NCBI RefSeq assembly: GCF_024623785.1
Contig: NZ_JANKBZ010000002.1
Span: forward strand, 558,001-622,000
DNA from: Archangium lipolyticum
GTDB taxonomy: Bacteria; Myxococcota; Myxococcia; Myxococcales; Myxococcaceae
Reading direction: 5' to 3'
Length of the DNA: 64,000 nucleotides
Below, in pieces: positions 1 to 64,000 of the stretch. Under the pieces are notes generated by a model. It was not told the DNA's origin and did no database searches. It was given only the letters and a program-made list of their open reading frames with translations. A program made the position numbers and the translations under genes. Position 1 is the stretch's first letter, and every line of letters starts with the position of its first letter.

Positions 1-2
1 TC

Positions 3-1307
3 CTGGCCAGCGGTGACCTGAACGGTGATGGCAGGGATGAGCTGGTGGCGGGGGATTCCAGGGCCGCCTATGTCGTGGGCAGCGCGACCACCACGAACGT
101 GGGGGCGGTCCACATCTACTCCGACGCCCTCTCCGGGAACGAGACGCCCCTGACGCTGTGGCCCTCCACGCCCACGGTGGGGGCGCAGCTCTTCGGGAAC
201 GAGGTGGCGGTGGGCAACGTGGGCGACGCCTCCGGCGAGGGACGGCCGGATCTGCTGGTGGGCTCGCCGAACTGGTCCACTGCTCGAGGCCGGGCCTTCC
301 TCTACTTCGGCCGTACGGGCCAGCCGGTGGACCCGGCTCCCATCGAGTTCCGGGGCCAGGCCAGCTCGACGAATTTCGGCCACGCCGCCCGCATCATCGC
401 GGACCTCAATGGAGATGGGTTGTCCGAGGTGCTCCTCAGCGCCGACGGGGAGAATGGTGGGAAGGGCAGGGTCTATCTCTTCTTCGGGCGCACCCGCGCC
501 AACTGGGTGGCGGCCTCGACCGGAAACGAGAGCGGCGTGACCTTCGTGCCCGTGGACAAGGCGGACCGCATCATCGAAGGGGATACGAGCCTCAACGTGG
601 GCACGAACACCTACTTCGGCCGGCGGCGGGGACAGGCGAACGTGGGAGACCTCGATGGCGATGGCAAGCCGGAGCTTTCGATCTCCTCGCCCTACGACAA
701 GGTCAACACCCTCTACATCTATCCCGGGAGCATCCTGATGGCCCGCAACGGCGCGACCGTGGCGGAGCGGACGCTGACGGTCGCGGACACGTTGCAGCGC
801 CTCACCTACGGTCCGGTCAGCACGGGAGGTCTCAATGGCTTCGGCGTGGACGTGGTGGCACGGGTGAACTTCACCGGTGGACCCGCCAGGGACCTGGTCG
901 TCAGCCAACCCGAGTCGAACACCCTTCGCCTCTTCCCGGACGGTGGGGCGTCGGGGTTCGTCCAGCCCGAGTGGTCCGTCACCGTGGCGAACGACCCCAG
1001 CATCACCGTCAAGCGCTTCTTCGGCTACACGCTGGCCTCGGCGGACATCAACCAGGATGGGTTGCCGGACCTCGTGACCGGCGAGTCCATGACCACCAGC
1101 GCCTCCGCCTGGATCCTCTACAACCGGGGGGGCACCGGAGCGCCGTTCGATCTCGTGGCCGGTGAAGGTGTCGCCCAGTCCCGTTTCAAGGGAGTCAAGG
1201 CGCTCGGGGCCGGTGTCGTGACGGGTGACTTCAACGGGGATGGTGCGCCGGACGTGGCGGCGGGCGATCCCTTTGATACCCCGGGGCGCATTACTGTGTG
1301 GTATTGA
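3..1307 (+). CDS. FG-GAP/integrin-alpha-like beta-propeller protein, 5' end outside the window
   Basis: The reading frame is already open at the first bases, so the start and any signal peptide lie upstream. The visible 434 residues carry repeated calcium-binding FG-GAP cores: DLNGDGRDELVAGD at the window edge, then DASGEGRPDLLVGSP, DLNGDGLSEVLLS, DLDGDGKPELSISSP, DINQDGLPDLVTGES and DFNGDGAPDVAAGDP. This DxNxDGxxD spacing is typical of seven-bladed integrin-alpha propellers on secreted or surface-anchored bacterial proteins. It ends in Trp-Tyr after the last blade, so no C-terminal anchor or sorting domain follows. A 46-codon peptide gene starts 12 bases after the stop and probably shares the transcript. 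The cellular role (adhesion or ligand binding) is inference; the fold call is secure. Confidence 0.9.
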   Translation: MASGDLNGDGRDELVAGDSRAAYVVGSATTTNVGAVHIYSDALSGNETPLTLWPSTPTVGAQLFGNEVAVGNVGDASGEGRPDLLVGSPNWSTARGRAFLYFGRTGQPVDPAPIEFRGQASSTNFGHAARIIADLNGDGLSEVLLSADGENGGKGRVYLFFGRTRANWVAASTGNESGVTFVPVDKADRIIEGDTSLNVGTNTYFGRRRGQANVGDLDGDGKPELSISSPYDKVNTLYIYPGSILMARNGATVAERTLTVADTLQRLTYGPVSTGGLNGFGVDVVARVNFTGGPARDLVVSQPESNTLRLFPDGGASGFVQPEWSVTVANDPSITVKRFFGYTLASADINQDGLPDLVTGESMTTSASAWILYNRGGTGAPFDLVAGEGVAQSRFKGVKALGAGVVTGDFNGDGAPDVAAGDPFDTPGRITVWY

Positions 1308-1319
1308 TAGAACTCGACC

Positions 1320-1460
1320 ATGCGGACGGAACCGAAGCAGCCACTTCCCAAGAAGCCCTACAGTCCTCCCCGGGTGAAGTCCGAGCGCATCATCGTGCCG
1401 GACCTGTTCCAGCCGACGAACTGCGACCCCTTCGGTGACCCGCGCCCTGAGTGCCTGTAG
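1320..1460 (+). CDS. 46-residue RiPP-like precursor peptide (candidate)
   Basis: A short ORF of 46 codons begins with ATG 12 bases after the FG-GAP stop and ends 9 bases before the kinase-like gene. A TAG lies just upstream in the same frame, so the ATG at 1320 is the only ATG start. No Shine-Dalgarno is obvious, so translation may be coupled. The N-terminal part is basic and proline-rich (PKKPYSPPRV) and fits the YxxPxL/V leader motif that RiPP recognition elements bind in lasso-peptide precursors. The tail has two cysteines nine residues apart (NCDPFGDPRPECL). A usual lasso core (Gly/Cys start with Asp/Glu at ring position 7-9) is not evident, and no B1/B2/C maturation genes are next to it. 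Precursor status is inference from position and leader motif; it may instead be a small substrate or regulator of the adjacent kinase. Confidence 0.5.
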   Translation: MRTEPKQPLPKKPYSPPRVKSERIIVPDLFQPTNCDPFGDPRPECL

Positions 1461-1469
1461 GTCCGGAGC

Positions 1470-2246
1470 ATGGCGCGGGTGTGCTTCGGCCGGTGGGTGT
1501 GCGAGGTCGAGGACGCGCTCCTCGACGCGGCCCGCCCCCGGTGCAGTGACGCGCCCTTCCTCGTGGAGGAGGGGCGGCCACGGTTGAGGCTCCGCCGGCT
1601 GGCGGACCTGGGCGAGGGGGCCCGGCCCTTTCAAACCGGCCAGCCCTCGCTCGGCGCCGTCCGGGTGGAGGAGGACGGGCTGGCGACGGATGCTCCCCTG
1701 GAGCTCCTCCCGGCGGAACTCGCGCTGCGTGCGCTCTTCCAACTCGCCATCCTGCGCCAGGGAGGTCTCTGCCTGCATGCCGCTGGCGTGGCCTTCGGTG
1801 AGGAGGCGGTGGTGGCCCTGGGCATCAGTGGGGCCGGCAAATCCACCCTCTCGCGGCTTTGCGTCCAGTCAGGCAGGGCCGCGCTGCTCTCGGACGAGGT
1901 GGTGGCGCTGTTGCCGGACGGCCTCGTGTGCGGCAGCCCCTTCCGCTCGGAGCCGGACCTGCCCGCCACACGCACCGAGGCTCGCCTGCACGCCTTCCTG
2001 TTGCTGGAGAAGGGGCAGGTCGAGTCGATCTCCCCGGTGCGCCCCGCGGCCCTGGTGGCTCCGCTGCTCGGACAGGTGTTTCAGGGGGAGGGGGGCACGG
2101 GGCTGAGCCTCGGCGCTGCGACGCTTCCGAGGCTGGGTGGCCTGATGGCGCCCGTTCCGGGATTCCGCCTGACGTTCCGCAAGGACCCGGCCGTGGCGGG
2201 TTTCCTCGACGAGTGGATGCATGGGCTCACGCCGTCCCGAGGATGA
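1470..2246 (+). CDS. HPr-kinase-like P-loop protein (HprK-related)
   Basis: 258 residues; ATG preceded by GGAG at a good distance. A Walker A loop GISGAGKST sits at residues 118-126, preceded by LHAAGVAF (His103) and followed by LLSDEVVAL (141-147), the arrangement of the HprK/PEP-carboxykinase-like kinase core. The true HprK N-terminal domain is missing. Proteins of this short type occur in peptide-modification cassettes; the paeninodin lasso-peptide kinase, which phosphorylates a C-terminal serine, is the best studied relative. Here the preceding gene encodes a 46-residue peptide and the following gene overlaps this one by 26 bases, implying translational coupling. The peptide has only two serines (15 and 21) and one mid-chain threonine besides Thr3, so a C-terminal serine kinase reaction cannot be assumed. 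Fold is well supported, substrate unknown. Confidence 0.75.
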   Translation: MARVCFGRWVCEVEDALLDAARPRCSDAPFLVEEGRPRLRLRRLADLGEGARPFQTGQPSLGAVRVEEDGLATDAPLELLPAELALRALFQLAILRQGGLCLHAAGVAFGEEAVVALGISGAGKSTLSRLCVQSGRAALLSDEVVALLPDGLVCGSPFRSEPDLPATRTEARLHAFLLLEKGQVESISPVRPAALVAPLLGQVFQGEGGTGLSLGAATLPRLGGLMAPVPGFRLTFRKDPAVAGFLDEWMHGLTPSRG

Positions 2247-3189
2247 GTGGGCGGCGTTCCTCGAGGCGAGCCCTCCAGGTACGCGCCTCTGGGTTCGAGG
2301 CGCCGGACGGAGCATGTACCCGCTGCTGCGCGGGGGTGATTCCGTCCAGGTGGAGCGCTGCTCGGACGTCTTCGCGGTGCGGCCCGGGGACATCGCCCTC
2401 GTCCGTGTGGAAGGGAGAGGGCTCGCGGCTCATGTGGTGTGCTCCGTGGCGCCTCTGCGTACGCGGTCCTTCCTCGGGCGCGCGGACGAGGGCCCCGTGC
2501 AGCTGCTGGGACGGGTGGTGGCCGTCCGGCGCTCGGGGCTTCGCCTGCCGGTGGGAGGCCGGCTCGTGCCATTGCTGCTGGCCATGCACCGGGTGGGTGC
2601 TCGCGCGGCGGGCAGCGCCTCGCTTCGCCGAAGCGTCCAGGTGCTGCGGGGCATCGCCTCTTCTCCGGCCACCCGCGAGCCGCGGCGGCGGTGGCTCGGT
2701 CCCATCGAAGTGCGGCTTCTCGCCCTGGAGGACGCGGAGGCACTGCTGCTCTACGCGGGGCATGCCCTGCGTGGCCCCACGGCTTTCCTGGGCGACTCGC
2801 TGCGGGAGCGGTGGTGTCAGGAGGACGGAGCGGTGGGCGCCTTCACCCGCCGGGGCCGGATGGTGGGCTTCGCGGTCCGGGAAGAGGCGTGGCTGCGCTA
2901 CCTCCACGTGACGGAGGAAGCGCGGCGGCTTGGGGTGGGGACGCGGCTGCTCCGGGAACTGGAGGGGTCCGCCGCCCGACGAGGCATCCGGGTGCTGCGC
3001 GCGGCGGTGCGGGAAGAGGAGGTGGCCTGCCGGGAGTTCCTGGCCAGCGGTGGCTTCCTCGATGTGCCTGGAGGGCAAGGAGCGGAGCGCCAGGGTCCAC
3101 CTTGGAGACAGTCCGGAGGGCCCTGGCGTGAGCTCGTGCACCCCCTGGGGGATGAAGCCCTCCCCCCATTGCATCGGCCCGGAGGGTAG
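2221..3189 (+). CDS. S24/S26 signal-peptidase-fold domain fused to GNAT acetyltransferase
   Basis: 322 residues starting inside the kinase-like gene (26-base overlap). Residues 20-125 match the S24/S26 peptidase-like fold: GRSMYPLLRGGD with the nucleophile-like Ser31, then RPGDIALV and a LLGRVVAVRRSG strand. Residues 160-290 match a GNAT acetyltransferase, with the acetyl-CoA loop RRLGVGTRLL at 235-244 and a C-terminal ASGGF. Remarkably, the whole protein contains no lysine, so the Ser-Lys dyad of active S26 enzymes cannot form. The first domain is therefore either a non-catalytic binding module or uses another base. Neighbours suggest it acts with the kinase on the upstream peptide, for instance binding or acetylating it. 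The fusion call rests on motifs; the function is inferred. Confidence 0.7.
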   Translation: MGSRRPEDEWAAFLEASPPGTRLWVRGAGRSMYPLLRGGDSVQVERCSDVFAVRPGDIALVRVEGRGLAAHVVCSVAPLRTRSFLGRADEGPVQLLGRVVAVRRSGLRLPVGGRLVPLLLAMHRVGARAAGSASLRRSVQVLRGIASSPATREPRRRWLGPIEVRLLALEDAEALLLYAGHALRGPTAFLGDSLRERWCQEDGAVGAFTRRGRMVGFAVREEAWLRYLHVTEEARRLGVGTRLLRELEGSAARRGIRVLRAAVREEEVACREFLASGGFLDVPGGQGAERQGPPWRQSGGPWRELVHPLGDEALPPLHRPGG

Positions 3190-3239
3190 GCCAAAAGCAC
3201 GGGGCCTTCCTTCCCCTCGATGAGAGCGATTCCCGCCCC

Positions 3240-4169
3240 GTGAGCAGCCCCTCTTCCTCTTCGACGAACGATGCCGCCCGCCTCCGCGCGGACGGGGCCC
3301 TGGTGCTCATGACCGCCTTCTGGGGCACCACCTTCGTGGTGGTGAAGGGGGCGCTTGGCCATGGGGACCCGTACTCCTTCCTCACGCTTCGGTTCACGCT
3401 CGGCGCGTTGGCGCTCACGGCCGTCGCCCGGCGCGAGATGCTCGAGCCCCAGACGCTGCGCCGGGGGCTGCTGCTGGGGGTCTTCCTCTTCCTCGGCTTC
3501 GTGCTGCAGACGGTGGGGCTGGTGTCCACCACGCCCTCGCGCTCGGCCTTCATCACCGGGCTGTACGTGGTGTTCGTCCCGCTGCTGGGGCTGATCCTCT
3601 TCCGGCGCATGCCGCGCGTCACTTCATGGGTGGGCGTGGTGCTGGCGGCGGTGGGCCTGCGCTACCTCACCGGCGCGGACGTGGGAGAGGGGGGATTGTC
3701 CGTGGGCGACTGGCTGACGCTGGGCTGCGCGATGGCCTACGCCCTCCACATCCTCCTCACCGAGCGCTACGCGTCGAAGACGGGAGTGGTGGCGCTCGTG
3801 GCCGTGCAGTTGTGGGTGGTGACCGTGCTCTCCGCGCTCTGCCTGCCCTTCACCGAGACCCGGGTGGAGTGGACGCCGTCCTTCATCGGGGCGGTGGCCT
3901 TCTGCGGCCTCCTGGCCAGCGCGCTGGCCCTCTGCGTGCAGACGTGGGCGCAGGTGCGCACCACCGCCGTGCGCGTGGCGCTCATCTGCTCCATGGAGCC
4001 CGTCTTCACGGCGGTGTACTCGGTGTGGCTCGGCTACGAGACGCTCGGCGTGCGCGAGTGGGGCGGCGGAGGTCTCATCGTGGTGGGCGTGCTGGTGGCC
4101 GAGCTGGGAGGCCATCTCCTCGAACGCCTGCGCGGGCGCGGGGCCACCGAGCAGCTCCCCGAGGTGTAG
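3240..4169 (+). CDS. EamA/DMT-family transporter
   Basis: 309 residues with about ten hydrophobic segments in two tandem EamA halves. The first opens with MTAFWGTTFVVVKGAL and the second with MAYALHILLTERYASK, both typical drug/metabolite-exporter starts. Arg and Lys cluster at the ends, as in inner-membrane proteins. Translation starts at GTG; no upstream in-frame ATG exists, and the SD-like sequence is weak. It follows the S26-GNAT fusion by 50 bases on the same strand, so it may be the last gene of the peptide/kinase cassette and export a product, or it may be independent. Substrate cannot be read from sequence. Confidence 0.8.
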   Translation: MSSPSSSSTNDAARLRADGALVLMTAFWGTTFVVVKGALGHGDPYSFLTLRFTLGALALTAVARREMLEPQTLRRGLLLGVFLFLGFVLQTVGLVSTTPSRSAFITGLYVVFVPLLGLILFRRMPRVTSWVGVVLAAVGLRYLTGADVGEGGLSVGDWLTLGCAMAYALHILLTERYASKTGVVALVAVQLWVVTVLSALCLPFTETRVEWTPSFIGAVAFCGLLASALALCVQTWAQVRTTAVRVALICSMEPVFTAVYSVWLGYETLGVREWGGGGLIVVGVLVAELGGHLLERLRGRGATEQLPEV

Positions 4170-4267
4170 CACGGGCCCGCTCCTCCGCCTGCCCGGCGCT
4201 CGGGTTCGTGGGGCGGTGGTCAAGAAGGCGCATGGGCCGTGGGGACACGCTATATCCAGCGCCTCCC

Positions 4268-5245
4268 ATGAGCGTCGAGCTGCGAAGGAACGGACTGCAC
4301 CTGGCTGGGACGCCGCTGGCGCTGGATGCCACGCGCAAGTGCCCGCTGTCCTTCGTCAGCCACGCGCACTCGGACCACATCGCCCGGCACGAGCGCACCA
4401 TCGCCACCGCCGCCACCCTGCGTCTCATGGCGCACCGGCTGGGGACGCTCAGCGCGCCGCTGCCGGCCCCCTACGGCCGCCCCTTCGCGCTGGGCTCGCT
4501 GACGCTGGAGCTGCTGCCCGCGGGCCACGTGCTCGGCAGTGCCCAGCTGCGCGTCACCCGGGAGGACCGCCGGCGCATCGTCTACACGGGGGACATCAAC
4601 CTCGCCCCCTCGCTCACCGCCGAGCCCGCCCAGGTGGCCGAGTGCGACACGCTCATCATCGAGTCCACCTTCGGTCATCCGCGCTACGTCTTCCCTCCGA
4701 GAGAAGAGGTGCTGGGGCAGGTGGAGTCCTGGGTGCGCCGGCACCAGGAGCGCGGCGCGGTGCCGGTGCTGCTGGCCTATGCGCTGGGCAAGAGCCAGGA
4801 GGCGATGAAGTACCTGTCGGACCGGGGCTTCCCGCTGGTGGCGCACGCCTCCATCTACGAGGTGACGAAGCTGTACGGTGAGCTCGGTGTCCCCATCGAG
4901 CCGCTGCGCCGCTTCGACGGGCGCGTCGAGCCGGGCGAGGTGCTCTTCTTCCCGCCGCACCAGGCGCGGGGTGGGGCGCTGGCGCCGCTCTGGCCGCGTG
5001 CCACGGCCGTGCTCACGGGCTGGGCGGTGGATGGGCCGGGGGCCACGCGGCGCTATGGCGCGGACGTGGCTTTCCCGCTGTCGGACCATGCCGATTGCCC
5101 CTCACTGGTGCGCTACGTGAAGGCCACCGGCGCCCGCGACGTCATCACCCTGCATGGCTTCGCCGAGGAGCTGGCCGAGGTGCTGCGCGCGGAGGGCCTG
5201 GATGCGCGCGCGCTCGGGCAGCCCAAGCAGCTCGCGCTCCTCTGA
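4268..5245 (+). CDS. MBL-fold exonuclease/RNA-processing-like hydrolase
   Basis: 325 residues. The metal-binding motif HAHSDH (residues 32-37) comes early, followed by AGHVLGSAQ, a GDIN metal-ligand strand, the IIESTFGHP segment and a late SDHADCPSL plus LHGF histidine. This is the layout of beta-CASP-related MBL nucleases annotated as ligase-associated exonuclease or mRNA 3'-end-processing-factor-like. The polar N-terminus has no signal peptide, so it is cytoplasmic. No ATP-dependent ligase gene is adjacent, so the DNA-repair partner often found with this family is not visible here. A strong hairpin follows the stop. The start was set at ATG 4268 because the conserved N-terminal strand begins right after it. 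Confidence 0.8.
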   Translation: MSVELRRNGLHLAGTPLALDATRKCPLSFVSHAHSDHIARHERTIATAATLRLMAHRLGTLSAPLPAPYGRPFALGSLTLELLPAGHVLGSAQLRVTREDRRRIVYTGDINLAPSLTAEPAQVAECDTLIIESTFGHPRYVFPPREEVLGQVESWVRRHQERGAVPVLLAYALGKSQEAMKYLSDRGFPLVAHASIYEVTKLYGELGVPIEPLRRFDGRVEPGEVLFFPPHQARGGALAPLWPRATAVLTGWAVDGPGATRRYGADVAFPLSDHADCPSLVRYVKATGARDVITLHGFAEELAEVLRAEGLDARALGQPKQLALL

Positions 5246-5262
5246 GCCTTCGAAAAGACAAC

Positions 5263-5290
5263 CGGGGACACGGCGCGAGCCGTGTCCCCG
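5263..5290. terminator. Bidirectional intrinsic terminator hairpin
   Basis: A perfect 12-base-pair stem (cggggacacggc / gccgtgtccccg) with a gcga tetraloop lies between the convergent exonuclease and DUF4382 genes. On the minus strand the stem is followed by a T-rich tail (ttgtctttt), so it should terminate the lipoprotein transcript best; on the plus strand the tail is weak. Confidence 0.8.
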
Positions 5291-5340
5291 ATCGGGCATC
5301 CCACCTGGTGAAGGAGGGCGGCAGGGGGACGCCTCCTGGA

Positions 5341-6267
5341 TTACTGCGCCGAGGCGGAGGTGAGGATGAAGGCCTGCGTCTGGTCCTGGCCGGAGGAGAT
5401 GGTGACGGGGGCCGGCACGGAGGGGTTGGTGGTGAAGCTCACGCCCGCGGGAGCCACGAAGTTGATCTTGTAGTTGCCGGGGACGAGGAACTTGAAGCTG
5501 GCCTCGAACACGCCGTCGCCGTTGGCGTCCGTCAGGGCGATCTCCTCGGCGGCGGGGGCGGCGGCGCCGTCGGCGTCGGCCTCGGCGGTGAGCGTGGCCT
5601 TGAACTGGCCGAGCGTCACGGCCTGCTCATTGATGACGGGCAGGCTCACCTCGGCGCCCTTGGCCAGGGTCACGTTCACGCTGCCGCTGAAGGTGATGTC
5701 CGCGCCCTTGATGACCGGCTTCATCACCCACTTGTCGCCCTGGCCGCGCTCCTTGCCGAAGCTCTGCGCCACGTCGAAGTCCACGAGGATGACCTTCTGC
5801 TCGCCGGAGATCTCCACGTCGCCGTCGAACTTCACCTTCAGACCGGAGGAGCTGAAGCTGGGCGTCTGCAGCTTGCCAGCGACCTTGGCGCCCTCGGGCA
5901 GGCCGGCGTAGTTGTCCTCGGTGGCGTAGATGAGGGTGCTGCCGTCGGCCTGCTCCACCTCGATGTAGGCGCCGGAGATGACGAAGCGCAGCTCGGAGTA
6001 GGTGCCGGCGGGGACGACCGCGTCCTTCACGATGTCCTGGGTGTCGTTGGCCAGGGAGATGAGGTTGGTGGTCGTCGCCTCGTCGCTGAGCACCACCTTG
6101 CCACCCTCACCCTGGAGGTAGACCTCCGAGATGGTGACGACGGCCTTCTTGAAGTCGCCGGGGGCGTCGGTCAGCTTGATGGTGACCTGGCTGTCGCCGC
6201 CGCAGCCGGTGAGCAGACCGAAGGTGAGCGCGAACAGGCTGAGCGTCAGAAGCTGGATGCGTTTCAT
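5341..6267 (-). CDS. DUF4382 lipoprotein
   Basis: 308 residues with a lipoprotein signal: basic start, hydrophobic stretch and lipobox LLTGC (Cys22). The mature part opens with QVTIKLTDAPGDFKKAVVTI, the hallmark of DUF4382, a beta-sandwich domain of bacterial surface lipoproteins, followed by the family's VPAGTYSELRFVI strand. A C-terminal half with ANGDGVFEASFKFLVPGNY resembles a carboxypeptidase-regulatory-like or Ig-like module. It is likely anchored in the outer membrane. It stands alone between a terminator and another minus-strand gene. Biochemical function is unknown for the family. Confidence 0.85.
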   Translation of the reverse strand: MKRIQLLTLSLFALTFGLLTGCGGDSQVTIKLTDAPGDFKKAVVTISEVYLQGEGGKVVLSDEATTTNLISLANDTQDIVKDAVVPAGTYSELRFVISGAYIEVEQADGSTLIYATEDNYAGLPEGAKVAGKLQTPSFSSSGLKVKFDGDVEISGEQKVILVDFDVAQSFGKERGQGDKWVMKPVIKGADITFSGSVNVTLAKGAEVSLPVINEQAVTLGQFKATLTAEADADGAAAPAAEEIALTDANGDGVFEASFKFLVPGNYKINFVAPAGVSFTTNPSVPAPVTISSGQDQTQAFILTSASAQ

Positions 6268-6344
6268 GGAGAGGGTGCTCCGGGGTTCGAGTTGCCACTC
6301 CCCAAAGCACTCCCCGTGCCGCGCCCCAACCCCTTGAAATCAGG

Positions 6345-6372
6345 CCCGCCGGGCCGTCGAGACCCCGGCGGG
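6345..6372 (-). terminator. GC-rich hairpin, probable terminator
   Basis: Nine-base-pair stem cccgccggg / cccggcggg with a ten-base loop lies 66 bases beyond the pentapeptide-protein stop on the minus strand. The downstream tail (cctgatttc) has only a short T run, so Rho-independent efficiency is uncertain. A smaller hairpin (gggaca/tgtccc) lies at 6383-6401. Confidence 0.45.
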
Positions 6373-6437
6373 TGTACCGGATGGGACAGGGGGAGTGTCC
6401 CGGGCCGTTCACTTCCCCCATCCGCGCGGGCCGCCCG

Positions 6438-7910
6438 TCACACCTCGCCGGGCGACTGGACGATGAGCTTCTCCTTGCCGCACACGTCGCAGCGCAGGTG
6501 GACGAACAGGTCCTCCTCGCTCTCCTCGGGCACCTCGCCCTCGGGAACGCCGAGCTCGCTCTTGCCCAGCGCCGGCACCTTCCGGGGGATGTCCTCGGCG
6601 GTCAGGGACTGCACGTACGTCATCTCCCGGTCGTGGCACTCGCGCGTCTCGGGGCCGGTGAGCCACGCGGGCTCCATGCCCTCGGGCAGCCGGCCGATGA
6701 GCTCCAGGTGCGAGAGGGCCTCGGCCAGGTACGCCAGGCGCCGCAGCCGGGCCTCCTCGGGGAGGGCGGCGAACACCTGGAAGCCCTCGAGCAGCGCCTG
6801 CCGGTCCTCGCCGGTGGCTAGCTGCGCCAGCTCCATGGCGGCGTCCGCGGACTCCAGCGCCTCCTCCCAGTTGTTCTCCGGGTTGAAGCCGGCCTCCAGC
6901 AGCGCGGTGTAGAGCTGCGTGGCGGCCAGCCGGCGGCGCACCTCGTGGGTGTGCTCCACCACCTCCTGGGGGAGCCGCAGCTCCAGCAGGGCGCCGGTGG
7001 TGCGCGGATCCACCGAGCCGGTGAGGTCATCCACCTGCAGCTCCTCGCGCAGGGCGTTCTTGACCGTCTTGGCCGCGGAGAAGCGGAAGGAGGGCACCAC
7101 GCCCACCTCGCGCAGGTACATGGCGGCGAGGTTGGCGTCCTTGGAGCCCATGCGCAGCGAGCGCTGGGCGCGCTCCACGGCGCCGGGGTCCGCGGCGGGC
7201 TTCTTGTTCTCCAGCCGCGTCTTCACCGCCTCGCGGTAGAGCGTCTCCAGGGAGGAGCCGGGAGGCAGGCGCGCGGGCAGCAGCGGGCGCAGGCCGGGCA
7301 CGTCCAGCACCCAGAGGGGCGGGGCCCCCATGCGCTTGAGGGCGCGGAAGAAGAGCTGACCCGGGTTGTCCTGGGGCTTGAAGGGGGGCAGCTCGTTCTC
7401 CGCGGGTTGCTCGGCGGCGGGGGCCAGCAGGGCTCCGGGGCCCATGACCCGGTCGCGCTGCTCGCGGGTGAAGGCGGTGATGCCCTGCACCGGGGGCGGC
7501 GGGGGCGGCGGGGGCTCCTGGCCATCCAGGCCGGTGACGCGGTCCATGTCCACGTCCTCGAAGTCCGCCTCCTCCACGCCCTTGGCGCCGGTGAAGTCGC
7601 AGCGCAGCAGCTTGAGCTTCTCGAAGGTGGCGCCCTCCAGGTTGGCGCCCCGGAAGTCACAGTCCTGGAGGCGGCCGCCGTGGAAGTAGGCGTTGGAGAG
7701 GTCCGTATCGCGGAAGTTCACCTTGGACAGGTCGCAGCGCTCCCACTCACTGCCCACCAGTCCCAGACCCGACAGGTCGGCATTGGCGGAAAAGAGCTGG
7801 GTGAAGGTCGCGCCCGTGTGCTCGGTGGGCACCTTGCCGGCCTTGCGCAGTCGGTTCCATTCCGCGCTTCCGTTCTGAAGGAGCTGTTCAATCGTGGGGG
7901 CTTTCGGCAT
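6438..7910 (-). CDS. Pentapeptide-repeat protein with long helical C-terminal region
   Basis: 490 residues. Residues about 44-125 form pentapeptide repeats of the A(D/N)LxX type (ADLSG, CDLSK, VNFRD, TDLSN, CDFRG, ANLEG, CDFTG, ADFED), predicted to build a right-handed quadrilateral beta-helix. A run of eight prolines near 133-140 links this to about 340 residues of charged, mainly helical sequence with no domain I recognise. The last 25 residues hold a single CDVCGK pair that could bind metal only together with a partner. No signal peptide, so cytoplasmic. Function unknown; pentapeptide proteins act as scaffolds or DNA mimics, but nothing here favours one. Confidence 0.75.
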   Translation of the reverse strand: MPKAPTIEQLLQNGSAEWNRLRKAGKVPTEHTGATFTQLFSANADLSGLGLVGSEWERCDLSKVNFRDTDLSNAYFHGGRLQDCDFRGANLEGATFEKLKLLRCDFTGAKGVEEADFEDVDMDRVTGLDGQEPPPPPPPPVQGITAFTREQRDRVMGPGALLAPAAEQPAENELPPFKPQDNPGQLFFRALKRMGAPPLWVLDVPGLRPLLPARLPPGSSLETLYREAVKTRLENKKPAADPGAVERAQRSLRMGSKDANLAAMYLREVGVVPSFRFSAAKTVKNALREELQVDDLTGSVDPRTTGALLELRLPQEVVEHTHEVRRRLAATQLYTALLEAGFNPENNWEEALESADAAMELAQLATGEDRQALLEGFQVFAALPEEARLRRLAYLAEALSHLELIGRLPEGMEPAWLTGPETRECHDREMTYVQSLTAEDIPRKVPALGKSELGVPEGEVPEESEEDLFVHLRCDVCGKEKLIVQSPGEV

Positions 7911-7953
7911 GGACCCGAATTTATCGGTGTGGTGAGGTCCGTGCGCCAGTCAA

Positions 7954-8919
7954 ATGATCGAGTTCCGAATCGAGGAAGACAGCGCGGGCATGCGGTTGGA
8001 CAAGTTCCTCCGCAAGAAGCTCGCGAACGTGCCCACCTCCCACCTCTTCAAGATGATTCGCGTGAAGAAGGTGCGGGTGAACGGGAAGCGGGCCCAACCC
8101 GAGCAGCCCCTGGCGGCCGGGGACACCATTTCCATCCGGGGGACGCAGGAGCAACTGCTCGCTCCCGCCAGCCCCGAGGAGCGTAAACCCCCACCCCCTC
8201 CCCCCGTGGACCCCAGCGAGCTGGTCATCCTCATGGAGGACGACTGGATGATGGCGGTGGACAAGCCGAGTGGGATGGCCGTCCACACCGGGAGTGGAAT
8301 CACCGGGGGGACGCTGGTGGACTACGTCCGGGCGCACCTGGGGCCCAAGGCGGTGAGAAACGACTTCGCGGCGAGCCCCGCCCACCGGCTCGACCGGGAG
8401 ACGAGCGGGGTCATCCTGGTGGCCAAGCGCCGGCCGGCGATGGTCCACTTCACGGAACTCTTCACCAACGGACACCCCCGCAAGAGGTATCTGACACTGG
8501 TCAAAGGGAAGATGCCGAAGGATTCAGGCGTCATTAACCTCCCGCTCGCCGAGCACCAGCAGACGGCCGAGTCCAAGGCCCGTCGCGGGGTGAACATGCA
8601 GGAGGCCGTGACGCGATGGAAGGTCATCAAGCAGTCGGGCGAGGCAGCCCTCCTCTCCTGCGTCATCGAGACCGGACGCACGCATCAGATAAGAAGGCAT
8701 CTGGCCGCCATCGGACATCCGGTGGCGGGGGACAAGAAGTACGGTGACTTCGCCTTCAATCGGGAAGTCCGGGCCCGGTGGGGCCTGAAACGTCTGTTCC
8801 TGCACGCCGAGTTCATTGAATTTCCCCACCCGGCTCATGGGGGCAAGGTGGCGGTGGAGGCGCGAATGCCCCCGGAGTTGAAGGACGTGTTGAAGCGAGC
8901 CGCGCTGGAACCCTCATGA
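7954..8919 (+). CDS. RluA-family 23S rRNA pseudouridine synthase
   Basis: 321 residues. An N-terminal S4 RNA-binding domain (AGMRLDKFLRKKL, RVKKVRVNGKR) is joined by a proline run to the catalytic domain, which contains HRLDRETSGV with catalytic Asp147 and the later RTHQIRRHL motif. This is the RluC-like arrangement that isomerises uridines in 23S rRNA; which uridine is modified cannot be read. The stop overlaps the PBP1A start by four bases (ATGA), so the two genes are probably translationally coupled. Start at ATG 7954 keeps the S4 domain whole. Confidence 0.9.
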   Translation: MIEFRIEEDSAGMRLDKFLRKKLANVPTSHLFKMIRVKKVRVNGKRAQPEQPLAAGDTISIRGTQEQLLAPASPEERKPPPPPPVDPSELVILMEDDWMMAVDKPSGMAVHTGSGITGGTLVDYVRAHLGPKAVRNDFAASPAHRLDRETSGVILVAKRRPAMVHFTELFTNGHPRKRYLTLVKGKMPKDSGVINLPLAEHQQTAESKARRGVNMQEAVTRWKVIKQSGEAALLSCVIETGRTHQIRRHLAAIGHPVAGDKKYGDFAFNREVRARWGLKRLFLHAEFIEFPHPAHGGKVAVEARMPPELKDVLKRAALEPS

Positions 8920-11495
8920 GTATGAATTCCGACAAGACCGATCGCTCCCAGTCGAAGCTGGTGCTCGACGGCGTGCCCCCGAAGCGCCGCTGGTGGGTGC
9001 GCCTCTTGAAGTTCGCCGCGTGGGCGACACTGACGGGCGCCACCGCCGCGGCGGTGGCCGTGGTGGGGGTGTACTACCACTTCTCCCAGGGGCTGCCGGA
9101 GATCCCCAAGGTGGACCAGTACTGGCCGCCCATCGTCACCGAGGTCTACACCGATGACGCGGTGCTGGCCGGCGAGTTCTACCACCAGCGGCGCAAGGTG
9201 GTGCCCTACGAGCGCATCCCCAAGCGGCTGGTGCAGGCCTTCATCGCCAGCGAGGACTCCAGCTTCTTCGACCACCACGGTGTGGACGTGTTGGGCACGG
9301 CGCGCGCCGGCTCCAAGACGATCATGAAGAAGCTGGGCCTGGGCGGCAGCATGCAGGGTGGCTCCACGCTGACGCAGCAGACGGCGAAGGCCGTGCTCAT
9401 CGGCGCCGAGGGCTACGAGAAGGCCACCGCCAAGAACCTCACGCGCAAGATTCGCGAGGCCATCCTCGCCCGGCGCCTGGAGGAGGCGCTGACGAAGGAG
9501 GAGATCCTCTACCTCTACCTCAACAACGTCTTCCTCGGGCACCACAGCTACGGCGTGCAGAGCGCGGCGGAGAACTACTACCGCAAGGACGTGCGCGACC
9601 TGACGCTGGGGGAGATGACGCTCATCGCGGGCCTGCCCCAGGCGCCCAGCCGCTACTCGCCCTTCCTGCGCCCGGAGGCGGCGAAGAAGCGCCGCTCGTA
9701 CGTGCTGCGCCGCATGTTCGACGAGGGGATGATCTCCGCGGAGGAGCGCAAGCAGGCCGACGAGGAGCCGGTGCGGGTGTACCCGGTGGAGGACGTCTTC
9801 CACGAGTTCGCCCCGTTCTTCACCGAGCAGGTGCGCCGCGACGTGGTGGAGCGCTACACCAACAAGGTGCTGCTCAACGAGGGTCTGAAGATCTTCGCCA
9901 CCATGGACAGCGAGCGTCAGCGCGGCGCGCAGGAGGCCGTGCTCGACGGGCTGATGTCCATCGACAAGCGGCAGGGCTTCCGCGGGCCGGTGATGCAGCT
10001 GGGCACGGAGCAGGAGCGCAAGGCCTTCATCGAGAAGTCCATCAAGGTGATGGGCGACGAGAAGCTCCAGGAGAACAAGCTGTACGTGGGCGTGGTGACG
10101 CGGGTGGATCCGGACGGCCAGGGCGCGGATGTGCAGGTGGGTCCGCACAAGGGCCTGCTGCCGCTCTTGGGCATGCGCTGGGCGCGCAAGGTGAACCCCG
10201 AGGGCTACTACCCGGGGCTGATGCTCACCTCCGTCAAGCGTGTGCTGACCGTGGGAGACGTGCTCGTGGTGCGCCACGTGGTGCAGAAGGAGCTCACGGA
10301 CGACAACGTCCAGTTCGACCGCAAGCTGGACAAGGAGATTCCCCAGGGCGTGCCGCTCTTCCGGCTGGAGCAGGAGCCGGAGCTGCAGAGCGCGCTGGTG
10401 TCCATCGATCCGCACCGCCAGTACCTCACGGCGATGGTGGGCGGGTACGACTTCGACGCCAACGAGTTCAACCGGGCCTTCCAGGCGTGCCGCCAGCCGG
10501 GCAGCTCCTTCAAGCCGCTAGTGTACTCGGCGGCGATGGAGCAGCTGGGGTGGACGGGCGCCACCATCATCGTGGACTCGCCCATCGTCGAGCACGACCC
10601 GGAGAGCGGCGTCAGCTGGAAGCCGGACAACTACAGCGAGGAGTTCCAGGGTGACGTGCTGCTGCGCACGGCGCTGGTGAACTCGATGAACATCCCCGCG
10701 GTGAAGACGTTCGCGGCGGTGGGCGTGAAGAACATGGCCGCGTGGAGCGAGAAGCTGGGCCTCACCACGCCGATGAACATGGACTTCTCGGCGGCGCTGG
10801 GCTCCTCGTGCGTGTACCCGTACGACCTGGCCAACGTGTACGCCACCTTCGACCGCTACGGCCGCAAGAAGCCCACGTACTTCATCCGCAAGGTGGAGGA
10901 CCGCTTCGGGCGCACGCTGGAGGACCACACGGCGTACGACGACGCCTGGGCGCCGCTGCAGGACCGGGTGGCGGCGGGCTATGCGCGCATGTTCGAGCCG
11001 GGCGAGCAGGTGATGAGCCCCGAGACGGGCTTCATCCTCACCTCGCTCTTGCGTGGCGTGGTGCAGGAGGGCACGGGCGGTCCGGCGCAGAAGCTGGGCA
11101 AGCCGGCGGCAGGCAAGACGGGAACGACGAACGACTCGTTCGACACGTGGTTCGCCGGCTATACGCGCGACCTGGTGACGGTGACGTGGGTGGGCTACGA
11201 CAAGAACGAGCACCCGCTGGGCCGCTACGAGACGGGTGGCCGCGCGTCGCTGCCCATCTGGCTGAGCTACATGAAGACGGCGCTGGCGGCCCGGCCCCAG
11301 GCCGAGTTCTGGCCGCCCGAGTGGCTGCGCGACGACATGCGGCTGCTGCGCATCGACAAGAAGACGGGGAAGCTCGCCTCGTCGGGGACGAAGGACGCCG
11401 TCAACATCTGGTTCAAGAAGGGCACGCAGCCCGAGGACGTGGCCCCGGAGAAGGGCCAGGTGGGCACGCAGGAATTCCTGATGGGCGCGCCGTAG
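8916..11495 (+). CDS. mrcA: Class A penicillin-binding protein 1A
   Basis: 859 residues. A cytoplasmic tail and one membrane anchor (about 34-55) precede the GT51 glycosyltransferase, which shows EDSSFFDHHGVD (catalytic Glu113), GGSTLTQQ and the helix KIREAILARRLE. An OB-like insertion follows, then the transpeptidase with SSFK (Ser530), a NSMN motif and KTGTT (Lys734). It polymerises and cross-links peptidoglycan at the inner membrane. The length is in the usual PBP1A range. It overlaps the pseudouridine synthase stop by four bases. A nine-base-pair hairpin encloses its stop codon. Confidence 0.93.
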   Translation: MSMNSDKTDRSQSKLVLDGVPPKRRWWVRLLKFAAWATLTGATAAAVAVVGVYYHFSQGLPEIPKVDQYWPPIVTEVYTDDAVLAGEFYHQRRKVVPYERIPKRLVQAFIASEDSSFFDHHGVDVLGTARAGSKTIMKKLGLGGSMQGGSTLTQQTAKAVLIGAEGYEKATAKNLTRKIREAILARRLEEALTKEEILYLYLNNVFLGHHSYGVQSAAENYYRKDVRDLTLGEMTLIAGLPQAPSRYSPFLRPEAAKKRRSYVLRRMFDEGMISAEERKQADEEPVRVYPVEDVFHEFAPFFTEQVRRDVVERYTNKVLLNEGLKIFATMDSERQRGAQEAVLDGLMSIDKRQGFRGPVMQLGTEQERKAFIEKSIKVMGDEKLQENKLYVGVVTRVDPDGQGADVQVGPHKGLLPLLGMRWARKVNPEGYYPGLMLTSVKRVLTVGDVLVVRHVVQKELTDDNVQFDRKLDKEIPQGVPLFRLEQEPELQSALVSIDPHRQYLTAMVGGYDFDANEFNRAFQACRQPGSSFKPLVYSAAMEQLGWTGATIIVDSPIVEHDPESGVSWKPDNYSEEFQGDVLLRTALVNSMNIPAVKTFAAVGVKNMAAWSEKLGLTTPMNMDFSAALGSSCVYPYDLANVYATFDRYGRKKPTYFIRKVEDRFGRTLEDHTAYDDAWAPLQDRVAAGYARMFEPGEQVMSPETGFILTSLLRGVVQEGTGGPAQKLGKPAAGKTGTTNDSFDTWFAGYTRDLVTVTWVGYDKNEHPLGRYETGGRASLPIWLSYMKTALAARPQAEFWPPEWLRDDMRLLRIDKKTGKLASSGTKDAVNIWFKKGTQPEDVAPEKGQVGTQEFLMGAP

Positions 11496-11505
11496 CGGCG
11501 CGCCC
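11483..11505. terminator. Hairpin enclosing the PBP1A stop codon
   Basis: Perfect nine-base-pair stem gggcgcgcc / ggcgcgccc with loop gtagc; the TAG stop is in the loop. It sits between convergent genes (PBP1A and the SDR). There is no T run on either side, so it may be a Rho-assisted or mRNA 3'-end-stabilising structure rather than a classic intrinsic terminator. Confidence 0.5.
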
Positions 11506-11525
11506 GCGGGCGGCGCCACCGTGCG

Positions 11526-12287
11526 TCAGCGCATCTTGCGCATGGTGGCGTCGAAGAGGGCGTTGGGCATCCACTTGAGCAGGCCCATGGCGCCCGCCGT
11601 CTGCCAGGGGAAGGCGTACTCGGCCTCCCCTCGGAGGATGGCCTTGCCCATCATCTCCACGGCCTCCTCCGTCTCCAGGAGGAAGGGCATGGGGAACTTG
11701 TTCTGGGCGGTCATCTCGCTCTTCACGAAGCCGGGGTAGATGCAGGAGACGCGCACGCCGGTGCCCTTGAGGTCCACGCGCAGGCTCTCCATGAAGGTGG
11801 AGAGGTAGGCCTTGGAGGCGGAGTAGGCGGCGTTGCGCCCCAGGCCCCGGTACGCGGCGAGGCTGGCCACGCCCACGACGTGTCCGCGCTTGCGCTCCAC
11901 CATGCGCGGGAGCACGGCACAGAGGGTGGCGGCGGCGCCGGTGACGTTGACGTCGATGAGCTGCTTCACCACTTCCCACTTGATGCGCCGGGCGTTGGTC
12001 TCGATGCCGGCGCCGGCGTTGGCGACGATCAGATCCAGCCCGCCGCAGGAATCATCCAGCTCACGGATGCGCGCGAGGGTGGTGTCCGCGTTGGCGACGT
12101 CCAGCTCAATGGGATCCACGGTGGCGCCGGCCGCGCGGGCCTCGTTGGCGAGCGCCTCCAGGTTCTCGCGGCGCCGGGCTGCGGCGTACACCTTGACGCC
12201 GCGCCGGGCGAACCAGAGCGCCAGCCCGCGTCCCAGGCCACTCGAGGCCCCCGTGATCAGCGCTGTCCGATAATTCATCTCCGCCAT
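11526..12287 (-). CDS. Short-chain dehydrogenase/reductase
   Basis: 253 residues. Nucleotide-binding motif TGASSGLG close to the N-terminus, NAGAG in the centre and the catalytic YSASK (Tyr and Lys four residues apart) identify a classical SDR using NAD(P)H. The start is set at ATG 12287 because a strong GGAGGGAG lies 5-12 bases upstream; the eight extra codons in front have no such site. It is the last gene of a minus-strand group (deacetylase, unknown, GST, SDR) with gaps of 46, 29 and 81 bases. Substrate unknown. Confidence 0.88.
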   Translation of the reverse strand: MAEMNYRTALITGASSGLGRGLALWFARRGVKVYAAARRRENLEALANEARAAGATVDPIELDVANADTTLARIRELDDSCGGLDLIVANAGAGIETNARRIKWEVVKQLIDVNVTGAAATLCAVLPRMVERKRGHVVGVASLAAYRGLGRNAAYSASKAYLSTFMESLRVDLKGTGVRVSCIYPGFVKSEMTAQNKFPMPFLLETEEAVEMMGKAILRGEAEYAFPWQTAGAMGLLKWMPNALFDATMRKMR

Positions 12288-12368
12288 GTTGCTCCCTCCG
12301 GGTGTTCGCACCTTCCTGCCATGGAAGGGCGGGGGAGGGGAGAGAAAGCGACGCGGCGCGTCGCGCCC

Positions 12369-13046
12369 TCACCGCTGCACGATGTTCTGCGCGCTCTTGA
12401 TGGCCTGGGTCTGGTCGGCGGACGTGTCGAGCTTCTGCACGTGCGGCACGGTCACACCCTTCTGGGCCGCGGGCCGCTGCTCGATGGCCGCCAGCCAGCG
12501 TTGCAGGTTCGGCAGCCCGTCGACGGACACGCCCGCCCATCCGTGGATGCGCACCCAGGCCCAGTTCGCGATGTCGGCGATGCTGTAGTCCCCCGCCAGG
12601 TACTCGCTCTCCCCGAGCCGGGTATCCAGCACCGTGTAGAGCCGCCGCGTCTCGTTCTGGTAGCGCTCGATGGCCGCCGGAATCTTCTCCGGGAAGTAGC
12701 GGAAGAAGACGTTGGCCTGTCCCTGCATCGGGCCCACGCCCGCCATCTGGAACATCAGCCACTGCGTCACCCGCGAGCGCCCCTTCCGATCCGTCGGCAG
12801 CAGCTTCCCCGTCTTCTCCGCGAGGTACAGCATGATGGCCCCCGACTCGAACACCGCGAAGTCTCCCTCCTCGCGGTCCACGATGGCCGGGATGCGCCCG
12901 TTGGGATTGATCTTCAGGAACCAGGGCTGCTTCTGCTCGCCCTTGCCGATGTCCACCGGGTGCACCGTGTAGGGCAGCCCCAGCTCCTCCAGCGTGACGG
13001 ATACCTTCCAACCATTGGGCGTCGCCCAGGTGTACAGGTCGATCAT
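12369..13046 (-). CDS. Glutathione S-transferase-like / disulfide-bond oxidoreductase (YfcG-like)
   Basis: 225 residues with a thioredoxin-fold N-terminal domain ([45 protein letters not shown]) and an all-helical C-terminal domain containing [19 protein letters not shown]. The TPNGxK start and NPxGxIP match the Nu-class GST/YfcG group, which use glutathione, often as disulfide reductases. The start at ATG 13046 has GAGGAG upstream; the longer frame would run into the preceding gene, so it is rejected. Cytoplasmic. Probably co-transcribed with the flanking unknown and SDR genes. Confidence 0.88.
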
Positions 13047-13075
13047 CGGACAGCTCCTCTCGGGTAGGCGGGTGC

Positions 13076-13618
13076 TCAGGCCCCGAACAGCTTCTGGAGC
13101 ACCTCGCGGTGGTAGTTGGTACTGCCCACGTGCGTGGAATGCCACTTCGCCGACTGGCTCAGCCGGTTGACCACCGCCTCGAACTCGGACTGGCTCACGT
13201 CCCGCAGCGACATGTACAGGCGCGCCGTTCCCCTCAGGTACGAGAAGAGAGGATGTGGGTCATCCCCATCCGGCCTCCGGCGCAGTTGCCTGTAGAGCCG
13301 CTCGAATTCGTCATCCGTCTCGGCCTTGCCGATGGCCGCGCAGTAGTTGGCCGCCGTCGACTCCAGCAACAGGAAGAAGGGCTGGTACTGCGGCGGCGGC
13401 GTCCGGGACAGGTCCGGCGGCACCGCCGAGCCCGTCCACAGCTTCGTGAGGGGCTGGAGCGAGACCAGCATCAGCCCCTCGTTGCCCATTACCGGTACCT
13501 CGGTGCCCAGCTTCATCACCTTCTTGTTCTCGTCGCGCTGGATGGCCACCCGCAGCATCTCGGGTTGGTCCACCTTCAGGCCCGCGCGCTGCAACCTCTC
13601 CACGGCATCACGATCCAC
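13076..13618 (-). CDS. Hypothetical protein, 180 residues
   Basis: A GTG-started gene with a GGGGTGAG site upstream. The protein is soluble, has no signal peptide and no motif I recognise. It contains [20 protein letters not shown] and, later, [21 protein letters not shown] pair of helices ending in HREVLQKLF closes it. It sits 46 bases after the deacetylase and 29 bases before the GST on the minus strand, so it is probably a member of that operon. Codon use resembles the neighbours, so the gene is real; function unknown. Confidence 0.7.
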
Positions 13619-13664
13619 GTCTCACCCCAACACCCTCGAATGTCCTCGGAGTCTTCATTCCGTC

Positions 13665-14696
13665 TCACCCGCGCAGCACGGACCAGTAGGGCCGGAGCGC
13701 CTCGCGGCTGCTCCGGAGTGCCGCCGCCGCCCCCCGCGAGACTCCTCCCGGGTAGCTGTCCTTCGTCTCTTCCGCCATCACCTCCACGCAGGCGTGTACC
13801 GAGCGGGAAAGGCCCTCGAGTGAGTAGCCCCCCTCCAGCAGCAGCACCAGCTTCCCGCCGCACGCGCTCCGCGCCAGGTCCATCATGTCCGAGCACATGG
13901 CCGCGAAGCCGCGCTCGGTGAGCTCCATGCCGCCAAGCGGGTCCCTGTGGTGCGCGTCGAAGCCCGCGGACACCAGCACCATGTCCGGCTTGTAGGCCTG
14001 GGCCACCGGCAGGAAGAGATCCTGGTAGAGCGCCCCGTAGTCCGCGTCCTTCCCACCTTCCGGCAGCCCGCAGTTGAGAGTGTAGCCCTCGCCCGGGCCC
14101 GCGCCCACCTCGTGCGGCGCGCCCGTGTGCGGGTAGTAGGGGTACTGGTGCACCGACATGTAGAGCACGTCCCGCCGCCTCCAGAAGGCCGCCTGCGTGC
14201 CGTTCCCGTGGTGCACGTCCCAGTCCAGGATGAGCACCCGCTCGGCGCCCTGGCGGCGCGCGGCCTCCGCGGCGATGGCCACGTTGTTGAAGAGGCAGAA
14301 GCCCATGGCCTTGTCCGGCTCGGCGTGGTGCCCCGGGGGCCTCACCAGCGCGAAGGCATTGCGCGCCCGCCCCGCCATCACCTCCTCCACAGCCTGCACT
14401 GCCGCCCCCGCCGCCAGCACCGCCGCGTCGTAGCTGTCCGGCGACGTCACCGTGTCCGGATCGACGACCTCGTGCCGACCGCGCAGCCCCTCGAGGTACT
14501 CGCGCAGCCGCGGTGTGTGGACGGAGGCGAGCTCCTCCTCGGTGGCCGGCCGAGGGGTCCGGCGCTCGATTCCCCAGATGGGGTCGCGCTCCAACACGTC
14601 CAGGATGCGCGCCAACCGCGCTGGCCGCTCGGGATGCTCCTCGCCCGGGTCGTGCTTGAGGAAGAGCGGGTCGGTCAGCAGCAGCGTCTGGGTCAT
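13665..14696 (-). CDS. Histone-deacetylase-family amidohydrolase
   Basis: 343 residues carrying the zinc-amidohydrolase motifs of class II HDAC/acetylpolyamine amidohydrolase enzymes: RPPGHHAEPDKAMGFC, DWDVHHGNGTQ (metal ligands Asp and His), SAGFDAHHRDPLGG and LEGGYS. The reaction is removal of an acetyl group from a lysine or polyamine amine; the bacterial substrate is unknown. ATG 14696 has GGGAG eight bases upstream. It is the promoter-proximal gene of the minus-strand operon and faces the chemoreceptor gene across 144 bases. Confidence 0.9.
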   Translation of the reverse strand: MTQTLLLTDPLFLKHDPGEEHPERPARLARILDVLERDPIWGIERRTPRPATEEELASVHTPRLREYLEGLRGRHEVVDPDTVTSPDSYDAAVLAAGAAVQAVEEVMAGRARNAFALVRPPGHHAEPDKAMGFCLFNNVAIAAEAARRQGAERVLILDWDVHHGNGTQAAFWRRRDVLYMSVHQYPYYPHTGAPHEVGAGPGEGYTLNCGLPEGGKDADYGALYQDLFLPVAQAYKPDMVLVSAGFDAHHRDPLGGMELTERGFAAMCSDMMDLARSACGGKLVLLLEGGYSLEGLSRSVHACVEVMAEETKDSYPGGVSRGAAAALRSSREALRPYWSVLRG

Positions 14697-14840
14697 GGCG
14701 GGGGCTCCCACCCATCCAGTATGGCGTGCCTGGAATCGGGATGCCCGCTCTCTCTCTCTCCAGGCGGGGGACGGGCGAGGCCCACTGCCAGACGGACCGC
14801 CGGTTTCTTGCTCTCGCGGGGTCAACCTTCCTACAGTCCC

Positions 14841-16919
14841 ATGGCCTTGGTCCGACGCCTCAAGAAACCCGGTCTCCGGGTCACCCTCTTCGTCACCTTC
14901 ACGCTGGCTCTGGCCTTCATTCTCGGGGCCCTCCACCTGTCCATCTCCTGGATGGTCTCCGACTATCTCGAGACGAGACTGTTGGATCATGGCCGCAGCA
15001 AGGCCCGGGAGCTCGCGCGTGGCCCCCTCCAACAGGACACGGACCCACGCTCCCAACGGGCCATGAACGCCATTGGCTGGTTGCCGGAGTCGGATGCCGA
15101 CTTCACGTACGCCGCCATCATCTCCGGCACTGGGGAGATCTTCCTCGATGGAGGCCATCGGCCCGAGCAGCTCGAGTCCGTGCTCGGCCGGCTCGTCCAG
15201 CCGGGAGCGCCCTCGTCCTTCGAGCTGCCCAATGGGGACGTGCTCGTGTCCGAGGTGGTTCCCTCCCAGGGCGACACGTTGCAGCGCCGGGTCGTCGTGG
15301 TGGTGGACTTCTCTCCCCTGCGGGCCATCCTGGGCGAGCTCACCCTCCTGTTGATTGGTGCCTTCATCATCGGCCTGGGGCTGGTGGTGGGGCTCATCTA
15401 CGTCGTCACCCACCGGCTCATCCTCAAGCCGCTGGAGCGGATGATGGCGGTGGCGCGCAAGATGGCCGAGGGAGACCTGTCCGGCCGCGTGGTGGCGATG
15501 GACAACAGCACCGGAGGCGAGCTGGCACAGCTGGCCGAGGCGCTCGACGGCATCGGCCAGTCGCTGCGCAAGACGCTCGGCCAGGTGCGCGGCGTGTCCG
15601 AGGTGGTCTCCAACGTCATCGAGCAGCTCTCGCGCGCGGGCACCACCGTGTCCTCGGGCGCCTCCACCATCCAGGGGCGCGTGGAGGAGACGTCCTCCTC
15701 CATGGAGCAGATGCTGGCCAGCCTGCGCGGCATCGCGGAGAACGTGGAGGTCCTCTACCAGAGCGCCGAGGAGAGCAGCTCCTCCATCATGGAGATGGCG
15801 GCCACCAACGACGAGGTGGCGGAGAACGTCCAGGCCATGGCCGCCAGCGTGGAGGAGACCACCAGCGCCATCGAGGAGATGACCTTCTCCATCAAGGAGG
15901 TCGCCAAGAACATCGACGAGCTGCGCGACTCCACCGAGGAGACGTCCACGTCCATCAGCCAGATGGACAGCTCCATCGGCCAGGTGGAGGCCAACGCCAA
16001 CGAGACGGCGCGCCTGTCCGAGCAGGTGTCCGAGGACGCGCAGACGGGCGTGGAGGCCCTGCGCAAGACGATGCACGGCCTGGACCGCATCAAGGAGTCC
16101 ACGCGCGGCGCCGCGGGCGTCATCGACAGCCTGGGCCGGCGCATCTCGGAGATCGGCAACATCCTCAACGTCATCGACGACGTGGCCGAGCAGACCAACC
16201 TGCTGGCGCTCAACGCCGCCATCATCGCCGCGCAGTCGGGCGAGCACGGCAAGGGCTTCGCGGTGGTGGCCGATGAAATCAAGGACCTGGCCGAGCGCAC
16301 GGGCGCGTCCACCAAGGAGATCGCCGACCTCATCAGCCGGGTGCAGGACGAGAGCCGCAACGCGGTGCAGGTGATGAACCAGGGCGTGCGCAACGTGGAG
16401 GAGGGCGTGAACCTGGGCCGCGAGGCGGAGAGCACGCTGCGGAAGATCAACGACAGCGCGCAGAAGTCCACGCAGATGGTGAAGGCCATCGCCCGGGCCA
16501 CGGTGGAGCAGTCCAAGGGCAGCAAGCAGGTGACGCAGGCCATCCACCGCATCTCCGAGACGGTGTTGATGATCTCCAAGGCCTCCAACGAGCAGGCCAA
16601 GGGCGGCGAGCAGATCATGAACAGCGCCGAGCGGATGAAGGCCATCACCGCCCACGTGCAGCGCAGCAGCCAGGAGCAGGCGCACGGCAGCAAGCAGATC
16701 ACCCGCTCCATCGAGAACATCAACGAGATGGTCACCCACCTCAACCGCGCCCAGAAGGAGCAGACCAAGGGCAGCGAGCAGGTGCTCAAGGCGGTGGAGG
16801 CCATCAAGGGCGTGTCGGACCACCAGACGCGCTCGGTGAAGGCGCTGGAAGAGGCCATCGACAGCCTGCAGCGGCAGTCCGAGGTGCTTCGCGCCGAGAT
16901 CCGGCGTTTCAAGGTGTGA
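14841..16919 (+). CDS. Methyl-accepting chemotaxis protein
   Basis: 692 residues: membrane segment about 17-38, a periplasmic sensor of about 130 residues, second membrane segment about 168-195, HAMP (KPLERMMAVARKMAEGDLSG) and a long coiled-coil signalling domain. The hairpin tip reads EQTNLLALNAAIIAAQSGEH (about 450-470) followed by GKGFAVVADEIKDLAERTG, so Ile and Gln replace the Glu and Arg of the enteric trimer contact. It should pair with CheA/CheW-type partners, none of which are adjacent. The C-terminal portion has several KGSKQV/KGGEQI/HGSKQI repeats, typical of proteins of this class. Ligand unknown. Confidence 0.93.
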   Translation: MALVRRLKKPGLRVTLFVTFTLALAFILGALHLSISWMVSDYLETRLLDHGRSKARELARGPLQQDTDPRSQRAMNAIGWLPESDADFTYAAIISGTGEIFLDGGHRPEQLESVLGRLVQPGAPSSFELPNGDVLVSEVVPSQGDTLQRRVVVVVDFSPLRAILGELTLLLIGAFIIGLGLVVGLIYVVTHRLILKPLERMMAVARKMAEGDLSGRVVAMDNSTGGELAQLAEALDGIGQSLRKTLGQVRGVSEVVSNVIEQLSRAGTTVSSGASTIQGRVEETSSSMEQMLASLRGIAENVEVLYQSAEESSSSIMEMAATNDEVAENVQAMAASVEETTSAIEEMTFSIKEVAKNIDELRDSTEETSTSISQMDSSIGQVEANANETARLSEQVSEDAQTGVEALRKTMHGLDRIKESTRGAAGVIDSLGRRISEIGNILNVIDDVAEQTNLLALNAAIIAAQSGEHGKGFAVVADEIKDLAERTGASTKEIADLISRVQDESRNAVQVMNQGVRNVEEGVNLGREAESTLRKINDSAQKSTQMVKAIARATVEQSKGSKQVTQAIHRISETVLMISKASNEQAKGGEQIMNSAERMKAITAHVQRSSQEQAHGSKQITRSIENINEMVTHLNRAQKEQTKGSEQVLKAVEAIKGVSDHQTRSVKALEEAIDSLQRQSEVLRAEIRRFKV

Positions 16920-16934
16920 GAGGGGAGGGGCTCG

Positions 16935-18203
16935 GTGAGCTCCCGTGCGATTTCCGAGCGCGCCGTCGTCTTCCTGATCGGCGCGGTCCAGTTCGTCAAC
17001 ATCCTCGACTTCGTGATGGTGATGCCGCTGGGCCCCGACTTCGCCGCGGGACTGGGCATCTCCACCAGCCATGTGGGCACCATCGGCGCGGCGTACACGG
17101 CGGCGGGGTGCGTGGCGGGAGTGGCGGGCAGCTACTTCCTGGACCGGTTCGACCGGCGCAAGGCGCTGGCGGTGGCCATGCTGGGCCTGGTGGTGAGCAC
17201 GGCGGCGGGAGGTTTCGCCACGGGGCTGACGTCACTGCTGATGGCGCGGGCGATGGCGGGCCTGTTCGGTGGTCCGGCCACGTCGCTGTCGCTGTCCATC
17301 ATCGCGGATCTCATCCCGGTGGAGCGGCGCGGGCGGGCCATGGGCGCGGTGATGGGGGCCTTCTCCGTGGCCTCGGTGCTGGGCGTCCCCATGGCGCTGA
17401 AGGTGGCGGGCTGGTCGGACTGGCGCATGCCCTTCTTCCTGTTGGCGGGACTGGGGCTGCTGCTGGTGGCTGGGGCCATCTTCTTCCTGCCGCCGATGCG
17501 CGGGCACCTGGAGCGCGAGCGGACCCACGTGGTGGGCGTGCGGGAGCTGTTCACCCGCTCGGACGTGCTCACCTCCTATTCGATGACGGGGCTGCTCAAC
17601 ATGGCGGGCTTCATGGTCATCCCCCACCTGTCGGGCTACGTGCAGAACAACCTGGGCCAGCCGCGTGAACAGGTCGAGGCCATCTACTTCGCCGGCGGCC
17701 TGGTGAGCTTCGTGACGCTGCGGCTGGCGGGCAAGGCGGTGGACCGGCTGGGCTCGTTCCGCGTGGGCACGGTGGGGGTGGTGTTGTTCATGTGCACCAT
17801 CTACGTCCTGTTCCTCCACCTGCCGCCGGGTCTGCCGTTGATGCTCCTCTTCCCGTTCTTCTTCCTGGCCAATGGGGTGCGCAACGTGGCGTACAGCACG
17901 CTCACCTCGCGCGTGCCCGAGCAGTCCATCCGCGCGCGCTTCATGTCCTTCCAGTCGGCCGTGCAGCACCTGGGGGCCGCGGCCGGTGCTTTCTTGTCCT
18001 CCCAGATGTTGTTCGATCTGCCGGGTGGGCAATTGGGCGGGATGAACCGGGTGGTGGGGGTGTCCATCCTCCTGTCTCTTACACTGCCGGTGATGTTCTT
18101 CCTGGTGGAGCGCCAGGTGCAGGCACGCGACCGGGCGTCGGCCCCCTCGCTGGCCGCGGGGGGGCCCGTGGCGGTGGGAACCGGGGGCGCTCCCCGCTCC
18201 TGA
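16935..18203 (+). CDS. MFS transporter
   Basis: 422 residues, about twelve membrane segments, with the loop-2/3 motif LDRFDRRKALAVAM (MFS motif A) and a long helical start VVFLIGAVQFVNILDFVMVM. This matches DHA1-like MFS exporters. GTG start preceded by GAGGGGAGGGG only 15 bases after the chemoreceptor stop, so the two may be co-transcribed. Inner membrane; substrate unknown. A C-terminal tail of about 25 residues is hydrophilic. Confidence 0.88.
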   Translation: MSSRAISERAVVFLIGAVQFVNILDFVMVMPLGPDFAAGLGISTSHVGTIGAAYTAAGCVAGVAGSYFLDRFDRRKALAVAMLGLVVSTAAGGFATGLTSLLMARAMAGLFGGPATSLSLSIIADLIPVERRGRAMGAVMGAFSVASVLGVPMALKVAGWSDWRMPFFLLAGLGLLLVAGAIFFLPPMRGHLERERTHVVGVRELFTRSDVLTSYSMTGLLNMAGFMVIPHLSGYVQNNLGQPREQVEAIYFAGGLVSFVTLRLAGKAVDRLGSFRVGTVGVVLFMCTIYVLFLHLPPGLPLMLLFPFFFLANGVRNVAYSTLTSRVPEQSIRARFMSFQSAVQHLGAAAGAFLSSQMLFDLPGGQLGGMNRVVGVSILLSLTLPVMFFLVERQVQARDRASAPSLAAGGPVAVGTGGAPRS

Positions 18204-18299
18204 ACGAGGGACCAGGCGGACAGGGGTGGTCCAATCGGGTTGCGCCCGGCCGCCCATGGCGCGATAACCCCGAGGCGGTTTTTCTGGAGCTCCCCGCTC

Positions 18300-18749
18300 A
18301 TGTTCAACATCGGCGCAGGCGAACTGGTCTTCATCCTGGTGGCGGCGTTGCTCGTGCTCGGGCCGCAGCGGCTGCCGGAGTTCGCGCGGGCCATCGGCAA
18401 GTTCGTGCGCGAGTTCCGCCGGCAGACCGATGAGGTCCGCACCGTGGTGGAGCGTGAGTTCTACAAGATGGACCAGGAGTTCCAGGACGAGCCGCGTCCC
18501 CAGGTCCCCCTGGCCACCCCGGCGGCCCTGCCCTCTCCGGCGCCCGTGCCGCCTTCCGTGATACCGGCCGCCCCCGCCGAGGCCCTGGCCACGGCCGCCA
18601 CGCCGGCCGCCGAGGCGCCAGTCGCCGCGGTTGAACCTTCTCCTGCTTCTTCCGAGCCGTCGGCCGCCGGAGCCGAGCAGCCGGACGCCCTGCCGCGTCT
18701 GGAGCCCATCCCGGGCACGGTGGCGCGCAACGCCTCCAAGAGCGGCTAG
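18300..18749 (+). CDS. tatB: Sec-independent translocase TatB
   Basis: 149 residues. The N-terminus MFNIGAGELVFILVAALLVL followed by GPQRLPEFARAIGKFV matches the TatB membrane helix, hinge GP and amphipathic helix, including the Glu at position 8. A charged helix follows and then about 80 residues of Ala/Pro-rich tail, as in many TatB proteins. It forms the twin-arginine receptor complex with TatC, encoded 18 bases downstream. No TatA gene is present nearby, so TatA must be elsewhere. Confidence 0.88.
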   Translation: MFNIGAGELVFILVAALLVLGPQRLPEFARAIGKFVREFRRQTDEVRTVVEREFYKMDQEFQDEPRPQVPLATPAALPSPAPVPPSVIPAAPAEALATAATPAAEAPVAAVEPSPASSEPSAAGAEQPDALPRLEPIPGTVARNASKSG

Positions 18750-18767
18750 CCCGCGAGAGTCGCGACA

Positions 18768-19988
18768 GTGGATAACGATCTTCGGATGAGTCTGGCGGAG
18801 CACCTGACGGAGCTCCGCTCCCGCCTGCTCAAGTGCGTGGTGGCGGTGTTCGTGCTGGGCGCCGCGGCGATGGTGTTTGCCAAGCCCATCTTCGGCCTCC
18901 TGATGAAGCCGGTGCTGGACGCGCTGCCGCCCGAGGGGCGCGCGCTCGTCTACACGTCGGGCATCGAGGAGATCAACGTCCTGATGAAGGTGGGCGTCTA
19001 CTGCGGCATCTTCCTGACGACGCCCGTCATCCTCACGCAGATCTGGGGTTTCGTGTCGCCGGGGCTCTACCCGGAGGAGCGCAAGTACGCGGGGCCCTTC
19101 GTGTTCATGGGCACGCTGGCGTTCCTGCTGGGAGCGCTCTTCTGCTACTTCGCGGTGCTGCCCTCGATGTTCAGGTTCCTCCTCAACGACGAGCAGGGCC
19201 TGGCCATCTCCCAGCGGCTGGACGTGGCGAGGCTGCGCGCGGACGACGCGGTGCGCTTCCTGCGGATCGGTGACGCGGAGCGGGCGGGGAAGCTGGCGCA
19301 GGAGGCGAGCGCGACGCTGAAGGCGGAAGGGGAGGGGAAGCTGGGCGAGGCCAACCGGCCGCCCGCGGAGAGCGTGGAGTTGGAGGCGCGGCTGGACGGG
19401 CTGGGGCGGCTGCTGGACGCGGCGGCGGACGGCTTCGGGGTGGCGGCGCGCAGCGTGCTGCGGCAGTCGGTGGAGAAGCGCTCGGAGGCGGTGGAGGCGT
19501 ACGCGAAGGAGAACTACGCCGCGTCGGCGAAGGCGATGGACGAGGCGGCGAGCCTGCTGGCCGGGGCGGCCCCCACGCGCGCCGAGGAGCTGGCGGGGTT
19601 GTGGAGGCTGGAGAAGGAGCTGGCGCTGGGCAAGGCGCGCTACGTGGCGGCGTCGTGGACGCGGCCGATGCTGACGATGAACGAGCAGCTCTCGTTGGTG
19701 TTGCTGCTCATCCTGTCCTTCGGCGTCATCTTCGAGCTGCCGCTGGTGATGGCGCTGCTGGGCGTGGTGGGCGTCGTGAAGGCGAGCTGGCTGATGAAGT
19801 ACCAGCGGCATGCGTTCGTGGTGTGCCTCATCTCGGCGGCGATCCTCACGCCCACGGGTGACGTGGTGAACCTGTCGCTGATGGCGGGTCCGATGCTGCT
19901 CTGCTACGAGATGGGCGTGCTGGCGGTGTGGCTGATCGAGCGCAGGCGGTCGAAGCAGGAAGCTCAGACGGGCATCACCCCGACGTGA
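18768..19988 (+). CDS. tatC: Twin-arginine translocase TatC with a large periplasmic insertion
   Basis: 406 residues against about 250 in typical TatC. The core is intact: MSLAEHLTELRSRLL start, INVLMKVGVYCGIFLTTPVI, the SPGLYPEERKY loop with the conserved Glu103, LSLVLLLILSFGVIFELPLV and ILTPTGDVVNLSLMAGPMLL. The extra about 150 residues (145-298) sit between the third and fourth membrane segments, in the second periplasmic loop, and are charged, Ala-rich and helical with TPR-like spacing (AVEAYAKENYAASAKAMDEA). The Tat receptor complex recognises RR signal peptides; the insertion could add substrate or quality-control contacts. GTG start. Its last 14 bases overlap the convergent gene at 19975. 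Confidence 0.92.
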   Translation: MDNDLRMSLAEHLTELRSRLLKCVVAVFVLGAAAMVFAKPIFGLLMKPVLDALPPEGRALVYTSGIEEINVLMKVGVYCGIFLTTPVILTQIWGFVSPGLYPEERKYAGPFVFMGTLAFLLGALFCYFAVLPSMFRFLLNDEQGLAISQRLDVARLRADDAVRFLRIGDAERAGKLAQEASATLKAEGEGKLGEANRPPAESVELEARLDGLGRLLDAAADGFGVAARSVLRQSVEKRSEAVEAYAKENYAASAKAMDEAASLLAGAAPTRAEELAGLWRLEKELALGKARYVAASWTRPMLTMNEQLSLVLLLILSFGVIFELPLVMALLGVVGVVKASWLMKYQRHAFVVCLISAAILTPTGDVVNLSLMAGPMLLCYEMGVLAVWLIERRRSKQEAQTGITPT

Positions 19989-20460
19989 GCCGGCAGATGG
20001 GTTGGAGGGAGGCGTCATAGACGCCTTCTCCCGCGACGAACACCACGCCGTCTCGCACCCGGGCCACGCAGGCCTCGGTGGCATCCAGCATCTCCCAGGC
20101 ATCCTCCTTCATCTGGAGTGGTTCGACCTCGAAGGTGAAGAGTTGTCGGCTCTCGCGGATCCTCTGCATGAGCGAGGAGTGGCTCTCTTCGAGCCCGGCG
20201 TCGCGAAGTGTCTGTAGGACTTCCTCGACTGATTCCGCCAGGACATCAGGGGAGGCGTGATGGAGCACGACCGGCCGTCGACTCCCTGGAGGGTGGATCT
20301 CGAATCTGTCCCACTCCGGGTGTCTGGCCTCCGGCGCGTCCATCGCGGGCTGGAAGAGCGGGGGTGTATCGAAGAACCAGCCATCTCGGATGAAGCTGGC
20401 GAGCTCGACCCTGGGAAGGGGCTCGTCGGAGCGACACAGGACGCGCAGGTAGTGGCTCAT
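19975..20460 (-). CDS. Putative immunity protein partnering the upstream toxin-like gene
   Basis: 161 residues, soluble, acidic, without signal peptide; begins MSHYLRVLCRSDEPLPRVEL and contains WDRFEIHPPGSRRPVVLHHA and VARVRDGVVFVAGEGVYDAS. I recognise no catalytic motif. It lies 22 bases downstream of the secreted toxin-like gene on the same strand, the order and size expected for an immunity gene in myxobacterial Sit-type pairs. The DNA here is visibly less GC-rich than the flanking tat and channel genes, a sign of acquisition. The immunity role is inferred from position only. Confidence 0.6.
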   Translation of the reverse strand: MSHYLRVLCRSDEPLPRVELASFIRDGWFFDTPPLFQPAMDAPEARHPEWDRFEIHPPGSRRPVVLHHASPDVLAESVEEVLQTLRDAGLEESHSSLMQRIRESRQLFTFEVEPLQMKEDAWEMLDATEACVARVRDGVVFVAGEGVYDASLQPICRLTSG

Positions 20461-20482
20461 CGTCGTGCGGAGGCAGGGGGGA

Positions 20483-21565
20483 TCATCGTGAGGGCTGGCA
20501 GGTCCGGGTGTCGACGACGCTCGGTTCCTCCCCGAAGCGATACAGGATCCTCTTCGAGGGTTCCGCCTTGTCGACGAAGAGCAACGTATCGTTCTTGGTG
20601 AGGTGGGCGAGTTCCTTCTTCAACTTCGCCCGCACGTCGGCTCGGGGAATGCCGCTCTTCAACATCTCATCGACTTCGACGTAGTCGATTCCTCCTGCGG
20701 TATTGGGCCTGTAGAGGTCGACGAAGTTCTCGCCAAGTCTCTTGCTCTCCGTGTTGATGAACCCTTCCTCCGTCAGACTCTGGCGGGTTGCCACCTGTGC
20801 TGGACCTCCTGAACGCCCTGGCCGACCGCCTTTCAATGCTGGGTCGAAATACAACGGCTTCCATTTCTGGAAGTCGAGAATCTCGTGAGGCTGCTTTCCC
20901 GCTGCGTGCTGCTCATGGAGGTAGCGCTGATAACGCCATTGGGCTGCACCCGGCTCTTCGAGCCCGGGCTTGGGACCTCGGGGGGGGTCGGGTGGCCATT
21001 CAATAGGCGGAGACGTTGACCTGGGGGCCTCGAGCCGTGTGCTCGTCGTGCTGCTCCTGGCTTCAGGACCGGCCATCGTTCCCTTGACGATGACCCCGGC
21101 CATGAGGGCATTCACGACGCTCAAGATCATTGCGTCTTTGAGCCCGAGCTCCCTGGCACGAGCCTGATAAGCGGTACCGAGTGCTGTTCTGAGACGTATT
21201 CCTCCAGGCTTGTCCTTGGATAGGAAATCGAGGAACGCCCAGTTCGGGATGCATCTCCCGGACAGCTCCCGATAGACCGGGACGGAGCAGGGAATCGCAC
21301 GTGTCTCTTCGGCCACGGTGCGGCCGATGGCCGGGAAGTACTGTGTTTCGAGCTCATGGAAGACGCGAGCTGCTCGAGAATCGCCTCGAGCTGCATCTGC
21401 GTAGAGCTGCTCCAGAAGCTCAGGTTGCCGCACCATGGTCTGGGCCGCCTCAACGTGCTCAGCGCGGATGTTTCCCTCGGCATCACAGAAGCTGTCGTAG
21501 TCCAGCGCGGGTGTCGCATCGAGCAGCAGCACGAGCGCGAAAGCCGTGAGAGGGAGTGAGGGCAT
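20483..21565 (-). CDS. Secreted polymorphic-toxin-like protein
   Basis: 360 residues. The N-terminus (MPSLPLTAFALVLLLDATPA) looks like a Sec signal without a clear lipobox Cys. Residues about 145-165 form a second hydrophobic segment (DAMILSVVNALMAGVIVKG), then a proline-rich linker (PPDPPRGPKPG) leads to a C-terminal domain of about 150 residues with FVDLYRPNTAGGIDYVEVDE and TLLFVDKAEPSKRILY. This modular order (export signal, hydrophobic segment, linker, variable toxin tip) resembles myxobacterial SitA-type contact-dependent toxins. The tip could be a nuclease-fold domain (D...EVD), but I cannot assign it. It is followed after 22 bases by an immunity-sized gene. Base composition is poorer in GC than the surroundings. 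Confidence 0.6.
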   Translation of the reverse strand: MPSLPLTAFALVLLLDATPALDYDSFCDAEGNIRAEHVEAAQTMVRQPELLEQLYADAARGDSRAARVFHELETQYFPAIGRTVAEETRAIPCSVPVYRELSGRCIPNWAFLDFLSKDKPGGIRLRTALGTAYQARARELGLKDAMILSVVNALMAGVIVKGTMAGPEARSSTTSTRLEAPRSTSPPIEWPPDPPRGPKPGLEEPGAAQWRYQRYLHEQHAAGKQPHEILDFQKWKPLYFDPALKGGRPGRSGGPAQVATRQSLTEEGFINTESKRLGENFVDLYRPNTAGGIDYVEVDEMLKSGIPRADVRAKLKKELAHLTKNDTLLFVDKAEPSKRILYRFGEEPSVVDTRTCQPSR

Positions 21566-21588
21566 GGGTAGCTTCGAAGCCTACTCAG

Positions 21589-22001
21589 TCAAAACGGGGC
21601 CTGCATGCGGATCCCCGCGCGCAGCATCTCCGTGGGGTAGAGGGGGCCGCCCATGACCCCGAATCCGTTCTTCTCGCAACCCCGGGCCAGGGCACCCAGC
21701 GTCGGGTAGATCTCCAGGCCCACGTGGTCGAGCGCGTGCGCCACGCCACAGCGGCCCCCGGCCCGCTTCACCATCAGTCCTGGGCGAGCCGCGAGGCCAC
21801 GGCGGCTTCCAGCGTGTCCGCCTCGTTGCATGCCGGGATGATGAGGGACACCCGGGGCCACCGGGCGGGTTCGGGTACTCCGGGCGACCCCAGGCGTGGC
21901 AGCTCCCGCTCCATCTTCACGAGTCCCCACGTGCCCACGACCCAGTACACACAGCTCAGGCCCACCAGCACCGCGAGGGCTCCCACCAGCAGCATGCTCA
22001 T
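21589..22001 (-). pseudogene. Glycosyltransferase (GT2) remnant with internal deletion
   Basis: The first 75 codons from ATG 22001 encode a membrane helix and the GT-A start (MSMLLVGALAVLVGLSCVYW, then PRVSLIIPACNEADTLEAAV) and stop right after RLAQD. In another frame just downstream (about 21780 to 21589) the sequence continues with what looks like the C-terminal end of such an enzyme (GGRCGVAHALDHVGLEIYPT, LGALARGCEKNGFGVMGG). The catalytic centre (DxD and acceptor region) is absent. A deletion of the middle with a frame change is the simplest explanation. No product with activity is expected. It lies next to the toxin-like pair, suggesting rearrangement at this site. Confidence 0.65.
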
Positions 22002-22102
22002 GACTCCTCCCCTCCTTCCGTTTCTTCAAGGGGCGTGCCGGGGTGTCGCGTCTCGGTGGGCCGGAGGTATCCGGGGCCTGGCGTGTCAGGGTGTCCGGGC
22101 AG

Positions 22103-22136
22103 GGGCGGCGGGGCCTGCCATCGTGTCCCGCCGCCC
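22103..22136. other. Stable hairpin in the interval before the RCK protein gene
   Basis: Ten-base-pair stem gggcggcggg / cccgccgccc with a 14-base loop, lying 43 bases before the ATG at 22179 in the divergent interval between the glycosyltransferase remnant and the RCK-protein gene. There is no T tract. It could be part of the leader of the downstream gene or simple GC-rich secondary structure. Confidence 0.35.
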
Positions 22137-22178
22137 GTGTGTGGCCCGGGTGTCATGGGCATGCTACGCAGGTAGCCG

Positions 22179-23252
22179 ATGGACACCCCCCGCCGCCGCC
22201 TGGCGATGAACCTGCGCTACCTTGGTGCGCTGCTGCGTCGCTTCCGCACCACGGTGCTCATGGCGGTGTTGCTCTTCGGCTGCATGCCCCTGCTGTACCA
22301 CTGGCGCCATGTAGGGCCGGACGGGCACCCGGTGAGCCTGGGCAAGGCGCTGCGCCACGTCTACTTCCTGCTCTACGGGCAGCCCTCGCTGGACGTGGAT
22401 GACACGCTGTTGATGGTCCTCGACATGGTCATCCCGCCGGTGGGCATCGCGGTGCTCGTCGACGGCGTGGTGCGCTTCGCCTATCTCTTCTTCGCCAGGC
22501 ACCGGCAGGACAAGGAGTGGTTCGAGGTGATCGCCGAGACATTCAAGGGGCACGTGGTGGTGTGTGGCGCGGGCAGGGTGGGGTACCGGGTGGTGACGCA
22601 GCTGCGCGCGCTCGGCAAGGACGTGGTGGTGGTGGAGAAGCGCGAGGAGGCGGCGTTCGTCTCGGTGCTGCGCGACGAGCAGGTGCCCCTGCTCATCGAC
22701 GACATCCGCAGCCCCCAGTGTCTGCCTCGCACCAACGTGAAGAAGGCCGCGGCCATCGTCTGCGCCACGGACGACGACCTGGCCAACCTGAACATCGCCC
22801 TGGACGCCCGGCGGATGAACCCGGACATCCGCGTGGTCATCCGCCTCTTCGACGACGACCTGGTGGCCAAGGTGCGCGACACCTTCAAGGCCGAGGCGCT
22901 CAGCAGCTCCTCGCTGGCCGCCCCCGCCATGGCGCTCGCGGCGTTGGATCCGCGCATCATCCACTCGTTCCGCATCGGCTCCCACCTGATGGTGGTGTCC
23001 GTCTTCGAGGCGCGTGACGGGTTGCCGGGAATGACCATCTCGGAGGTGCGCGACCGCTTCGGAGGGTTGACACTGTCCATGCGCCGGCGCGGCAGCCGCG
23101 ATGAGTTCCTCCACCCCAATGGCGACACCCGCATCGAGGTGGGGGACGCGCTGACCCTCCAGGCCGAGTACAAGGACTACCGGCAGCTCCGCGCCTTCAC
23201 CATGGAAGCGGACGCCCCCGTCTTCGCCCATCGCGCCGAGTTCTCGTCCTGA
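22179..23252 (+). CDS. Potassium-channel-derived RCK/TrkA protein lacking a K+ filter
   Basis: 357 residues. Two hydrophobic segments (about 25-41 and 80-105) flank HVYFLLYGQPSL, where a K+ channel would have its pore helix and TVGYG filter; no such signature exists. The cytoplasmic part starts with a Rossmann RCK-N domain (HVVVCGAGRVGYRVVTQL, acid VVEK at the end of strand 2, IVCATDDDLANLN) and ends with a TrkA-C-like domain (RIEVGDALTLQAEYKDYRQL). It may sense NAD(H) or nucleotides at the membrane or be a non-selective pore. Start at ATG 22179; no strong SD. Isolated gene. Confidence 0.8.
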   Translation: MDTPRRRLAMNLRYLGALLRRFRTTVLMAVLLFGCMPLLYHWRHVGPDGHPVSLGKALRHVYFLLYGQPSLDVDDTLLMVLDMVIPPVGIAVLVDGVVRFAYLFFARHRQDKEWFEVIAETFKGHVVVCGAGRVGYRVVTQLRALGKDVVVVEKREEAAFVSVLRDEQVPLLIDDIRSPQCLPRTNVKKAAAIVCATDDDLANLNIALDARRMNPDIRVVIRLFDDDLVAKVRDTFKAEALSSSSLAAPAMALAALDPRIIHSFRIGSHLMVVSVFEARDGLPGMTISEVRDRFGGLTLSMRRRGSRDEFLHPNGDTRIEVGDALTLQAEYKDYRQLRAFTMEADAPVFAHRAEFSS

Positions 23253-23271
23253 AGCAACGGTTCGCGGGGGC

Positions 23272-24066
23272 TCACCTTCCGTGTTGCCGGAGGCGCTCCA
23301 CTTCGGCCTGTAGCTCCGCCAGGCGCCGCTCCGCCTCCTCCCGGCGTTGCGCCTCCTCGTGGCGCATCCGTGCCTCCTCGTCGGCTCTCTGCTGCACCTC
23401 CTCCAACTTCTCCCGCAGCCGCGCCAGCATCTCTGCCGACTCCAGCAGCAGCGCGTTGCCCGCCCACAGCCGCAGCGTGTCCCCCGTCACCTCGAACTCC
23501 AGCCCTAGCACCTCCGACACGTACCGGCCCTGCTTCGCCTCCATCCGCACGTACTGCCTCGCCTCGGGCGTGGCCAGCCGGTACGCCTCCAGCCGCTGTC
23601 TCGAGCGGTCGTAGATGAAGTACTCGGGGATGCCCAGCCGGGCGTAGCGCTCCACGTTGTACTCGGCGTCCTTCTTCCGGTCGCCGCCCACGTGCACCTC
23701 CAACACCCAGTCCAGCCCCTTCCCCTCGTGGCTCACCACCCACTTGTCCCGATCGTGCTGCTCCGCATCCAGCACCGCCAGCAGGTCCGGCGCGAAGCGC
23801 CGCTCCCCCGGGTAGTACACGGGCAGCTCCGCTCCCAGGTACACCTTGCGCCGCTGGTGCGTGAAGTAGCCCTCGAGCACGTCCAGCGTCTCCACCTTGG
23901 CCCGGAAGTGTCTGTCTCCCTCCGGCATGGCCATCTCGTCCCACGTCACCTCCCCGGGCAGTGACTCCACCACCCGGGCCCTCTCCTCCGGTCCCATCGC
24001 CTCCCACTCTTCCTGCGTCGGCGCCCGGGGGAAGGCGTCTCCACTCTCTTTCGCGTGCTGTCCCAT
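23272..24066 (-). CDS. Uma2-family (DUF820) PD-(D/E)XK nuclease-like protein
   Basis: 264 residues from ATG 24066 (preceded by AGGA); an in-frame start 36 bases upstream is possible but adds an atypical leader. The core has FAPDLLAVLD, DWVLEVHVGGDRKKD and YARLGIPEYFIYDRSRQRLE, the Uma2 PD...(D/E)xK-like pattern. The last 60 residues form a Glu/Arg-rich coiled coil. Uma2 proteins are abundant in myxobacteria and cyanobacteria; their target is not established and a nuclease activity is inferred from fold. It lies downstream of metX in the same orientation, 182 bases away, so it may have its own promoter. Confidence 0.82.
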   Translation of the reverse strand: MGQHAKESGDAFPRAPTQEEWEAMGPEERARVVESLPGEVTWDEMAMPEGDRHFRAKVETLDVLEGYFTHQRRKVYLGAELPVYYPGERRFAPDLLAVLDAEQHDRDKWVVSHEGKGLDWVLEVHVGGDRKKDAEYNVERYARLGIPEYFIYDRSRQRLEAYRLATPEARQYVRMEAKQGRYVSEVLGLEFEVTGDTLRLWAGNALLLESAEMLARLREKLEEVQQRADEEARMRHEEAQRREEAERRLAELQAEVERLRQHGR

Positions 24067-24248
24067 GTTCCTGAGCGTGCGACGGGTGACCTCGCCGGTC
24101 AACCGCCCCCACGTGACTTCTCAGCAAGGAGCGGGCCGAGTGGACACTGCACCTGCCTCCGAGTGCACGGAGGGCGGGTGCTCCTCTTCCTCCGTTCCTG
24201 GCGTGGAGGGGGGGTCTCCTTCCCTGGACGTCCCGCCCGGCCGGACTG

Positions 24249-25613
24249 CTACCGCGTCACCCGGGCCTGTGCGCCGCGAGCCACATCGAGGGCTTCGGCG
24301 AGCACGCCCGCCACCGGCTCCTCGCCTCCCGCTCCCCGCCGGGGCAGTGGGTCGCCTCCCGCGGGGGGCAGGGCCAGCGCGCGCCGCAGCAGCTCCTCCA
24401 GCGGCTCCCACTCGATGAGGAAGCCGTCATGTCCGTGGGGACTGGAGAGCTCCGCGTACTCCGCGTGGCGCCCCAGGGCGCGCAGGCGTTCGGTCAGCTT
24501 CTCCATGTGCTCGGGGTAGAAGAGCTGGTCCCGGTCGATGCCCACGCACAGCGCGCTCGCCCGGATGCGCGACACGCCCCACGTTCCGCCCGCGTCACCC
24601 CGTGGTGTACGCGAGAGGTCGTGGTGGTCCATCGCCCCCAGCAGCGCCAGGTAGGATTTCGCGTCGAAGCGCTCTCGCAGCTTCTCGCCCTGGTGCTCCA
24701 GGTAGCTCTGGATGGGATAGAGCGCTCGGGGCGACCAGCCGCGCGCCTTCGTCTCTCCCGGCCGGGGCAGGTGCCTCCCCTGGCGTGACTCCAGGCCCGG
24801 CTCCGCGCGGTACGTGAGCATGGCGAGCTGCCTCGCCACCTCCAGTCCCCTCACGGGCGCCTCCGGGAAGCCAGGGTCCAGCAGCAGCGCCTGCCTCGCC
24901 ACGTGGTTCCACCCCACCACCCATGTGCTCGCCACCTCGGCCGCCGCGATGGGACAGATGCGCTCGAAGCGCTCCGGCGCCAGCGCCGCCAGGCACAGGA
25001 GGATCATCCCTCCCAACGAGCCTCCCGTGGCCAGCGACACCCGCTCGATTCCCAGCGCGTCCAGTGCCTGCAGGATGGCCCGCGCCTGGTCCCACGGTGT
25101 GAGGGTGGCCGGCAGGTGGCACTCGTGGGTTCCCTCGTCTCCCTCCGCTCCTCGGTCCTCCGCTCGCGACGGGAAGCCCTCGTCCGCCGGGCCCGAGCTC
25201 CCGTAACAGGAGCCCAGGTTGTTGAAGCACAGCAGTCGCACCCGCTCCGGGTCCAGCGCCCGGCCCGGGCCGATGACCGGCTCCCACCAGCCCCCCTCGT
25301 CTCCCGCTCGCATGTCTCCCGTGAGCGCGTGCACCAGCAGCACCGTGGGCACGGTGCTGTCGGGGCGCCTGGACTCGTTTCGGTGCCGGGCCGCGGTGAG
25401 TTGGCCCTGTTCCTCCTTCGTCCGGCGGACGACTCGCAGCGCGTTCTCGCGCACGGTTTGTTCTGGGAGCACGTGGGCTCGGGCTCGCAGCCACGGCAGA
25501 TCCTGCTCCGGTCCCCACCACCAGCCTCGCGCGATGTGGGATGTGACTCGCGCTCCTGCTTCGAGCGGCAGGTCGGGAAGCGGGAGATCGAAGACTCGGG
25601 ACGGTGTGGACAT
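24249..25613 (-). CDS. metX: Homoserine O-acetyltransferase-like alpha/beta hydrolase
   Basis: 454 residues, longer than the usual 350-390. The motifs are those of the MetX family: VLLVHALTGD, NNLGSCYGSSGP, the nucleophile elbow GGSLGGM, the DRDQLFYP acid and the HGHDGF histidine. The normal Gln after GGxxGGM is Ile here. An N-terminal extension and an Arg-rich segment after VRRTKEEQ account for the extra length. It would transfer acetyl (or succinyl) to homoserine; the gene lies downstream of metY, whose product uses O-acetylhomoserine. Acyl specificity cannot be decided from these residues by eye. Confidence 0.82.
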   Translation of the reverse strand: MSTPSRVFDLPLPDLPLEAGARVTSHIARGWWWGPEQDLPWLRARAHVLPEQTVRENALRVVRRTKEEQGQLTAARHRNESRRPDSTVPTVLLVHALTGDMRAGDEGGWWEPVIGPGRALDPERVRLLCFNNLGSCYGSSGPADEGFPSRAEDRGAEGDEGTHECHLPATLTPWDQARAILQALDALGIERVSLATGGSLGGMILLCLAALAPERFERICPIAAAEVASTWVVGWNHVARQALLLDPGFPEAPVRGLEVARQLAMLTYRAEPGLESRQGRHLPRPGETKARGWSPRALYPIQSYLEHQGEKLRERFDAKSYLALLGAMDHHDLSRTPRGDAGGTWGVSRIRASALCVGIDRDQLFYPEHMEKLTERLRALGRHAEYAELSSPHGHDGFLIEWEPLEELLRRALALPPAGGDPLPRRGAGGEEPVAGVLAEALDVARGAQARVTR

Positions 25614-25677
25614 GGTGGGGTCCTGGTCGGGTGGGGCTGAGTGACGAGGTGGGGGCTCGAGTGGGAGGACGGGGGCG

Positions 25678-25720
25678 CATACCCTCACCCCGTCCCTCTC
25701 CCAGGGGGAGAGGGTCGAAC
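25678..25720. repeat. REP-like hairpin between metY and metX
   Basis: The stretch containing accctcaccccgtccctctc and the arms ccctctccc (25694-25702) and gggagaggg (25706-25714) forms a nine-base-pair stem with a three-base loop. It is the common CCCTCTCCC palindromic intergenic motif of GC-rich proteobacteria. Its position in the 119-base metY-metX gap suggests a role in mRNA stability or attenuation between the two genes. Confidence 0.6.
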
Positions 25721-25732
25721 CCATGGTTTGTC

Positions 25733-27997
<2,265 letters not shown>

Positions 27998-28001
<4 letters not shown>

Positions 28002-28582
28002 GGGTCTCCTCGACGCTCTCCGAGGGACGGGAGCGGCAACTGCTCGAGGCCTGGCGTCGCGACGAGGGCCCGGCCCGCGAGGCGAGCTTCCGCGAGCTGG
28101 TGGCCCACTTCGAGCGGCCCCTGCTGCGGCTGGCCACGCACCTGACGGGAAGCCCCGTGGACGCACCGGACGTCGTCCAGGAGGTGCTGCTGGCGCTGCA
28201 CCGCGCGCTGCCTTCCTTCCGGGGCGAGGCGCGGTTGTCCACCTTCGTCTACCGCATCACCCTGCGCGCCGCCGCCCAGCACCGGGCCCGCCGGCCCCGG
28301 GGACTGGCCGCCGAAGACGAGGAGGAGGTGTGGCGCCAGCTGGTCGACCCGGGCGTGCTCCCGGACCGGCGGGCGGCGGCGCGCGAGGAGATGCGCCGGA
28401 TGCTCGCCGCCATGGGCCGGCTGTCCCTGGAGCATCGCGGCGTCCTGTCCCTCTCCGCCATCGAGGGCCTGGGCCCCTCGCGCATCGCCGAGGTGCTCGG
28501 CATCCCCGAGGGCACCGTCTGGTCCCGGCTCCACCTGGCCCGCCGCAAGCTCCTGGCGGCGCTCCAGGAGCCGGAAACTTGA
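27998..28582 (+). CDS. ECF-family RNA polymerase sigma factor
   Basis: 194 residues; GTG start overlapping the anti-sigma stop by four bases (GTGA). Region 2 is seen as FRELVAHFERPLLRLATHLT, DAPDVVQEVLLALHRALPSF and LSTFVYRITLRAAAQH; region 4 as LEHRGVLSLSAIEGLGPSRI followed by AEVLGIPEGTVWSRLHLARR (helix-turn-helix). No regions 1 or 3 exist, as expected for ECF sigma factors. Neighbour pairing with the ZAS protein supports a membrane-stress regulon. Targets are unknown; the exopolysaccharide transferase starts 181 bases downstream and is a candidate. Confidence 0.9.
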
Positions 28583-28763
28583 CAGGGGGCACGACCTGCC
28601 CTGCCTGGTCGCCTGCCGCGAGGTGGCTGGCTGGCTGCCTGCCTGCCGGGACGTTGGCGGAACATGCTGTCGTCGGCGGATCTCCCCCGCGGAGTGTTTC
28701 CAGGAGACGTCTTCACCCAGGGAAGATGGACTCTAGAGGAAATCGGGTGTCACACTACCCATC

Positions 28764-30320
28764 GTGAGCAAGCCAGCCTCGCCTGTCCCTCCCCCCCCAG
28801 GGACGCCCACCGTTTCGGGACGCTTCGCGTCGATCAAGCCTCTCTGGCTGATGCCTCCCCGGGTCGTCCTGCAGCGCCGTGCTTCTCGCACCCTGCTGAT
28901 GCATGCGCTACGTGCCACCGTGCGCGTGGGCTTGTTGCTGGCCGCGGACACCGCCGCCTTCCTCGTCGCCCGGACCGCCCTGCATTTCCTCCTCAACCGC
29001 CAGGTGCTCAAGCCGCTCGACGCGGCGACCCGCTGGGTCGTCCCCGCCCTGGGGCCCTACGGCGGATGGCAGATGGGCGCCGCCCTGCTGGTGGGTCTGC
29101 TGGTGGCGGGTGCCTACCGCTCGGGTGATGACTGGCGCTCACCCCGGCGCACCCTCAGCGGCGTCATGCTCGCCGTGGGCCTGGTGCTCTGGGGGGACCT
29201 CTGGTTGCGCGACATCGCCCCCGTGCTGGTGCACTACCTGACGGCGGTGACGGGCCTCGGAGCCTGTGTCCTGGCGGCCCGCTTCGGGGTGGACCGCTTC
29301 GTCACGGGGCTGGCCCACCTCTTCCACTCTCCCGTCGAGCGCGTGCTGCTGGTGGGAGAGCCGGACGAGCCCTTCTGCCAGAAGGTCGTCGGGCGCCTGT
29401 CCCGCCACGGCAGCATGGAGCTGGCCGGGTGGATCACCGTCCAATCGCCCGCCCCGGGCGGCACCCCGCGCGAGGGCGTGCTGGGCTCCCTGGATGACCT
29501 GTGGAGCATCCTCAAGGACAACCCCATCGACACCGTGGTGCTCTGCGGGCAGATCGGCGACTCCCAGCACAAGCTGCTCATGGAGGCCGTGGTGTCCGCT
29601 GGCGTCCGGCTGCTGGCCGTGTCCCGTTACGACCGGCTCGGCTGGGTGCGCCCCGCCCCCATCTCCTACCGCTCCGTGTCCTTCATGGAGCTGACGGTGC
29701 CCTCGCTGCGCGCGCAGCAGATGTGGATCAAACGGATGGTGGACCTGACGGCCGCCGGGCTGGGGCTGCTGGTCATCTCCCCCCTGCTGACGCTCATCGC
29801 CATCGCCATCAAGCTCGACTCGCGCGGGCCCGTCTTCTTCGCCCAGGAGCGGGTGGGGCTCGGGGGCCGGACCTTCCGCATGATGAAGTTCCGCACCATG
29901 CGGGTGGGCGCGGACGCGGAGAAGGCCCAGCTGGCCCACCTCAACACCAGCGGCGACGCGCGCCTGTTCAAGATTCCCAATGATCCGCGCGTCACCCGCG
30001 TGGGTGTCTTCCTGCGCAAGTGGAGCCTGGACGAGCTGCCCCAGCTCTTCAACGTGCTGCGCGGGGACATGTCGCTGGTGGGGCCCCGGCCCTTCTTCGA
30101 GAAGGACCTGGCCACCTACCACGAGCACCACTTCGGCCGGCTGGGCGCCCTGCCCGGCATCACCGGCCTGTGGCAGGTCAGTGGCCGCAGCTCCATCACC
30201 GACTTCGAGGAGGTGGTCCGGCTCGACTGCGAGTACATCCACCGCTGGTCGCTCTGGCTGGACATCGAAATCCTCCTCAAGACGCTGCCGGCCGTGCTCC
30301 GGCGCACCGGCGCCTACTGA
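28764..30320 (+). CDS. Exopolysaccharide polyprenyl glycosylphosphotransferase
   Basis: 518 residues. Four to five N-terminal membrane helices and a CoA-binding-like Rossmann region ([20 protein letters not shown]) precede a fifth hydrophobic segment ([20 protein letters not shown]) and the bacterial sugar transferase domain: [57 protein letters not shown] and [14 protein letters not shown]. This is the WbaP/WcaJ-type enzyme that attaches the first sugar-phosphate to undecaprenyl phosphate at the inner membrane to initiate an exopolysaccharide. In Myxococcus a protein of this kind (EpsZ) starts the EPS pathway. No other polysaccharide gene adjoins. GTG start with weak SD. Confidence 0.88.
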
Positions 30321-31024
30321 GCGGCGGCCACGTCCAGGGCGAGCTCGATCATCTCGTCGAACGTGGTCTGCCGCTCCTCGGCGCTCAGCGCCTCCTTGGT
30401 GCGCAGGTGGTCCGAGACGGTGAGCAGCGCGAGCGCGCGGGCCCCGTACTCGGCCGCCACGCCGTACAGGCCCGCCACCTCCATCTCCACCGCGAGCATG
30501 CCCATGCGCTCGTGCACCTCGTACGTCTGCCCCGCGGGGCCGTAGAAGAGGTCCGAGGTGAAGACGGAGCCCACGCGCACCGGCTTGCCGCGCTTCTCGG
30601 CGGCCTCCACCGCCTGCCGCGCCAGCGCGAAGTCCGCCACCGCGGGGAAGTCGTGGTCCTGCAGGCGCATGCGGTTCACCTTGGAGTCGGTGCCCGCGCC
30701 CAGGGCGACGATGACCTCGCGCAGCTTCACGTCCTGGCGCAGCGCGCCGCAGCTGCCCACGCGGATGAGCACGCGCGAGCCGTACTGCTGGATGAGCTCG
30801 GTGGCGTAGATGGAGATGGAGGGAATCCCCATCCCATGGCCCATGACGGACACCTTCCGGCCCCGGGCAACGCCCGTGTAGCCATACATGTTGCGGACGG
30901 AGGTGACTTCACGCGCGTCCTGGAGGAAGCGCTGGGCGATGTAGCGGGCGCGCAGTGGATCGCCGGGCATGAGCACCACGTCGGCGAAGTCTCCCGCCGC
31001 GGCGGAGATATGAGGAGTAGGCAT
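30314..31024 (-). CDS. deoD: Purine-nucleoside phosphorylase, DeoD type
   Basis: 236 residues, the size of hexameric bacterial PNP (239). Motifs: [47 protein letters not shown] (phosphate loop), [26 protein letters not shown] (substrate Glu) and TVSDHLRT. It phosphorolyses purine (deoxy)nucleosides. It follows pruA by 89 bases containing a 14-base-pair hairpin. Its last seven bases overlap the convergent sugar transferase gene. Confidence 0.93.
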
Positions 31025-31044
31025 GGTGAGCGAGCATAGCCGCT

Positions 31045-31087
31045 CCGGCCCCACCCGGAGAGCACCAGAGGTGCCGGGTGGGGCCGG
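31045..31087. terminator. Fourteen-base-pair hairpin between pruA and deoD
   Basis: Perfect stem ccggccccacccgg (31045-31058) / ccgggtggggccgg (31074-31087); the loop can extend the stem with cacc/ggtg. It lies 20 bases upstream of the deoD ATG. With no T run it may act as a processing or attenuation structure, or block deoD translation from read-through mRNA; as a terminator it would end pruA transcription. Confidence 0.6.
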
Positions 31088-31113
31088 GGCTTCGCTCGCA
31101 GTGCGTCCGGGTT

Positions 31114-32748
<1,635 letters not shown>

Positions 32749-32883
32749 GCGGAGCACCTCGGGGAGAAAGCGGGGTAGGGAAGGGCGGCGGAGCATAGCC
32801 CTTCATCTCGAAGGTTGAACCACCAGGGAGATGTAGAACCCACACCTCCGGACATCACATCCATCACCCGGACTGAGGCTCAT

Positions 32884-33822
32884 ATGGCAGATGAACGAAT
32901 GCTTCCCCGCTTCCAGCCCCGCCGGCAGCTCGGACGTACCGGCTTCCAGGCCACCGTGGTGGGCATCGGAGACCTGGCCGATCGCTCGGTCCCCCGGGAG
33001 CGGTGCGTGGCCACGCTGCACCGCGCCATGGATGCCGGGCTCAACCTCATCGACACCGCTCCCGGCTACGAGGACGGCTACAGCGAGCAGATCGTCGGCG
33101 AGGCCTTGAGGGGCCGGCGCGAGGGCATGTTCGTCATCGACAAGGTGGACTTCCTGGACCAGCCGGTGGCCCCACAGGTGGAGGAGAGCCTGCGCCGGCT
33201 CCAGCTGGAGGCGGTGGACCTGTTCGTCTTCCACAACGTCTCCGTGCCGGCCACCTGGGAGCGGCTCGCCGCGCCGGGCGGGGGCATGGAGGAACTGGAG
33301 CGCTGCGTGCGCCAGGGCAAGGCGCGCTTCCGAGGCATCTCCAGCCACCACCCGGACGTGCTGCGCGCGGCGCTCGAGTCCGGCCGCTGCGACGTGGTGA
33401 TGTTCCCCGTGGGGCCCTTCGTCCATCCGCGCTACGTGGAGGAGATATTGCCGCTGGCGAAGTCCAGGGGCGTGGGCACGGTGTGCTTCAAGACCTTCGG
33501 GGCCGGCAAGCTGCTCGTGGACACCGAGGGGTATGGCCGGCCGCTCCAGGCTCGTCCGCGCGGCAAGGTGAGCTCGGGCGGCTCCGACGACACGGGGGCG
33601 GAGCCGTCGCTGCCGCACCTGGGGGTGGAGGAGTGTGTGCGCTACACGCTCACGTTGGACCCGGACGTGGCACTGCTGGGCATGAGCTTCCCCAATGAGC
33701 AGGACGCGGCGCTCCACGCCGCCGCGGCCTTCCAGCCCCTCACCTCCGCGCAGATGGCGGACGTGCGCCGGCGCGCGGTGGAGGCCATCGAGGGCAAGGG
33801 CGCCGTGTGGTGGAACCCCTGA
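32884..33822 (+). CDS. Aldo/keto reductase
   Basis: 312 residues. The TIM-barrel starts with RQLGRTGFQATVVGIGD and has LNLIDTAPGYEDGYSEQIVG (catalytic Asp and Tyr), VIDKVDFL (catalytic Lys) and KARFRGISSHHPDVLRAALE. The family reduces carbonyls with NADPH. A glycine/serine-rich loop (KVSSGGSDDTG) near residue 230 replaces part of the usual C-terminal loop and may affect cofactor binding. ATG 32884 has GAGG upstream; earlier in-frame ATG at 32815 lacks support. It is transcribed divergently from pruA. Confidence 0.85.
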   Translation: MADERMLPRFQPRRQLGRTGFQATVVGIGDLADRSVPRERCVATLHRAMDAGLNLIDTAPGYEDGYSEQIVGEALRGRREGMFVIDKVDFLDQPVAPQVEESLRRLQLEAVDLFVFHNVSVPATWERLAAPGGGMEELERCVRQGKARFRGISSHHPDVLRAALESGRCDVVMFPVGPFVHPRYVEEILPLAKSRGVGTVCFKTFGAGKLLVDTEGYGRPLQARPRGKVSSGGSDDTGAEPSLPHLGVEECVRYTLTLDPDVALLGMSFPNEQDAALHAAAAFQPLTSAQMADVRRRAVEAIEGKGAVWWNP

Positions 33823-33840
33823 GGCGGGGCCGGGTGGGCG

Positions 33841-34227
33841 TCAGCCCTGGCCCTGGGCCACGGCGAGGTGCCGGGGCTGAAGCAGCTCGTGCATCCGCGC
33901 GATGAGGACGGCGGGCTGTACCGGCTTGACGAGGTAGACGTCCGAGGCCTGGATCATGCCGGGCCGGGGCGCCATGCCGCTGATGAAGACGAAGGGCACC
34001 AGCTGGAGCGGAGGCGGCTCGGAGCGCACCCGGAGGGACAGCTCGTACCCGTCCATGCCCGCCATGTTCACGTCCGACACGATGATGTCGGGCGGTTGCT
34101 GACGGGCCTGATCGAGCGCGGAGAATCCATCCTCGGCCAGGGCGCAGTCGAAGTCCGGGGAGAGCAACAGCCGCAGCGTCTGGCGCATGGACCACGAGTC
34201 ATCCACGATCAGCACCCTGGGTTTCAC
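33841..34227 (-). CDS. Single-domain response regulator
   Basis: 128 residues from GTG 34227, chosen because GGAG lies six bases upstream; the frame stays open to another GTG at 34305. Receiver-domain residues are present: acidic pair in VLIVDDSWSMRQTL, phosphoacceptor Asp in IIVSDVNMAGMDG, Ser in FVFISGM and Lys in VYLVKPVQP. No output domain follows, so it signals by protein interaction, as with CheY-like or FrzS-type regulators. No histidine kinase is adjacent. It converges on the aldo/keto reductase gene 18 bases away. Confidence 0.88.
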   Translation of the reverse strand: MKPRVLIVDDSWSMRQTLRLLLSPDFDCALAEDGFSALDQARQQPPDIIVSDVNMAGMDGYELSLRVRSEPPPLQLVPFVFISGMAPRPGMIQASDVYLVKPVQPAVLIARMHELLQPRHLAVAQGQG

Positions 34228-34455
34228 GACGCTCTCCACCTTCACGGACGTTCTCGTGCGCGACCGTTTCACCGGGGGTGTCCATCGGCCCGTACCCCGA
34301 ATCACGCACCTGTTCAGTTTCGCTCGCTTTGCCAGGATAAGGAAGGGGGGTCGTCCGTCTTTTCAGCCAGCAGCCAGGAGAATCTTCCCTGACGGCTCCT
34401 GACTCCTACCTTACGGGGGGCCGGGACGGGACATCGGGCCCTTCGGAGGACTCCC

Positions 34456-34854
34456 ATGGCGGTGGTATCCCTGAACAGCAGGAGCTTCGGACCGGTGCTG
34501 GCGAGGCCCGGCATCCTGCTCATCGGCTGGTGGGCCAAGTGGTGCGCGCCCTGCTGCTTCATCGCTCCAGATGTGGCGCGGGTGGCCGAGCACCACCCGG
34601 ACATCACCTTCGCGATGGTGGACGTGGACGCGGAGCCGGAGCTGGCGGAGGTGCTCGGCGTCCAGACGATGCCCGCGCTGATGGTGTTCCGCGATGGCTT
34701 CCTGTTGCTCAACCACGTGGGGCCCGTGCCGGAGCCGATGTTGGAGGACCTCGTCCGGCAGGCCCGAGCGCTGGACATGGACGGCGTGCGGCTCGAGGTA
34801 GCGGAGTACCGCGCCAGCAACGCGCGCATGAGGATCGGCCCGCACGGGGTGTGA
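34456..34854 (+). CDS. Thioredoxin-family protein
   Basis: 132 residues with WWAKWCAPCCFIAPDVARVA (active-site WCAPC) and the cis-Pro loop VQTMPALMVFRDG. No signal peptide, so probably a cytoplasmic disulfide reductase. A 25-residue tail beyond the thioredoxin fold (VRLEVAEYRASNARMRIGPH) is unusual. A third Cys follows the active site. Strong GGAGGAC site before ATG 34456. The divergent interval to the receiver gene (228 bases) shows no obvious element besides these two promoter regions. Confidence 0.9.
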   Translation: MAVVSLNSRSFGPVLARPGILLIGWWAKWCAPCCFIAPDVARVAEHHPDITFAMVDVDAEPELAEVLGVQTMPALMVFRDGFLLLNHVGPVPEPMLEDLVRQARALDMDGVRLEVAEYRASNARMRIGPHGV

Positions 34855-34874
34855 GCCCCGCGCGTGGCCGGGGC

Positions 34875-35273
34875 TCACCGCCTGCCGGGTTTGTTCGGCT
34901 GGATTTCGCGTGGCTCGTCCGCCGGAGCCTCGCGCTTGTAGACGTCCTCGTTGATGTCGTGGTTGCGGACGGGATCCTTGTCCTCCTGCTCCTCCCACTC
35001 CTCACCACGCTCCACTCGCGCTTCCCAGGACGTGTCCTGTGACGAGCCGGGATTGTCGGCGGGGCCGGTGCGCGCGTTGATGTCCCTCGCGACCCTCGCC
35101 GCCGCCGCGTCGATGGAGTCCTCGAGCGTGCCCGCGTTGCGCGGCTGGAAGTTCTGTCCGCGTTCGTCCGGCACGTACTGGTCGTCGCCGACGTTCGTCA
35201 TCTCGGTGTCGGCCCGGCCCTTGTCCTGGGAGTTCTTCGTCCTGCCCGTGGGAATCTTGGGAGTGTCGGCCAT
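34875..35273 (-). CDS. Hypothetical acidic, probably disordered protein
   Basis: 132 residues from ATG 35273 with GGAG seven bases upstream. Rich in Asp, Glu, Asn, Pro and Lys with few hydrophobic residues (GDDQYVPDERGQNFQPRNAG, EEWEEQEDKDPVRNHDINED); only one short helix-forming stretch (LEDSIDAAAARVARDI). No signal peptide or known domain. It lies convergent to the thioredoxin gene with 20 bases between stops and stands alone. A stress-related or intrinsically disordered chaperone-like role is possible but unsupported. Confidence 0.65.
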   Translation of the reverse strand: MADTPKIPTGRTKNSQDKGRADTEMTNVGDDQYVPDERGQNFQPRNAGTLEDSIDAAAARVARDINARTGPADNPGSSQDTSWEARVERGEEWEEQEDKDPVRNHDINEDVYKREAPADEPREIQPNKPGRR

Positions 35274-35388
35274 GGGTGTCTCCGTCGCCTTCGCGCCTGT
35301 GTCTGCCCGACTCAACTTCGGCACGGTGGCGCACCGGAAAACCTCTCTGGCGCGCCGGGGCTCGGCTGCCCGGCAGGGTGAGGGGGGA

Positions 35389-36072
35389 CTACTGGCCGGC
35401 GCCTCCGCTGCCGCCGACTCCTTGCAGGGACTCGGGCCGGGCCATCTCCGCGACGAGCGTTTCCACCAGCGAGGCGATCTCCGCGGTGGGAGCCGCGACG
35501 CTGCATGCCGCGCCTCCGTGCACCAGGCCCACCACCTGGAGGCGGTGGTCCACCACGGGCGCGCCGGAGTCACCCTTCTCCCCGTGCAGGCTGGTGAAGA
35601 GCGCCTGGGGCACGCCGGGCAGGGAGGGGCAGCGCCCGAGCCGCTTCAGCTCCACCTCCTGGGGTTCGCCCGGACGGTCGTTGCGGCCGGCGAAGAGGAG
35701 TCCCTCGCCCGGCACGGGCAGCGAGGTGGCCACGGCCAGCGGAGGCACCGGGGCCTGCTCGTCGAAGCGGATGACGGCGAGGTCTCGCACGGGATCGACG
35801 ATCTTCACGACACCGCTCAGCAGATGCCCATTGCGCAGCACCACGGGCTGGCGCTCGCCGGGAGCGACGTCGATGCAGTGCGCGGCGGTGAGGGCGTGGC
35901 GCCCGTCGGCGACGACCACGCCGGCGCAATGCCCGGGGAAGAGCGTCACCGTGGCGTCCTTCACGGCCCGGAAGTCCGGCGCAGTGTCCTCCTGCTTCTT
36001 CGCCGAGCCGCAGGCCGCCAGCGTCACCATTGCCAGGACACCGGCCAGACCCGAAAGTCTCCTCGCGCGCAT
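35389..36072 (-). CDS. Trypsin-like serine protease lipoprotein
   Basis: 227 residues. Signal sequence ends in the lipobox LAACG, giving a lipid-anchored protein. The chymotrypsin-fold triad is visible as LTAAHCID (His), DLAVIRF (Asp) and HGEKGDSGAPVV (Ser). Two further Cys (SVAA region and the AHC cysteine) could pair. It would cleave proteins in the periplasm or at the cell surface. The start is ATG 36072 with GGGAGGAC upstream. Only 115 bases separate it from the acidic protein gene in the same orientation. Confidence 0.87.
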   Translation of the reverse strand: MRARRLSGLAGVLAMVTLAACGSAKKQEDTAPDFRAVKDATVTLFPGHCAGVVVADGRHALTAAHCIDVAPGERQPVVLRNGHLLSGVVKIVDPVRDLAVIRFDEQAPVPPLAVATSLPVPGEGLLFAGRNDRPGEPQEVELKRLGRCPSLPGVPQALFTSLHGEKGDSGAPVVDHRLQVVGLVHGGAACSVAAPTAEIASLVETLVAEMARPESLQGVGGSGGAGQ

Positions 36073-36207
36073 CGCCGTCCTCCCACGGGGCGGGGTTGCT
36101 CCGTTGGGGCTGACGATGTGCATTCCCCCGTGGTGGTATCGGCGCAGGTTCGCTGAGCAGGCGTGCGTCCGGGATGAACCCGGGGTTGCACGCGAGGAGA
36201 GGACGAC

Positions 36208-37098
36208 ATGGAGCTGAAAGGGAAGGTGGCGCTCGTGACGGGCGCCAACGGGTTCGTGGGCTCTTTCATCGTGCGGCGTCTGGTGGAGGAGGGCCTGCGG
36301 GTGCGGGCCCTGGTGCGGCGTCCCGAGGCCGACGCGGAAGTGCGGGCCCTGGGCGCGGAGCCGGTGCGGGGAGATCCGGCGGACGCGCGGTCCGCGCGGG
36401 AGGCCGCCGTGGGAGCACAGGTGGTGGTGCACTGCGCGGCCACGGGGTCCGATGACATGGCCGAGGCGATGCGGGTCAACGCGGAGGGCACCGAGGCGAT
36501 GCTGGAGGCCGCGCGGGCCGCGGGCTGCGAGCGCTTCGTGCACATCTCCACCGTGGCCGTGTACGACATGGCCAGGGTCGATACGATCGACGAGGGCGCT
36601 CCGCTGGTGAAGGAGGGCCGGGCGTACTCGGTGAGCAAGGCCGAGGGAGACCGGCGGGTGCTCGCGGCCATCGGGCGGGGCCTGCCGGCCGTCATCCTCC
36701 GCCCGCCGTGCATCCTGGGCGTGCACCCCACGTCCACCTGGGGCAACAAGGTGCCGCGCGCCATCGTCGCCGGGCAGTTCGCACTGCCGATGGGGGGCGA
36801 GGGCCACCTCTTCTACGTCCACGTGCGCAACCTGGCCGAGGCCGTCGTCCAGTGCCTGCGCTCGGAGGCTGCCGTGGGGCAGGTGTTCGACATCGCCGAT
36901 GGGGAGACCACCTGGGGCCGCTACGCCGCGCACTTCCGCTCCGAGCCGCTTCCCGCGGTTCCGGAGTCGCAGGTCCCGAGCTTCCTGAGCTTCCGCGGGC
37001 ACTTCCCAGCGGAGAAGATCCGGCGCGTGCTGGGCTACACGCCCCGGTACTCCTTCGAGGAGGTCATGCGCGAGACACAGCAGGCGCTCGGCTCATGA
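36208..37098 (+). CDS. NAD-dependent epimerase/dehydratase-like protein
   Basis: 296 residues, extended SDR: VTGANGFVGSFIVRRL (NAD loop), HISTVAVYDM, YSVSKAEGDRRV (Tyr and Lys) and VILRPPCILGV. This matches nucleoside-sugar epimerases/3-beta-HSD-like reductases; the substrate is unresolved. GAGGAGAGGAC precedes the ATG. Its end overlaps the stop of the convergent kinase gene by six bases. No sugar-nucleotide genes are near. Confidence 0.85.
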   Translation: MELKGKVALVTGANGFVGSFIVRRLVEEGLRVRALVRRPEADAEVRALGAEPVRGDPADARSAREAAVGAQVVVHCAATGSDDMAEAMRVNAEGTEAMLEAARAAGCERFVHISTVAVYDMARVDTIDEGAPLVKEGRAYSVSKAEGDRRVLAAIGRGLPAVILRPPCILGVHPTSTWGNKVPRAIVAGQFALPMGGEGHLFYVHVRNLAEAVVQCLRSEAAVGQVFDIADGETTWGRYAAHFRSEPLPAVPESQVPSFLSFRGHFPAEKIRRVLGYTPRYSFEEVMRETQQALGS

Positions 37099-40000
37099 GC
37101 CGAGGGGCTCGCCCCAGCGCAGGTGGGCCAGCTCGAGGACGCGGGCGTTCTCGGGCACCTGCCGCAGGAAGCGCTCACGGACGGTGACATCGGGAATGTC
37201 GTTGGCGCGGGTACGCACGCAGTGCAGGGCGCGGCGCAGGGCTTCCTCTCCAGCGGCGGTGGAGCCCTCGGCCAGGCAGGCCTCGGCCAGCACCTGGAGC
37301 AGGCCTACCCTGGCGAACCCGCCACCGCCCACCGCGTCTGCTTCGCGCAGCGCGAGCTCCGTCACCTGGCGGGCCCCGGCCGGGCGTCCCCGGGCGAGCA
37401 GCAGGGCACCCAGCAACCAACGTGCGCGGGGGATGAAGGGCGCGAACGGCTCCAACTCCTCGCAGGTCTCGCGCGCCCGGGTCTCGGCCTCGTCCATGGC
37501 CCCCTTCCACATCGCCACCCGCGCCAGCACCCAGAGCGCGGAGCCCCGGTGCAACCGGTTGGGGACCCGGGCCTCCACCCACTCGAGCGCCAGGGCTTGG
37601 GCCTCCTCCTGGTGCGCCGGCTCGGGGCCATCCGCCAGCACCTGCATCAGGCTGTACCGGGCGTGGGCGATACCGAAGAGCTGCCCCACCCGCACCGCCA
37701 GCGCCATGCTCTGGCGCGCCCGCTCCACCGCTCCCGTGTGGTCTCCGAGTGCCTGTCGCGCCTGAGCCTCCCACGAGAGGGACGCCACCTCGTTGCGCTC
37801 CGAGCCGACCTCGCGGAAGGCCTGACTGGCCTTCTCGCTCCAGTTCAGTGCCGGCCAGGCCCCCTCCGTCAGGCTCAGGGTCCGGAAGCCATGCGCGATG
37901 TTCCTCCAGCCGCGCACGATGGCGTCCCGGGCGATGCTCTCCCGTCCCTTGTGCTCCAGCCGCTCGAAGGACTCGTTCGCCTCGGGAATGGCGTTCACGT
38001 AACACGCCATGCAGCTCATGAAGCACAGCGCCTGGTAGTACGCGTCCTGGGCTTCTGGCTCCGGCTCGGTGTCGAGCAGCAGCCGGTGCAGGGCGAGCAG
38101 GTGCTCCCTCTGTGCGCTCTGGCCATAGCCCAGGCACAGTCCGCTGATCAGGCTGCTCCACCGGGCCTCGCCAGGCTTCAGCTGGGGCAGCACGGCGCTT
38201 CCCACCTCGTGCAGGGTCGCGAAGTCGTCCATCCAGAAGGCCGCGGTGGCTCTCAGTGCGTGCAGCCGCACCAATGCCTCTCCGGTGGGCCCCAGCGCCA
38301 GGGCCGCCTCCATGCACCGCTCCATGTCCTGCATGTCATGGCGCTCGAAGAGCTGCTCGGCGGCCCGGGTGTAGAGCTGGATGGCCCGCTCGGGCCGCTG
38401 GCCCAGCGCGGCATGTTCGGCGAGCACGCGCGGGTCGCGCTCTCCCGTCTTCTCCAACCAGAGGCCCGCGAGCTGATGGCCCGCCGGCTTGTGGCTGTCG
38501 GGCACCAGCCCATAGGCCGCGTCCCGGACCAGCGCGTGCCGGAAGCGGTACTCGGCCTCACCCGGGAAGCGGCTGAGGGTCTGCGGCTCCACCCACTCCC
38601 ACTCCACGAGTTGCCGGTACCACCCGTCCAGCTCCTGGGCGGAGCGCTCCTCACCCAGCAGCACGCGCACGCCACCTGACCAGAAGGTGCGGCCGAGGAT
38701 GCTGGCGGCCAGCAATACCTGACGGGCTCCGGACTCCAGCCGCATCACGCGCGCCTGGAGCATGGCCAGCACCGTCTCCGGCGTGGCGTCCCCGCGCCCC
38801 TCGGCGACACCGCGGATGAGCTCCTCGAGGAAGAGCGCATTGCCTGCGGCCTGCTCCACGAGCCGGTCGATGAGGAGCTCGGGCACGGCCGTGCCGAGCA
38901 CCTCGCGCACCAGATGGCCGCTCGCCTTGCGGCTCAATCCTCGCAGGGGCACCTGCTGCATGCGCCGCGCCGCCGGGTGACTCGCCAGGAGCTGTTCGAC
39001 CTCGGGCCGGGCCAGGGCCAGCACCATGAAGCGATGCTCGGCCAGCTCACGCAGGACCTCGTCCACCATCCGGAGGGTGAGCACGTCACCCCAGTGGAGA
39101 TCCTCCAGCACCAGCAAGACAGGGGAGCAGGTGCACTCGGCCTGGAGGAAGCCCACCAGTGCCCGGCCCACCTGGGTGCTCATCAGCCGCGGGTCGTTGC
39201 GGGCGGCTCGCAGCCTCGGGTTGTCCTCATCGGAGAAGGGAATGCCGCACAGCTCCCCGAGGAACGGGACGAGCTCCTGGCGCTGGGCCGGGGATAGCTG
39301 CTGCCCGAGGCGCTGGAGCAGCCGTGTCTTCCGGGCCTCGAGCGGTTCGCTGCCGGAGATGCCGCACAACCGTCGCAGGGCCTGGCCGATGAGCCCATCC
39401 GCCGAGCCCGCGCTCATGGGGTCTCCCCGGCCGAGCAGCTTCAGCACCGGCTGTCCGCGGCGCTCGAGGCGGCGGAGGAATTCATGACGGAGGCGGGACT
39501 TGCCCACGCCCGCGGGGCCGGTGACCAGCACGGCCTGCGCGGCGGGCTCCTCCACGCAGGTGGTGAAGGCCACATCCAGGAGGGTCAGCTCCTGCTCGCG
39601 TCCGACGCAGGGCGTGGGTCTTCCCAGCAGCGGCCGGGACTCGTCCGAGTCGAGCTGTGGGGCCTGCAACAGGAAGAGCCCGGGCATCGGGCGGGAGACC
39701 TGGATGCTGGAGCCGAGCAGTCCCGCCGTCACCTCGTCCAGCAGCACCGGAGCGCCGAGGCTCGCGGGCAACTGCTCCAACTGGCGGAGCAGCTGACCGG
39801 CGCGGTCCATGGCCTCGCCCACCGGGATGTGCTGGTCGAGCCGGCCACGGCCGGTGGTGAGGACCACGGCGGCCTCGGGCCAGCGCTCCTGCACCGCGAG
39901 AGCACAGCGCGCGGCCAGGGCGGCCGGGTCGACGGCGGAGCCGTGGATGGCCACCAAGGAGACGACGAGGGAGCCATCGGCGAGCAGCTCCACCCGTGCG

Positions 40001-41058
40001 CCGTGGGGGGCGAGCAGGGTGCTCAATGCCTCGCGCAGGGGCGCACGTGAGCCGGGCGCCGCGGGGGTCTTTCCGCGGGGCGCGGCCAGGAGCACGCTGA
40101 AGAGCTGTTGTTCCACGCCCGCCAGATGGGGCGTCGGAAGCCGGGGCTCCTCGGTGGCGTGGGTCGCTTCCAGACCAGGAAGGAGCCGCACCAGGGTGCT
40201 CGTGACATGGAGCGCGTCCTGGAGGCGCCGGGTGGGATCCTTGTCCAGCATGAGGTCGAGCAGTTCCTGGAAGGCGGCGGGAAGCTCGGGACGCGCGGTG
40301 CGAAGCGGTGGCGGCTCGGTGAAGAGGATCTTCGCGAGGACGGCGGCGAAGTGGGACGCGGAGAAGGCGCGCTGGCCGGTGAGGCACTCGTAGAGGACGC
40401 AGCCCAGGGAGAAGACGTCGGCGGCGGGAGTGAGGCGGGATTGGGCCGAGGCCTGCTCGGGCGCCATGTAGCCCGGGGTGCCGAGCACCATGTGGCTGGC
40501 CGTCATGGCGGAGTCGGGCAGGGTGTCGCGCGCCAGGCCGAAGTCCAACAGCACCACGTCCTCGGGGCGGCCGTTGCGCAGCAGGAGGTTGGAGGGCTTG
40601 AGGTCGCGGTGGACGATGCCGCGTTGGTGGGCGGCGCAGAGAGCCTCGGCGGCGCGGCGCAGCAGGGCCAGTATCTCCTCCAGTCGAAGCGGCTGGCGCG
40701 CGAGGCGGTGGGCCAGGTCCTCGCCTTCCAGCCATTCCATGGCGAGGAAGGGCAGGCCGGCCTCGGTGGTGCCGTGCGCGACGTAGGAGACGATGCCGGG
40801 GTGATGCAGGGAGGCCAGCAGGGAGGCCTCCCTGTGGAAACGCTGGAGGGTCTCGGGGATGGCGACGTGCAGGAACTTGAGGGCAACGGGTTGGCCGGTG
40901 CGCGAGTCGCGCGCGCGGTAGACAGAGCCCGTGCCGCCGCGGCCCGCCGGGGCCTCCACCGTGAAGCGGCTGGCGATGACGGTTCCCGTCGGCAAATGGG
41001 CGGTGGAGCGCGGTGCTGGCGACTCGACCGTTTCATCCAGCGACAGGGTGCTGTCCAT
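37093..41058 (-). CDS. Ser/Thr protein kinase - AAA ATPase - TPR protein (copy 1)
   Basis: 1321 residues. A Pkn2-type kinase domain occupies about 30-290: glycine loop GRGGTGSVYRA, Lys61, HRDLKPSN (150-157) and DFGLA (172-176), all catalytic residues present. Residues about 325-450 resemble the degenerate nucleotide-cyclase-like segment common in these proteins (ELLADGSLVVSL, TGRGRLDQHIPVGEAMDRAG). An AAA/STAND ATPase follows with Walker A TGPAGVGKSR near 515 and Walker B LLVLEDLHWGD. The last 500 residues are TPR/helical repeats. No membrane segment, so a cytoplasmic scaffold-kinase. It is one of a tandem pair with the gene ending at 41165; nearly identical stretches show a recent duplication. 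An inverted repeat lies about 50 bases upstream of its start. Confidence 0.92.
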   Translation of the reverse strand: MDSTLSLDETVESPAPRSTAHLPTGTVIASRFTVEAPAGRGGTGSVYRARDSRTGQPVALKFLHVAIPETLQRFHREASLLASLHHPGIVSYVAHGTTEAGLPFLAMEWLEGEDLAHRLARQPLRLEEILALLRRAAEALCAAHQRGIVHRDLKPSNLLLRNGRPEDVVLLDFGLARDTLPDSAMTASHMVLGTPGYMAPEQASAQSRLTPAADVFSLGCVLYECLTGQRAFSASHFAAVLAKILFTEPPPLRTARPELPAAFQELLDLMLDKDPTRRLQDALHVTSTLVRLLPGLEATHATEEPRLPTPHLAGVEQQLFSVLLAAPRGKTPAAPGSRAPLREALSTLLAPHGARVELLADGSLVVSLVAIHGSAVDPAALAARCALAVQERWPEAAVVLTTGRGRLDQHIPVGEAMDRAGQLLRQLEQLPASLGAPVLLDEVTAGLLGSSIQVSRPMPGLFLLQAPQLDSDESRPLLGRPTPCVGREQELTLLDVAFTTCVEEPAAQAVLVTGPAGVGKSRLRHEFLRRLERRGQPVLKLLGRGDPMSAGSADGLIGQALRRLCGISGSEPLEARKTRLLQRLGQQLSPAQRQELVPFLGELCGIPFSDEDNPRLRAARNDPRLMSTQVGRALVGFLQAECTCSPVLLVLEDLHWGDVLTLRMVDEVLRELAEHRFMVLALARPEVEQLLASHPAARRMQQVPLRGLSRKASGHLVREVLGTAVPELLIDRLVEQAAGNALFLEELIRGVAEGRGDATPETVLAMLQARVMRLESGARQVLLAASILGRTFWSGGVRVLLGEERSAQELDGWYRQLVEWEWVEPQTLSRFPGEAEYRFRHALVRDAAYGLVPDSHKPAGHQLAGLWLEKTGERDPRVLAEHAALGQRPERAIQLYTRAAEQLFERHDMQDMERCMEAALALGPTGEALVRLHALRATAAFWMDDFATLHEVGSAVLPQLKPGEARWSSLISGLCLGYGQSAQREHLLALHRLLLDTEPEPEAQDAYYQALCFMSCMACYVNAIPEANESFERLEHKGRESIARDAIVRGWRNIAHGFRTLSLTEGAWPALNWSEKASQAFREVGSERNEVASLSWEAQARQALGDHTGAVERARQSMALAVRVGQLFGIAHARYSLMQVLADGPEPAHQEEAQALALEWVEARVPNRLHRGSALWVLARVAMWKGAMDEAETRARETCEELEPFAPFIPRARWLLGALLLARGRPAGARQVTELALREADAVGGGGFARVGLLQVLAEACLAEGSTAAGEEALRRALHCVRTRANDIPDVTVRERFLRQVPENARVLELAHLRWGEPLGS

Positions 41059-41106
41059 GATGAGACTCTAGAATCTGACTCCAGGCTCGGCCTACCCCCC
41101 GCGCCT

Positions 41107-41126
41107 GTTCTGTCGGGTGACAGAAC
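41107..41126. promoter_or_regulatory. Perfect inverted repeat upstream of kinase copy 1
   Basis: gttctgtc-gggt-gacagaac, eight-base arms with a four-base spacer, 49 bases upstream of the ATG of copy 1 and 39 bases beyond the stop of copy 2. It could be an operator for a dimeric regulator or a terminator stem for copy 2; there is no T run, which favours the operator reading. No equivalent is found before copy 2. Confidence 0.5.
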
Positions 41127-41164
41127 CCTGGAGTCTGGGAGTTTGAGAATCCCCGCGCTCGCCC

Positions 41165-44100
41165 CTAGCTGAAGGGCTCGCCCCAGCGCAGGTGGGCCAG
41201 CTCGAGGACGCGGGCGTTCTCGGGCACCTGCCGCAGGAAGCGCTCGCGAACGGTGGCATCGGGAATGTCGTTGGCGCGGGTACGCACGCAGTGCAGGGCG
41301 CGGCGCAGGGCTTCCTCTCCAGCGGCGGTGGAGCCCTCGGCCAGGCAGGCCTCGGCCAGCACCTGGAGCAGGCCCACCCTGGCGAGCCCTCCGCCGCCCA
41401 CCGTCTCCACCTCGCGCAGCGCGAGCTCCACTCCGTGACGGGCCTCAGCCGGGCGTCCCTGGACGAGCAGCAGGCCTCCCAGCAGCCAGTGCGCGAGGGG
41501 CGCGAAGGGGGCGAAGGGCGCCAACGCCTCGCAGGCCTCACGCGCCTGGGCCTCGGCCTTGGGGAGCGCTCCCTCCCAGGCGTCCACCCGCGCCAGGGCC
41601 CAGCGCGCGAAGCCCAGGTGCAGCCGGTTGGGGACCCGGACCTCCACCCAATCGTGCGCCAGGGCGCGGGCCTCCTCCCAATGGGCGGGCTCGGGGCTGG
41701 TCGCCAACAGCAGCATCAGGTTCTGCCGGGCATGGGTGATGCCGAAGAGCTGCCCCACCCGCACCGCCATCCCCATGCTCTGGCGCGCCCGCTCCATCGC
41801 TCCCTCGCGGTCTCCGAGCCCCAGCAGCGCCTGGGCCTCCCACGTGAGGGAGGCCACCTCGTCGCGCTCCGCGCCGGCCTCGCGGAAGGCCTGGCTGGCC
41901 TTCTTCGTCCAGGTCAGCGCCTGCCAGGGCTCGTCCGTCAGGCTCAGCGCCCGGAAGCCCTGTGCGATGCTCCTCCAGCCGCGCACGATGGCGTCCCCGG
42001 CGATGCTCTCGCCCCCCGTGCGCTCCAGCCGCTCCATCATCACGTTGGACTCGGGGATGGCGCCCACGTAGCACGTCATGCTGCTCATGAAGCACAGCGC
42101 CAGATGGTAGGCGCTCCGGGCCTCCGGCTCCGGCTCGGTGTCGAGCAACAGCCGGTAGAGGGCGAGCAGCTGCTCCTTGTGCCCGCTCTGGCCATGGCTC
42201 ATGCACAGCCCGCTGAGCAGGTTGCTCCACTGGGCCTCGCCAGGCTTCAGCCTGGGCAACACCGCGCTCCCCACCTCGTGCAGGGTCGCGAAGTCGTCCA
42301 TCCAGAAGGCCGAGATGGCCCGGAGCGCGTGCAGCCGCACCAACGCCTCTCCGCGAGGATCCAGCCCCAGGGCCGTCTCCATGCACCGCTCCATGCCCTG
42401 CATGTCATGGCGCTCGAAGAGCTGTTCGGCGGCCTGGGTGTGGAGCTGGACGACCCGCTCGGGCTGCTGGCCCAGCGCGGCATGCTTGGCGAGCACGCGC
42501 GGGTCGCTCTCTCCCGCCTTCTCCAGCCAGAGGCCCGCGATCTGATGGCCCCCCGGCTTGTGGCTGTCGGGCACCAGCCCGTAGGCCGCGTCCCGGACCA
42601 GCTCGTGCCGGAAGCGGTACTCGGCCTCGCCCGGGAAGCGGCTGGCGGGCCGTGGCTCCACCCACTCCCACTCCACGAGCTGTCGCAACCATCCTTCCAG
42701 CTCCTGGGTGGAGTGCTCCTCGCCCAGCAGCGCGCGCACGCCGCCGGACCAGAAGGTGTGGCCCAGGATGCTGGCGGCCAGCAACACCCGCCGGGCTCCG
42801 GGCTCCAGCCGCATCAAGCGCGCCTGGAGCATGGCCAGCACCGTCTCCGGTGTGGTGTCTCCACGGCCCTCGGCGACGCCGCGGATGAGCTCCTCGAGGA
42901 AGAGCGCATTGCCCGCGGCCTGCTCGACGAGCCGGCCGATGAGGGTGTCGGGCACGTCCTCGCCGAGCACCTCGCGCACCAGGTGGCCTCCCGCCTTGCG
43001 GCTCAACCCTCGCAGGGGCACCTGCTGCATGCGCCGCGCCGCCGGATGGCTCGCGAGGAGTTTCTCGACCTCGGGCCGGGCCAGGGCCAGCACCATGAAG
43101 GGGTATTCGGCCAGCTCGCGCAGCGCCTCGTCCATCAGCCGCAGGGTGGGCACGTCGCCCCAGTGGAGATCCTCCAGCACGAGCAGGACCGGGTGTTCGT
43201 CGCACTCGGCCTGGAGGAAGGCCGCCAGTGCCCGGCTCATCTGGGTGCTCATCAACTGCGGGTTGCCGCGGGCGGCACGCAGCTTGGGGCCGGGCTCGTC
43301 GGAGAGGGGAACGCCGCACAGCTCGCCGAGGAACGCCACCGTATCCGGCACCTGGGCGGGAGGCAGGTGCTGGCTGATGCGCTGGAGCAGCCGCATCCTC
43401 CGGAGCCCGAGCGGCTCGCTGCCGGTGATGCCGCACAACCGTCGCAGGGCCTGGCCGATGAGCCCATCCGCCGAGCCCGCGCTCATGGGGTCTCCCCGGC
43501 CGAACAGCGTCAGCACGGGTTGCTTGTGGCGTTCGAGGCGGCGGAGGAACTCGTGCCGGAGGCGGGACTTACCCACCCCCGGGGGGGCGGTGACCAGCAC
43601 GGCCTGCGCGGAGGGCTCCTCCACGCAGGTGGTGAAGGCCATCTCCAGGAGGGCCAGCTCCTGCTCGCGGCCGACGCAGGGAGTGGGTTTGCCCATCAGT
43701 GGCCGGGACTCGTCCGAGCCTGGCGGCAGTCCCCGCAGCAGGAAGAGCCCGGGGTGGAGGGGGGTGAGCTGGAAGTTGGAGCCGATCAGCCCCGCCGTCA
43801 CCTCGTCCAGCAGCACCGGAGCGCCGAGCTGGGGAGGCAACAGCTCCAGCTGGCGGAGCAGCTGGCCGGCGCGGTCCATGGCCTCACCCACCGGGAATTG
43901 CTGGTCGAACTGGCCGCGGCCGGTGGTGAGCACCACGGCGGCCTCGGGCCAGCGCTCCTGGATCAAGAGGGCGCAGCGGGCGGCCAGGGTGGCCGGGTCG
44001 GTGGCGGAGCCATGGAGGGCCCTCAGGGTGATGACGAGGGAGCCATTGGCGAGCAGCTCCACCTGGGCGCCGTGGGGGGCGAGCTGGGCGCTCAGGGAAT

Positions 44101-45127
44101 CGCGCAGGGGCGCACGTGAGCCGGGCGCTCCGATGGTTCTTCCGCGGGGCGCGGCCAGGAGCACGCTGAAGAGTTGTTGTTCCACGCCCGCCAGAGGGGG
44201 CGGGGTGTGCCGGGGTGGCTCCGTGACGGGTTCCGCTTCCAGCCGGGGGCGGAGCTCCTCCAGGGCGCTCACGACATGCTGGGCGTCCGGGAGCCGTCGA
44301 GCGGGGTTCTTGACCAGCATGCGCTCGAGCAATTCCTGGTAGGCGGCGGGAAGCCCGGGGCGCGCGGAGCGAAGCGGGGGCGGCTCGGTGAAGAGGATCT
44401 TGGCGAGGGTGGCGACGAAGTGGGACGTGGAGAAGGGGCGCCGGCCGGTGAGGCACTCGTAGAGGACGCAGCCCAGGGAGAAGACATCGGCGGCGGGAGT
44501 GAGGCGGGTGTGGGCCGAGGCCTGCTCGGGAGCCATGTAGCCCGGGGTGCCGAGCACGGCGTGGCTGGCCGTCATGGAGGGAGAGGTCAGGGTGCTGCGG
44601 GCCAGGCCGAAGTCCAGCAGCACCACGTCCTCGGGGCGGCCGTTGCGCAGCAGGAGGTTGGAGGGCTTGATGTCGCGGTGGACGATGCCTCGCTGGTGGG
44701 CGATGGCGAGGGCCTCGGCGGCGCGGCGCAGCAGGGCCAGCGTCTCCCCCGGGCGCAGTGGCTGGCGCCTGAGGCGGAGGGTGAGGACCTCGCCTTCCAG
44801 CCACTGCATGGCGAGGAAGGGCAGCCCGTTCTCGGTCGTGCCGTGGGCGACGTAGGAGACGATGCCGGGGTGTTGCAGGGAGTCCAGCAGGGTGGCCTCG
44901 CGGTGGAAGCGATGGAGGCCATCGGGGGTACTGCCGTGCAGCAGCTTGAGGGCCACGGGCTGGCCGGACAGGGAGTCGTGGGCGCGGTAGACAGCGCCCA
45001 TTCCGCCTCGGCCCGCCTGGCACTCGATGGTGAACCGGCTGGCGATGACGGTGCCCGCCGGCAGCGGGGCAGGGGCCCGCGACGAGGTTGCCTCGCCCGC
45101 GGCCTCGAACGTCAGGGTGCTGTCCAT
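41165..45127 (-). CDS. Ser/Thr protein kinase - AAA ATPase - TPR protein (copy 2)
   Basis: 1320 residues with the same architecture as its downstream neighbour: kinase domain with GRGGMGAVYRAHD, HRDIKPSN and DFGLARS; cyclase-like segment; ATPase with APPGVGKSRLRHEF as Walker A (Pro-Pro instead of Gly-Pro-Ala before the loop) and LLVLEDLHWGDVP as Walker B; helical TPR-like C-terminal half with EAQALLGLGDREGAMERARQ. All catalytic kinase residues are present. The two paralogues may phosphorylate distinct partners or each other. It is the promoter-proximal gene, separated from copy 1 by 106 bases. Confidence 0.92.
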   Translation of the reverse strand: MDSTLTFEAAGEATSSRAPAPLPAGTVIASRFTIECQAGRGGMGAVYRAHDSLSGQPVALKLLHGSTPDGLHRFHREATLLDSLQHPGIVSYVAHGTTENGLPFLAMQWLEGEVLTLRLRRQPLRPGETLALLRRAAEALAIAHQRGIVHRDIKPSNLLLRNGRPEDVVLLDFGLARSTLTSPSMTASHAVLGTPGYMAPEQASAHTRLTPAADVFSLGCVLYECLTGRRPFSTSHFVATLAKILFTEPPPLRSARPGLPAAYQELLERMLVKNPARRLPDAQHVVSALEELRPRLEAEPVTEPPRHTPPPLAGVEQQLFSVLLAAPRGRTIGAPGSRAPLRDSLSAQLAPHGAQVELLANGSLVITLRALHGSATDPATLAARCALLIQERWPEAAVVLTTGRGQFDQQFPVGEAMDRAGQLLRQLELLPPQLGAPVLLDEVTAGLIGSNFQLTPLHPGLFLLRGLPPGSDESRPLMGKPTPCVGREQELALLEMAFTTCVEEPSAQAVLVTAPPGVGKSRLRHEFLRRLERHKQPVLTLFGRGDPMSAGSADGLIGQALRRLCGITGSEPLGLRRMRLLQRISQHLPPAQVPDTVAFLGELCGVPLSDEPGPKLRAARGNPQLMSTQMSRALAAFLQAECDEHPVLLVLEDLHWGDVPTLRLMDEALRELAEYPFMVLALARPEVEKLLASHPAARRMQQVPLRGLSRKAGGHLVREVLGEDVPDTLIGRLVEQAAGNALFLEELIRGVAEGRGDTTPETVLAMLQARLMRLEPGARRVLLAASILGHTFWSGGVRALLGEEHSTQELEGWLRQLVEWEWVEPRPASRFPGEAEYRFRHELVRDAAYGLVPDSHKPGGHQIAGLWLEKAGESDPRVLAKHAALGQQPERVVQLHTQAAEQLFERHDMQGMERCMETALGLDPRGEALVRLHALRAISAFWMDDFATLHEVGSAVLPRLKPGEAQWSNLLSGLCMSHGQSGHKEQLLALYRLLLDTEPEPEARSAYHLALCFMSSMTCYVGAIPESNVMMERLERTGGESIAGDAIVRGWRSIAQGFRALSLTDEPWQALTWTKKASQAFREAGAERDEVASLTWEAQALLGLGDREGAMERARQSMGMAVRVGQLFGITHARQNLMLLLATSPEPAHWEEARALAHDWVEVRVPNRLHLGFARWALARVDAWEGALPKAEAQAREACEALAPFAPFAPLAHWLLGGLLLVQGRPAEARHGVELALREVETVGGGGLARVGLLQVLAEACLAEGSTAAGEEALRRALHCVRTRANDIPDATVRERFLRQVPENARVLELAHLRWGEPFS

Positions 45128-45193
45128 GGTGAGGAGTGTAGATTCGGATTCCAGGTAGGGCCTAATTCCCCTCTCCCCGGTCCGTGTCTCACC

Positions 45194-45721
45194 TCACGGT
45201 GCCGTTTCACAGCCGCAGCCGCACCTGTCGAAGAATGGCACCGTTCCCTCGACGCAGAGGAAGAGGATGGCCGCGCACTCGGCGGGATCCGTGGAGACGT
45301 AGGTGCGGTCCGGATCGTCGTATTTGCAAGCATTGCCCTCCTGGCAGCCGCACCCACATCCGTTGGAGAACGGCGTGGTGTCCTTGCCGCAGGTGAAGGG
45401 CAGTGTGGGGCACAGCGAGGGTTCCCGGGATTTGTAGCTCAAACCAGGCTCACTGCCCGTGCACCGGCGTTCCTTCGCCTTGCGGCAGAGACCGCCGCAG
45501 TCAGCTCCCCCCTGGCTCGGATCACAGTCGTCCCGGGGGTCATCGACGCACACATTGCCCTCGGAACAGGGGATGCCAGCGATTCCGCCGCAGAGCTCGC
45601 CACCCGGCTGTTTCCGGGTGGTGATGTCCTGGGTCCTCGTCGAGGGACCGCAGGCCAGACCGTGGAGGGACAGGCAGAGCGTGAGGACACCCCCGCTCAT
45701 CAACCGGAGACGCATGGACAT
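45194..45721 (-). CDS. Cysteine-rich lipoprotein with duplicated CGCGC module
   Basis: 175 residues; signal sequence with lipobox LHGLACG. The mature part has more than twenty cysteines, including two related modules: CPTLPFTCGKDTTPFSNGCG followed by CGC, and CAAILFLCVEGTVPFFDRCG followed by CGC. An internal DPRDDCDPSQGGADCGGLC segment precedes them. The pattern suggests a disulfide-rich surface lipoprotein as seen in myxobacterial outer membranes; the function is unknown. The start at ATG 45721 follows AGGGGGG; the next ATG is two codons later. It lies 66 bases after the kinase start on the same strand but is upstream of it, so it may share a promoter region. Confidence 0.8.
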   Translation of the reverse strand: MSMRLRLMSGGVLTLCLSLHGLACGPSTRTQDITTRKQPGGELCGGIAGIPCSEGNVCVDDPRDDCDPSQGGADCGGLCRKAKERRCTGSEPGLSYKSREPSLCPTLPFTCGKDTTPFSNGCGCGCQEGNACKYDDPDRTYVSTDPAECAAILFLCVEGTVPFFDRCGCGCETAP

Positions 45722-45865
45722 GTGGACCCCCCTCGTTTCCGCGAGGAGAGGAATCGGGCTGACCCGGGAGTTCCGGGAGTGGCGCGTTGGGGAGGGAGGA
45801 GCGCCCGGCTGGCTGGCTGCCGTGCCCTCCCCGTGTCCGGATTTTCCCAGTAGGGTGCGCGCCCC

Positions 45866-46537
45866 ATGTCCCCGGGAAGCCCCGCCTTCGGTGTCCTCGT
45901 CGAGCTCGTCTTCGTGCTCGTCGCGCTGGGCATGGCCGTGAAGTTGCTGCTCCTCAATTTCTGGCGGGCCGTCCTCTTCCTCTTCCCCGCCAGCGTCCGC
46001 GTCCAGCCCGAGGCCCCCGCGGGCCAGATGGCGCTGCCCGCCGGGCTCACTCCCCTGGCGGACCGGCTCCGGACGCTCGGCTTCGTCCCGCTCGGCAGCC
46101 ACGTGGAGCAGCCCCGCTTCCAGAAGGGGACGAGCTCCTACGACTTCGCCCACCCCGGCGCGCACACCTTCGCCACCCTCCATTTCGGGCCGGACGGCAA
46201 GCCCCGTCTCTATCTCCTCACCCCGCTCGCCCCCGAGGGGTTCGTGCTCACCGCCGGTTACCGGCGGCCGGGTTTCGAGCTCCCCGGCCGTTATCGCTCA
46301 GGGGGCGTCGCGGAGGCCTCCGTCGAGCGTCTGCTCCAGATCCACCAGGAGAGGCTCCAAGGTCTCGTTCCCACGGAGGATTTTTCCTGGGAAGGCCGGC
46401 TGGGGGCCGGGCGGGCGTGGTACCGGGGGGCAGGTCAAAGGGAGATTCGACGACAGAACCTCCAAGGGTTGTTGTGGACGGTCGTGGCCCTTGCCATCGT
46501 CGCCGGTCTCTTCCTGGGCGGCGGACGCTCGGTCTGA
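45866..46537 (+). CDS. Hypothetical membrane protein
   Basis: 223 residues with an N-terminal membrane segment (LVELVFVLVALGMAVKLLLL), a soluble alpha/beta domain (RTLGFVPLGSHVEQPRFQKG, HTFATLHFGPDGKPRLYLLT) and a second membrane segment at the C-terminus (LWTVVALAIVAGLFLGG). Both termini may face the cytoplasm with the domain in the same compartment. No known motif. SD is weak and ATG 45866 was chosen as the only one preserving the first hydrophobic segment. Followed after 78 bases by the thiolase. Confidence 0.65.
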   Translation: MSPGSPAFGVLVELVFVLVALGMAVKLLLLNFWRAVLFLFPASVRVQPEAPAGQMALPAGLTPLADRLRTLGFVPLGSHVEQPRFQKGTSSYDFAHPGAHTFATLHFGPDGKPRLYLLTPLAPEGFVLTAGYRRPGFELPGRYRSGGVAEASVERLLQIHQERLQGLVPTEDFSWEGRLGAGRAWYRGAGQREIRRQNLQGLLWTVVALAIVAGLFLGGGRSV

Positions 46538-46615
46538 CGCACCTGGGGCGTGCACGGCGCGCCTTCGGGGAGTAGGAAGAACGAATCTTTGCAGCCTGTG
46601 TGGAGTCGTCCCGCG

Positions 46616-47812
46616 ATGAAGAGCGTGTCCAAGACCGAAGAGATCTATTTCCTGTCTGGCAAGCGTACCCCGTTCGGCACCTATGGAGGCGCACTGAAGG
46701 ATCTGAGCGCCACGGAGCTGGCCGTGGAGTCGGCCCGCGCGGCGCTCGCGCAGGCGAAGGTGTCTCCCGAGTCCATCCAGCACGTCATCTACGGCAACGT
46801 GGTGCAGACGAGCGCGGACGCCATCTATCTGCCGCGCCACGTGGGCCTGCGCACGGGCGTGCCGGTACCGGTGCCGGCGCTGGGCGTCAACCGGCTGTGC
46901 GGCTCGGGCTTCCAGGCCTTCGTCACGGCGGCGGAGATGATGCTCACCGAGCAGGCCGACTGCGTGCTGGCCGGTGGCACCGAGTCCATGAGCCAGGCGC
47001 CCCACGTCATCCGTGGCGCCCGCTTCGGCATTCCGCTGGGCAAGGGCGGCATGGAGGACATGCTGTGGAGCGCCCTGACGGACAGCTACACGGGCAACCC
47101 CATGGCCCTCACCGCCGAGCAGCTCGCGGTGGACTACTCGCTCACCCAGGACCAGGTGGACGAGTACGCCGTGCTCACCCAGAAGCGCTTCGCCGCCGCG
47201 CAGGAGTCCGGCCGCCTGGAGCAGGAGATCTCCCCCGTCACGCTGAAGACGAAGAAGGGCGAGACGCAGTTCGCCCGGGACGAGCACAACCGGCCGGACA
47301 CCACGGTGGAGGGCCTGAAGAAGCTGCCCAGGGTCTTCAAGAAGGACGGCGTGGTGCACGCGGGCGCCGCCAGCGGCATCTGCGACGGCGCGGGCTCCAT
47401 GGTGATGGCCACCCGGAGCTTCGTGGAGAAGCACGGCCTCACGCCCATTGCCCGGCTCGTCAACTGGGGCATCTCCGGGTGCGACCCGAAGGTGATGGGC
47501 ATCGGCCCGGCGCCCGCCATCCGCCGGCTGCTCGAGCGCGCCCAGTGCAAGCTGGGGGACGTGGAGCTCTTCGAGGTGAACGAGGCCTTCGCTCCGCAGT
47601 ACCTCGCGGTGGAGAAGGAGCTGGGGCTGCCGCGTGACCGGACCAACGTCAACGGTGGCGCCATCGCCGTGGGCCACCCGCTGGGGGCCTCGGGCGCGCG
47701 CATCACCATGACGCTCGCCTACGAGCTCAAGCGCCGGGGGGCCCGCTACGGCATCGGCTCCGCCTGCATCGGCGGTGGCCAGGGCATCGCGCTGTTGATC
47801 GAGGCGCTCTGA
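46616..47812 (+). CDS. Acetyl-CoA C-acyltransferase (thiolase)
   Basis: 398 residues from ATG 46616. Motifs: VNRLCGSGFQAFVTAAE (acylated Cys), EVNEAFAPQYLAVEKELGLP, GGAIAVGHPLGASGAR (His) and CIGGGQGIALLIE (second Cys). It condenses or cleaves acyl-CoA with acetyl-CoA. Length and motif spacing fit biosynthetic/fatty-acid thiolases of the AtoB/FadA type; chain-length preference cannot be decided. An upstream in-frame ATG at 46550 would add 22 unlike residues. A 73-residue gene follows after 32 bases. Confidence 0.93.
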   Translation: MKSVSKTEEIYFLSGKRTPFGTYGGALKDLSATELAVESARAALAQAKVSPESIQHVIYGNVVQTSADAIYLPRHVGLRTGVPVPVPALGVNRLCGSGFQAFVTAAEMMLTEQADCVLAGGTESMSQAPHVIRGARFGIPLGKGGMEDMLWSALTDSYTGNPMALTAEQLAVDYSLTQDQVDEYAVLTQKRFAAAQESGRLEQEISPVTLKTKKGETQFARDEHNRPDTTVEGLKKLPRVFKKDGVVHAGAASGICDGAGSMVMATRSFVEKHGLTPIARLVNWGISGCDPKVMGIGPAPAIRRLLERAQCKLGDVELFEVNEAFAPQYLAVEKELGLPRDRTNVNGGAIAVGHPLGASGARITMTLAYELKRRGARYGIGSACIGGGQGIALLIEAL

Positions 47813-47844
47813 CCCCCTTTCGGTCTCCAGACGACCAACGGAAC

Positions 47845-48066
47845 ATGACGATGAGCAACGAGCTGGATGCGAAGGCGGCCCGGGAGCGGGCCAAGGCGAT
47901 CGCCGAGCAGCGGCGCGCCGAGCGCCGCAACCGCAAGCGCAAGTGCGTGGTGTGTGGTGTGGAGGAGAGTGACAAGACGCCGCTGGGGGCCCACCCGGAC
48001 GGCATCGGGCCCTCGTGCAAGGACGAGGTCTCCTGCCAGGCCCGCCGCGCCGCGGCCGCGCGCTGA
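47845..48066 (+). CDS. Small Cys4 protein, possible zinc finger
   Basis: 73 residues. The first half is a basic Ala/Arg/Lys-rich helix (AARERAKAIAEQRRAERRNR); the second half has a CVVCGVEESDKTPLGAHPDG stretch and GPSCKDEVSCQ, so four Cys in two pairs that could bind zinc. The basic helix suggests nucleic-acid or ribosome contact. No named family is evident. It is 32 bases downstream of the thiolase and is followed by a hairpin. Confidence 0.65.
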   Translation: MTMSNELDAKAARERAKAIAEQRRAERRNRKRKCVVCGVEESDKTPLGAHPDGIGPSCKDEVSCQARRAAAAR

Positions 48067-48082
48067 GAGCTCCTCGAGGGGA

Positions 48083-48106
48083 GGCCGGAGCGGAGCGTCT
48101 CCGGCC
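48083..48106 (+). terminator. Hairpin after the small Cys4 gene
   Basis: Eight-base-pair stem ggccggag / ctccggcc with an eight-base loop, flanked by gagggg and cccctc that can extend it with a small bulge. It lies 17 bases after the stop. No T run follows, so terminator function is only probable. Confidence 0.45.
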
Positions 48107-48218
48107 CCTCGCCCACCCTGTCGGGTAGGATGGGGTGTTTTCTTGCGGGCAGTTTCCTTGATGGCCGTCAAGACTCGCGGTAAACCTGCGGAATCTCTTC
48201 GGCTACACGAGGGTCGGA

Positions 48219-48416
48219 ATGGGCGTCATCAGCTTCACGGGAGTCAAGGTGTTCTCGACCACGCTCGCGCGCGACCGCGAGAACATGGGGGAGAACATCA
48301 CCAAGTGGCTCAAGGAGAACCAGAACGTCGACGTGGTGGACAAGATCGTCACGCAGTCCTCCGACAAGGAGTTCCACTGCCTGACCATCACCTTGTTCTA
48401 CCGCCATAAGTCCTGA
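48219..48416 (+). CDS. Small hypothetical protein, 65 residues
   Basis: Begins MGVISFTGVKVFSTTLARDR, preceded by GAGGGT; an amphipathic alpha/beta pattern (ENITKWLKENQNVDVVDKIV, then CLTITLFYRHKS) suggests a compact beta-alpha-beta domain of the kind seen in small dodecin-like proteins. One Cys. Codon use matches the neighbours and the interval is bounded by a hairpin on each side, so it is probably a single-gene unit. Function unknown. Confidence 0.6.
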   Translation: MGVISFTGVKVFSTTLARDRENMGENITKWLKENQNVDVVDKIVTQSSDKEFHCLTITLFYRHKS

Positions 48417-48446
48417 GCCGGACACTCCGGTGGCGATGTCGGTTCG

Positions 48447-48482
48447 AGGGCGCTCTCCCCGGGACGGGGATGGGCGCCCTTT
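48447..48482 (+). terminator. Intrinsic terminator after the 65-residue gene
   Basis: Stem agggcgc (48447-48453) / gcgccct (48474-48480) with a GC-rich inner segment able to pair (cccc/gggg) and a short T run (ttt) after it. It ends the small gene's transcript before the rhomboid-like gene. Confidence 0.55.
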
Positions 48483-48581
48483 CCCATTGAGCGCGCTCGG
48501 AAGTGGACGGAAACGGTTGCGAAGCGGGCCGCGTTTCCCCACCTTTGGACGACTCTCGGGTGTTCCGAGCGGAGGAACGTG

Positions 48582-49298
48582 ATGCGACCGATGCGAAGCT
48601 CTGGCGGCGGTAGTGGATTCGGCTTTGCTGGCGTGGAATCCATGGCCGCCAAGCTGGCGATCGGGCTCGTGGTGGGCTCGGTGTTGACCCTGGCGGCGCA
48701 GGCGACGATTGGCAGGCTCCTGGTGCTCTCGCCCCAGGCCGTCTTCCCCGGCCTCCACTTGTGGCAGCCCTTCACCTACGCTTTCGTCGAGACCGAGCCC
48801 TTCGGCATCATCTTCGGCGCCTTCGCCCTGTACTCCATCGGCGGCGGCCTGGAGATGAGCTGGGGCTCGCGCCGCCTGCTGCAGGTGCTGTGGGGTGGCA
48901 CGATGCTGGCCGGAGTCCTCACCGTGCTGGTGGGGCTCTTCGTCCCCGTGGCCGGCGCCTACACCGGAGGTTGGGTGATGGGCACCATGGCCTGGGTGGC
49001 CTACGGCCTGTCCATCGGGCGCGGGCAGGCGAACTTCTGGGGCATCCCCGTCTCCGGCAACGTCCTGGCGGGCATTGGCGCCGGGTTCGTCGTGCTCAAC
49101 GGGCTGCGCTTCGGGTGGGTCAGCCAGCTCCCCGAGCTGTTCGGGCTCGGCATCATCTTCCTCTACGTGCGCGGCGGCAGCCCCCGCCGCCTGTGGCTGC
49201 GCTTCCAGCACTGGCGGCTGCAGCGGCAGATGCAGGGGCGCTCGCGGCACCTGCGCGTCATCTCCAGCGAGCGGCCGAACGACAAGTATTTGAATTAG
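48582..49298 (+). CDS. Rhomboid-fold membrane protein without protease residues
   Basis: 238 residues. The hydrophobic helices and the segment LWQPFTYAFVETEPFGIIFG, then LYSIGGGLEMSWGSRRLLQV, match rhomboid TM1-TM3 with its WR-like loop. Where the catalytic GxSG should be there is GAYTGG (125-130), with Thr and no Ser. The His of the second catalytic helix is not visible either (NVLAGIGAGFVVLNG). It is therefore a rhomboid pseudoprotease, like iRhoms or derlins in fold. ATG 48582 has GGAGG at ideal spacing; GTG 48579 is less likely. The C-terminal 40 residues are basic and cytoplasmic (RLWLRFQHWRLQRQMQ). Confidence 0.7.
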   Translation: MRPMRSSGGGSGFGFAGVESMAAKLAIGLVVGSVLTLAAQATIGRLLVLSPQAVFPGLHLWQPFTYAFVETEPFGIIFGAFALYSIGGGLEMSWGSRRLLQVLWGGTMLAGVLTVLVGLFVPVAGAYTGGWVMGTMAWVAYGLSIGRGQANFWGIPVSGNVLAGIGAGFVVLNGLRFGWVSQLPELFGLGIIFLYVRGGSPRRLWLRFQHWRLQRQMQGRSRHLRVISSERPNDKYLN

Positions 49299-49318
49299 TC
49301 CCGCGAGCGGCGGGGAGC

Positions 49319-50959
49319 TCAGTTGGGGTGCTCGAGCTCTCCGTACTGCTTCAGCTTGCGGTAGAGCGTGGCGACGCCGATGGCGAGCTGCTCCGCCGTC
49401 CGCGCCCGGTTCCCTCCGTTCCGGGCCAGCACCGCGAGGATGTACTCGCGCTCCATCTCCTCGAGCGTCCGCGGTGATTCTCCCGGCAGCAGGCTCGGCG
49501 GCGCCGCGCGCACCTCCTCCGGGAGATCGTCCTTCTCCACCCGCGAGCCCTCGCACAGCGCCACCGCGCGCTCGAGCGCGTTGCTCAGCTCGCGCACGTT
49601 GCCCGGCCACGAGTAGCGCAGGAGCTGGTCCGCCGCTTCCGGCGACAGCCCCGTCACCCTCCGTCCCAGCCGCTCCGTCGCCTCCGCCAGCAGCATCCTC
49701 GCCAGCGGGAGGATGTCGTCGCGCCGCTCGCGCAGGGGCGGCACCCGCAGCTCGATGACGCGCAGGCGGTAGTAGAGGTCCTGCCGGAAGCGGCCCGCGA
49801 TCACCTCCGCCGCGAGGTTGCGGTTGGTGGCCGCCACCACGCGCACGTCCACCTTGCGGCTCTGGTTCTCTCCCACGCGCCGCACCTCCTTCTCCTGCAG
49901 CGCGCGCAGCAGCTTGGCTTGCATCGCCGGCGGCACCTCGCCCACCTCGTCCAGGAAGAGCGTGCCCCCGTGCGCCGCCTCGAAGAGGCCCGGCCGGTCG
50001 TGCGTGGCCCCGGTGAAGGCCCCCTTCGTGTGGCCGAACAGCTCGCTCTCCAGGAGGCTCTCCGTCACCGCCGCGCAGTTCACCGCCACGAAGGCCTTGT
50101 GCGCCCGGCCCGACTCCTCGTGGATGAGCCGGGCGATGCGTTCCTTGCCCACGCCGCTCTCGCCGGTGATGAGCACCGTGGAGTCCACCTTCGCCGCCCG
50201 GCGCGCCAGGTTCAGCACCTGCTGCATGGCCTCGGTGCGCGCCAGCATTCCCGCCGGATCCTCCGGCACGCCCGACACCCGCGCCAGTGTCTGGCGCTTC
50301 GCCCGCAGCTTGCGCTCGGCCTGCTTGAGCGCCTCCGTCACCTGCGCCAGCGCTCCCTCCATGCACTGCGTCTCGTAGAAGCGCAGCGCCTCCTTGCACT
50401 CGGCGCTCCACTCCTCCTCCGGCTTGCCGATGACCTGGCAGACGGGGTCTCCCTTGCCCACGCAGCGCGTCTCGAGGCAGTACACCGGCTTGCCGTTGCA
50501 GTAGCTCATGTAGCCGCTGGCGAAGCCCGTCAGCGCCCAGCACACCGGCTCCTCCGCCTTGCCCAGGTGCAGCAGGTGCTGCTGCGCCTCGTACGAGTCG
50601 TGCCACAGCGCCTCCGCGAACGGCTCCGGGCCGTCCTCCGCGCCGCGCTCCACCCGCTCCATCACCACCTGCCCCTGTAGCGCGTGCAGCCGCCCTCCCG
50701 CACGGCGCCACTGCGACTCGTCCTCCCAGGGGAAGGCCGTCTTCATCGTCTCCGCCGTCCGCCAGCCATGCGCGAAGCCCAGCCGCGTGAGCATGCCCCG
50801 CGCCGCCGTCATCCCCACCGTGGAGATGAGCTCCTTGCGCAGCAGCCCCAGCACCACTGGATCCAACAGCAGCACCCGCTGGCCCGCGAAGTGGATGAGT
50901 CCCCCCTGGGGGTCGAAGCTCAGCAGCTCCCTCAGGTCCAGCTCCATTCTCGTCGCCAC
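49319..50959 (-). CDS. Sigma-54-dependent activator with XylR/DmpR-like aromatic-sensor domain
   Basis: 546 residues. Residues about 5-180 form the XylR-N/V4R sensor: Trp119 and His92 correspond to the phenol-contacting residues of MopR/DmpR, and the zinc-site pattern Cys140-Glu163-Cys166-Cys174 has the MopR spacing (23, 3, 8). A linker leads to the AAA+ domain with Walker A GESGVGKE (266-273), GAFTGA (313-318, sigma-54 contact) and R-finger region, then a Fis-type helix-turn-helix ([20 protein letters not shown]). It should activate sigma-54 promoters in response to an aromatic ligand. GTG start with AGGAAGG upstream; ATG 50947 is an alternative. Divergent from the dioxygenase. Confidence 0.9.
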
Positions 50960-51066
50960 GGCGCCTTCCTCTCAGGATGATGCTCTTCTCTATCGTTTTG
51001 AGAGTGCCAATGCGAGCCGAATGGGAGAGGCTGAGGAAATTCAAGGGCTTGGCGGGTTGACTTTCC

Positions 51067-51082
51067 TGGCCCGGGGGTTGCT
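51067..51082 (+). promoter_or_regulatory. Sigma-54 (-24/-12) promoter for the dioxygenase
   Basis: The sequence tggcccgggggttgct matches the consensus TGGCAC-N5-TTGC(A/T) with a single mismatch, and GG/GC are 12 bases apart as required. Transcription would start near 51093, only about six bases before the ATG at 51099, so the message would be almost leaderless. The divergent activator gene supports this call. Confidence 0.8.
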
Positions 51083-51098
51083 ATGAAGTCCCCGCGAG

Positions 51099-51965
51099 AT
51101 GAGCTCGGACCTGAATCGACGCGAGGTGTTGCAGGGAGCGGCGGCCGCCGGCGTGGCGGGCGCGCTGGGGAGCACCAAGGGGACGGCGGTGGCTCCGGCG
51201 CTCTTCGTGTCCCACGGCTCGCCCATGGTGGCGCTGGAGACGGACGCGTTCCCCCAGGCGATGAAGGCCTTCGGCGAGAGCGTGGCACCGCGAGCGCTGG
51301 TGGTGGTGTCCGCGCACTGGGAGACGCCGGGCGGGGTGCGCGTCACCGCCTCCGAGGCCCCTCCGCTCATCTATGACTTCGGCGGCTTTCCGGAGCCGCT
51401 CTATCAATTGAAGTATCCGAGCCCCGGAGCGCCCGAGCTGGCGCGCGACATCGTGGCGCGGCTGGGCGCGGCGGGGCTTCCGGCCACGGCGGATGCCAGC
51501 CGCGGGCTGGACCATGGCACGTGGATACCGCTGCGGCTGGCCTTTCCGGCGGCGCGCACACCGGTGGTGCAGGTGTCTTTGCCCTGGGGTGCATCCGCGG
51601 CGGACGTGGCGAAGATGGGCGAGGCGCTGCGCCCGCTGCGCGCCGAGGGCGTGCTCCTCATGGGCAGCGGTGGCATCACCCACAATCTGCGCCGGTTGGC
51701 CTGGCAGGATAAATCCGCACCCGCTGCATCCTGGGCGGGCGAGTTCGATGCGTGGGTGGGCGAGCGTCTCGCGGCCCGCGACTTCGCTGGGATACAGTCG
51801 TGGACGAGCGCACCGCATGCGCGGCTCGCGCATCCCAGTGCCGAACATTTCCTACCGATCTTCTTCGCCCTCGGTGCGGCCCTCCCCGAGGAGCGCGTCA
51901 CCCCCGTCTTCGAGGGCTTCCATTACTCGAGTCTGTCCATGCGCAGCTTCGTGCTGCGTGGATGA
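51099..51965 (+). CDS. DODA-type extradiol ring-opening dioxygenase (LigB-like)
   Basis: 288 residues. A twin-arginine-like start (NRREVLQGAAAAGVAGALGS) suggests export by Tat. The enzyme core has FVSHGSPMVALE, VSAHWETPGG, DHGTWIPLRLAFP and MGSGGITHNLRR, the class III 4,5-DOPA/YgiD family pattern with its metal-binding histidines. It would open catechol-like rings with O2. The ATG is 17 bases after a sigma-54 promoter and opposite a phenol-sensor-like activator, so aromatic-induced expression is likely. YceI follows after 39 bases and may be co-transcribed. Confidence 0.88.
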   Translation: MSSDLNRREVLQGAAAAGVAGALGSTKGTAVAPALFVSHGSPMVALETDAFPQAMKAFGESVAPRALVVVSAHWETPGGVRVTASEAPPLIYDFGGFPEPLYQLKYPSPGAPELARDIVARLGAAGLPATADASRGLDHGTWIPLRLAFPAARTPVVQVSLPWGASAADVAKMGEALRPLRAEGVLLMGSGGITHNLRRLAWQDKSAPAASWAGEFDAWVGERLAARDFAGIQSWTSAPHARLAHPSAEHFLPIFFALGAALPEERVTPVFEGFHYSSLSMRSFVLRG

Positions 51966-52004
51966 AACCCCCGTCGTTCGCAGTCCCAACTGGAGAGAAA
52001 CACC

Positions 52005-52661
52005 ATGAAGCTGTCCCTCAAGCCCGCCGTTGCCGCTCTCGTGCTCGCCGCCCCTTCCCTCGCGTTCGCCGCCGAGTATGAGATCGACCCGGGCCACTCG
52101 AGCGCCCAGTTCTCCGTGAAGCACATGATGGTGTCGAACGTGCGTGGCTCCTTCGCGAAGGTGACCGGCAAGGCCAACATCGACGAGAAGGACATCACCA
52201 AGTCGACCGTGGAGGCCACCATCGACGCCTCCACCATCAACACCAACGAGCCCAAGCGCGACGAGCACCTGCGCAACGCGGACTTCTTCGACACCGCGAA
52301 GTACCCCACCATCACCTTCAAGTCGACGAAGGTGGAGAAGGCCGGTGAGAACCTGAAGGTGTCCGGCAACCTCACCATGCACGGCGTGACCAAGCCGGTG
52401 GTGCTGGACGTGGAGGGCTTCACCACCGAGTCGAAGGATCCCTGGGGCAACATCAAGCGCGGCGGCGTGGCCACCACGAAGATCAACCGCAAGGACTTCG
52501 GCCTGACCTACAACAGCGTCCTCGAGACCGGCGGCGTGGCGGTGGGCGAGGAGGTCGCCATCACCATCGACGTGGAGCTGAACAAGAAGAAGGACGCGGC
52601 TCCGGCGGCGGCGGCTCCCGCCAAGGCGGCCCCGGCCAAGTCGGCCAAGGACTCCAAGTAG
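52005..52661 (+). CDS. YceI-family periplasmic protein
   Basis: 218 residues. A Sec signal (VAALVLAAPSLAFAA) precedes EYEIDPGHSSAQFSVKHMMV, KSTVEATIDASTINTNEPKR and RNADFFDTAKYPTITFKST, the YceI beta-barrel that binds polyisoprenoid-type lipids. An Ala/Lys-rich tail (KKKDAAPAAAAPAKAAPAK) extends the usual length by about 25 residues. It lies 39 bases after the dioxygenase and before a strong terminator. A periplasmic lipid-binding role is known for the family; the local role is inferred. Confidence 0.88.
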   Translation: MKLSLKPAVAALVLAAPSLAFAAEYEIDPGHSSAQFSVKHMMVSNVRGSFAKVTGKANIDEKDITKSTVEATIDASTINTNEPKRDEHLRNADFFDTAKYPTITFKSTKVEKAGENLKVSGNLTMHGVTKPVVLDVEGFTTESKDPWGNIKRGGVATTKINRKDFGLTYNSVLETGGVAVGEEVAITIDVELNKKKDAAPAAAAPAKAAPAKSAKDSK

Positions 52662-52690
52662 TCCTTCAAGCAGGGTAGGGCGGTTGCCCG

Positions 52691-52725
52691 GAGGGGCCTC
52701 GGTGACGAGGCCCCTCTTTCATTTT
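52691..52725. terminator. Strong intrinsic terminator after YceI
   Basis: Eleven-base-pair stem gaggggcctcg / cgaggcccctc with a gtga loop, followed on the plus strand by tttcatttt. It separates the YceI gene from the convergent repeat-protein gene. Confidence 0.85.
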
Positions 52726-52736
52726 CGGGGGGCGGC

Positions 52737-55700
52737 TCAGCCCTCGGCGACGGCCTGCACGCTCGCGCGGTAGATGAAGATGCGCGAGGTGTTGGTGCGC
52801 GTGTCGGCGGGGATGACGAAGAAGCCCTGACCGGTGCCCTTGTAGTCGTGGGAGAAGCCGGCCACCTGGCGTCCGTCGGTGAAGGTGACGCGGATCTTCT
52901 GTCCGTCCGGCTGCGGCGGACGGCTGCCGGTGGCGAGCATGAAGAAGATGGCCTTCACGCGGGTGACGGGGATCCGCTCGGGAGCGAAGCCGGTCTGCTG
53001 CTCGAGCGGGATGACCTCGTCGAGCAGGTCCACGTCGCGGATGGCGCCGCGCTTCACCTGGCCCTCCACGGTGTGGATGATGACGCGGTGCTCGCCGTCG
53101 ATGAACGCGTTGACGGGGGCGATGACGGCCGAGGCGGACGGAGTGGCCGACACGGCCGGTATGGATTGGAGCGTGGCACGCGGAGGCGGTGCGCCGGGCA
53201 CGAGCACCGGAGCCGCGACCGCGGAGGGCTTCGCGGGAGCCTTCGGAGCCATCGCGGGAGCCGGAGGCGGCACGGGAGCCACCGGGGCCCTGGCCACGGG
53301 AGCCGGAGGCGGCACGGCCATCGCGGGCGGTTGCTCCACGATGTCCTCCGAGAGGTCGATCTCCGGCATCTCGGGCTCGGCCTCCATGATGGGCAGGTCG
53401 GCCTCGGGCGCCGCCAGATCGATCACCGGCATCTCGGGCTCGGCCTCCATGATGGGCAGGTCGGGCTCGGGGGCGGGCGGAGGCGTCGCCATCACCGGCA
53501 TCTCGGGCTCGGCCTCCATGATGGGCAGGTCGGCCTCGGGGGCGGGCGCGTAGCTGGCCGTCTCCTCGACAGCCGTGGCGAGGCTGTCTCCCTGGCCCCA
53601 GGCGGGTGCCTGCTCCTGGCCGGACCAGTGGGCCTGCGGATCCGCCGATTCGTCCGCGGACCAGGAGCCACTCGTGCCGAACATGGACGCGTCACCGCCA
53701 GGGCTCATGGGCGCGGCGTCGTGGGCGGTCGCACCCCACTCACCCTGGCTCTCGGCCTGCTGCGTGTTCCATCCCGCCGCATCCGTGGCGGGCGCGCTCC
53801 AGGCCGTCTCCGCGGGCGCGCTGGCCCACTCGCCCTGGGGCGAGGTCTCGCCACCCTGAGCGGACCACTCGGGCGACGCGGCCGGAGCCGCGGACGACTC
53901 CGGCGTCCCCCACTCGGGCTGGACCTCCTCGACGGGCGAGCCCCACTCGGTCTGGGCCTCGACCGGAGCGTTCCAGTCGGGCTGCGGCTGCTCGGCGGCA
54001 GCGGCGTTCCAATCCTGCGTGGCGCCACCTGCGGCCCACTCGGGCTGGGGCTCGGCGACAGGCTGGGGCTCGGAGGTTGCCCACTCGGGCTGGGCCTCCA
54101 TGAGGGGCTGCTCCTCGGCAGGCGTGGCCCACTCGGGCTGAGCCTCCATGAGGGGCTGCTCCTCGGCGGGCGTAGCCCACTCGGGCTGAGCCTCCATGAG
54201 GGGCTGCTCCTCGGCGGGCGCGGCCCACTCGGGCTGAGCCTCCATGAGAGGCTGCTCCTCGACAGGAGCGGCCCACTGGGGCTGAGCCTCGGCGACAGGC
54301 TGGGGCTCGGAGGTGGCCCACTCAGGCTGGGCCTCCATGAGGGGCTGCTCCTCGACAGGCGTGGCCCACTCGGGCTGAGCCTCGGCGACAGGCTGGGGCT
54401 CGGAGGTGGCCCACTCAGGCTGGGCCTCCATGAGCGGCTGCTCTTCGACAGGCGTGGCCCACTCGGGCTGAGCCTCGGCGACAGGCTGGGGCTCGGAGGT
54501 GGCCCACTCAGGCTGAGCCTCCATGAGCGGCTGCTCCTCGGCGGGCGCAGACCACTCGGGCTGGGGCTCGGCCGTGGCGGAGGGCTCGGAGGTGGCCCAC
54601 TCAGGCTGAGCCTCCATGAGCGGCTGCTCCTCGGCGGGCGCAGACCACTCGGGCTGGGGCTCGGCCGTGGCGGAGGGCTCGGAGGTGGCCCATTCGGGCT
54701 GAGCCTCCATGAGCGGCTGCTCCTCGGTGGGAGTGGCCCACTCGGGCTGGGGCTCGGCCGTGGCGGAGGTCTCGGCGGTGGCCCACTCTGCCTGCACCTC
54801 GATGGGCGCCTGCTCCTCGGCGGGCGTGGCCCACTCAGGCTGGGGCTCGGCCGCGGCGGAGGGCTCGGAGGTGGCCCACTCGGGCTGGGCCTCCATGAGC
54901 GGCTGCTCCTCGACAGGAGCAGACCATTCAGGCTGGACCTCGGCGGTGGGCTGGGGCTCGGAGGTGGCCCACTCGGGCTGGGCCTCCATGAGGGGCTGCT
55001 CCTCGACGGGAGTGGCCCACTCGGGCTGGGGCTCGGAGGTGGCCCACTCGGCCTGCACCTCGATGGGAGCCTGCTCCTCGGCGGGAGTGGCCCACTCGGG
55101 CTGTGCCTCGGCGACGGGCTGGGACTCGGAGGTAGCCCACTCTGCCTGCACCTCGATGGGGGCCTGCTCCTCCATGGGAGCGGACCACTCAGACTGGGGC
55201 TCGGTGGCGGAGGGCTCGGAGGTGGCCCACTCGGCCTGCACCTCGATGGGGGCCTGCTCCTCCATGGGAGCGGACCACTCGGGCTGGGGCTCGGCGGTGG
55301 CTTCGGCGGTGGACCACTCGCCCTGCACCTCGATGGGCGCCTGCTCCTCGGCGGGCGTGGCCCACTCGGGCTGTGCCTCGATCGACGGCAGCTCGCCGCT
55401 CTCGCTCAAAGGTGTGCCGTATGCCGTGGTGTCCTCGGGCTGAGGCTCGGCGCTCTCTCCGGCACCCTCGCTCCCCGGCTGATGGCCCCAGGTGGAGCTG
55501 GCCGCCGCGAACTCCGGCGTGCTCATGTACTCCGCCGCGCTCTCCAGCTGGAGCCCCGTTCCGGTGCCCTCACCCTCGGCCGTGCTCCAGCTCGCGCTGG
55601 CCTCCGTCGCCTCGAGCGGCACGGCCTCGTCCGTCACGCCCGTGCCGGCCGCGTCCGCGTGACCCAGGAACTCGTTCGTGTTCGCGAGCGGCACGGGATC

Positions 55701-57674
55701 GCCCGGGTCGCCCGAGCCGCCCGAGCCGAACAGCGGCTCGCCCGAGTCCACCACCTCGTTGCGCTCCGCTGGCGCGCCCCACGCGGCGGGCTGCGCGGCC
55801 TCGGGATCGAACGAGTCGGTGACCTGGACGGTGTCCGCTTGCAGGTCGGGCGCGACCCTCACCGGATGCAGCGCCAGCGAGGGCACGTGCGCCTCGGACG
55901 GGAAGCCCGGAGCCGGCATCGGGGGCGTGCTCTCCGCGCCGAGGTCGACGACGTCGAAGGTGGGCTGCCCCACGCCATATTCTCCCGTGGCGGGAGACGC
56001 GTCCTCGTCGGTGGGGCTCGCCTCGAGCGCCGCCATGTCCTCGGAGGTCTGCCACGGCATCTCCATCGCCGGGGCCGCTTCCGCGGCGGGCTCGGGCGTG
56101 GCCTCGAGGTCGGAGACGTCGAACGTGGGAGTCTCGTCGGCCGCGCCGGGCGGGGGGTTCTCCGCCTGGACGTCGTTCACGTCCAGCGTGGACACGAGGG
56201 GGCGGGGTTCCGGGTACGCGGGCAGCGCGTACGACGCGGTGATCTCCATCCGGTAGCTCGGATCCTCGAGCAGGGCGAGGTCCGGATCGTCCGCGTGGGA
56301 GGACGTGGAGGCGCCCGGCTCCATGTCCACCGCGAGCGGCGCGGAGGCCCATTCGTCCGCGACAGGCGCCGAGGGCTCCTGGGCGAGTACCGGCTCGGGC
56401 GCGGAGATGGGCTCCGCGGTGAGCAGCGGCTCGGCCGGGAGCATGTCGGCCTCGGACTCGATCAGCTCGATGTCGGAGGCACTCACCTCGATGGTCCGGT
56501 TGGGCGTCAGTGGCACCTCGGCCACGGGCGGCTCGGAGGCGGGAGCGGGCTGCGCCAGGTCGGAGTTGAGCGAGGAGAAGTCATCCTCGCCCAGCTCGAT
56601 GGGCCCCGAGGAATCCGCCGGAGGCGTGGCCGCGAGCACCGGCTGCCGCTGCGTGAGCGAGGCCGTCGAGGGAGCGGTGACGTCGTTCCAGTCGCTCATG
56701 TCGACCGACTCGGGAACGCTCTCGGGGATGGGGATGGCCTCGCTCACGGGCGAGACGTCGGTGTCGGACACCTCGAAGACGTCGTCGGTGGCGGGCTCCG
56801 CCGCGTCGAGTGGCTCGGGCTCCGGCTCCGGCTCGGAAGCGGTGGGCTCGAGGGGCTCCGGGGTGGGCTCGGGCTCGGCCCAGGGCGCCGGCTCGCTCAG
56901 CGCGGGGATGTCGAGGTTCTCGCTCTCGAGGCTGATCTTGACCGGATCCGGCATCGGATGCGGCTGCTGCGGCACGTACCCGGGCACCACCGGATGGGCG
57001 GCGGCCGGTGGCTGCGCGTAGCTGGGGGCGTCCTGCTGCGGCTCGGCCGGGTAGGGCTGACCCTGCGGGGACGCGTAGGGATCCTGGCCCTGGTGGGGGT
57101 CGTAGCCCTGGGCGGGGTAGGCGTACCACTGGCCATCGGCGCCGTAATAGCCCTGGGGCTGCGCGTAGGGATCCTGGCCCTGGTGGGGGTCGTAGCCCTG
57201 GGCGGGGTAGGCGTACCACTGGCCATCGGCGCCGTAGTAGCCCTGGGGCTGCTGGGCGTAGGCCTGGTTGGGATCGTAGGCCTGGTTGGGGTCGTAGGCC
57301 TGGTTGGGGTCGTAGGCCTGGTTGGGATCGTAGCCCGCGGGGTAGGCGTACCACTGGCCATCGGCGCCGTAGTAGCCCTGGGGCTGCTGGGCGTAGGCCT
57401 GGTTGGGGTCGTAGGCCTGATGGGGATCGTAACCCTGGTGGGGGTCGTAGCCCTGGGCGGGGTAGGCGTACCACTGGCCATCGGCGCCGTAGTAGCCCTG
57501 GGGCTGCTGCGCTGGGTCCATGGCCACGGCGGACTCCTGGGCAGGCGTTCCCTGGTCACCCAGGGACCCACGCAGCTCGTTCCAACGAGCTTCCTCCGCG
57601 GGGGAAATATTTCCCCGCGTCCGCTTCTCGTCCAGGAAGCGAAACTCCCTCATCGCCGCACGCGTGTCGGACAT
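52737..57674 (-). CDS. Giant repeat-rich acidic protein with C-terminal DUF6982-like domain
   Basis: 1645 residues. A 40-residue helical start (MSDTRAAMREFRFLDEKRTR) is followed by a Tyr/Gln-rich part with four PQGYYGADGQWYAYP units and many YDPNQA hexapeptides (about 53-205), then an acidic Pro/Glu/Ala-rich region. Residues about 763-1218 are about 30 copies of a 13-to-19-residue Q-P-E-W-A motif (QPEWATSEPQPVAEA and EEQPLME). Three DLPIMEAEPEMP units follow near 1390-1440. The last 120 residues form a compact domain (HTVEGQVKRGAIRDVDLLDE, VKAIFFMLATG, TDGRQVAGFSHDYKGTGQGF) that I relate to the PilZ-like/DUF6982 domain of myxobacteria. No signal peptide; probably a cytoplasmic scaffold. Function unknown. 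Confidence 0.78.
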   Translation of the reverse strand: MSDTRAAMREFRFLDEKRTRGNISPAEEARWNELRGSLGDQGTPAQESAVAMDPAQQPQGYYGADGQWYAYPAQGYDPHQGYDPHQAYDPNQAYAQQPQGYYGADGQWYAYPAGYDPNQAYDPNQAYDPNQAYDPNQAYAQQPQGYYGADGQWYAYPAQGYDPHQGQDPYAQPQGYYGADGQWYAYPAQGYDPHQGQDPYASPQGQPYPAEPQQDAPSYAQPPAAAHPVVPGYVPQQPHPMPDPVKISLESENLDIPALSEPAPWAEPEPTPEPLEPTASEPEPEPEPLDAAEPATDDVFEVSDTDVSPVSEAIPIPESVPESVDMSDWNDVTAPSTASLTQRQPVLAATPPADSSGPIELGEDDFSSLNSDLAQPAPASEPPVAEVPLTPNRTIEVSASDIELIESEADMLPAEPLLTAEPISAPEPVLAQEPSAPVADEWASAPLAVDMEPGASTSSHADDPDLALLEDPSYRMEITASYALPAYPEPRPLVSTLDVNDVQAENPPPGAADETPTFDVSDLEATPEPAAEAAPAMEMPWQTSEDMAALEASPTDEDASPATGEYGVGQPTFDVVDLGAESTPPMPAPGFPSEAHVPSLALHPVRVAPDLQADTVQVTDSFDPEAAQPAAWGAPAERNEVVDSGEPLFGSGGSGDPGDPVPLANTNEFLGHADAAGTGVTDEAVPLEATEASASWSTAEGEGTGTGLQLESAAEYMSTPEFAAASSTWGHQPGSEGAGESAEPQPEDTTAYGTPLSESGELPSIEAQPEWATPAEEQAPIEVQGEWSTAEATAEPQPEWSAPMEEQAPIEVQAEWATSEPSATEPQSEWSAPMEEQAPIEVQAEWATSESQPVAEAQPEWATPAEEQAPIEVQAEWATSEPQPEWATPVEEQPLMEAQPEWATSEPQPTAEVQPEWSAPVEEQPLMEAQPEWATSEPSAAAEPQPEWATPAEEQAPIEVQAEWATAETSATAEPQPEWATPTEEQPLMEAQPEWATSEPSATAEPQPEWSAPAEEQPLMEAQPEWATSEPSATAEPQPEWSAPAEEQPLMEAQPEWATSEPQPVAEAQPEWATPVEEQPLMEAQPEWATSEPQPVAEAQPEWATPVEEQPLMEAQPEWATSEPQPVAEAQPQWAAPVEEQPLMEAQPEWAAPAEEQPLMEAQPEWATPAEEQPLMEAQPEWATPAEEQPLMEAQPEWATSEPQPVAEPQPEWAAGGATQDWNAAAAEQPQPDWNAPVEAQTEWGSPVEEVQPEWGTPESSAAPAASPEWSAQGGETSPQGEWASAPAETAWSAPATDAAGWNTQQAESQGEWGATAHDAAPMSPGGDASMFGTSGSWSADESADPQAHWSGQEQAPAWGQGDSLATAVEETASYAPAPEADLPIMEAEPEMPVMATPPPAPEPDLPIMEAEPEMPVIDLAAPEADLPIMEAEPEMPEIDLSEDIVEQPPAMAVPPPAPVARAPVAPVPPPAPAMAPKAPAKPSAVAAPVLVPGAPPPRATLQSIPAVSATPSASAVIAPVNAFIDGEHRVIIHTVEGQVKRGAIRDVDLLDEVIPLEQQTGFAPERIPVTRVKAIFFMLATGSRPPQPDGQKIRVTFTDGRQVAGFSHDYKGTGQGFFVIPADTRTNTSRIFIYRASVQAVAEG
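54020..55385 (-). repeat. Coding tandem repeats of the QPEWA type
   Basis: About 30 copies of the QPEWA/QAEWA core alternate with EEQPLMEA and SEPQPVAEA units, giving DNA repeats of about 40-93 bases inside the giant gene. Such arrays vary in copy number by slippage and recombination. No direct-repeat/spacer alternation exists, so it is not a CRISPR array. Confidence 0.85.
57060..57515 (-). repeat. Coding repeats PQGYYGADGQWYAYP and YDPNQA
   Basis: Four copies of a 15-residue aromatic unit separated by short arrays of YDPNQA/YDPHQG hexapeptides near the N-terminus of the giant protein. Tyr/Gln/Gly-rich composition of this kind is typical of phase-separating low-complexity regions. Confidence 0.85.
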
Positions 57675-57744
57675 CCATCACCTCGCTGCGGGTCCTGGGC
57701 CGGAGCTTCAGCCGCAGCGCCTGAAGCCAAATAAAATTCCGCGC

Positions 57745-57759
57745 GAGTCTAGGAGACTC
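57745..57759. other. Short inverted repeat between peptidase and repeat-protein genes
   Basis: gagtct-agg-agactc, six-base arms with a three-base loop, in the 128-base interval. On the minus strand an AT-rich tract (aattttattt) follows after eight bases. It could be a weak terminator for the peptidase gene or an operator for the repeat-protein gene. Confidence 0.4.
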
Positions 57760-57802
57760 AGGAGGAGGGGTAAACTTCGCGGACGCGGATTCAGCCCGCC
57801 CG

Positions 57803-59161
57803 TTACCTCCGCGAGAGAGCGGCCTTCACGGCGGCCTCCAGTTCGGGGACCCCTCGGCCATAGCGCTGTTGGAGGGCCTGCTCGAAGGGGGTGCCCTGGC
57901 CTACCTCGCGGATGAGGCCGAGCAGCCGGGTGGGCCCTCCCTCGCCCAGCAGCTCCCGGACGGCCACGGCCGAGGTGCCATAGGCGAGGGCGGGGTCGCT
58001 CTGGTGGATGAGGGCCTGCCCGGCCATCTGGGACAGGCGGGGGAGCTGGCCGGACTGAGCCGCGGCGCGCAGGCGGGTGGCCAGCGCGTAGGGCGGCTTG
58101 TCGCTGCCCAGGTAGCGCCACTCGACGTACTCGGCCAGGCCCTCGTTGAGCCAGATGGGGACGTGCTGGCCGCCAGCGGCGGCGCGGACGAGGTCATCCA
58201 CCACGGAGTGCACGTACTCGTGGACGAGGGTGGCCTTGGTCTGCTGGGTGAGCTCGGCGGCGTCGTTGATGCGGATGGCGCCATCCGAGTACAGCCCGGC
58301 CACGGCGCGAGCGAGGGCGGCGCCCTGGTGGGTGCGGAACTCCTCGCGGGTGTAGAGGATGACGTCGACGGGGGCCTCGCGCGCCTCGCCCAGCACCTGG
58401 CGCGTGTGGACGTAGGCCTCGTCGAGCGCGGAGACGATGCGGCCCTCGTACTCGGCGCGCTGGCCGAAGTCGCGCGCGTTGTTGAAGTACTTCACCACGA
58501 AGCGGTTGTTGGCGCGGGTGCGCATGCCGTCCTCGCCCATGCCGGACTCGTAGGCGAGGCCCGAGGAGCCCGAGGCCGGCTGGACGGAGCCCTTGCCGTC
58601 CTCGCCCGTGAAGCGGCGCTCGATGGCGAGGGCGGTGGCGCGTGACTGGTTCTCCTCGGCGGACTCACCGCGGGCCTTCTGCAGCAGGGCCCGGGCCTTG
58701 GCGGCCTCGGGCGAGCGTGGTGGCACCTTGCTCAGCGCGGCGATGGCGCCCTGGGGATCCTTGTCCTCCAGCATGAGCCGGCCCAGCTCCAGTCCGAAGT
58801 GGCCGTCCTTGGGGAAGCGCGTGAGTCCGCGGCGCAGGGCGTCCTCGGCGGCGCCGCGCTGGTCGGTGGCGAGCGCGGTGCGGGCCAGGCAGCGCAGCCC
58901 GGCGGCCGTCTCCTCGAAGAGCACGGCGCGCTCTCCGAGCGAGTACGCCATCACGGCGTCGGAGCCGGCGAGGGCCTCACAGCCCTTGAGGAGCGAGGAG
59001 GCGATGGTCCGGCGCTGGGGCGGTTCGTAGCCCTTGGGGTCCACGGAGGACCAGGCGAGGTACAGGTCTTCCCACGCGCGCTGGGTGGCGAGCTTCTGGG
59101 CCTGCGCGGGCGTCGGGGGAGGATTGGCGGAGAGCAGGGCGGCGAGGAGCAGGGCACGCAT
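57803..59161 (-). CDS. HExxH metallopeptidase (MA-clan) with TPR-like N-terminal half
   Basis: 452 residues. A short signal-like start (MRALLLAALLSANPPPTPAQ) suggests export. The N-terminal half has TPR-like helices (AAEDALRRGLTRFPKDGHFG, LGRLMLEDKDPQGAIAALSK). The C-terminal half contains HEYVHSVVDD and, 17 residues later, NEGLAEYVEW, the HExxH...E zinc-peptidase pattern of the peptidase_MA family. It would act on proteins or peptides in the periplasm or outside. In the same orientation as the giant gene, 128 bases upstream of it. Substrate unknown. Confidence 0.82.
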   Translation of the reverse strand: MRALLLAALLSANPPPTPAQAQKLATQRAWEDLYLAWSSVDPKGYEPPQRRTIASSLLKGCEALAGSDAVMAYSLGERAVLFEETAAGLRCLARTALATDQRGAAEDALRRGLTRFPKDGHFGLELGRLMLEDKDPQGAIAALSKVPPRSPEAAKARALLQKARGESAEENQSRATALAIERRFTGEDGKGSVQPASGSSGLAYESGMGEDGMRTRANNRFVVKYFNNARDFGQRAEYEGRIVSALDEAYVHTRQVLGEAREAPVDVILYTREEFRTHQGAALARAVAGLYSDGAIRINDAAELTQQTKATLVHEYVHSVVDDLVRAAAGGQHVPIWLNEGLAEYVEWRYLGSDKPPYALATRLRAAAQSGQLPRLSQMAGQALIHQSDPALAYGTSAVAVRELLGEGGPTRLLGLIREVGQGTPFEQALQQRYGRGVPELEAAVKAALSRR

Positions 59162-59262
59162 GGGGCGCAGTATGGCCGAGCCCCTGCCCCGGGACGAAGG
59201 GGGGCTTTCCGGAGGTAGAGTCCGGAGCGGACCGCCTCGGACCCTCTTTAAGGAGGCTCGCC

Positions 59263-60945
59263 ATGTGTGTGCAGTCCCCAGGCCCTTGTCCTCGCGGGCG
59301 GGGATACCCCATTTCCGTGCTGCTCATGGTCGCCCTGATGGTGTTGCCCGGGTGTGCCACCGTTGAACCCAGGGCATCTCAGGGCTCGCCGTGGCCGTCC
59401 TTCACCGAAGTCGAGAGTAATGCCGATGGGGTCGGTGATGGGGAAGGTGACCTTGACCTGGACGAGAACGTCCCCGCGTTGGCGGGGAGCGTACCCAGAG
59501 CCCCGTTTCGTGCTCCCACGCGCCACCCGGCGGGTGGGGACGAGCCGTTGGAGGACTGGGGCGAGGGCTGGGCGGGGTGGCCCGACGGCGTAGGCGATGG
59601 CCGCCCTCACACCGTGCCCATGAGCGTGGACTACTTCCAGGGCTTCCTCGCGCACGTGGGTGTGCCCGCTGACGCACTGCCCGAGGATGGGCGCACCCTC
59701 TCCCCCGAGCAGGCCTTGCAACTGCTGCCGCACCTGCTCTCCACGCCGGTGACCCTGGGCAACTTCGCCCAGCGGCGCATGGCGGCCTGGCTGTTGCTGG
59801 AGGTGGCCACGGGTGAGCGGCCCGTGTCGCGCCAGGAACTGCACGCGCGCATGGACCGCTTCCACCGGCTGCTGGTGCTGCGGCCGGACGGCTACCTGGT
59901 GCTGGCAGTCACGGGCGAGGCCAGACAGAAGGTGGGCGAGGTGACGGTGGCCCAGGACGGCACGCTGCGCGCCGGCCGCTACGAGTTGGGCCCCTTCTAC
60001 GCCATCGAGGACAGACGCCTGTGGCCGGTGGATGCGGCGCTGGAAGTACCACGGGGGGCACTACCCCTCGGTGCCTACGAGCCGGATGACGGCGTGCTGC
60101 TGCCCGCGTTGGAGGGGGCGGCCCTGGCGCTGGCGGACACGGTGGAGGGGCTCTACCGCGTCATCTTCCACCCCATCGAGACCGCGGAGGGTCTCGCCCA
60201 ACTCCCGGGCGCGGTGCGCCAGTTGGTGCGCAACGCCCCCGAATATTGGGAGTCATTCCGGCACAAGCCCTCCGGCGAGCAGGTGCGGGGCGTGTCGCGC
60301 CTGGTCACCGGCGTGGTGCTGATGGTGGGCACCGCCGGGGAAGGCGCGGTACAGGCCGCCACGTGGGGGAGCAGGATGGGACGGCTCGCCGTGCCCGTTT
60401 TCTCGCTGACGGGAGATGGCGTGCTGGCGCTGCGGCTGGTGGCGGTGCCCGGCCGTGCCATCGCCGTGGCGGGTCAGGCGCTCAGCGCCACGTACGTGCT
60501 GCACATGGCCAGCGTGGGCGTGGCCGTGGCGGGTGGTAGTACCTGGACGCCGCCTGTGGGTGGACCGGGCCAGTGGGTGCCCAAGAACGAGCGTATGTCG
60601 GCCCGCTCACGCAAGTTCCAGAACAAGATAACGAGGGCGCCCGCAGGCTGGGTCTACCGCGTGCTCTTCGGTGGCGAGAGGGCGGACTTCGATGGCTTCG
60701 ACGAGGGCATCCTGCTGGAGAGCAAGGGCCTCGGCTACGACAAGCACTTCGATGTGAACCTCGACCCCAAGCCTTATTTCAAGGGAGTCGATCGGCTCGT
60801 CAGACAGGCCGCACGGCAACTCCGGGTCGCCAACGGTACGCCCATCCGCTGGCATGTGGCGGAGCCCAGGATGGTTGCCATCCTGAGAAAGCTGTTCAAG
60901 GACGCGGAGATCAAGGGCATTGACGTGGTTCATACTCCGCCGTAG
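59263..60945 (+). CDS. Lipoprotein polymorphic toxin with C-terminal Tox-REase-5 domain (SitA-like)
   Basis: 560 residues. The N-terminus has a lipobox (VLPGCA) after a Sec helix, preceded by a perfect AGGAGG. Middle region about 110-400 is conserved-looking carrier sequence with a second hydrophobic stretch (LVTGVVLMVGTAGEGAVQAA). The last 120 residues match the Tox-REase-5 nuclease fold: KFQNKITRAPAGWVYRVLFG, ADFDGFDEG (Asp475/Asp477) and LLESKGLGYDK (Glu486-x-Lys488). This is the architecture of myxobacterial SitA5-type toxins, lipoproteins exchanged between outer membranes in kin discrimination. A 244-residue gene of the Imm52 type starts nine bases later. DNA composition is close to its surroundings. 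Confidence 0.85.
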   Translation: MCVQSPGPCPRGRGYPISVLLMVALMVLPGCATVEPRASQGSPWPSFTEVESNADGVGDGEGDLDLDENVPALAGSVPRAPFRAPTRHPAGGDEPLEDWGEGWAGWPDGVGDGRPHTVPMSVDYFQGFLAHVGVPADALPEDGRTLSPEQALQLLPHLLSTPVTLGNFAQRRMAAWLLLEVATGERPVSRQELHARMDRFHRLLVLRPDGYLVLAVTGEARQKVGEVTVAQDGTLRAGRYELGPFYAIEDRRLWPVDAALEVPRGALPLGAYEPDDGVLLPALEGAALALADTVEGLYRVIFHPIETAEGLAQLPGAVRQLVRNAPEYWESFRHKPSGEQVRGVSRLVTGVVLMVGTAGEGAVQAATWGSRMGRLAVPVFSLTGDGVLALRLVAVPGRAIAVAGQALSATYVLHMASVGVAVAGGSTWTPPVGGPGQWVPKNERMSARSRKFQNKITRAPAGWVYRVLFGGERADFDGFDEGILLESKGLGYDKHFDVNLDPKPYFKGVDRLVRQAARQLRVANGTPIRWHVAEPRMVAILRKLFKDAEIKGIDVVHTPP

Positions 60946-60954
60946 CCCTGAGCC

Positions 60955-61689
60955 ATGTCACAGGTCATGGAGAGCTACTACGCTGCCGTCTATTGGGGCT
61001 GCCGCGTGGAGTCCGCTGAGGAGTGTGCACGGCGCGCGGAGACTTTCTTCCGCCTCCTTTCACAGTGCGATCCGGGCTACACCCGTTGGTTCGAGAAGGC
61101 CGACTCGCGCAAGAAGGCGCTGCAACTCCAGTTCGAGCCCACCGCCGAAACGTTCGTGCGCTTCTTCAAGCGGAGGGGCTACAAGCTCGGAAACGTCGGG
61201 TTCATCTTTGGAGCCTGGACGGGACATGAGGGCCGGGAGCGTGGAGGCATGACCAACTTCATCTGTGGTTCCGATGGAAGGGGCGCTCCGAACAGCTGCT
61301 TCCTCTATCTCCCTCGAGAGCAGCCAGGTGCGGAGCGAGTGCTCACCGCTCCCATGCTGACGGAGGTGATGCGCTCCATGGTGTTGGCCTGGGAACCGGA
61401 CTGGGGAGTTGTCTCCTCCAGCGACTTCCGGGACAGCATGTCGCCGGAAGGAAATGCCGGCACGTTCGTGGGGTGGATGACGTACTTCTCGAGCCACCGC
61501 GGAGAAGTGCCACCCTTGCCGGAACCGGTGCGCGTGGAGCCGGTGGGAGAGAGTGGCTCGCTCGTTCAGCTCTCCCCCGAGCGCATCAGTGCCGCCAACC
61601 CCGAACACGTGAGCCTGGCCCGTCGCGTCCAGGATGTGCTGCTCTCAAAGGGCCTGCTCGAACCGATTTCGAGAGCCCCGGCGGGCTGA
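60955..61689 (+). CDS. Imm52-family immunity protein
   Basis: 244 residues, no signal peptide, so cytoplasmic. It opens with MESYYAAVYWGCRVESAEEC and has FFRLLSQCDPGYTRWFEKAD, AETFVRFFKRRGYKLGNVG and SFRDSMSPEGNAGTFVGWMT, the layout of Imm52 proteins that are found next to Tox-REase-5 toxins. It should neutralise the toxin encoded nine bases upstream in self and kin cells. The stop codon adjoins the convergent ilvA stop without a gap. ATG 60967 is an alternative start. Confidence 0.85.
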   Translation: MSQVMESYYAAVYWGCRVESAEECARRAETFFRLLSQCDPGYTRWFEKADSRKKALQLQFEPTAETFVRFFKRRGYKLGNVGFIFGAWTGHEGRERGGMTNFICGSDGRGAPNSCFLYLPREQPGAERVLTAPMLTEVMRSMVLAWEPDWGVVSSSDFRDSMSPEGNAGTFVGWMTYFSSHRGEVPPLPEPVRVEPVGESGSLVQLSPERISAANPEHVSLARRVQDVLLSKGLLEPISRAPAG

Positions 61690-62904
61690 TCAGGTCTCTT
61701 CCGCCACCTGCCAGCCGTTCTGGGACAGGCTGGCCATCAGCTCCTGGATCTGCCCGCGGCCGCGCGTCTCCAGCGTCACCTCGACCGCCACCTCGCCCAG
61801 GCCCGCCCGGGAGAAGGCACGGTTGTGGTAGATCTCCACCACGTTGGCGCCCTGCTGGGCGATCTCCGCGGTGAGCCGCGCGAGCATCCCCGGCCGGTCC
61901 GGCATGCGCACCACCAGCCGCACCAGTCGCCCGTCCTTCACCAGGCCACGCTCGATGATGCGGCTGACGAGGTTGACGTCGATGTTGCCGCCGGACAGGA
62001 GCAGCACCACCTTGCGGCCGCGCGCCGCGGGAATCTTCCCGTTGAGGAGCGCCGCCAGGCTCACCGCGCCCGCGCCCTCCACCACCGACTTCTCGCGCTC
62101 GAGCAGCAGGAGGATGGCGTTGGCGATCTCCTCCTCGTCCACCGTGACGATGTCGTCCACGTAGCGGCGGATCATCTCGAAGGTGTAGTCACCGGGGCGC
62201 CTCACCGCGATGCCGTCCGCGATGGTGGTGCCAGCGGGCAGCTCCACCAGCTTCCCCGCGTCCACCGAGGCCTTCATGCTCGCGATGGCCGAGGCCTGCA
62301 CGCCGATGACCTTGATGCGCGGGTTGGTCTCCTTGAGCGCGCACGCCACGCCGGAGATGAGCCCGCCACCGCCGATGGGCACCACCACCATGTCCATGTA
62401 CGGAATCTGCTCGAGCAGCTCCAGGCCGATGGTGCCCTGGCCCGCGATGACGAGCGGATCATTGAAGGGGTGGACGAAGACGCGGTTCTCGCGGTCCTGG
62501 ATGCGCAGGGCCTCGGCATAGGCCTCGTCGAAGTTGGTGCCGTGCAGCACCACCCGGGCGCCGTAGGCGCGCGTGCGCGCGGCCTTGATGAGCGGGGTGC
62601 GCTCCGGCATGACGATGGTGGTGTTCACCCCCTGGCGGCCCGAGTGGTAGGCGAGCCCCTGTGCGTGGTTGCCCGCCGAGGCGGCGATGACACCGCGGGC
62701 CCGCTCATCCGGCGTGAGGGTGAGCAGCTTGTTGAGGGCGCCTCGCTCCTTGAAGGCGCCGGTGCGCTGCAGGTTCTCCAGCTTGCAGTACAGCGAGGAG
62801 CAGTCCGTGATGTCCTTGAACTGCTCCGACCTGGTGCAGGGCGAGCGGTAGACGGCTTCACCGATGCGCTGCTGGGCGTCTTCGATTTGCTGGAGCGTGA
62901 CCAT
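61690..62904 (-). CDS. ilvA: Threonine ammonia-lyase with ACT domain
   Basis: 404 residues. PLP-binding motifs: GAFKERGALNKLL (PLP Lys), SAGNHAQGLAYH and VPIGGGGLISGVACAL. The C-terminal 75 residues form an ACT-type regulatory domain (VRMPDRPGMLARLTAEIAQ, VEVTLETRGRGQIQELMASL). It deaminates threonine to 2-oxobutyrate in isoleucine synthesis; a single ACT domain suggests the shorter IlvA/TdcB-like type. ATG 62904 is chosen since the enzyme core starts directly after it. Upstream, 83 bases away and in the same orientation, is glutamate dehydrogenase. Confidence 0.93.
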   Translation of the reverse strand: MVTLQQIEDAQQRIGEAVYRSPCTRSEQFKDITDCSSLYCKLENLQRTGAFKERGALNKLLTLTPDERARGVIAASAGNHAQGLAYHSGRQGVNTTIVMPERTPLIKAARTRAYGARVVLHGTNFDEAYAEALRIQDRENRVFVHPFNDPLVIAGQGTIGLELLEQIPYMDMVVVPIGGGGLISGVACALKETNPRIKVIGVQASAIASMKASVDAGKLVELPAGTTIADGIAVRRPGDYTFEMIRRYVDDIVTVDEEEIANAILLLLEREKSVVEGAGAVSLAALLNGKIPAARGRKVVLLLSGGNIDVNLVSRIIERGLVKDGRLVRLVVRMPDRPGMLARLTAEIAQQGANVVEIYHNRAFSRAGLGEVAVEVTLETRGRGQIQELMASLSQNGWQVAEET

Positions 62905-62987
62905 GAGCTTGTGTCGCGCCTGATAACCGATGAGGTGCCCGGGCGAAAGAGGAGGGGACTGCGGGCCTGCGTCTGTCCGCCTGCCCG

Positions 62988-64000
62988 TCAAATACCTCTC
63001 AGTACCGTGGCCTTGCCCACCCGGCCGATGGCCAGGATGAATGCCGCGGTGCGCAACGTCACCTTGCGCGAGCGCGCCAGCTGGGCCACCCGGTCGTAGG
63101 CCTCCTTCATCGTCTTCTCCAGCTCCGCGTTCACCCGGTCCTCCTCCCAGGTGAGGTGCTGGAGATTCTGCACCCACTCGTAGTAGCTGACGGTCACTCC
63201 TCCCGCGTTGGCGAGGATGTCCGGTACCACCAGCACACCGCGCTTCTCGAGCAGCTCGTCGGCCTCGGGGTCCATGGGGCCGTTGGCGCCCTCGATGACG
63301 AGCCGGGCGCGCACCGCGTTGGCGTTGTTGCGGTGCAAAGCATTGCCGAGCGCCGCGGGGATGAGGACGTCACAGTCGGCGGCGAGCACGTCCTCGTTGG
63401 TGCAGGCCTGGCCGCCGCTGAAGCCGGTGACGGTGCCGGTGCGCTTCACGTGCTCGAAGAGGCCGGGGACGTCCAGGCCCTGGGGGTTGAACACGCCGCC
63501 GTACACGTCCGACACGGCCACCACCACGCCACCGTCCTGCCACAAGAGCTGCGCGGTGTGGCTGCCCACGTTGCCGAAGCCCTGGATGGCGAAGCGCGTG
63601 CCCTTCATGGGCAGGCCCGTGTCGCGGAGGATCTCGCGGGTGATGTAGAGCAGCCCGCGCCCGGTGGCCGAGTCTCGGCCCTTGGAGCCGTACAGCTCCG
63701 GGGGCTTGCCGGTGACGACGGCCGGCGAGTGCCCGTGGTAGCGCGAGTACTGGTCCATGATCCACGCCATCACCTGGGGGTTGGTGTTGACGTCGGGGGC
63801 GGCGATGTCGCGGGTGGGACCGATGACGTCTTGAATCTGGTCCACGTACTTGCGGGTGAGACGCTCGATCTCCTTGAAGGAGAGCTGGGTGGGGTCCACC
63901 GCGATGCCGCCCTTGGCGCCGCCGTAGGGCAGGTTCACCACGGCCGTCTTCCACGTCATCAGCGAGGCGAGCGCCACGCACTCCTCCTGGGTGATGGAGG
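62988..64000 (-). CDS. Glutamate/leucine dehydrogenase family, 5' end outside the window
   Basis: The reading frame is open to the window end, so the N-terminal part is missing. The visible 337 residues hold [20 protein letters not shown] followed by KGGIAVDP (catalytic Lys), [18 protein letters not shown] (NAD loop) and [14 protein letters not shown], the motifs of Glu/Leu/Phe/Val dehydrogenases. The length and motif set fit hexameric glutamate dehydrogenase. It interconverts glutamate and 2-oxoglutarate. Downstream ilvA is co-oriented with 83 bases between. Confidence 0.93.

Follow-up and report, generated by a model that had tools for sequence, protein, structure and literature searches.

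Among described systems, the closest counterpart of the locus presented here is the family of linear polyphosphorylated peptides (LPP), represented by the lpp cluster of Paenibacillus alginolyticus (Popov et al. 2026; PMC13381572). That report calls LPP restricted to Bacillota and gives YxxPxVLxHQxIxFETxxS as the motif of its precursors. Two steps are described there as shown experimentally: the kinase LppK phosphorylates residue S3 of the core, which by the motif lies 18 residues after the leader Tyr, and LppS (S29/H68/D93) cleaves in an RRE-dependent manner. An S3T mutant is not phosphorylated by LppK (PMC13381572).

For a locus of Archangium lipolyticum, we consider it likely that five genes form a RiPP-type phosphopeptide operon of the LPP kind, a Myxococcota variant whose product acts with a giant lipoprotein. 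The titles and abstract openings of the literature that we searched hold no account of this system in myxobacteria.

A five-gene operon reaches beyond the window

The window (the whole stretch of 64,000 nucleotides that was analysed) carries genes for a short peptide, an HprK-like kinase and a fusion protein near its left edge (Table 1). All three open reading frames of the initial annotation are real, and their coordinates and spacing are as given there, with a gap of nine bases between the peptide and kinase genes and an overlap of 26 bases between the kinase and fusion genes. The further claim that RiPP maturation genes are missing fails because a PqqD/RRE gene falls just beyond the window edge. 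This gene lies 4.6–4.9 kb upstream of the left edge, directly upstream of the giant gene, and heads the operon, whose order is RRE, giant Ig/FG-GAP lipoprotein, 46-residue precursor, HprK-like kinase and S26-GNAT fusion. The operon recurs across the family. As judged from sequence, the system is a five-gene unit with a conserved leader, an RRE of the lasso-B1/LppB type, a kinase of recognizable fold and an S26 triad that is retained in cassette loci.

Table 1. Genes of the operon and the adjoining transporter gene (window positions unless a contig is named)
Feature	Position	Strand	Basis
PqqD/RRE gene, 99 aa	contig C2:553111-553410 (upstream, outside the window)		Pfam PqqD 5.5e-14
Giant Ig/FG-GAP putative lipoprotein, 3' part	1..1307	+	Pfam; 5' part upstream, outside the window
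Precursor peptide gene, 46 aa	1320..1460	+	no Pfam or NCBIfam family
HprK-like (PEPCK-fold) P-loop kinase, 258 aa	1470..2246	+	alignment, AlphaFold2, Foldseek
S26-GNAT fusion, 322 aa	2221..3189	+	Pfam, alignment
EamA transporter, syntenic neighbour, not counted in the system	3240..4169	+	Pfam

A precursor peptide with a conserved leader

The peptide (MRTEPKQPLPKKPYSPPRVKSERIIVPDLFQPTNCDPFGDPRPECL) carries the YxxPxV motif at residues 14–19 (Y14xxP17xV19). At E ≤ 0.01, a profile built from 17 relatives matches a peptide in 26 of the order's 145 genomes. No more than 1 kb separates 25 of these 26 matches from an HprK match. The exception (G131) adjoins an RRE gene and a giant gene. Pooled over seven pairs, dN/dS is ∼0.35, indicating purifying selection; individual pairs are too short for a conclusion. 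With these profile matches, this dN/dS value and its placement after the giant gene, the YxxPxV peptide is more than a chance reading frame, as had been proposed.

The leader of the close group is conserved as KKxYxxPxVRSEKILVPDLF and is followed by a variable tail. At least two Cys residues are present in the tails of all 17 aligned close-group peptides (Cys35 and Cys45 in the window peptide), and one more distant peptide (L198) has a tail devoid of Cys. By analogy with LppA, the core is predicted to begin at Q31, with the cut between F30 and Q31, and T33, 19 residues after the leader Tyr, is a candidate phosphosite. The candidate is a Thr, and the failure of LppK to phosphorylate the S3T mutant (PMC13381572) counts in this respect against the LPP reading.

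Ser or Thr occurs at Tyr+18 to Tyr+20 in 26 of 28 precursors and at +21 or +22 in two peptides. A Ser or Thr at Tyr+7, within the leader, is equally conserved (26/28, counted by eye) and represents an alternative phosphosite. This equal conservation, together with an offset that ranges over 18–20 rather than being fixed, likewise weighs against the LPP reading.

The RRE protein and the kinase

A profile of the RRE family matches solved structures of TbiB1 (2.1e-7), TfuB1 (2.0e-4), PbaB1 (0.0015) and, weakly, LppB (0.022). The weakness of the LppB match counts against the LPP reading. Four residues before the pocket Phe, an Asp is found in 64 of 66 RREs and a Glu in the remaining two; our alignment places this Asp opposite the equivalent Gln of PbaB1. 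In LppB, according to the LPP report, the equivalent Asp binds the leader Tyr (PMC13381572). Covariation between this position and the choice of Tyr or Trp in the leader was considered and dropped, given that a Trp leader accompanies Glu in L050 and Asp in L066, and a Tyr leader accompanies Glu in L048.

Pfam and NCBIfam profiles return only weak P-loop or HprK-related matches to the kinase; that to HprK_rel_A (HPr-rel-A, TIGR04352) reaches 26.1 bits, below its cut-off of 200. The Walker A motif reads GISGAGKST, and residues invariant among 25 homologues include H103, G118, G123, K124, T126, D142, E143 and R237. An AlphaFold2 model made with these 25 homologues has a pLDDT of 93.6. When this model is compared with the PDB by Foldseek, PEP carboxykinases score best (1.1e-6), and HPr kinase/phosphatase (1kkl) is matched at 2.8e-4. 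The Walker A motif and the PEPCK/HprK fold agree with the original call of an HprK-like kinase.

Kinase matches, distant forms counted, occur in 92 of 145 genomes of the order at E ≤ 0.001. With the kinase family profile, 37 of 195 genomes from the phylum have the close form (E < 1e-50), and all 37 belong to one family.

Recurrent pairing with a giant surface protein

The giant gene encodes 1951 residues, from an ATG at L033:3953 to window position 1307. Its product carries repeated Ig-like domains and, at the C-terminus, an FG-GAP beta-propeller (Pfam FG-GAP 7.3e-28, Big_13 1.4e-18), and its lipobox-like start (MRRTGWQWLLAVCALWTAGC) marks it as a putative lipoprotein.

We surveyed by script 47 loci with an RRE gene and a long open reading frame downstream, collected around kinase or RRE matches. 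A YxxP peptide follows immediately in 39 of them, where a later ATG was taken as the start in L036 and five other loci. With four loci set aside, whose long frame runs to the contig end, and L039 added as a positive, 40 of the 43 loci that can be assessed have RRE, giant and YxxP peptide side by side; L085, L087 and L185 do not. As a control within the same loci, a YxxP frame follows 29 of 30 giants versus 7 of 299 other genes of at least 250 residues. When two Cys residues and a start near the stop codon are demanded as well, the counts become 28 of 30 versus 2 of 299. This adjacency supports the link to the FG-GAP surface protein that had been put forward as a possibility.

The other genes are less firmly placed in some genera. 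The kinase gene lies 2–3.5 kb downstream of the peptide gene in genera g3, g12 and g25 (L060, L062, L064, L067) and on a separate contig in genus g26. An S26-only gene is located elsewhere in the genome, and RRE, giant and peptide stay together. A kinase that is distant or on another contig and an S26 gene that lies elsewhere are further observations that count against the LPP reading.

A paralogous cassette, termed type B, has a related layout. In L076 it comprises genes for S26, RRE, a lipoprotein, a secreted PQQ-like propeller protein of ∼1000 residues, the peptide and the kinase, and the propeller is thus PQQ-like in type B and FG-GAP in the window-type (type A) cassette. A motif search for type B peptides yielded 18 distinct loci, and in 17 of them a Ser stands precisely at Tyr+18. 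A radical SAM enzyme is encoded in one type B locus (L088). A radical-SAM RiPP was considered for type A and rejected, there being no radical SAM gene among the five operon genes.

Both in type A and in those type B loci that were examined, the peptide is stably paired with a giant secreted propeller protein, which suggests that it has the giant as partner or target. It is possible, if rather doubtful, that the phosphopeptide is a dedicated partner of the surface propeller lipoprotein, such as a bound or attached phosphorylated ligand or a metal-binding tag, and not a free natural product. If so, these loci would define a new class of RiPP-equipped surface machine, with one giant propeller protein for each RRE-handled, kinase-modified peptide.

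The same pairing can also be read with the peptide as a regulator or tag of the giant lipoprotein and not as a secreted product; RRE, kinase and S26 would then mainly control how the giant is exported or processed, with the peptide as the switch. The most stable neighbours are indeed RRE, giant and peptide, the propeller protein of L076 is likewise encoded directly before the peptide, and the operon holds no gene for a dedicated peptide exporter. However, the variable and usually Cys-bearing tail resembles a product more than a conserved regulator, and the peptide gene precedes the giant gene in the type B locus L088. We regard this reading, with its presumed contact between peptide and giant, as unlikely and favour a phosphopeptide that is the product of the operon.

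The S26 triad in cassette loci and in solo genes

The fusion protein combines an S26 domain (approximately residues 6–110) with a GNAT domain (approximately 163–286). Pfam detects GNAT at 2.4e-7 and an S24-like N-terminus at E 0.0018, the latter below the S24 cut-off. The residues S31, H71 and D89 are invariant in an alignment of 22 sequences, and this motif, together with the weak Pfam match, points to an S26-type leader-peptidase domain of the SipW/archaeal-like Ser-His-Asp kind. An AlphaFold2 model of the fusion has a pLDDT of 84.7 and a pTM of 0.78, and GNAT proteins fill the 50 Foldseek matches listed. One S26 domain, taken by itself, gave no S26 match when compared by sequence with the PDB. 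The fusion of a signal-peptidase fold with GNAT, as first described, fits the S24/S26-like N-terminus with its invariant triad and the GNAT domain.

In 41 genomes from two genus groups (g19 and g5, probably Myxococcus and Corallococcus), S26-GNAT is kept, and kinase, peptide and a close RRE were not found by genome-wide searches. The stretches read beside these solo genes show no profile match to the remaining four genes of the cassette; upstream they cover 7.6–8.5 kb at nine loci and ∼1.0–2.5 kb at 31, and at L137 the contig ends at the gene. The absence of the giant applies to these stretches, and that of kinase, peptide and close RRE to the genome-wide searches.

An EamA gene adjoins the solo S26-GNAT gene in 40 of the 41 genomes, as the gene order of L093 and L096 illustrates, and the contig ends in the remaining one. 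Because EamA stays beside S26-GNAT where kinase and peptide are absent, we consider it a bystander, and the suggested link of the system to an EamA exporter is not upheld.

The Ser/His/Asp triad is intact in all 24 cassette loci and in all 12 S26-only genes from genomes with an RRE, versus 10 of the 41 solo genes; these counts leave out L111, a distant GNAT fusion with PYG that has other genes around it, and L112, a fragment at a contig end with SQH. Sixteen columns are invariant in the cassettes, and 11 of them are unchanged in 40 of 40 solo genes. The other five are retained less often: S31 in 14, H71 in 13, D89 in 27, L96 in 26 and G29 in 35. Solo genes substitute Cys, Asp or Gly for the Ser, and Gln or Arg for the His. 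The acetyl-CoA motif of the GNAT domain shows the opposite trend, being kept in 39 of 40 solo loci versus 14 of 22 cassette loci and lost or degenerate in the other eight. Fisher tests of the triad and GNAT contrasts give 2e-9 and 7e-4, values that both ignore relatedness, and the GNAT contrast is phylogenetically non-independent.

On an unrooted tree of the EamA proteins (those over 200 residues, from 22 of the 24 cassette and 40 of the 41 solo loci), at least six changes are required for the triad state and only three for the cassette label, two of them on starred branches. The presence of the cassette in deeper branches leads us to infer, for this unrooted tree, a loss of the cassette and not a gain. 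Triad loss was also tested in phylogenetic pairs; the two to three independent pairs gave no significant result, and significance is unreachable at that number. Where kinase and peptide have disappeared, the protease active site thus tends to be disrupted, a tendency that only two to three independent changes underlie. Ten solo genes keep the triad in genomes that lack kinase and peptide, and S26 catalysis may therefore have some other use; recent loss of the cassette and another substrate are candidate readings. These ten genes and the small number of independent cassette changes behind the triad decay also stand against the LPP reading.

Since the GNAT motif and the triad follow opposite trends, it is most likely the S26 part that acts on the peptide as a processing enzyme, the GNAT part serving some other purpose. 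We judge the GNAT domain to be an add-on with its own job. It could instead be supposed that, in addition to phosphorylation, GNAT acylates the new N-terminus left by S26 cleavage; a single protein, encoded beside the peptide, unites S26 and GNAT, and the RiPP N-acetyltransferase HaaN is matched weakly (18.6 bits versus a cut-off of 250). Such acylation is nonetheless quite improbable, with the acetyl-CoA motif decayed in a good part of the cassette loci and kept at nearly all solo loci devoid of the peptide, and with S26-only proteins in other genera that have RRE and peptide. Thus, of the minimal peptide-modification system first envisaged, the cassette, the precursor with its RiPP-like leader and the HprK-type kinase stand, and peptide acylation is not supported by the GNAT motif data.

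Proposed mechanism

For an LPP-like phosphopeptide operon, the following course of events can be drawn. The PqqD/RRE protein would grip the leader of the 46-residue precursor through Y14, P17 and V19, and the HprK-like kinase would phosphorylate a Ser or Thr just inside the core, either T33 or a residue nearby. Guided by the RRE, the S26 domain is predicted to remove the leader beside the phosphosite, near F30/Q31. This cleavage would release a linear core (QPTNCDPFGDPRPECL) of ∼16 residues with two Cys, perhaps joined by a disulfide, and the product might then act together with the giant secreted Ig/beta-propeller lipoprotein of the same operon.

With this system, the role of phosphorylated RiPPs can be tested in social bacteria, and some of these are genetically tractable. 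The lone S26-GNAT genes offer a natural comparison for loss of the protease active site.

Comparison with known systems

That the locus is a decayed or cyclase-less lasso cluster, its cyclase lost or acting in trans, is very improbable. In its favour, both the RRE and the YxxPxV leader resemble those of lasso systems, and lasso clusters can contain HprK-like kinases (PMC13381572). The contig also has two strong Asn-synthase genes, ∼103 and 147 kb downstream, and a cyclase might thus act in trans. Against it, the five operon genes include no cyclase, the best B2 transglutaminase in the whole genome (Transglut_core3) reaches 22.3 bits versus a cut-off of 26, and the leader, which ends in DLF, does not have the penultimate Thr described as usual for lasso leaders (PMC10368454). 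On the contig of the operon, no Asn_synthase match lies within 100 kb of it; elsewhere in the genome there are five, two of them strong. Conservation of the set over many genera and purifying selection on the peptide argue against a lasso remnant in decay. The initial annotation had noted the lack of a lasso B2 enzyme, and none exceeds the family cut-off genome-wide.

With paeninodin-type lasso clusters, as described in the LPP report (PMC13381572), the locus shares an RRE (B1), a [Y/W]xxPx[V/L] leader and an HprK-like kinase. It differs from them in the lack of a B2 gene above cut-off in the genome and of a cyclase gene in the operon, in its S26-type protease, and in a leader end that is not of the lasso type.

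HprK-like kinases and PqqD-like proteins also occur in the HprK_rel and SCM systems. The NCBIfam families HprK_rel_A, HprK_rel_B, ScmC and ScmD give weak matches (26.1/200, 24.5/200, 12.8/125 and 19/100 bits), all far below their curated cut-offs.

Set against the published LPP system (PMC13381572), the locus shows several differences. LPP is found in Bacillota and the window is from Myxococcota; none of the five operon genes encodes an NTP transferase or an MsbA transporter, both of which LPP has; the S26 domain is fused to GNAT; and a giant Ig/beta-propeller lipoprotein is encoded between RRE and precursor. The core is short and has two Cys, and Thr replaces Ser at the candidate site. Across the genome, NTP_transf_5 matches exceed the cut-off only on contig C9, with one match below it at C2:627768. 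When the LPP motif is compared with the peptides of the window family, YxxPxV is shared and a Ser or Thr is mostly found at a similar distance, and the middle part, HQxIxFET, differs; the type B peptides fit the spacing of the LPP motif better than the window family does. Because the operon lacks the NTP transferase and MsbA and the middle of the motif differs, we call the locus LPP-like and do not count it as an established member of LPP.

The locus and LPP both have a discrete RRE (a clear PqqD match here, that to LppB being weak), an HprK-like kinase and a SipW-like S26 leader peptidase with Ser, His and Asp, which in the window is called from a weak Pfam match and the motif. Both also have a YxxPxV leader, a candidate phosphoacceptor ∼18 residues past the Tyr and an operon without a cyclase. 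The tie to giant surface proteins hints at a function, which the work on Bacillota did not provide. The LPP-like logic of a kinase, an S26 leader peptidase and an RRE, without a cyclase, would extend from Bacillota into Myxococcota, where it occurs in two paralogous versions.

Operon organization in other families

The order of the operon that reaches into the window, with the RRE (PqqD-like) gene, the giant putative lipoprotein gene, the precursor peptide gene and the HprK-like kinase gene in succession, is found again at L198, a locus in another family of the order (genome G040), where the precursor lacks cysteine. At L082, from a different family (G139), the genes run RRE, giant, peptide, kinase, S26-like, EamA and exonuclease. 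The S26-like protein of this locus is only 121 amino acids long and carries no GNAT domain, which suggests that the fusion of GNAT to S26 is a later addition.

Coordinates of individual features
Feature	Locus	Coordinates
Precursor peptide gene	L198 (G040)	6887-7021
Radical SAM/SPASM gene	L088	8886-9962
NTP_transf_5 gene pair	L192 (G000, contig C9)	314501-317504

Paralogous type B peptides

A paralogous peptide type (type B), with the motif YxxPAxxWxxxF... and Ser at +18 from the leader Tyr, occurs at loci L073-L080, L088-L092, L145 and L149-L152, L145 and L077 being one and the same place. S26, RRE and HprK-like genes lie close to these peptides, with gene order taken from L076, L073 and L088 only. 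Searches of the window's own genome (G000) found no type B peptide. At L088, the giant gene comes after the peptide gene. Because a radical SAM/SPASM gene immediately follows the kinase at this one type B locus, the peptide there may undergo additional modification.

Solo S26-GNAT genes and NTP transferases

The Ser-His-Asp protease triad is broken in 31 of the 41 S26-GNAT genes that occur without kinase and peptide (L093-L101, L113-L144). The GNAT motif is intact in 39 of the 40 such genes placed on the tree of the neighboring EamA protein. Judged by sequence, the triad-broken proteins would be pseudo-proteases joined to an acetyltransferase.

No RRE or kinase profile match lies in the 20 kb around the adjacent NTP_transf_5 genes of G000, both of which score above the family cut-off; an NTP transferase is a component of the Bacillota LPP clusters.
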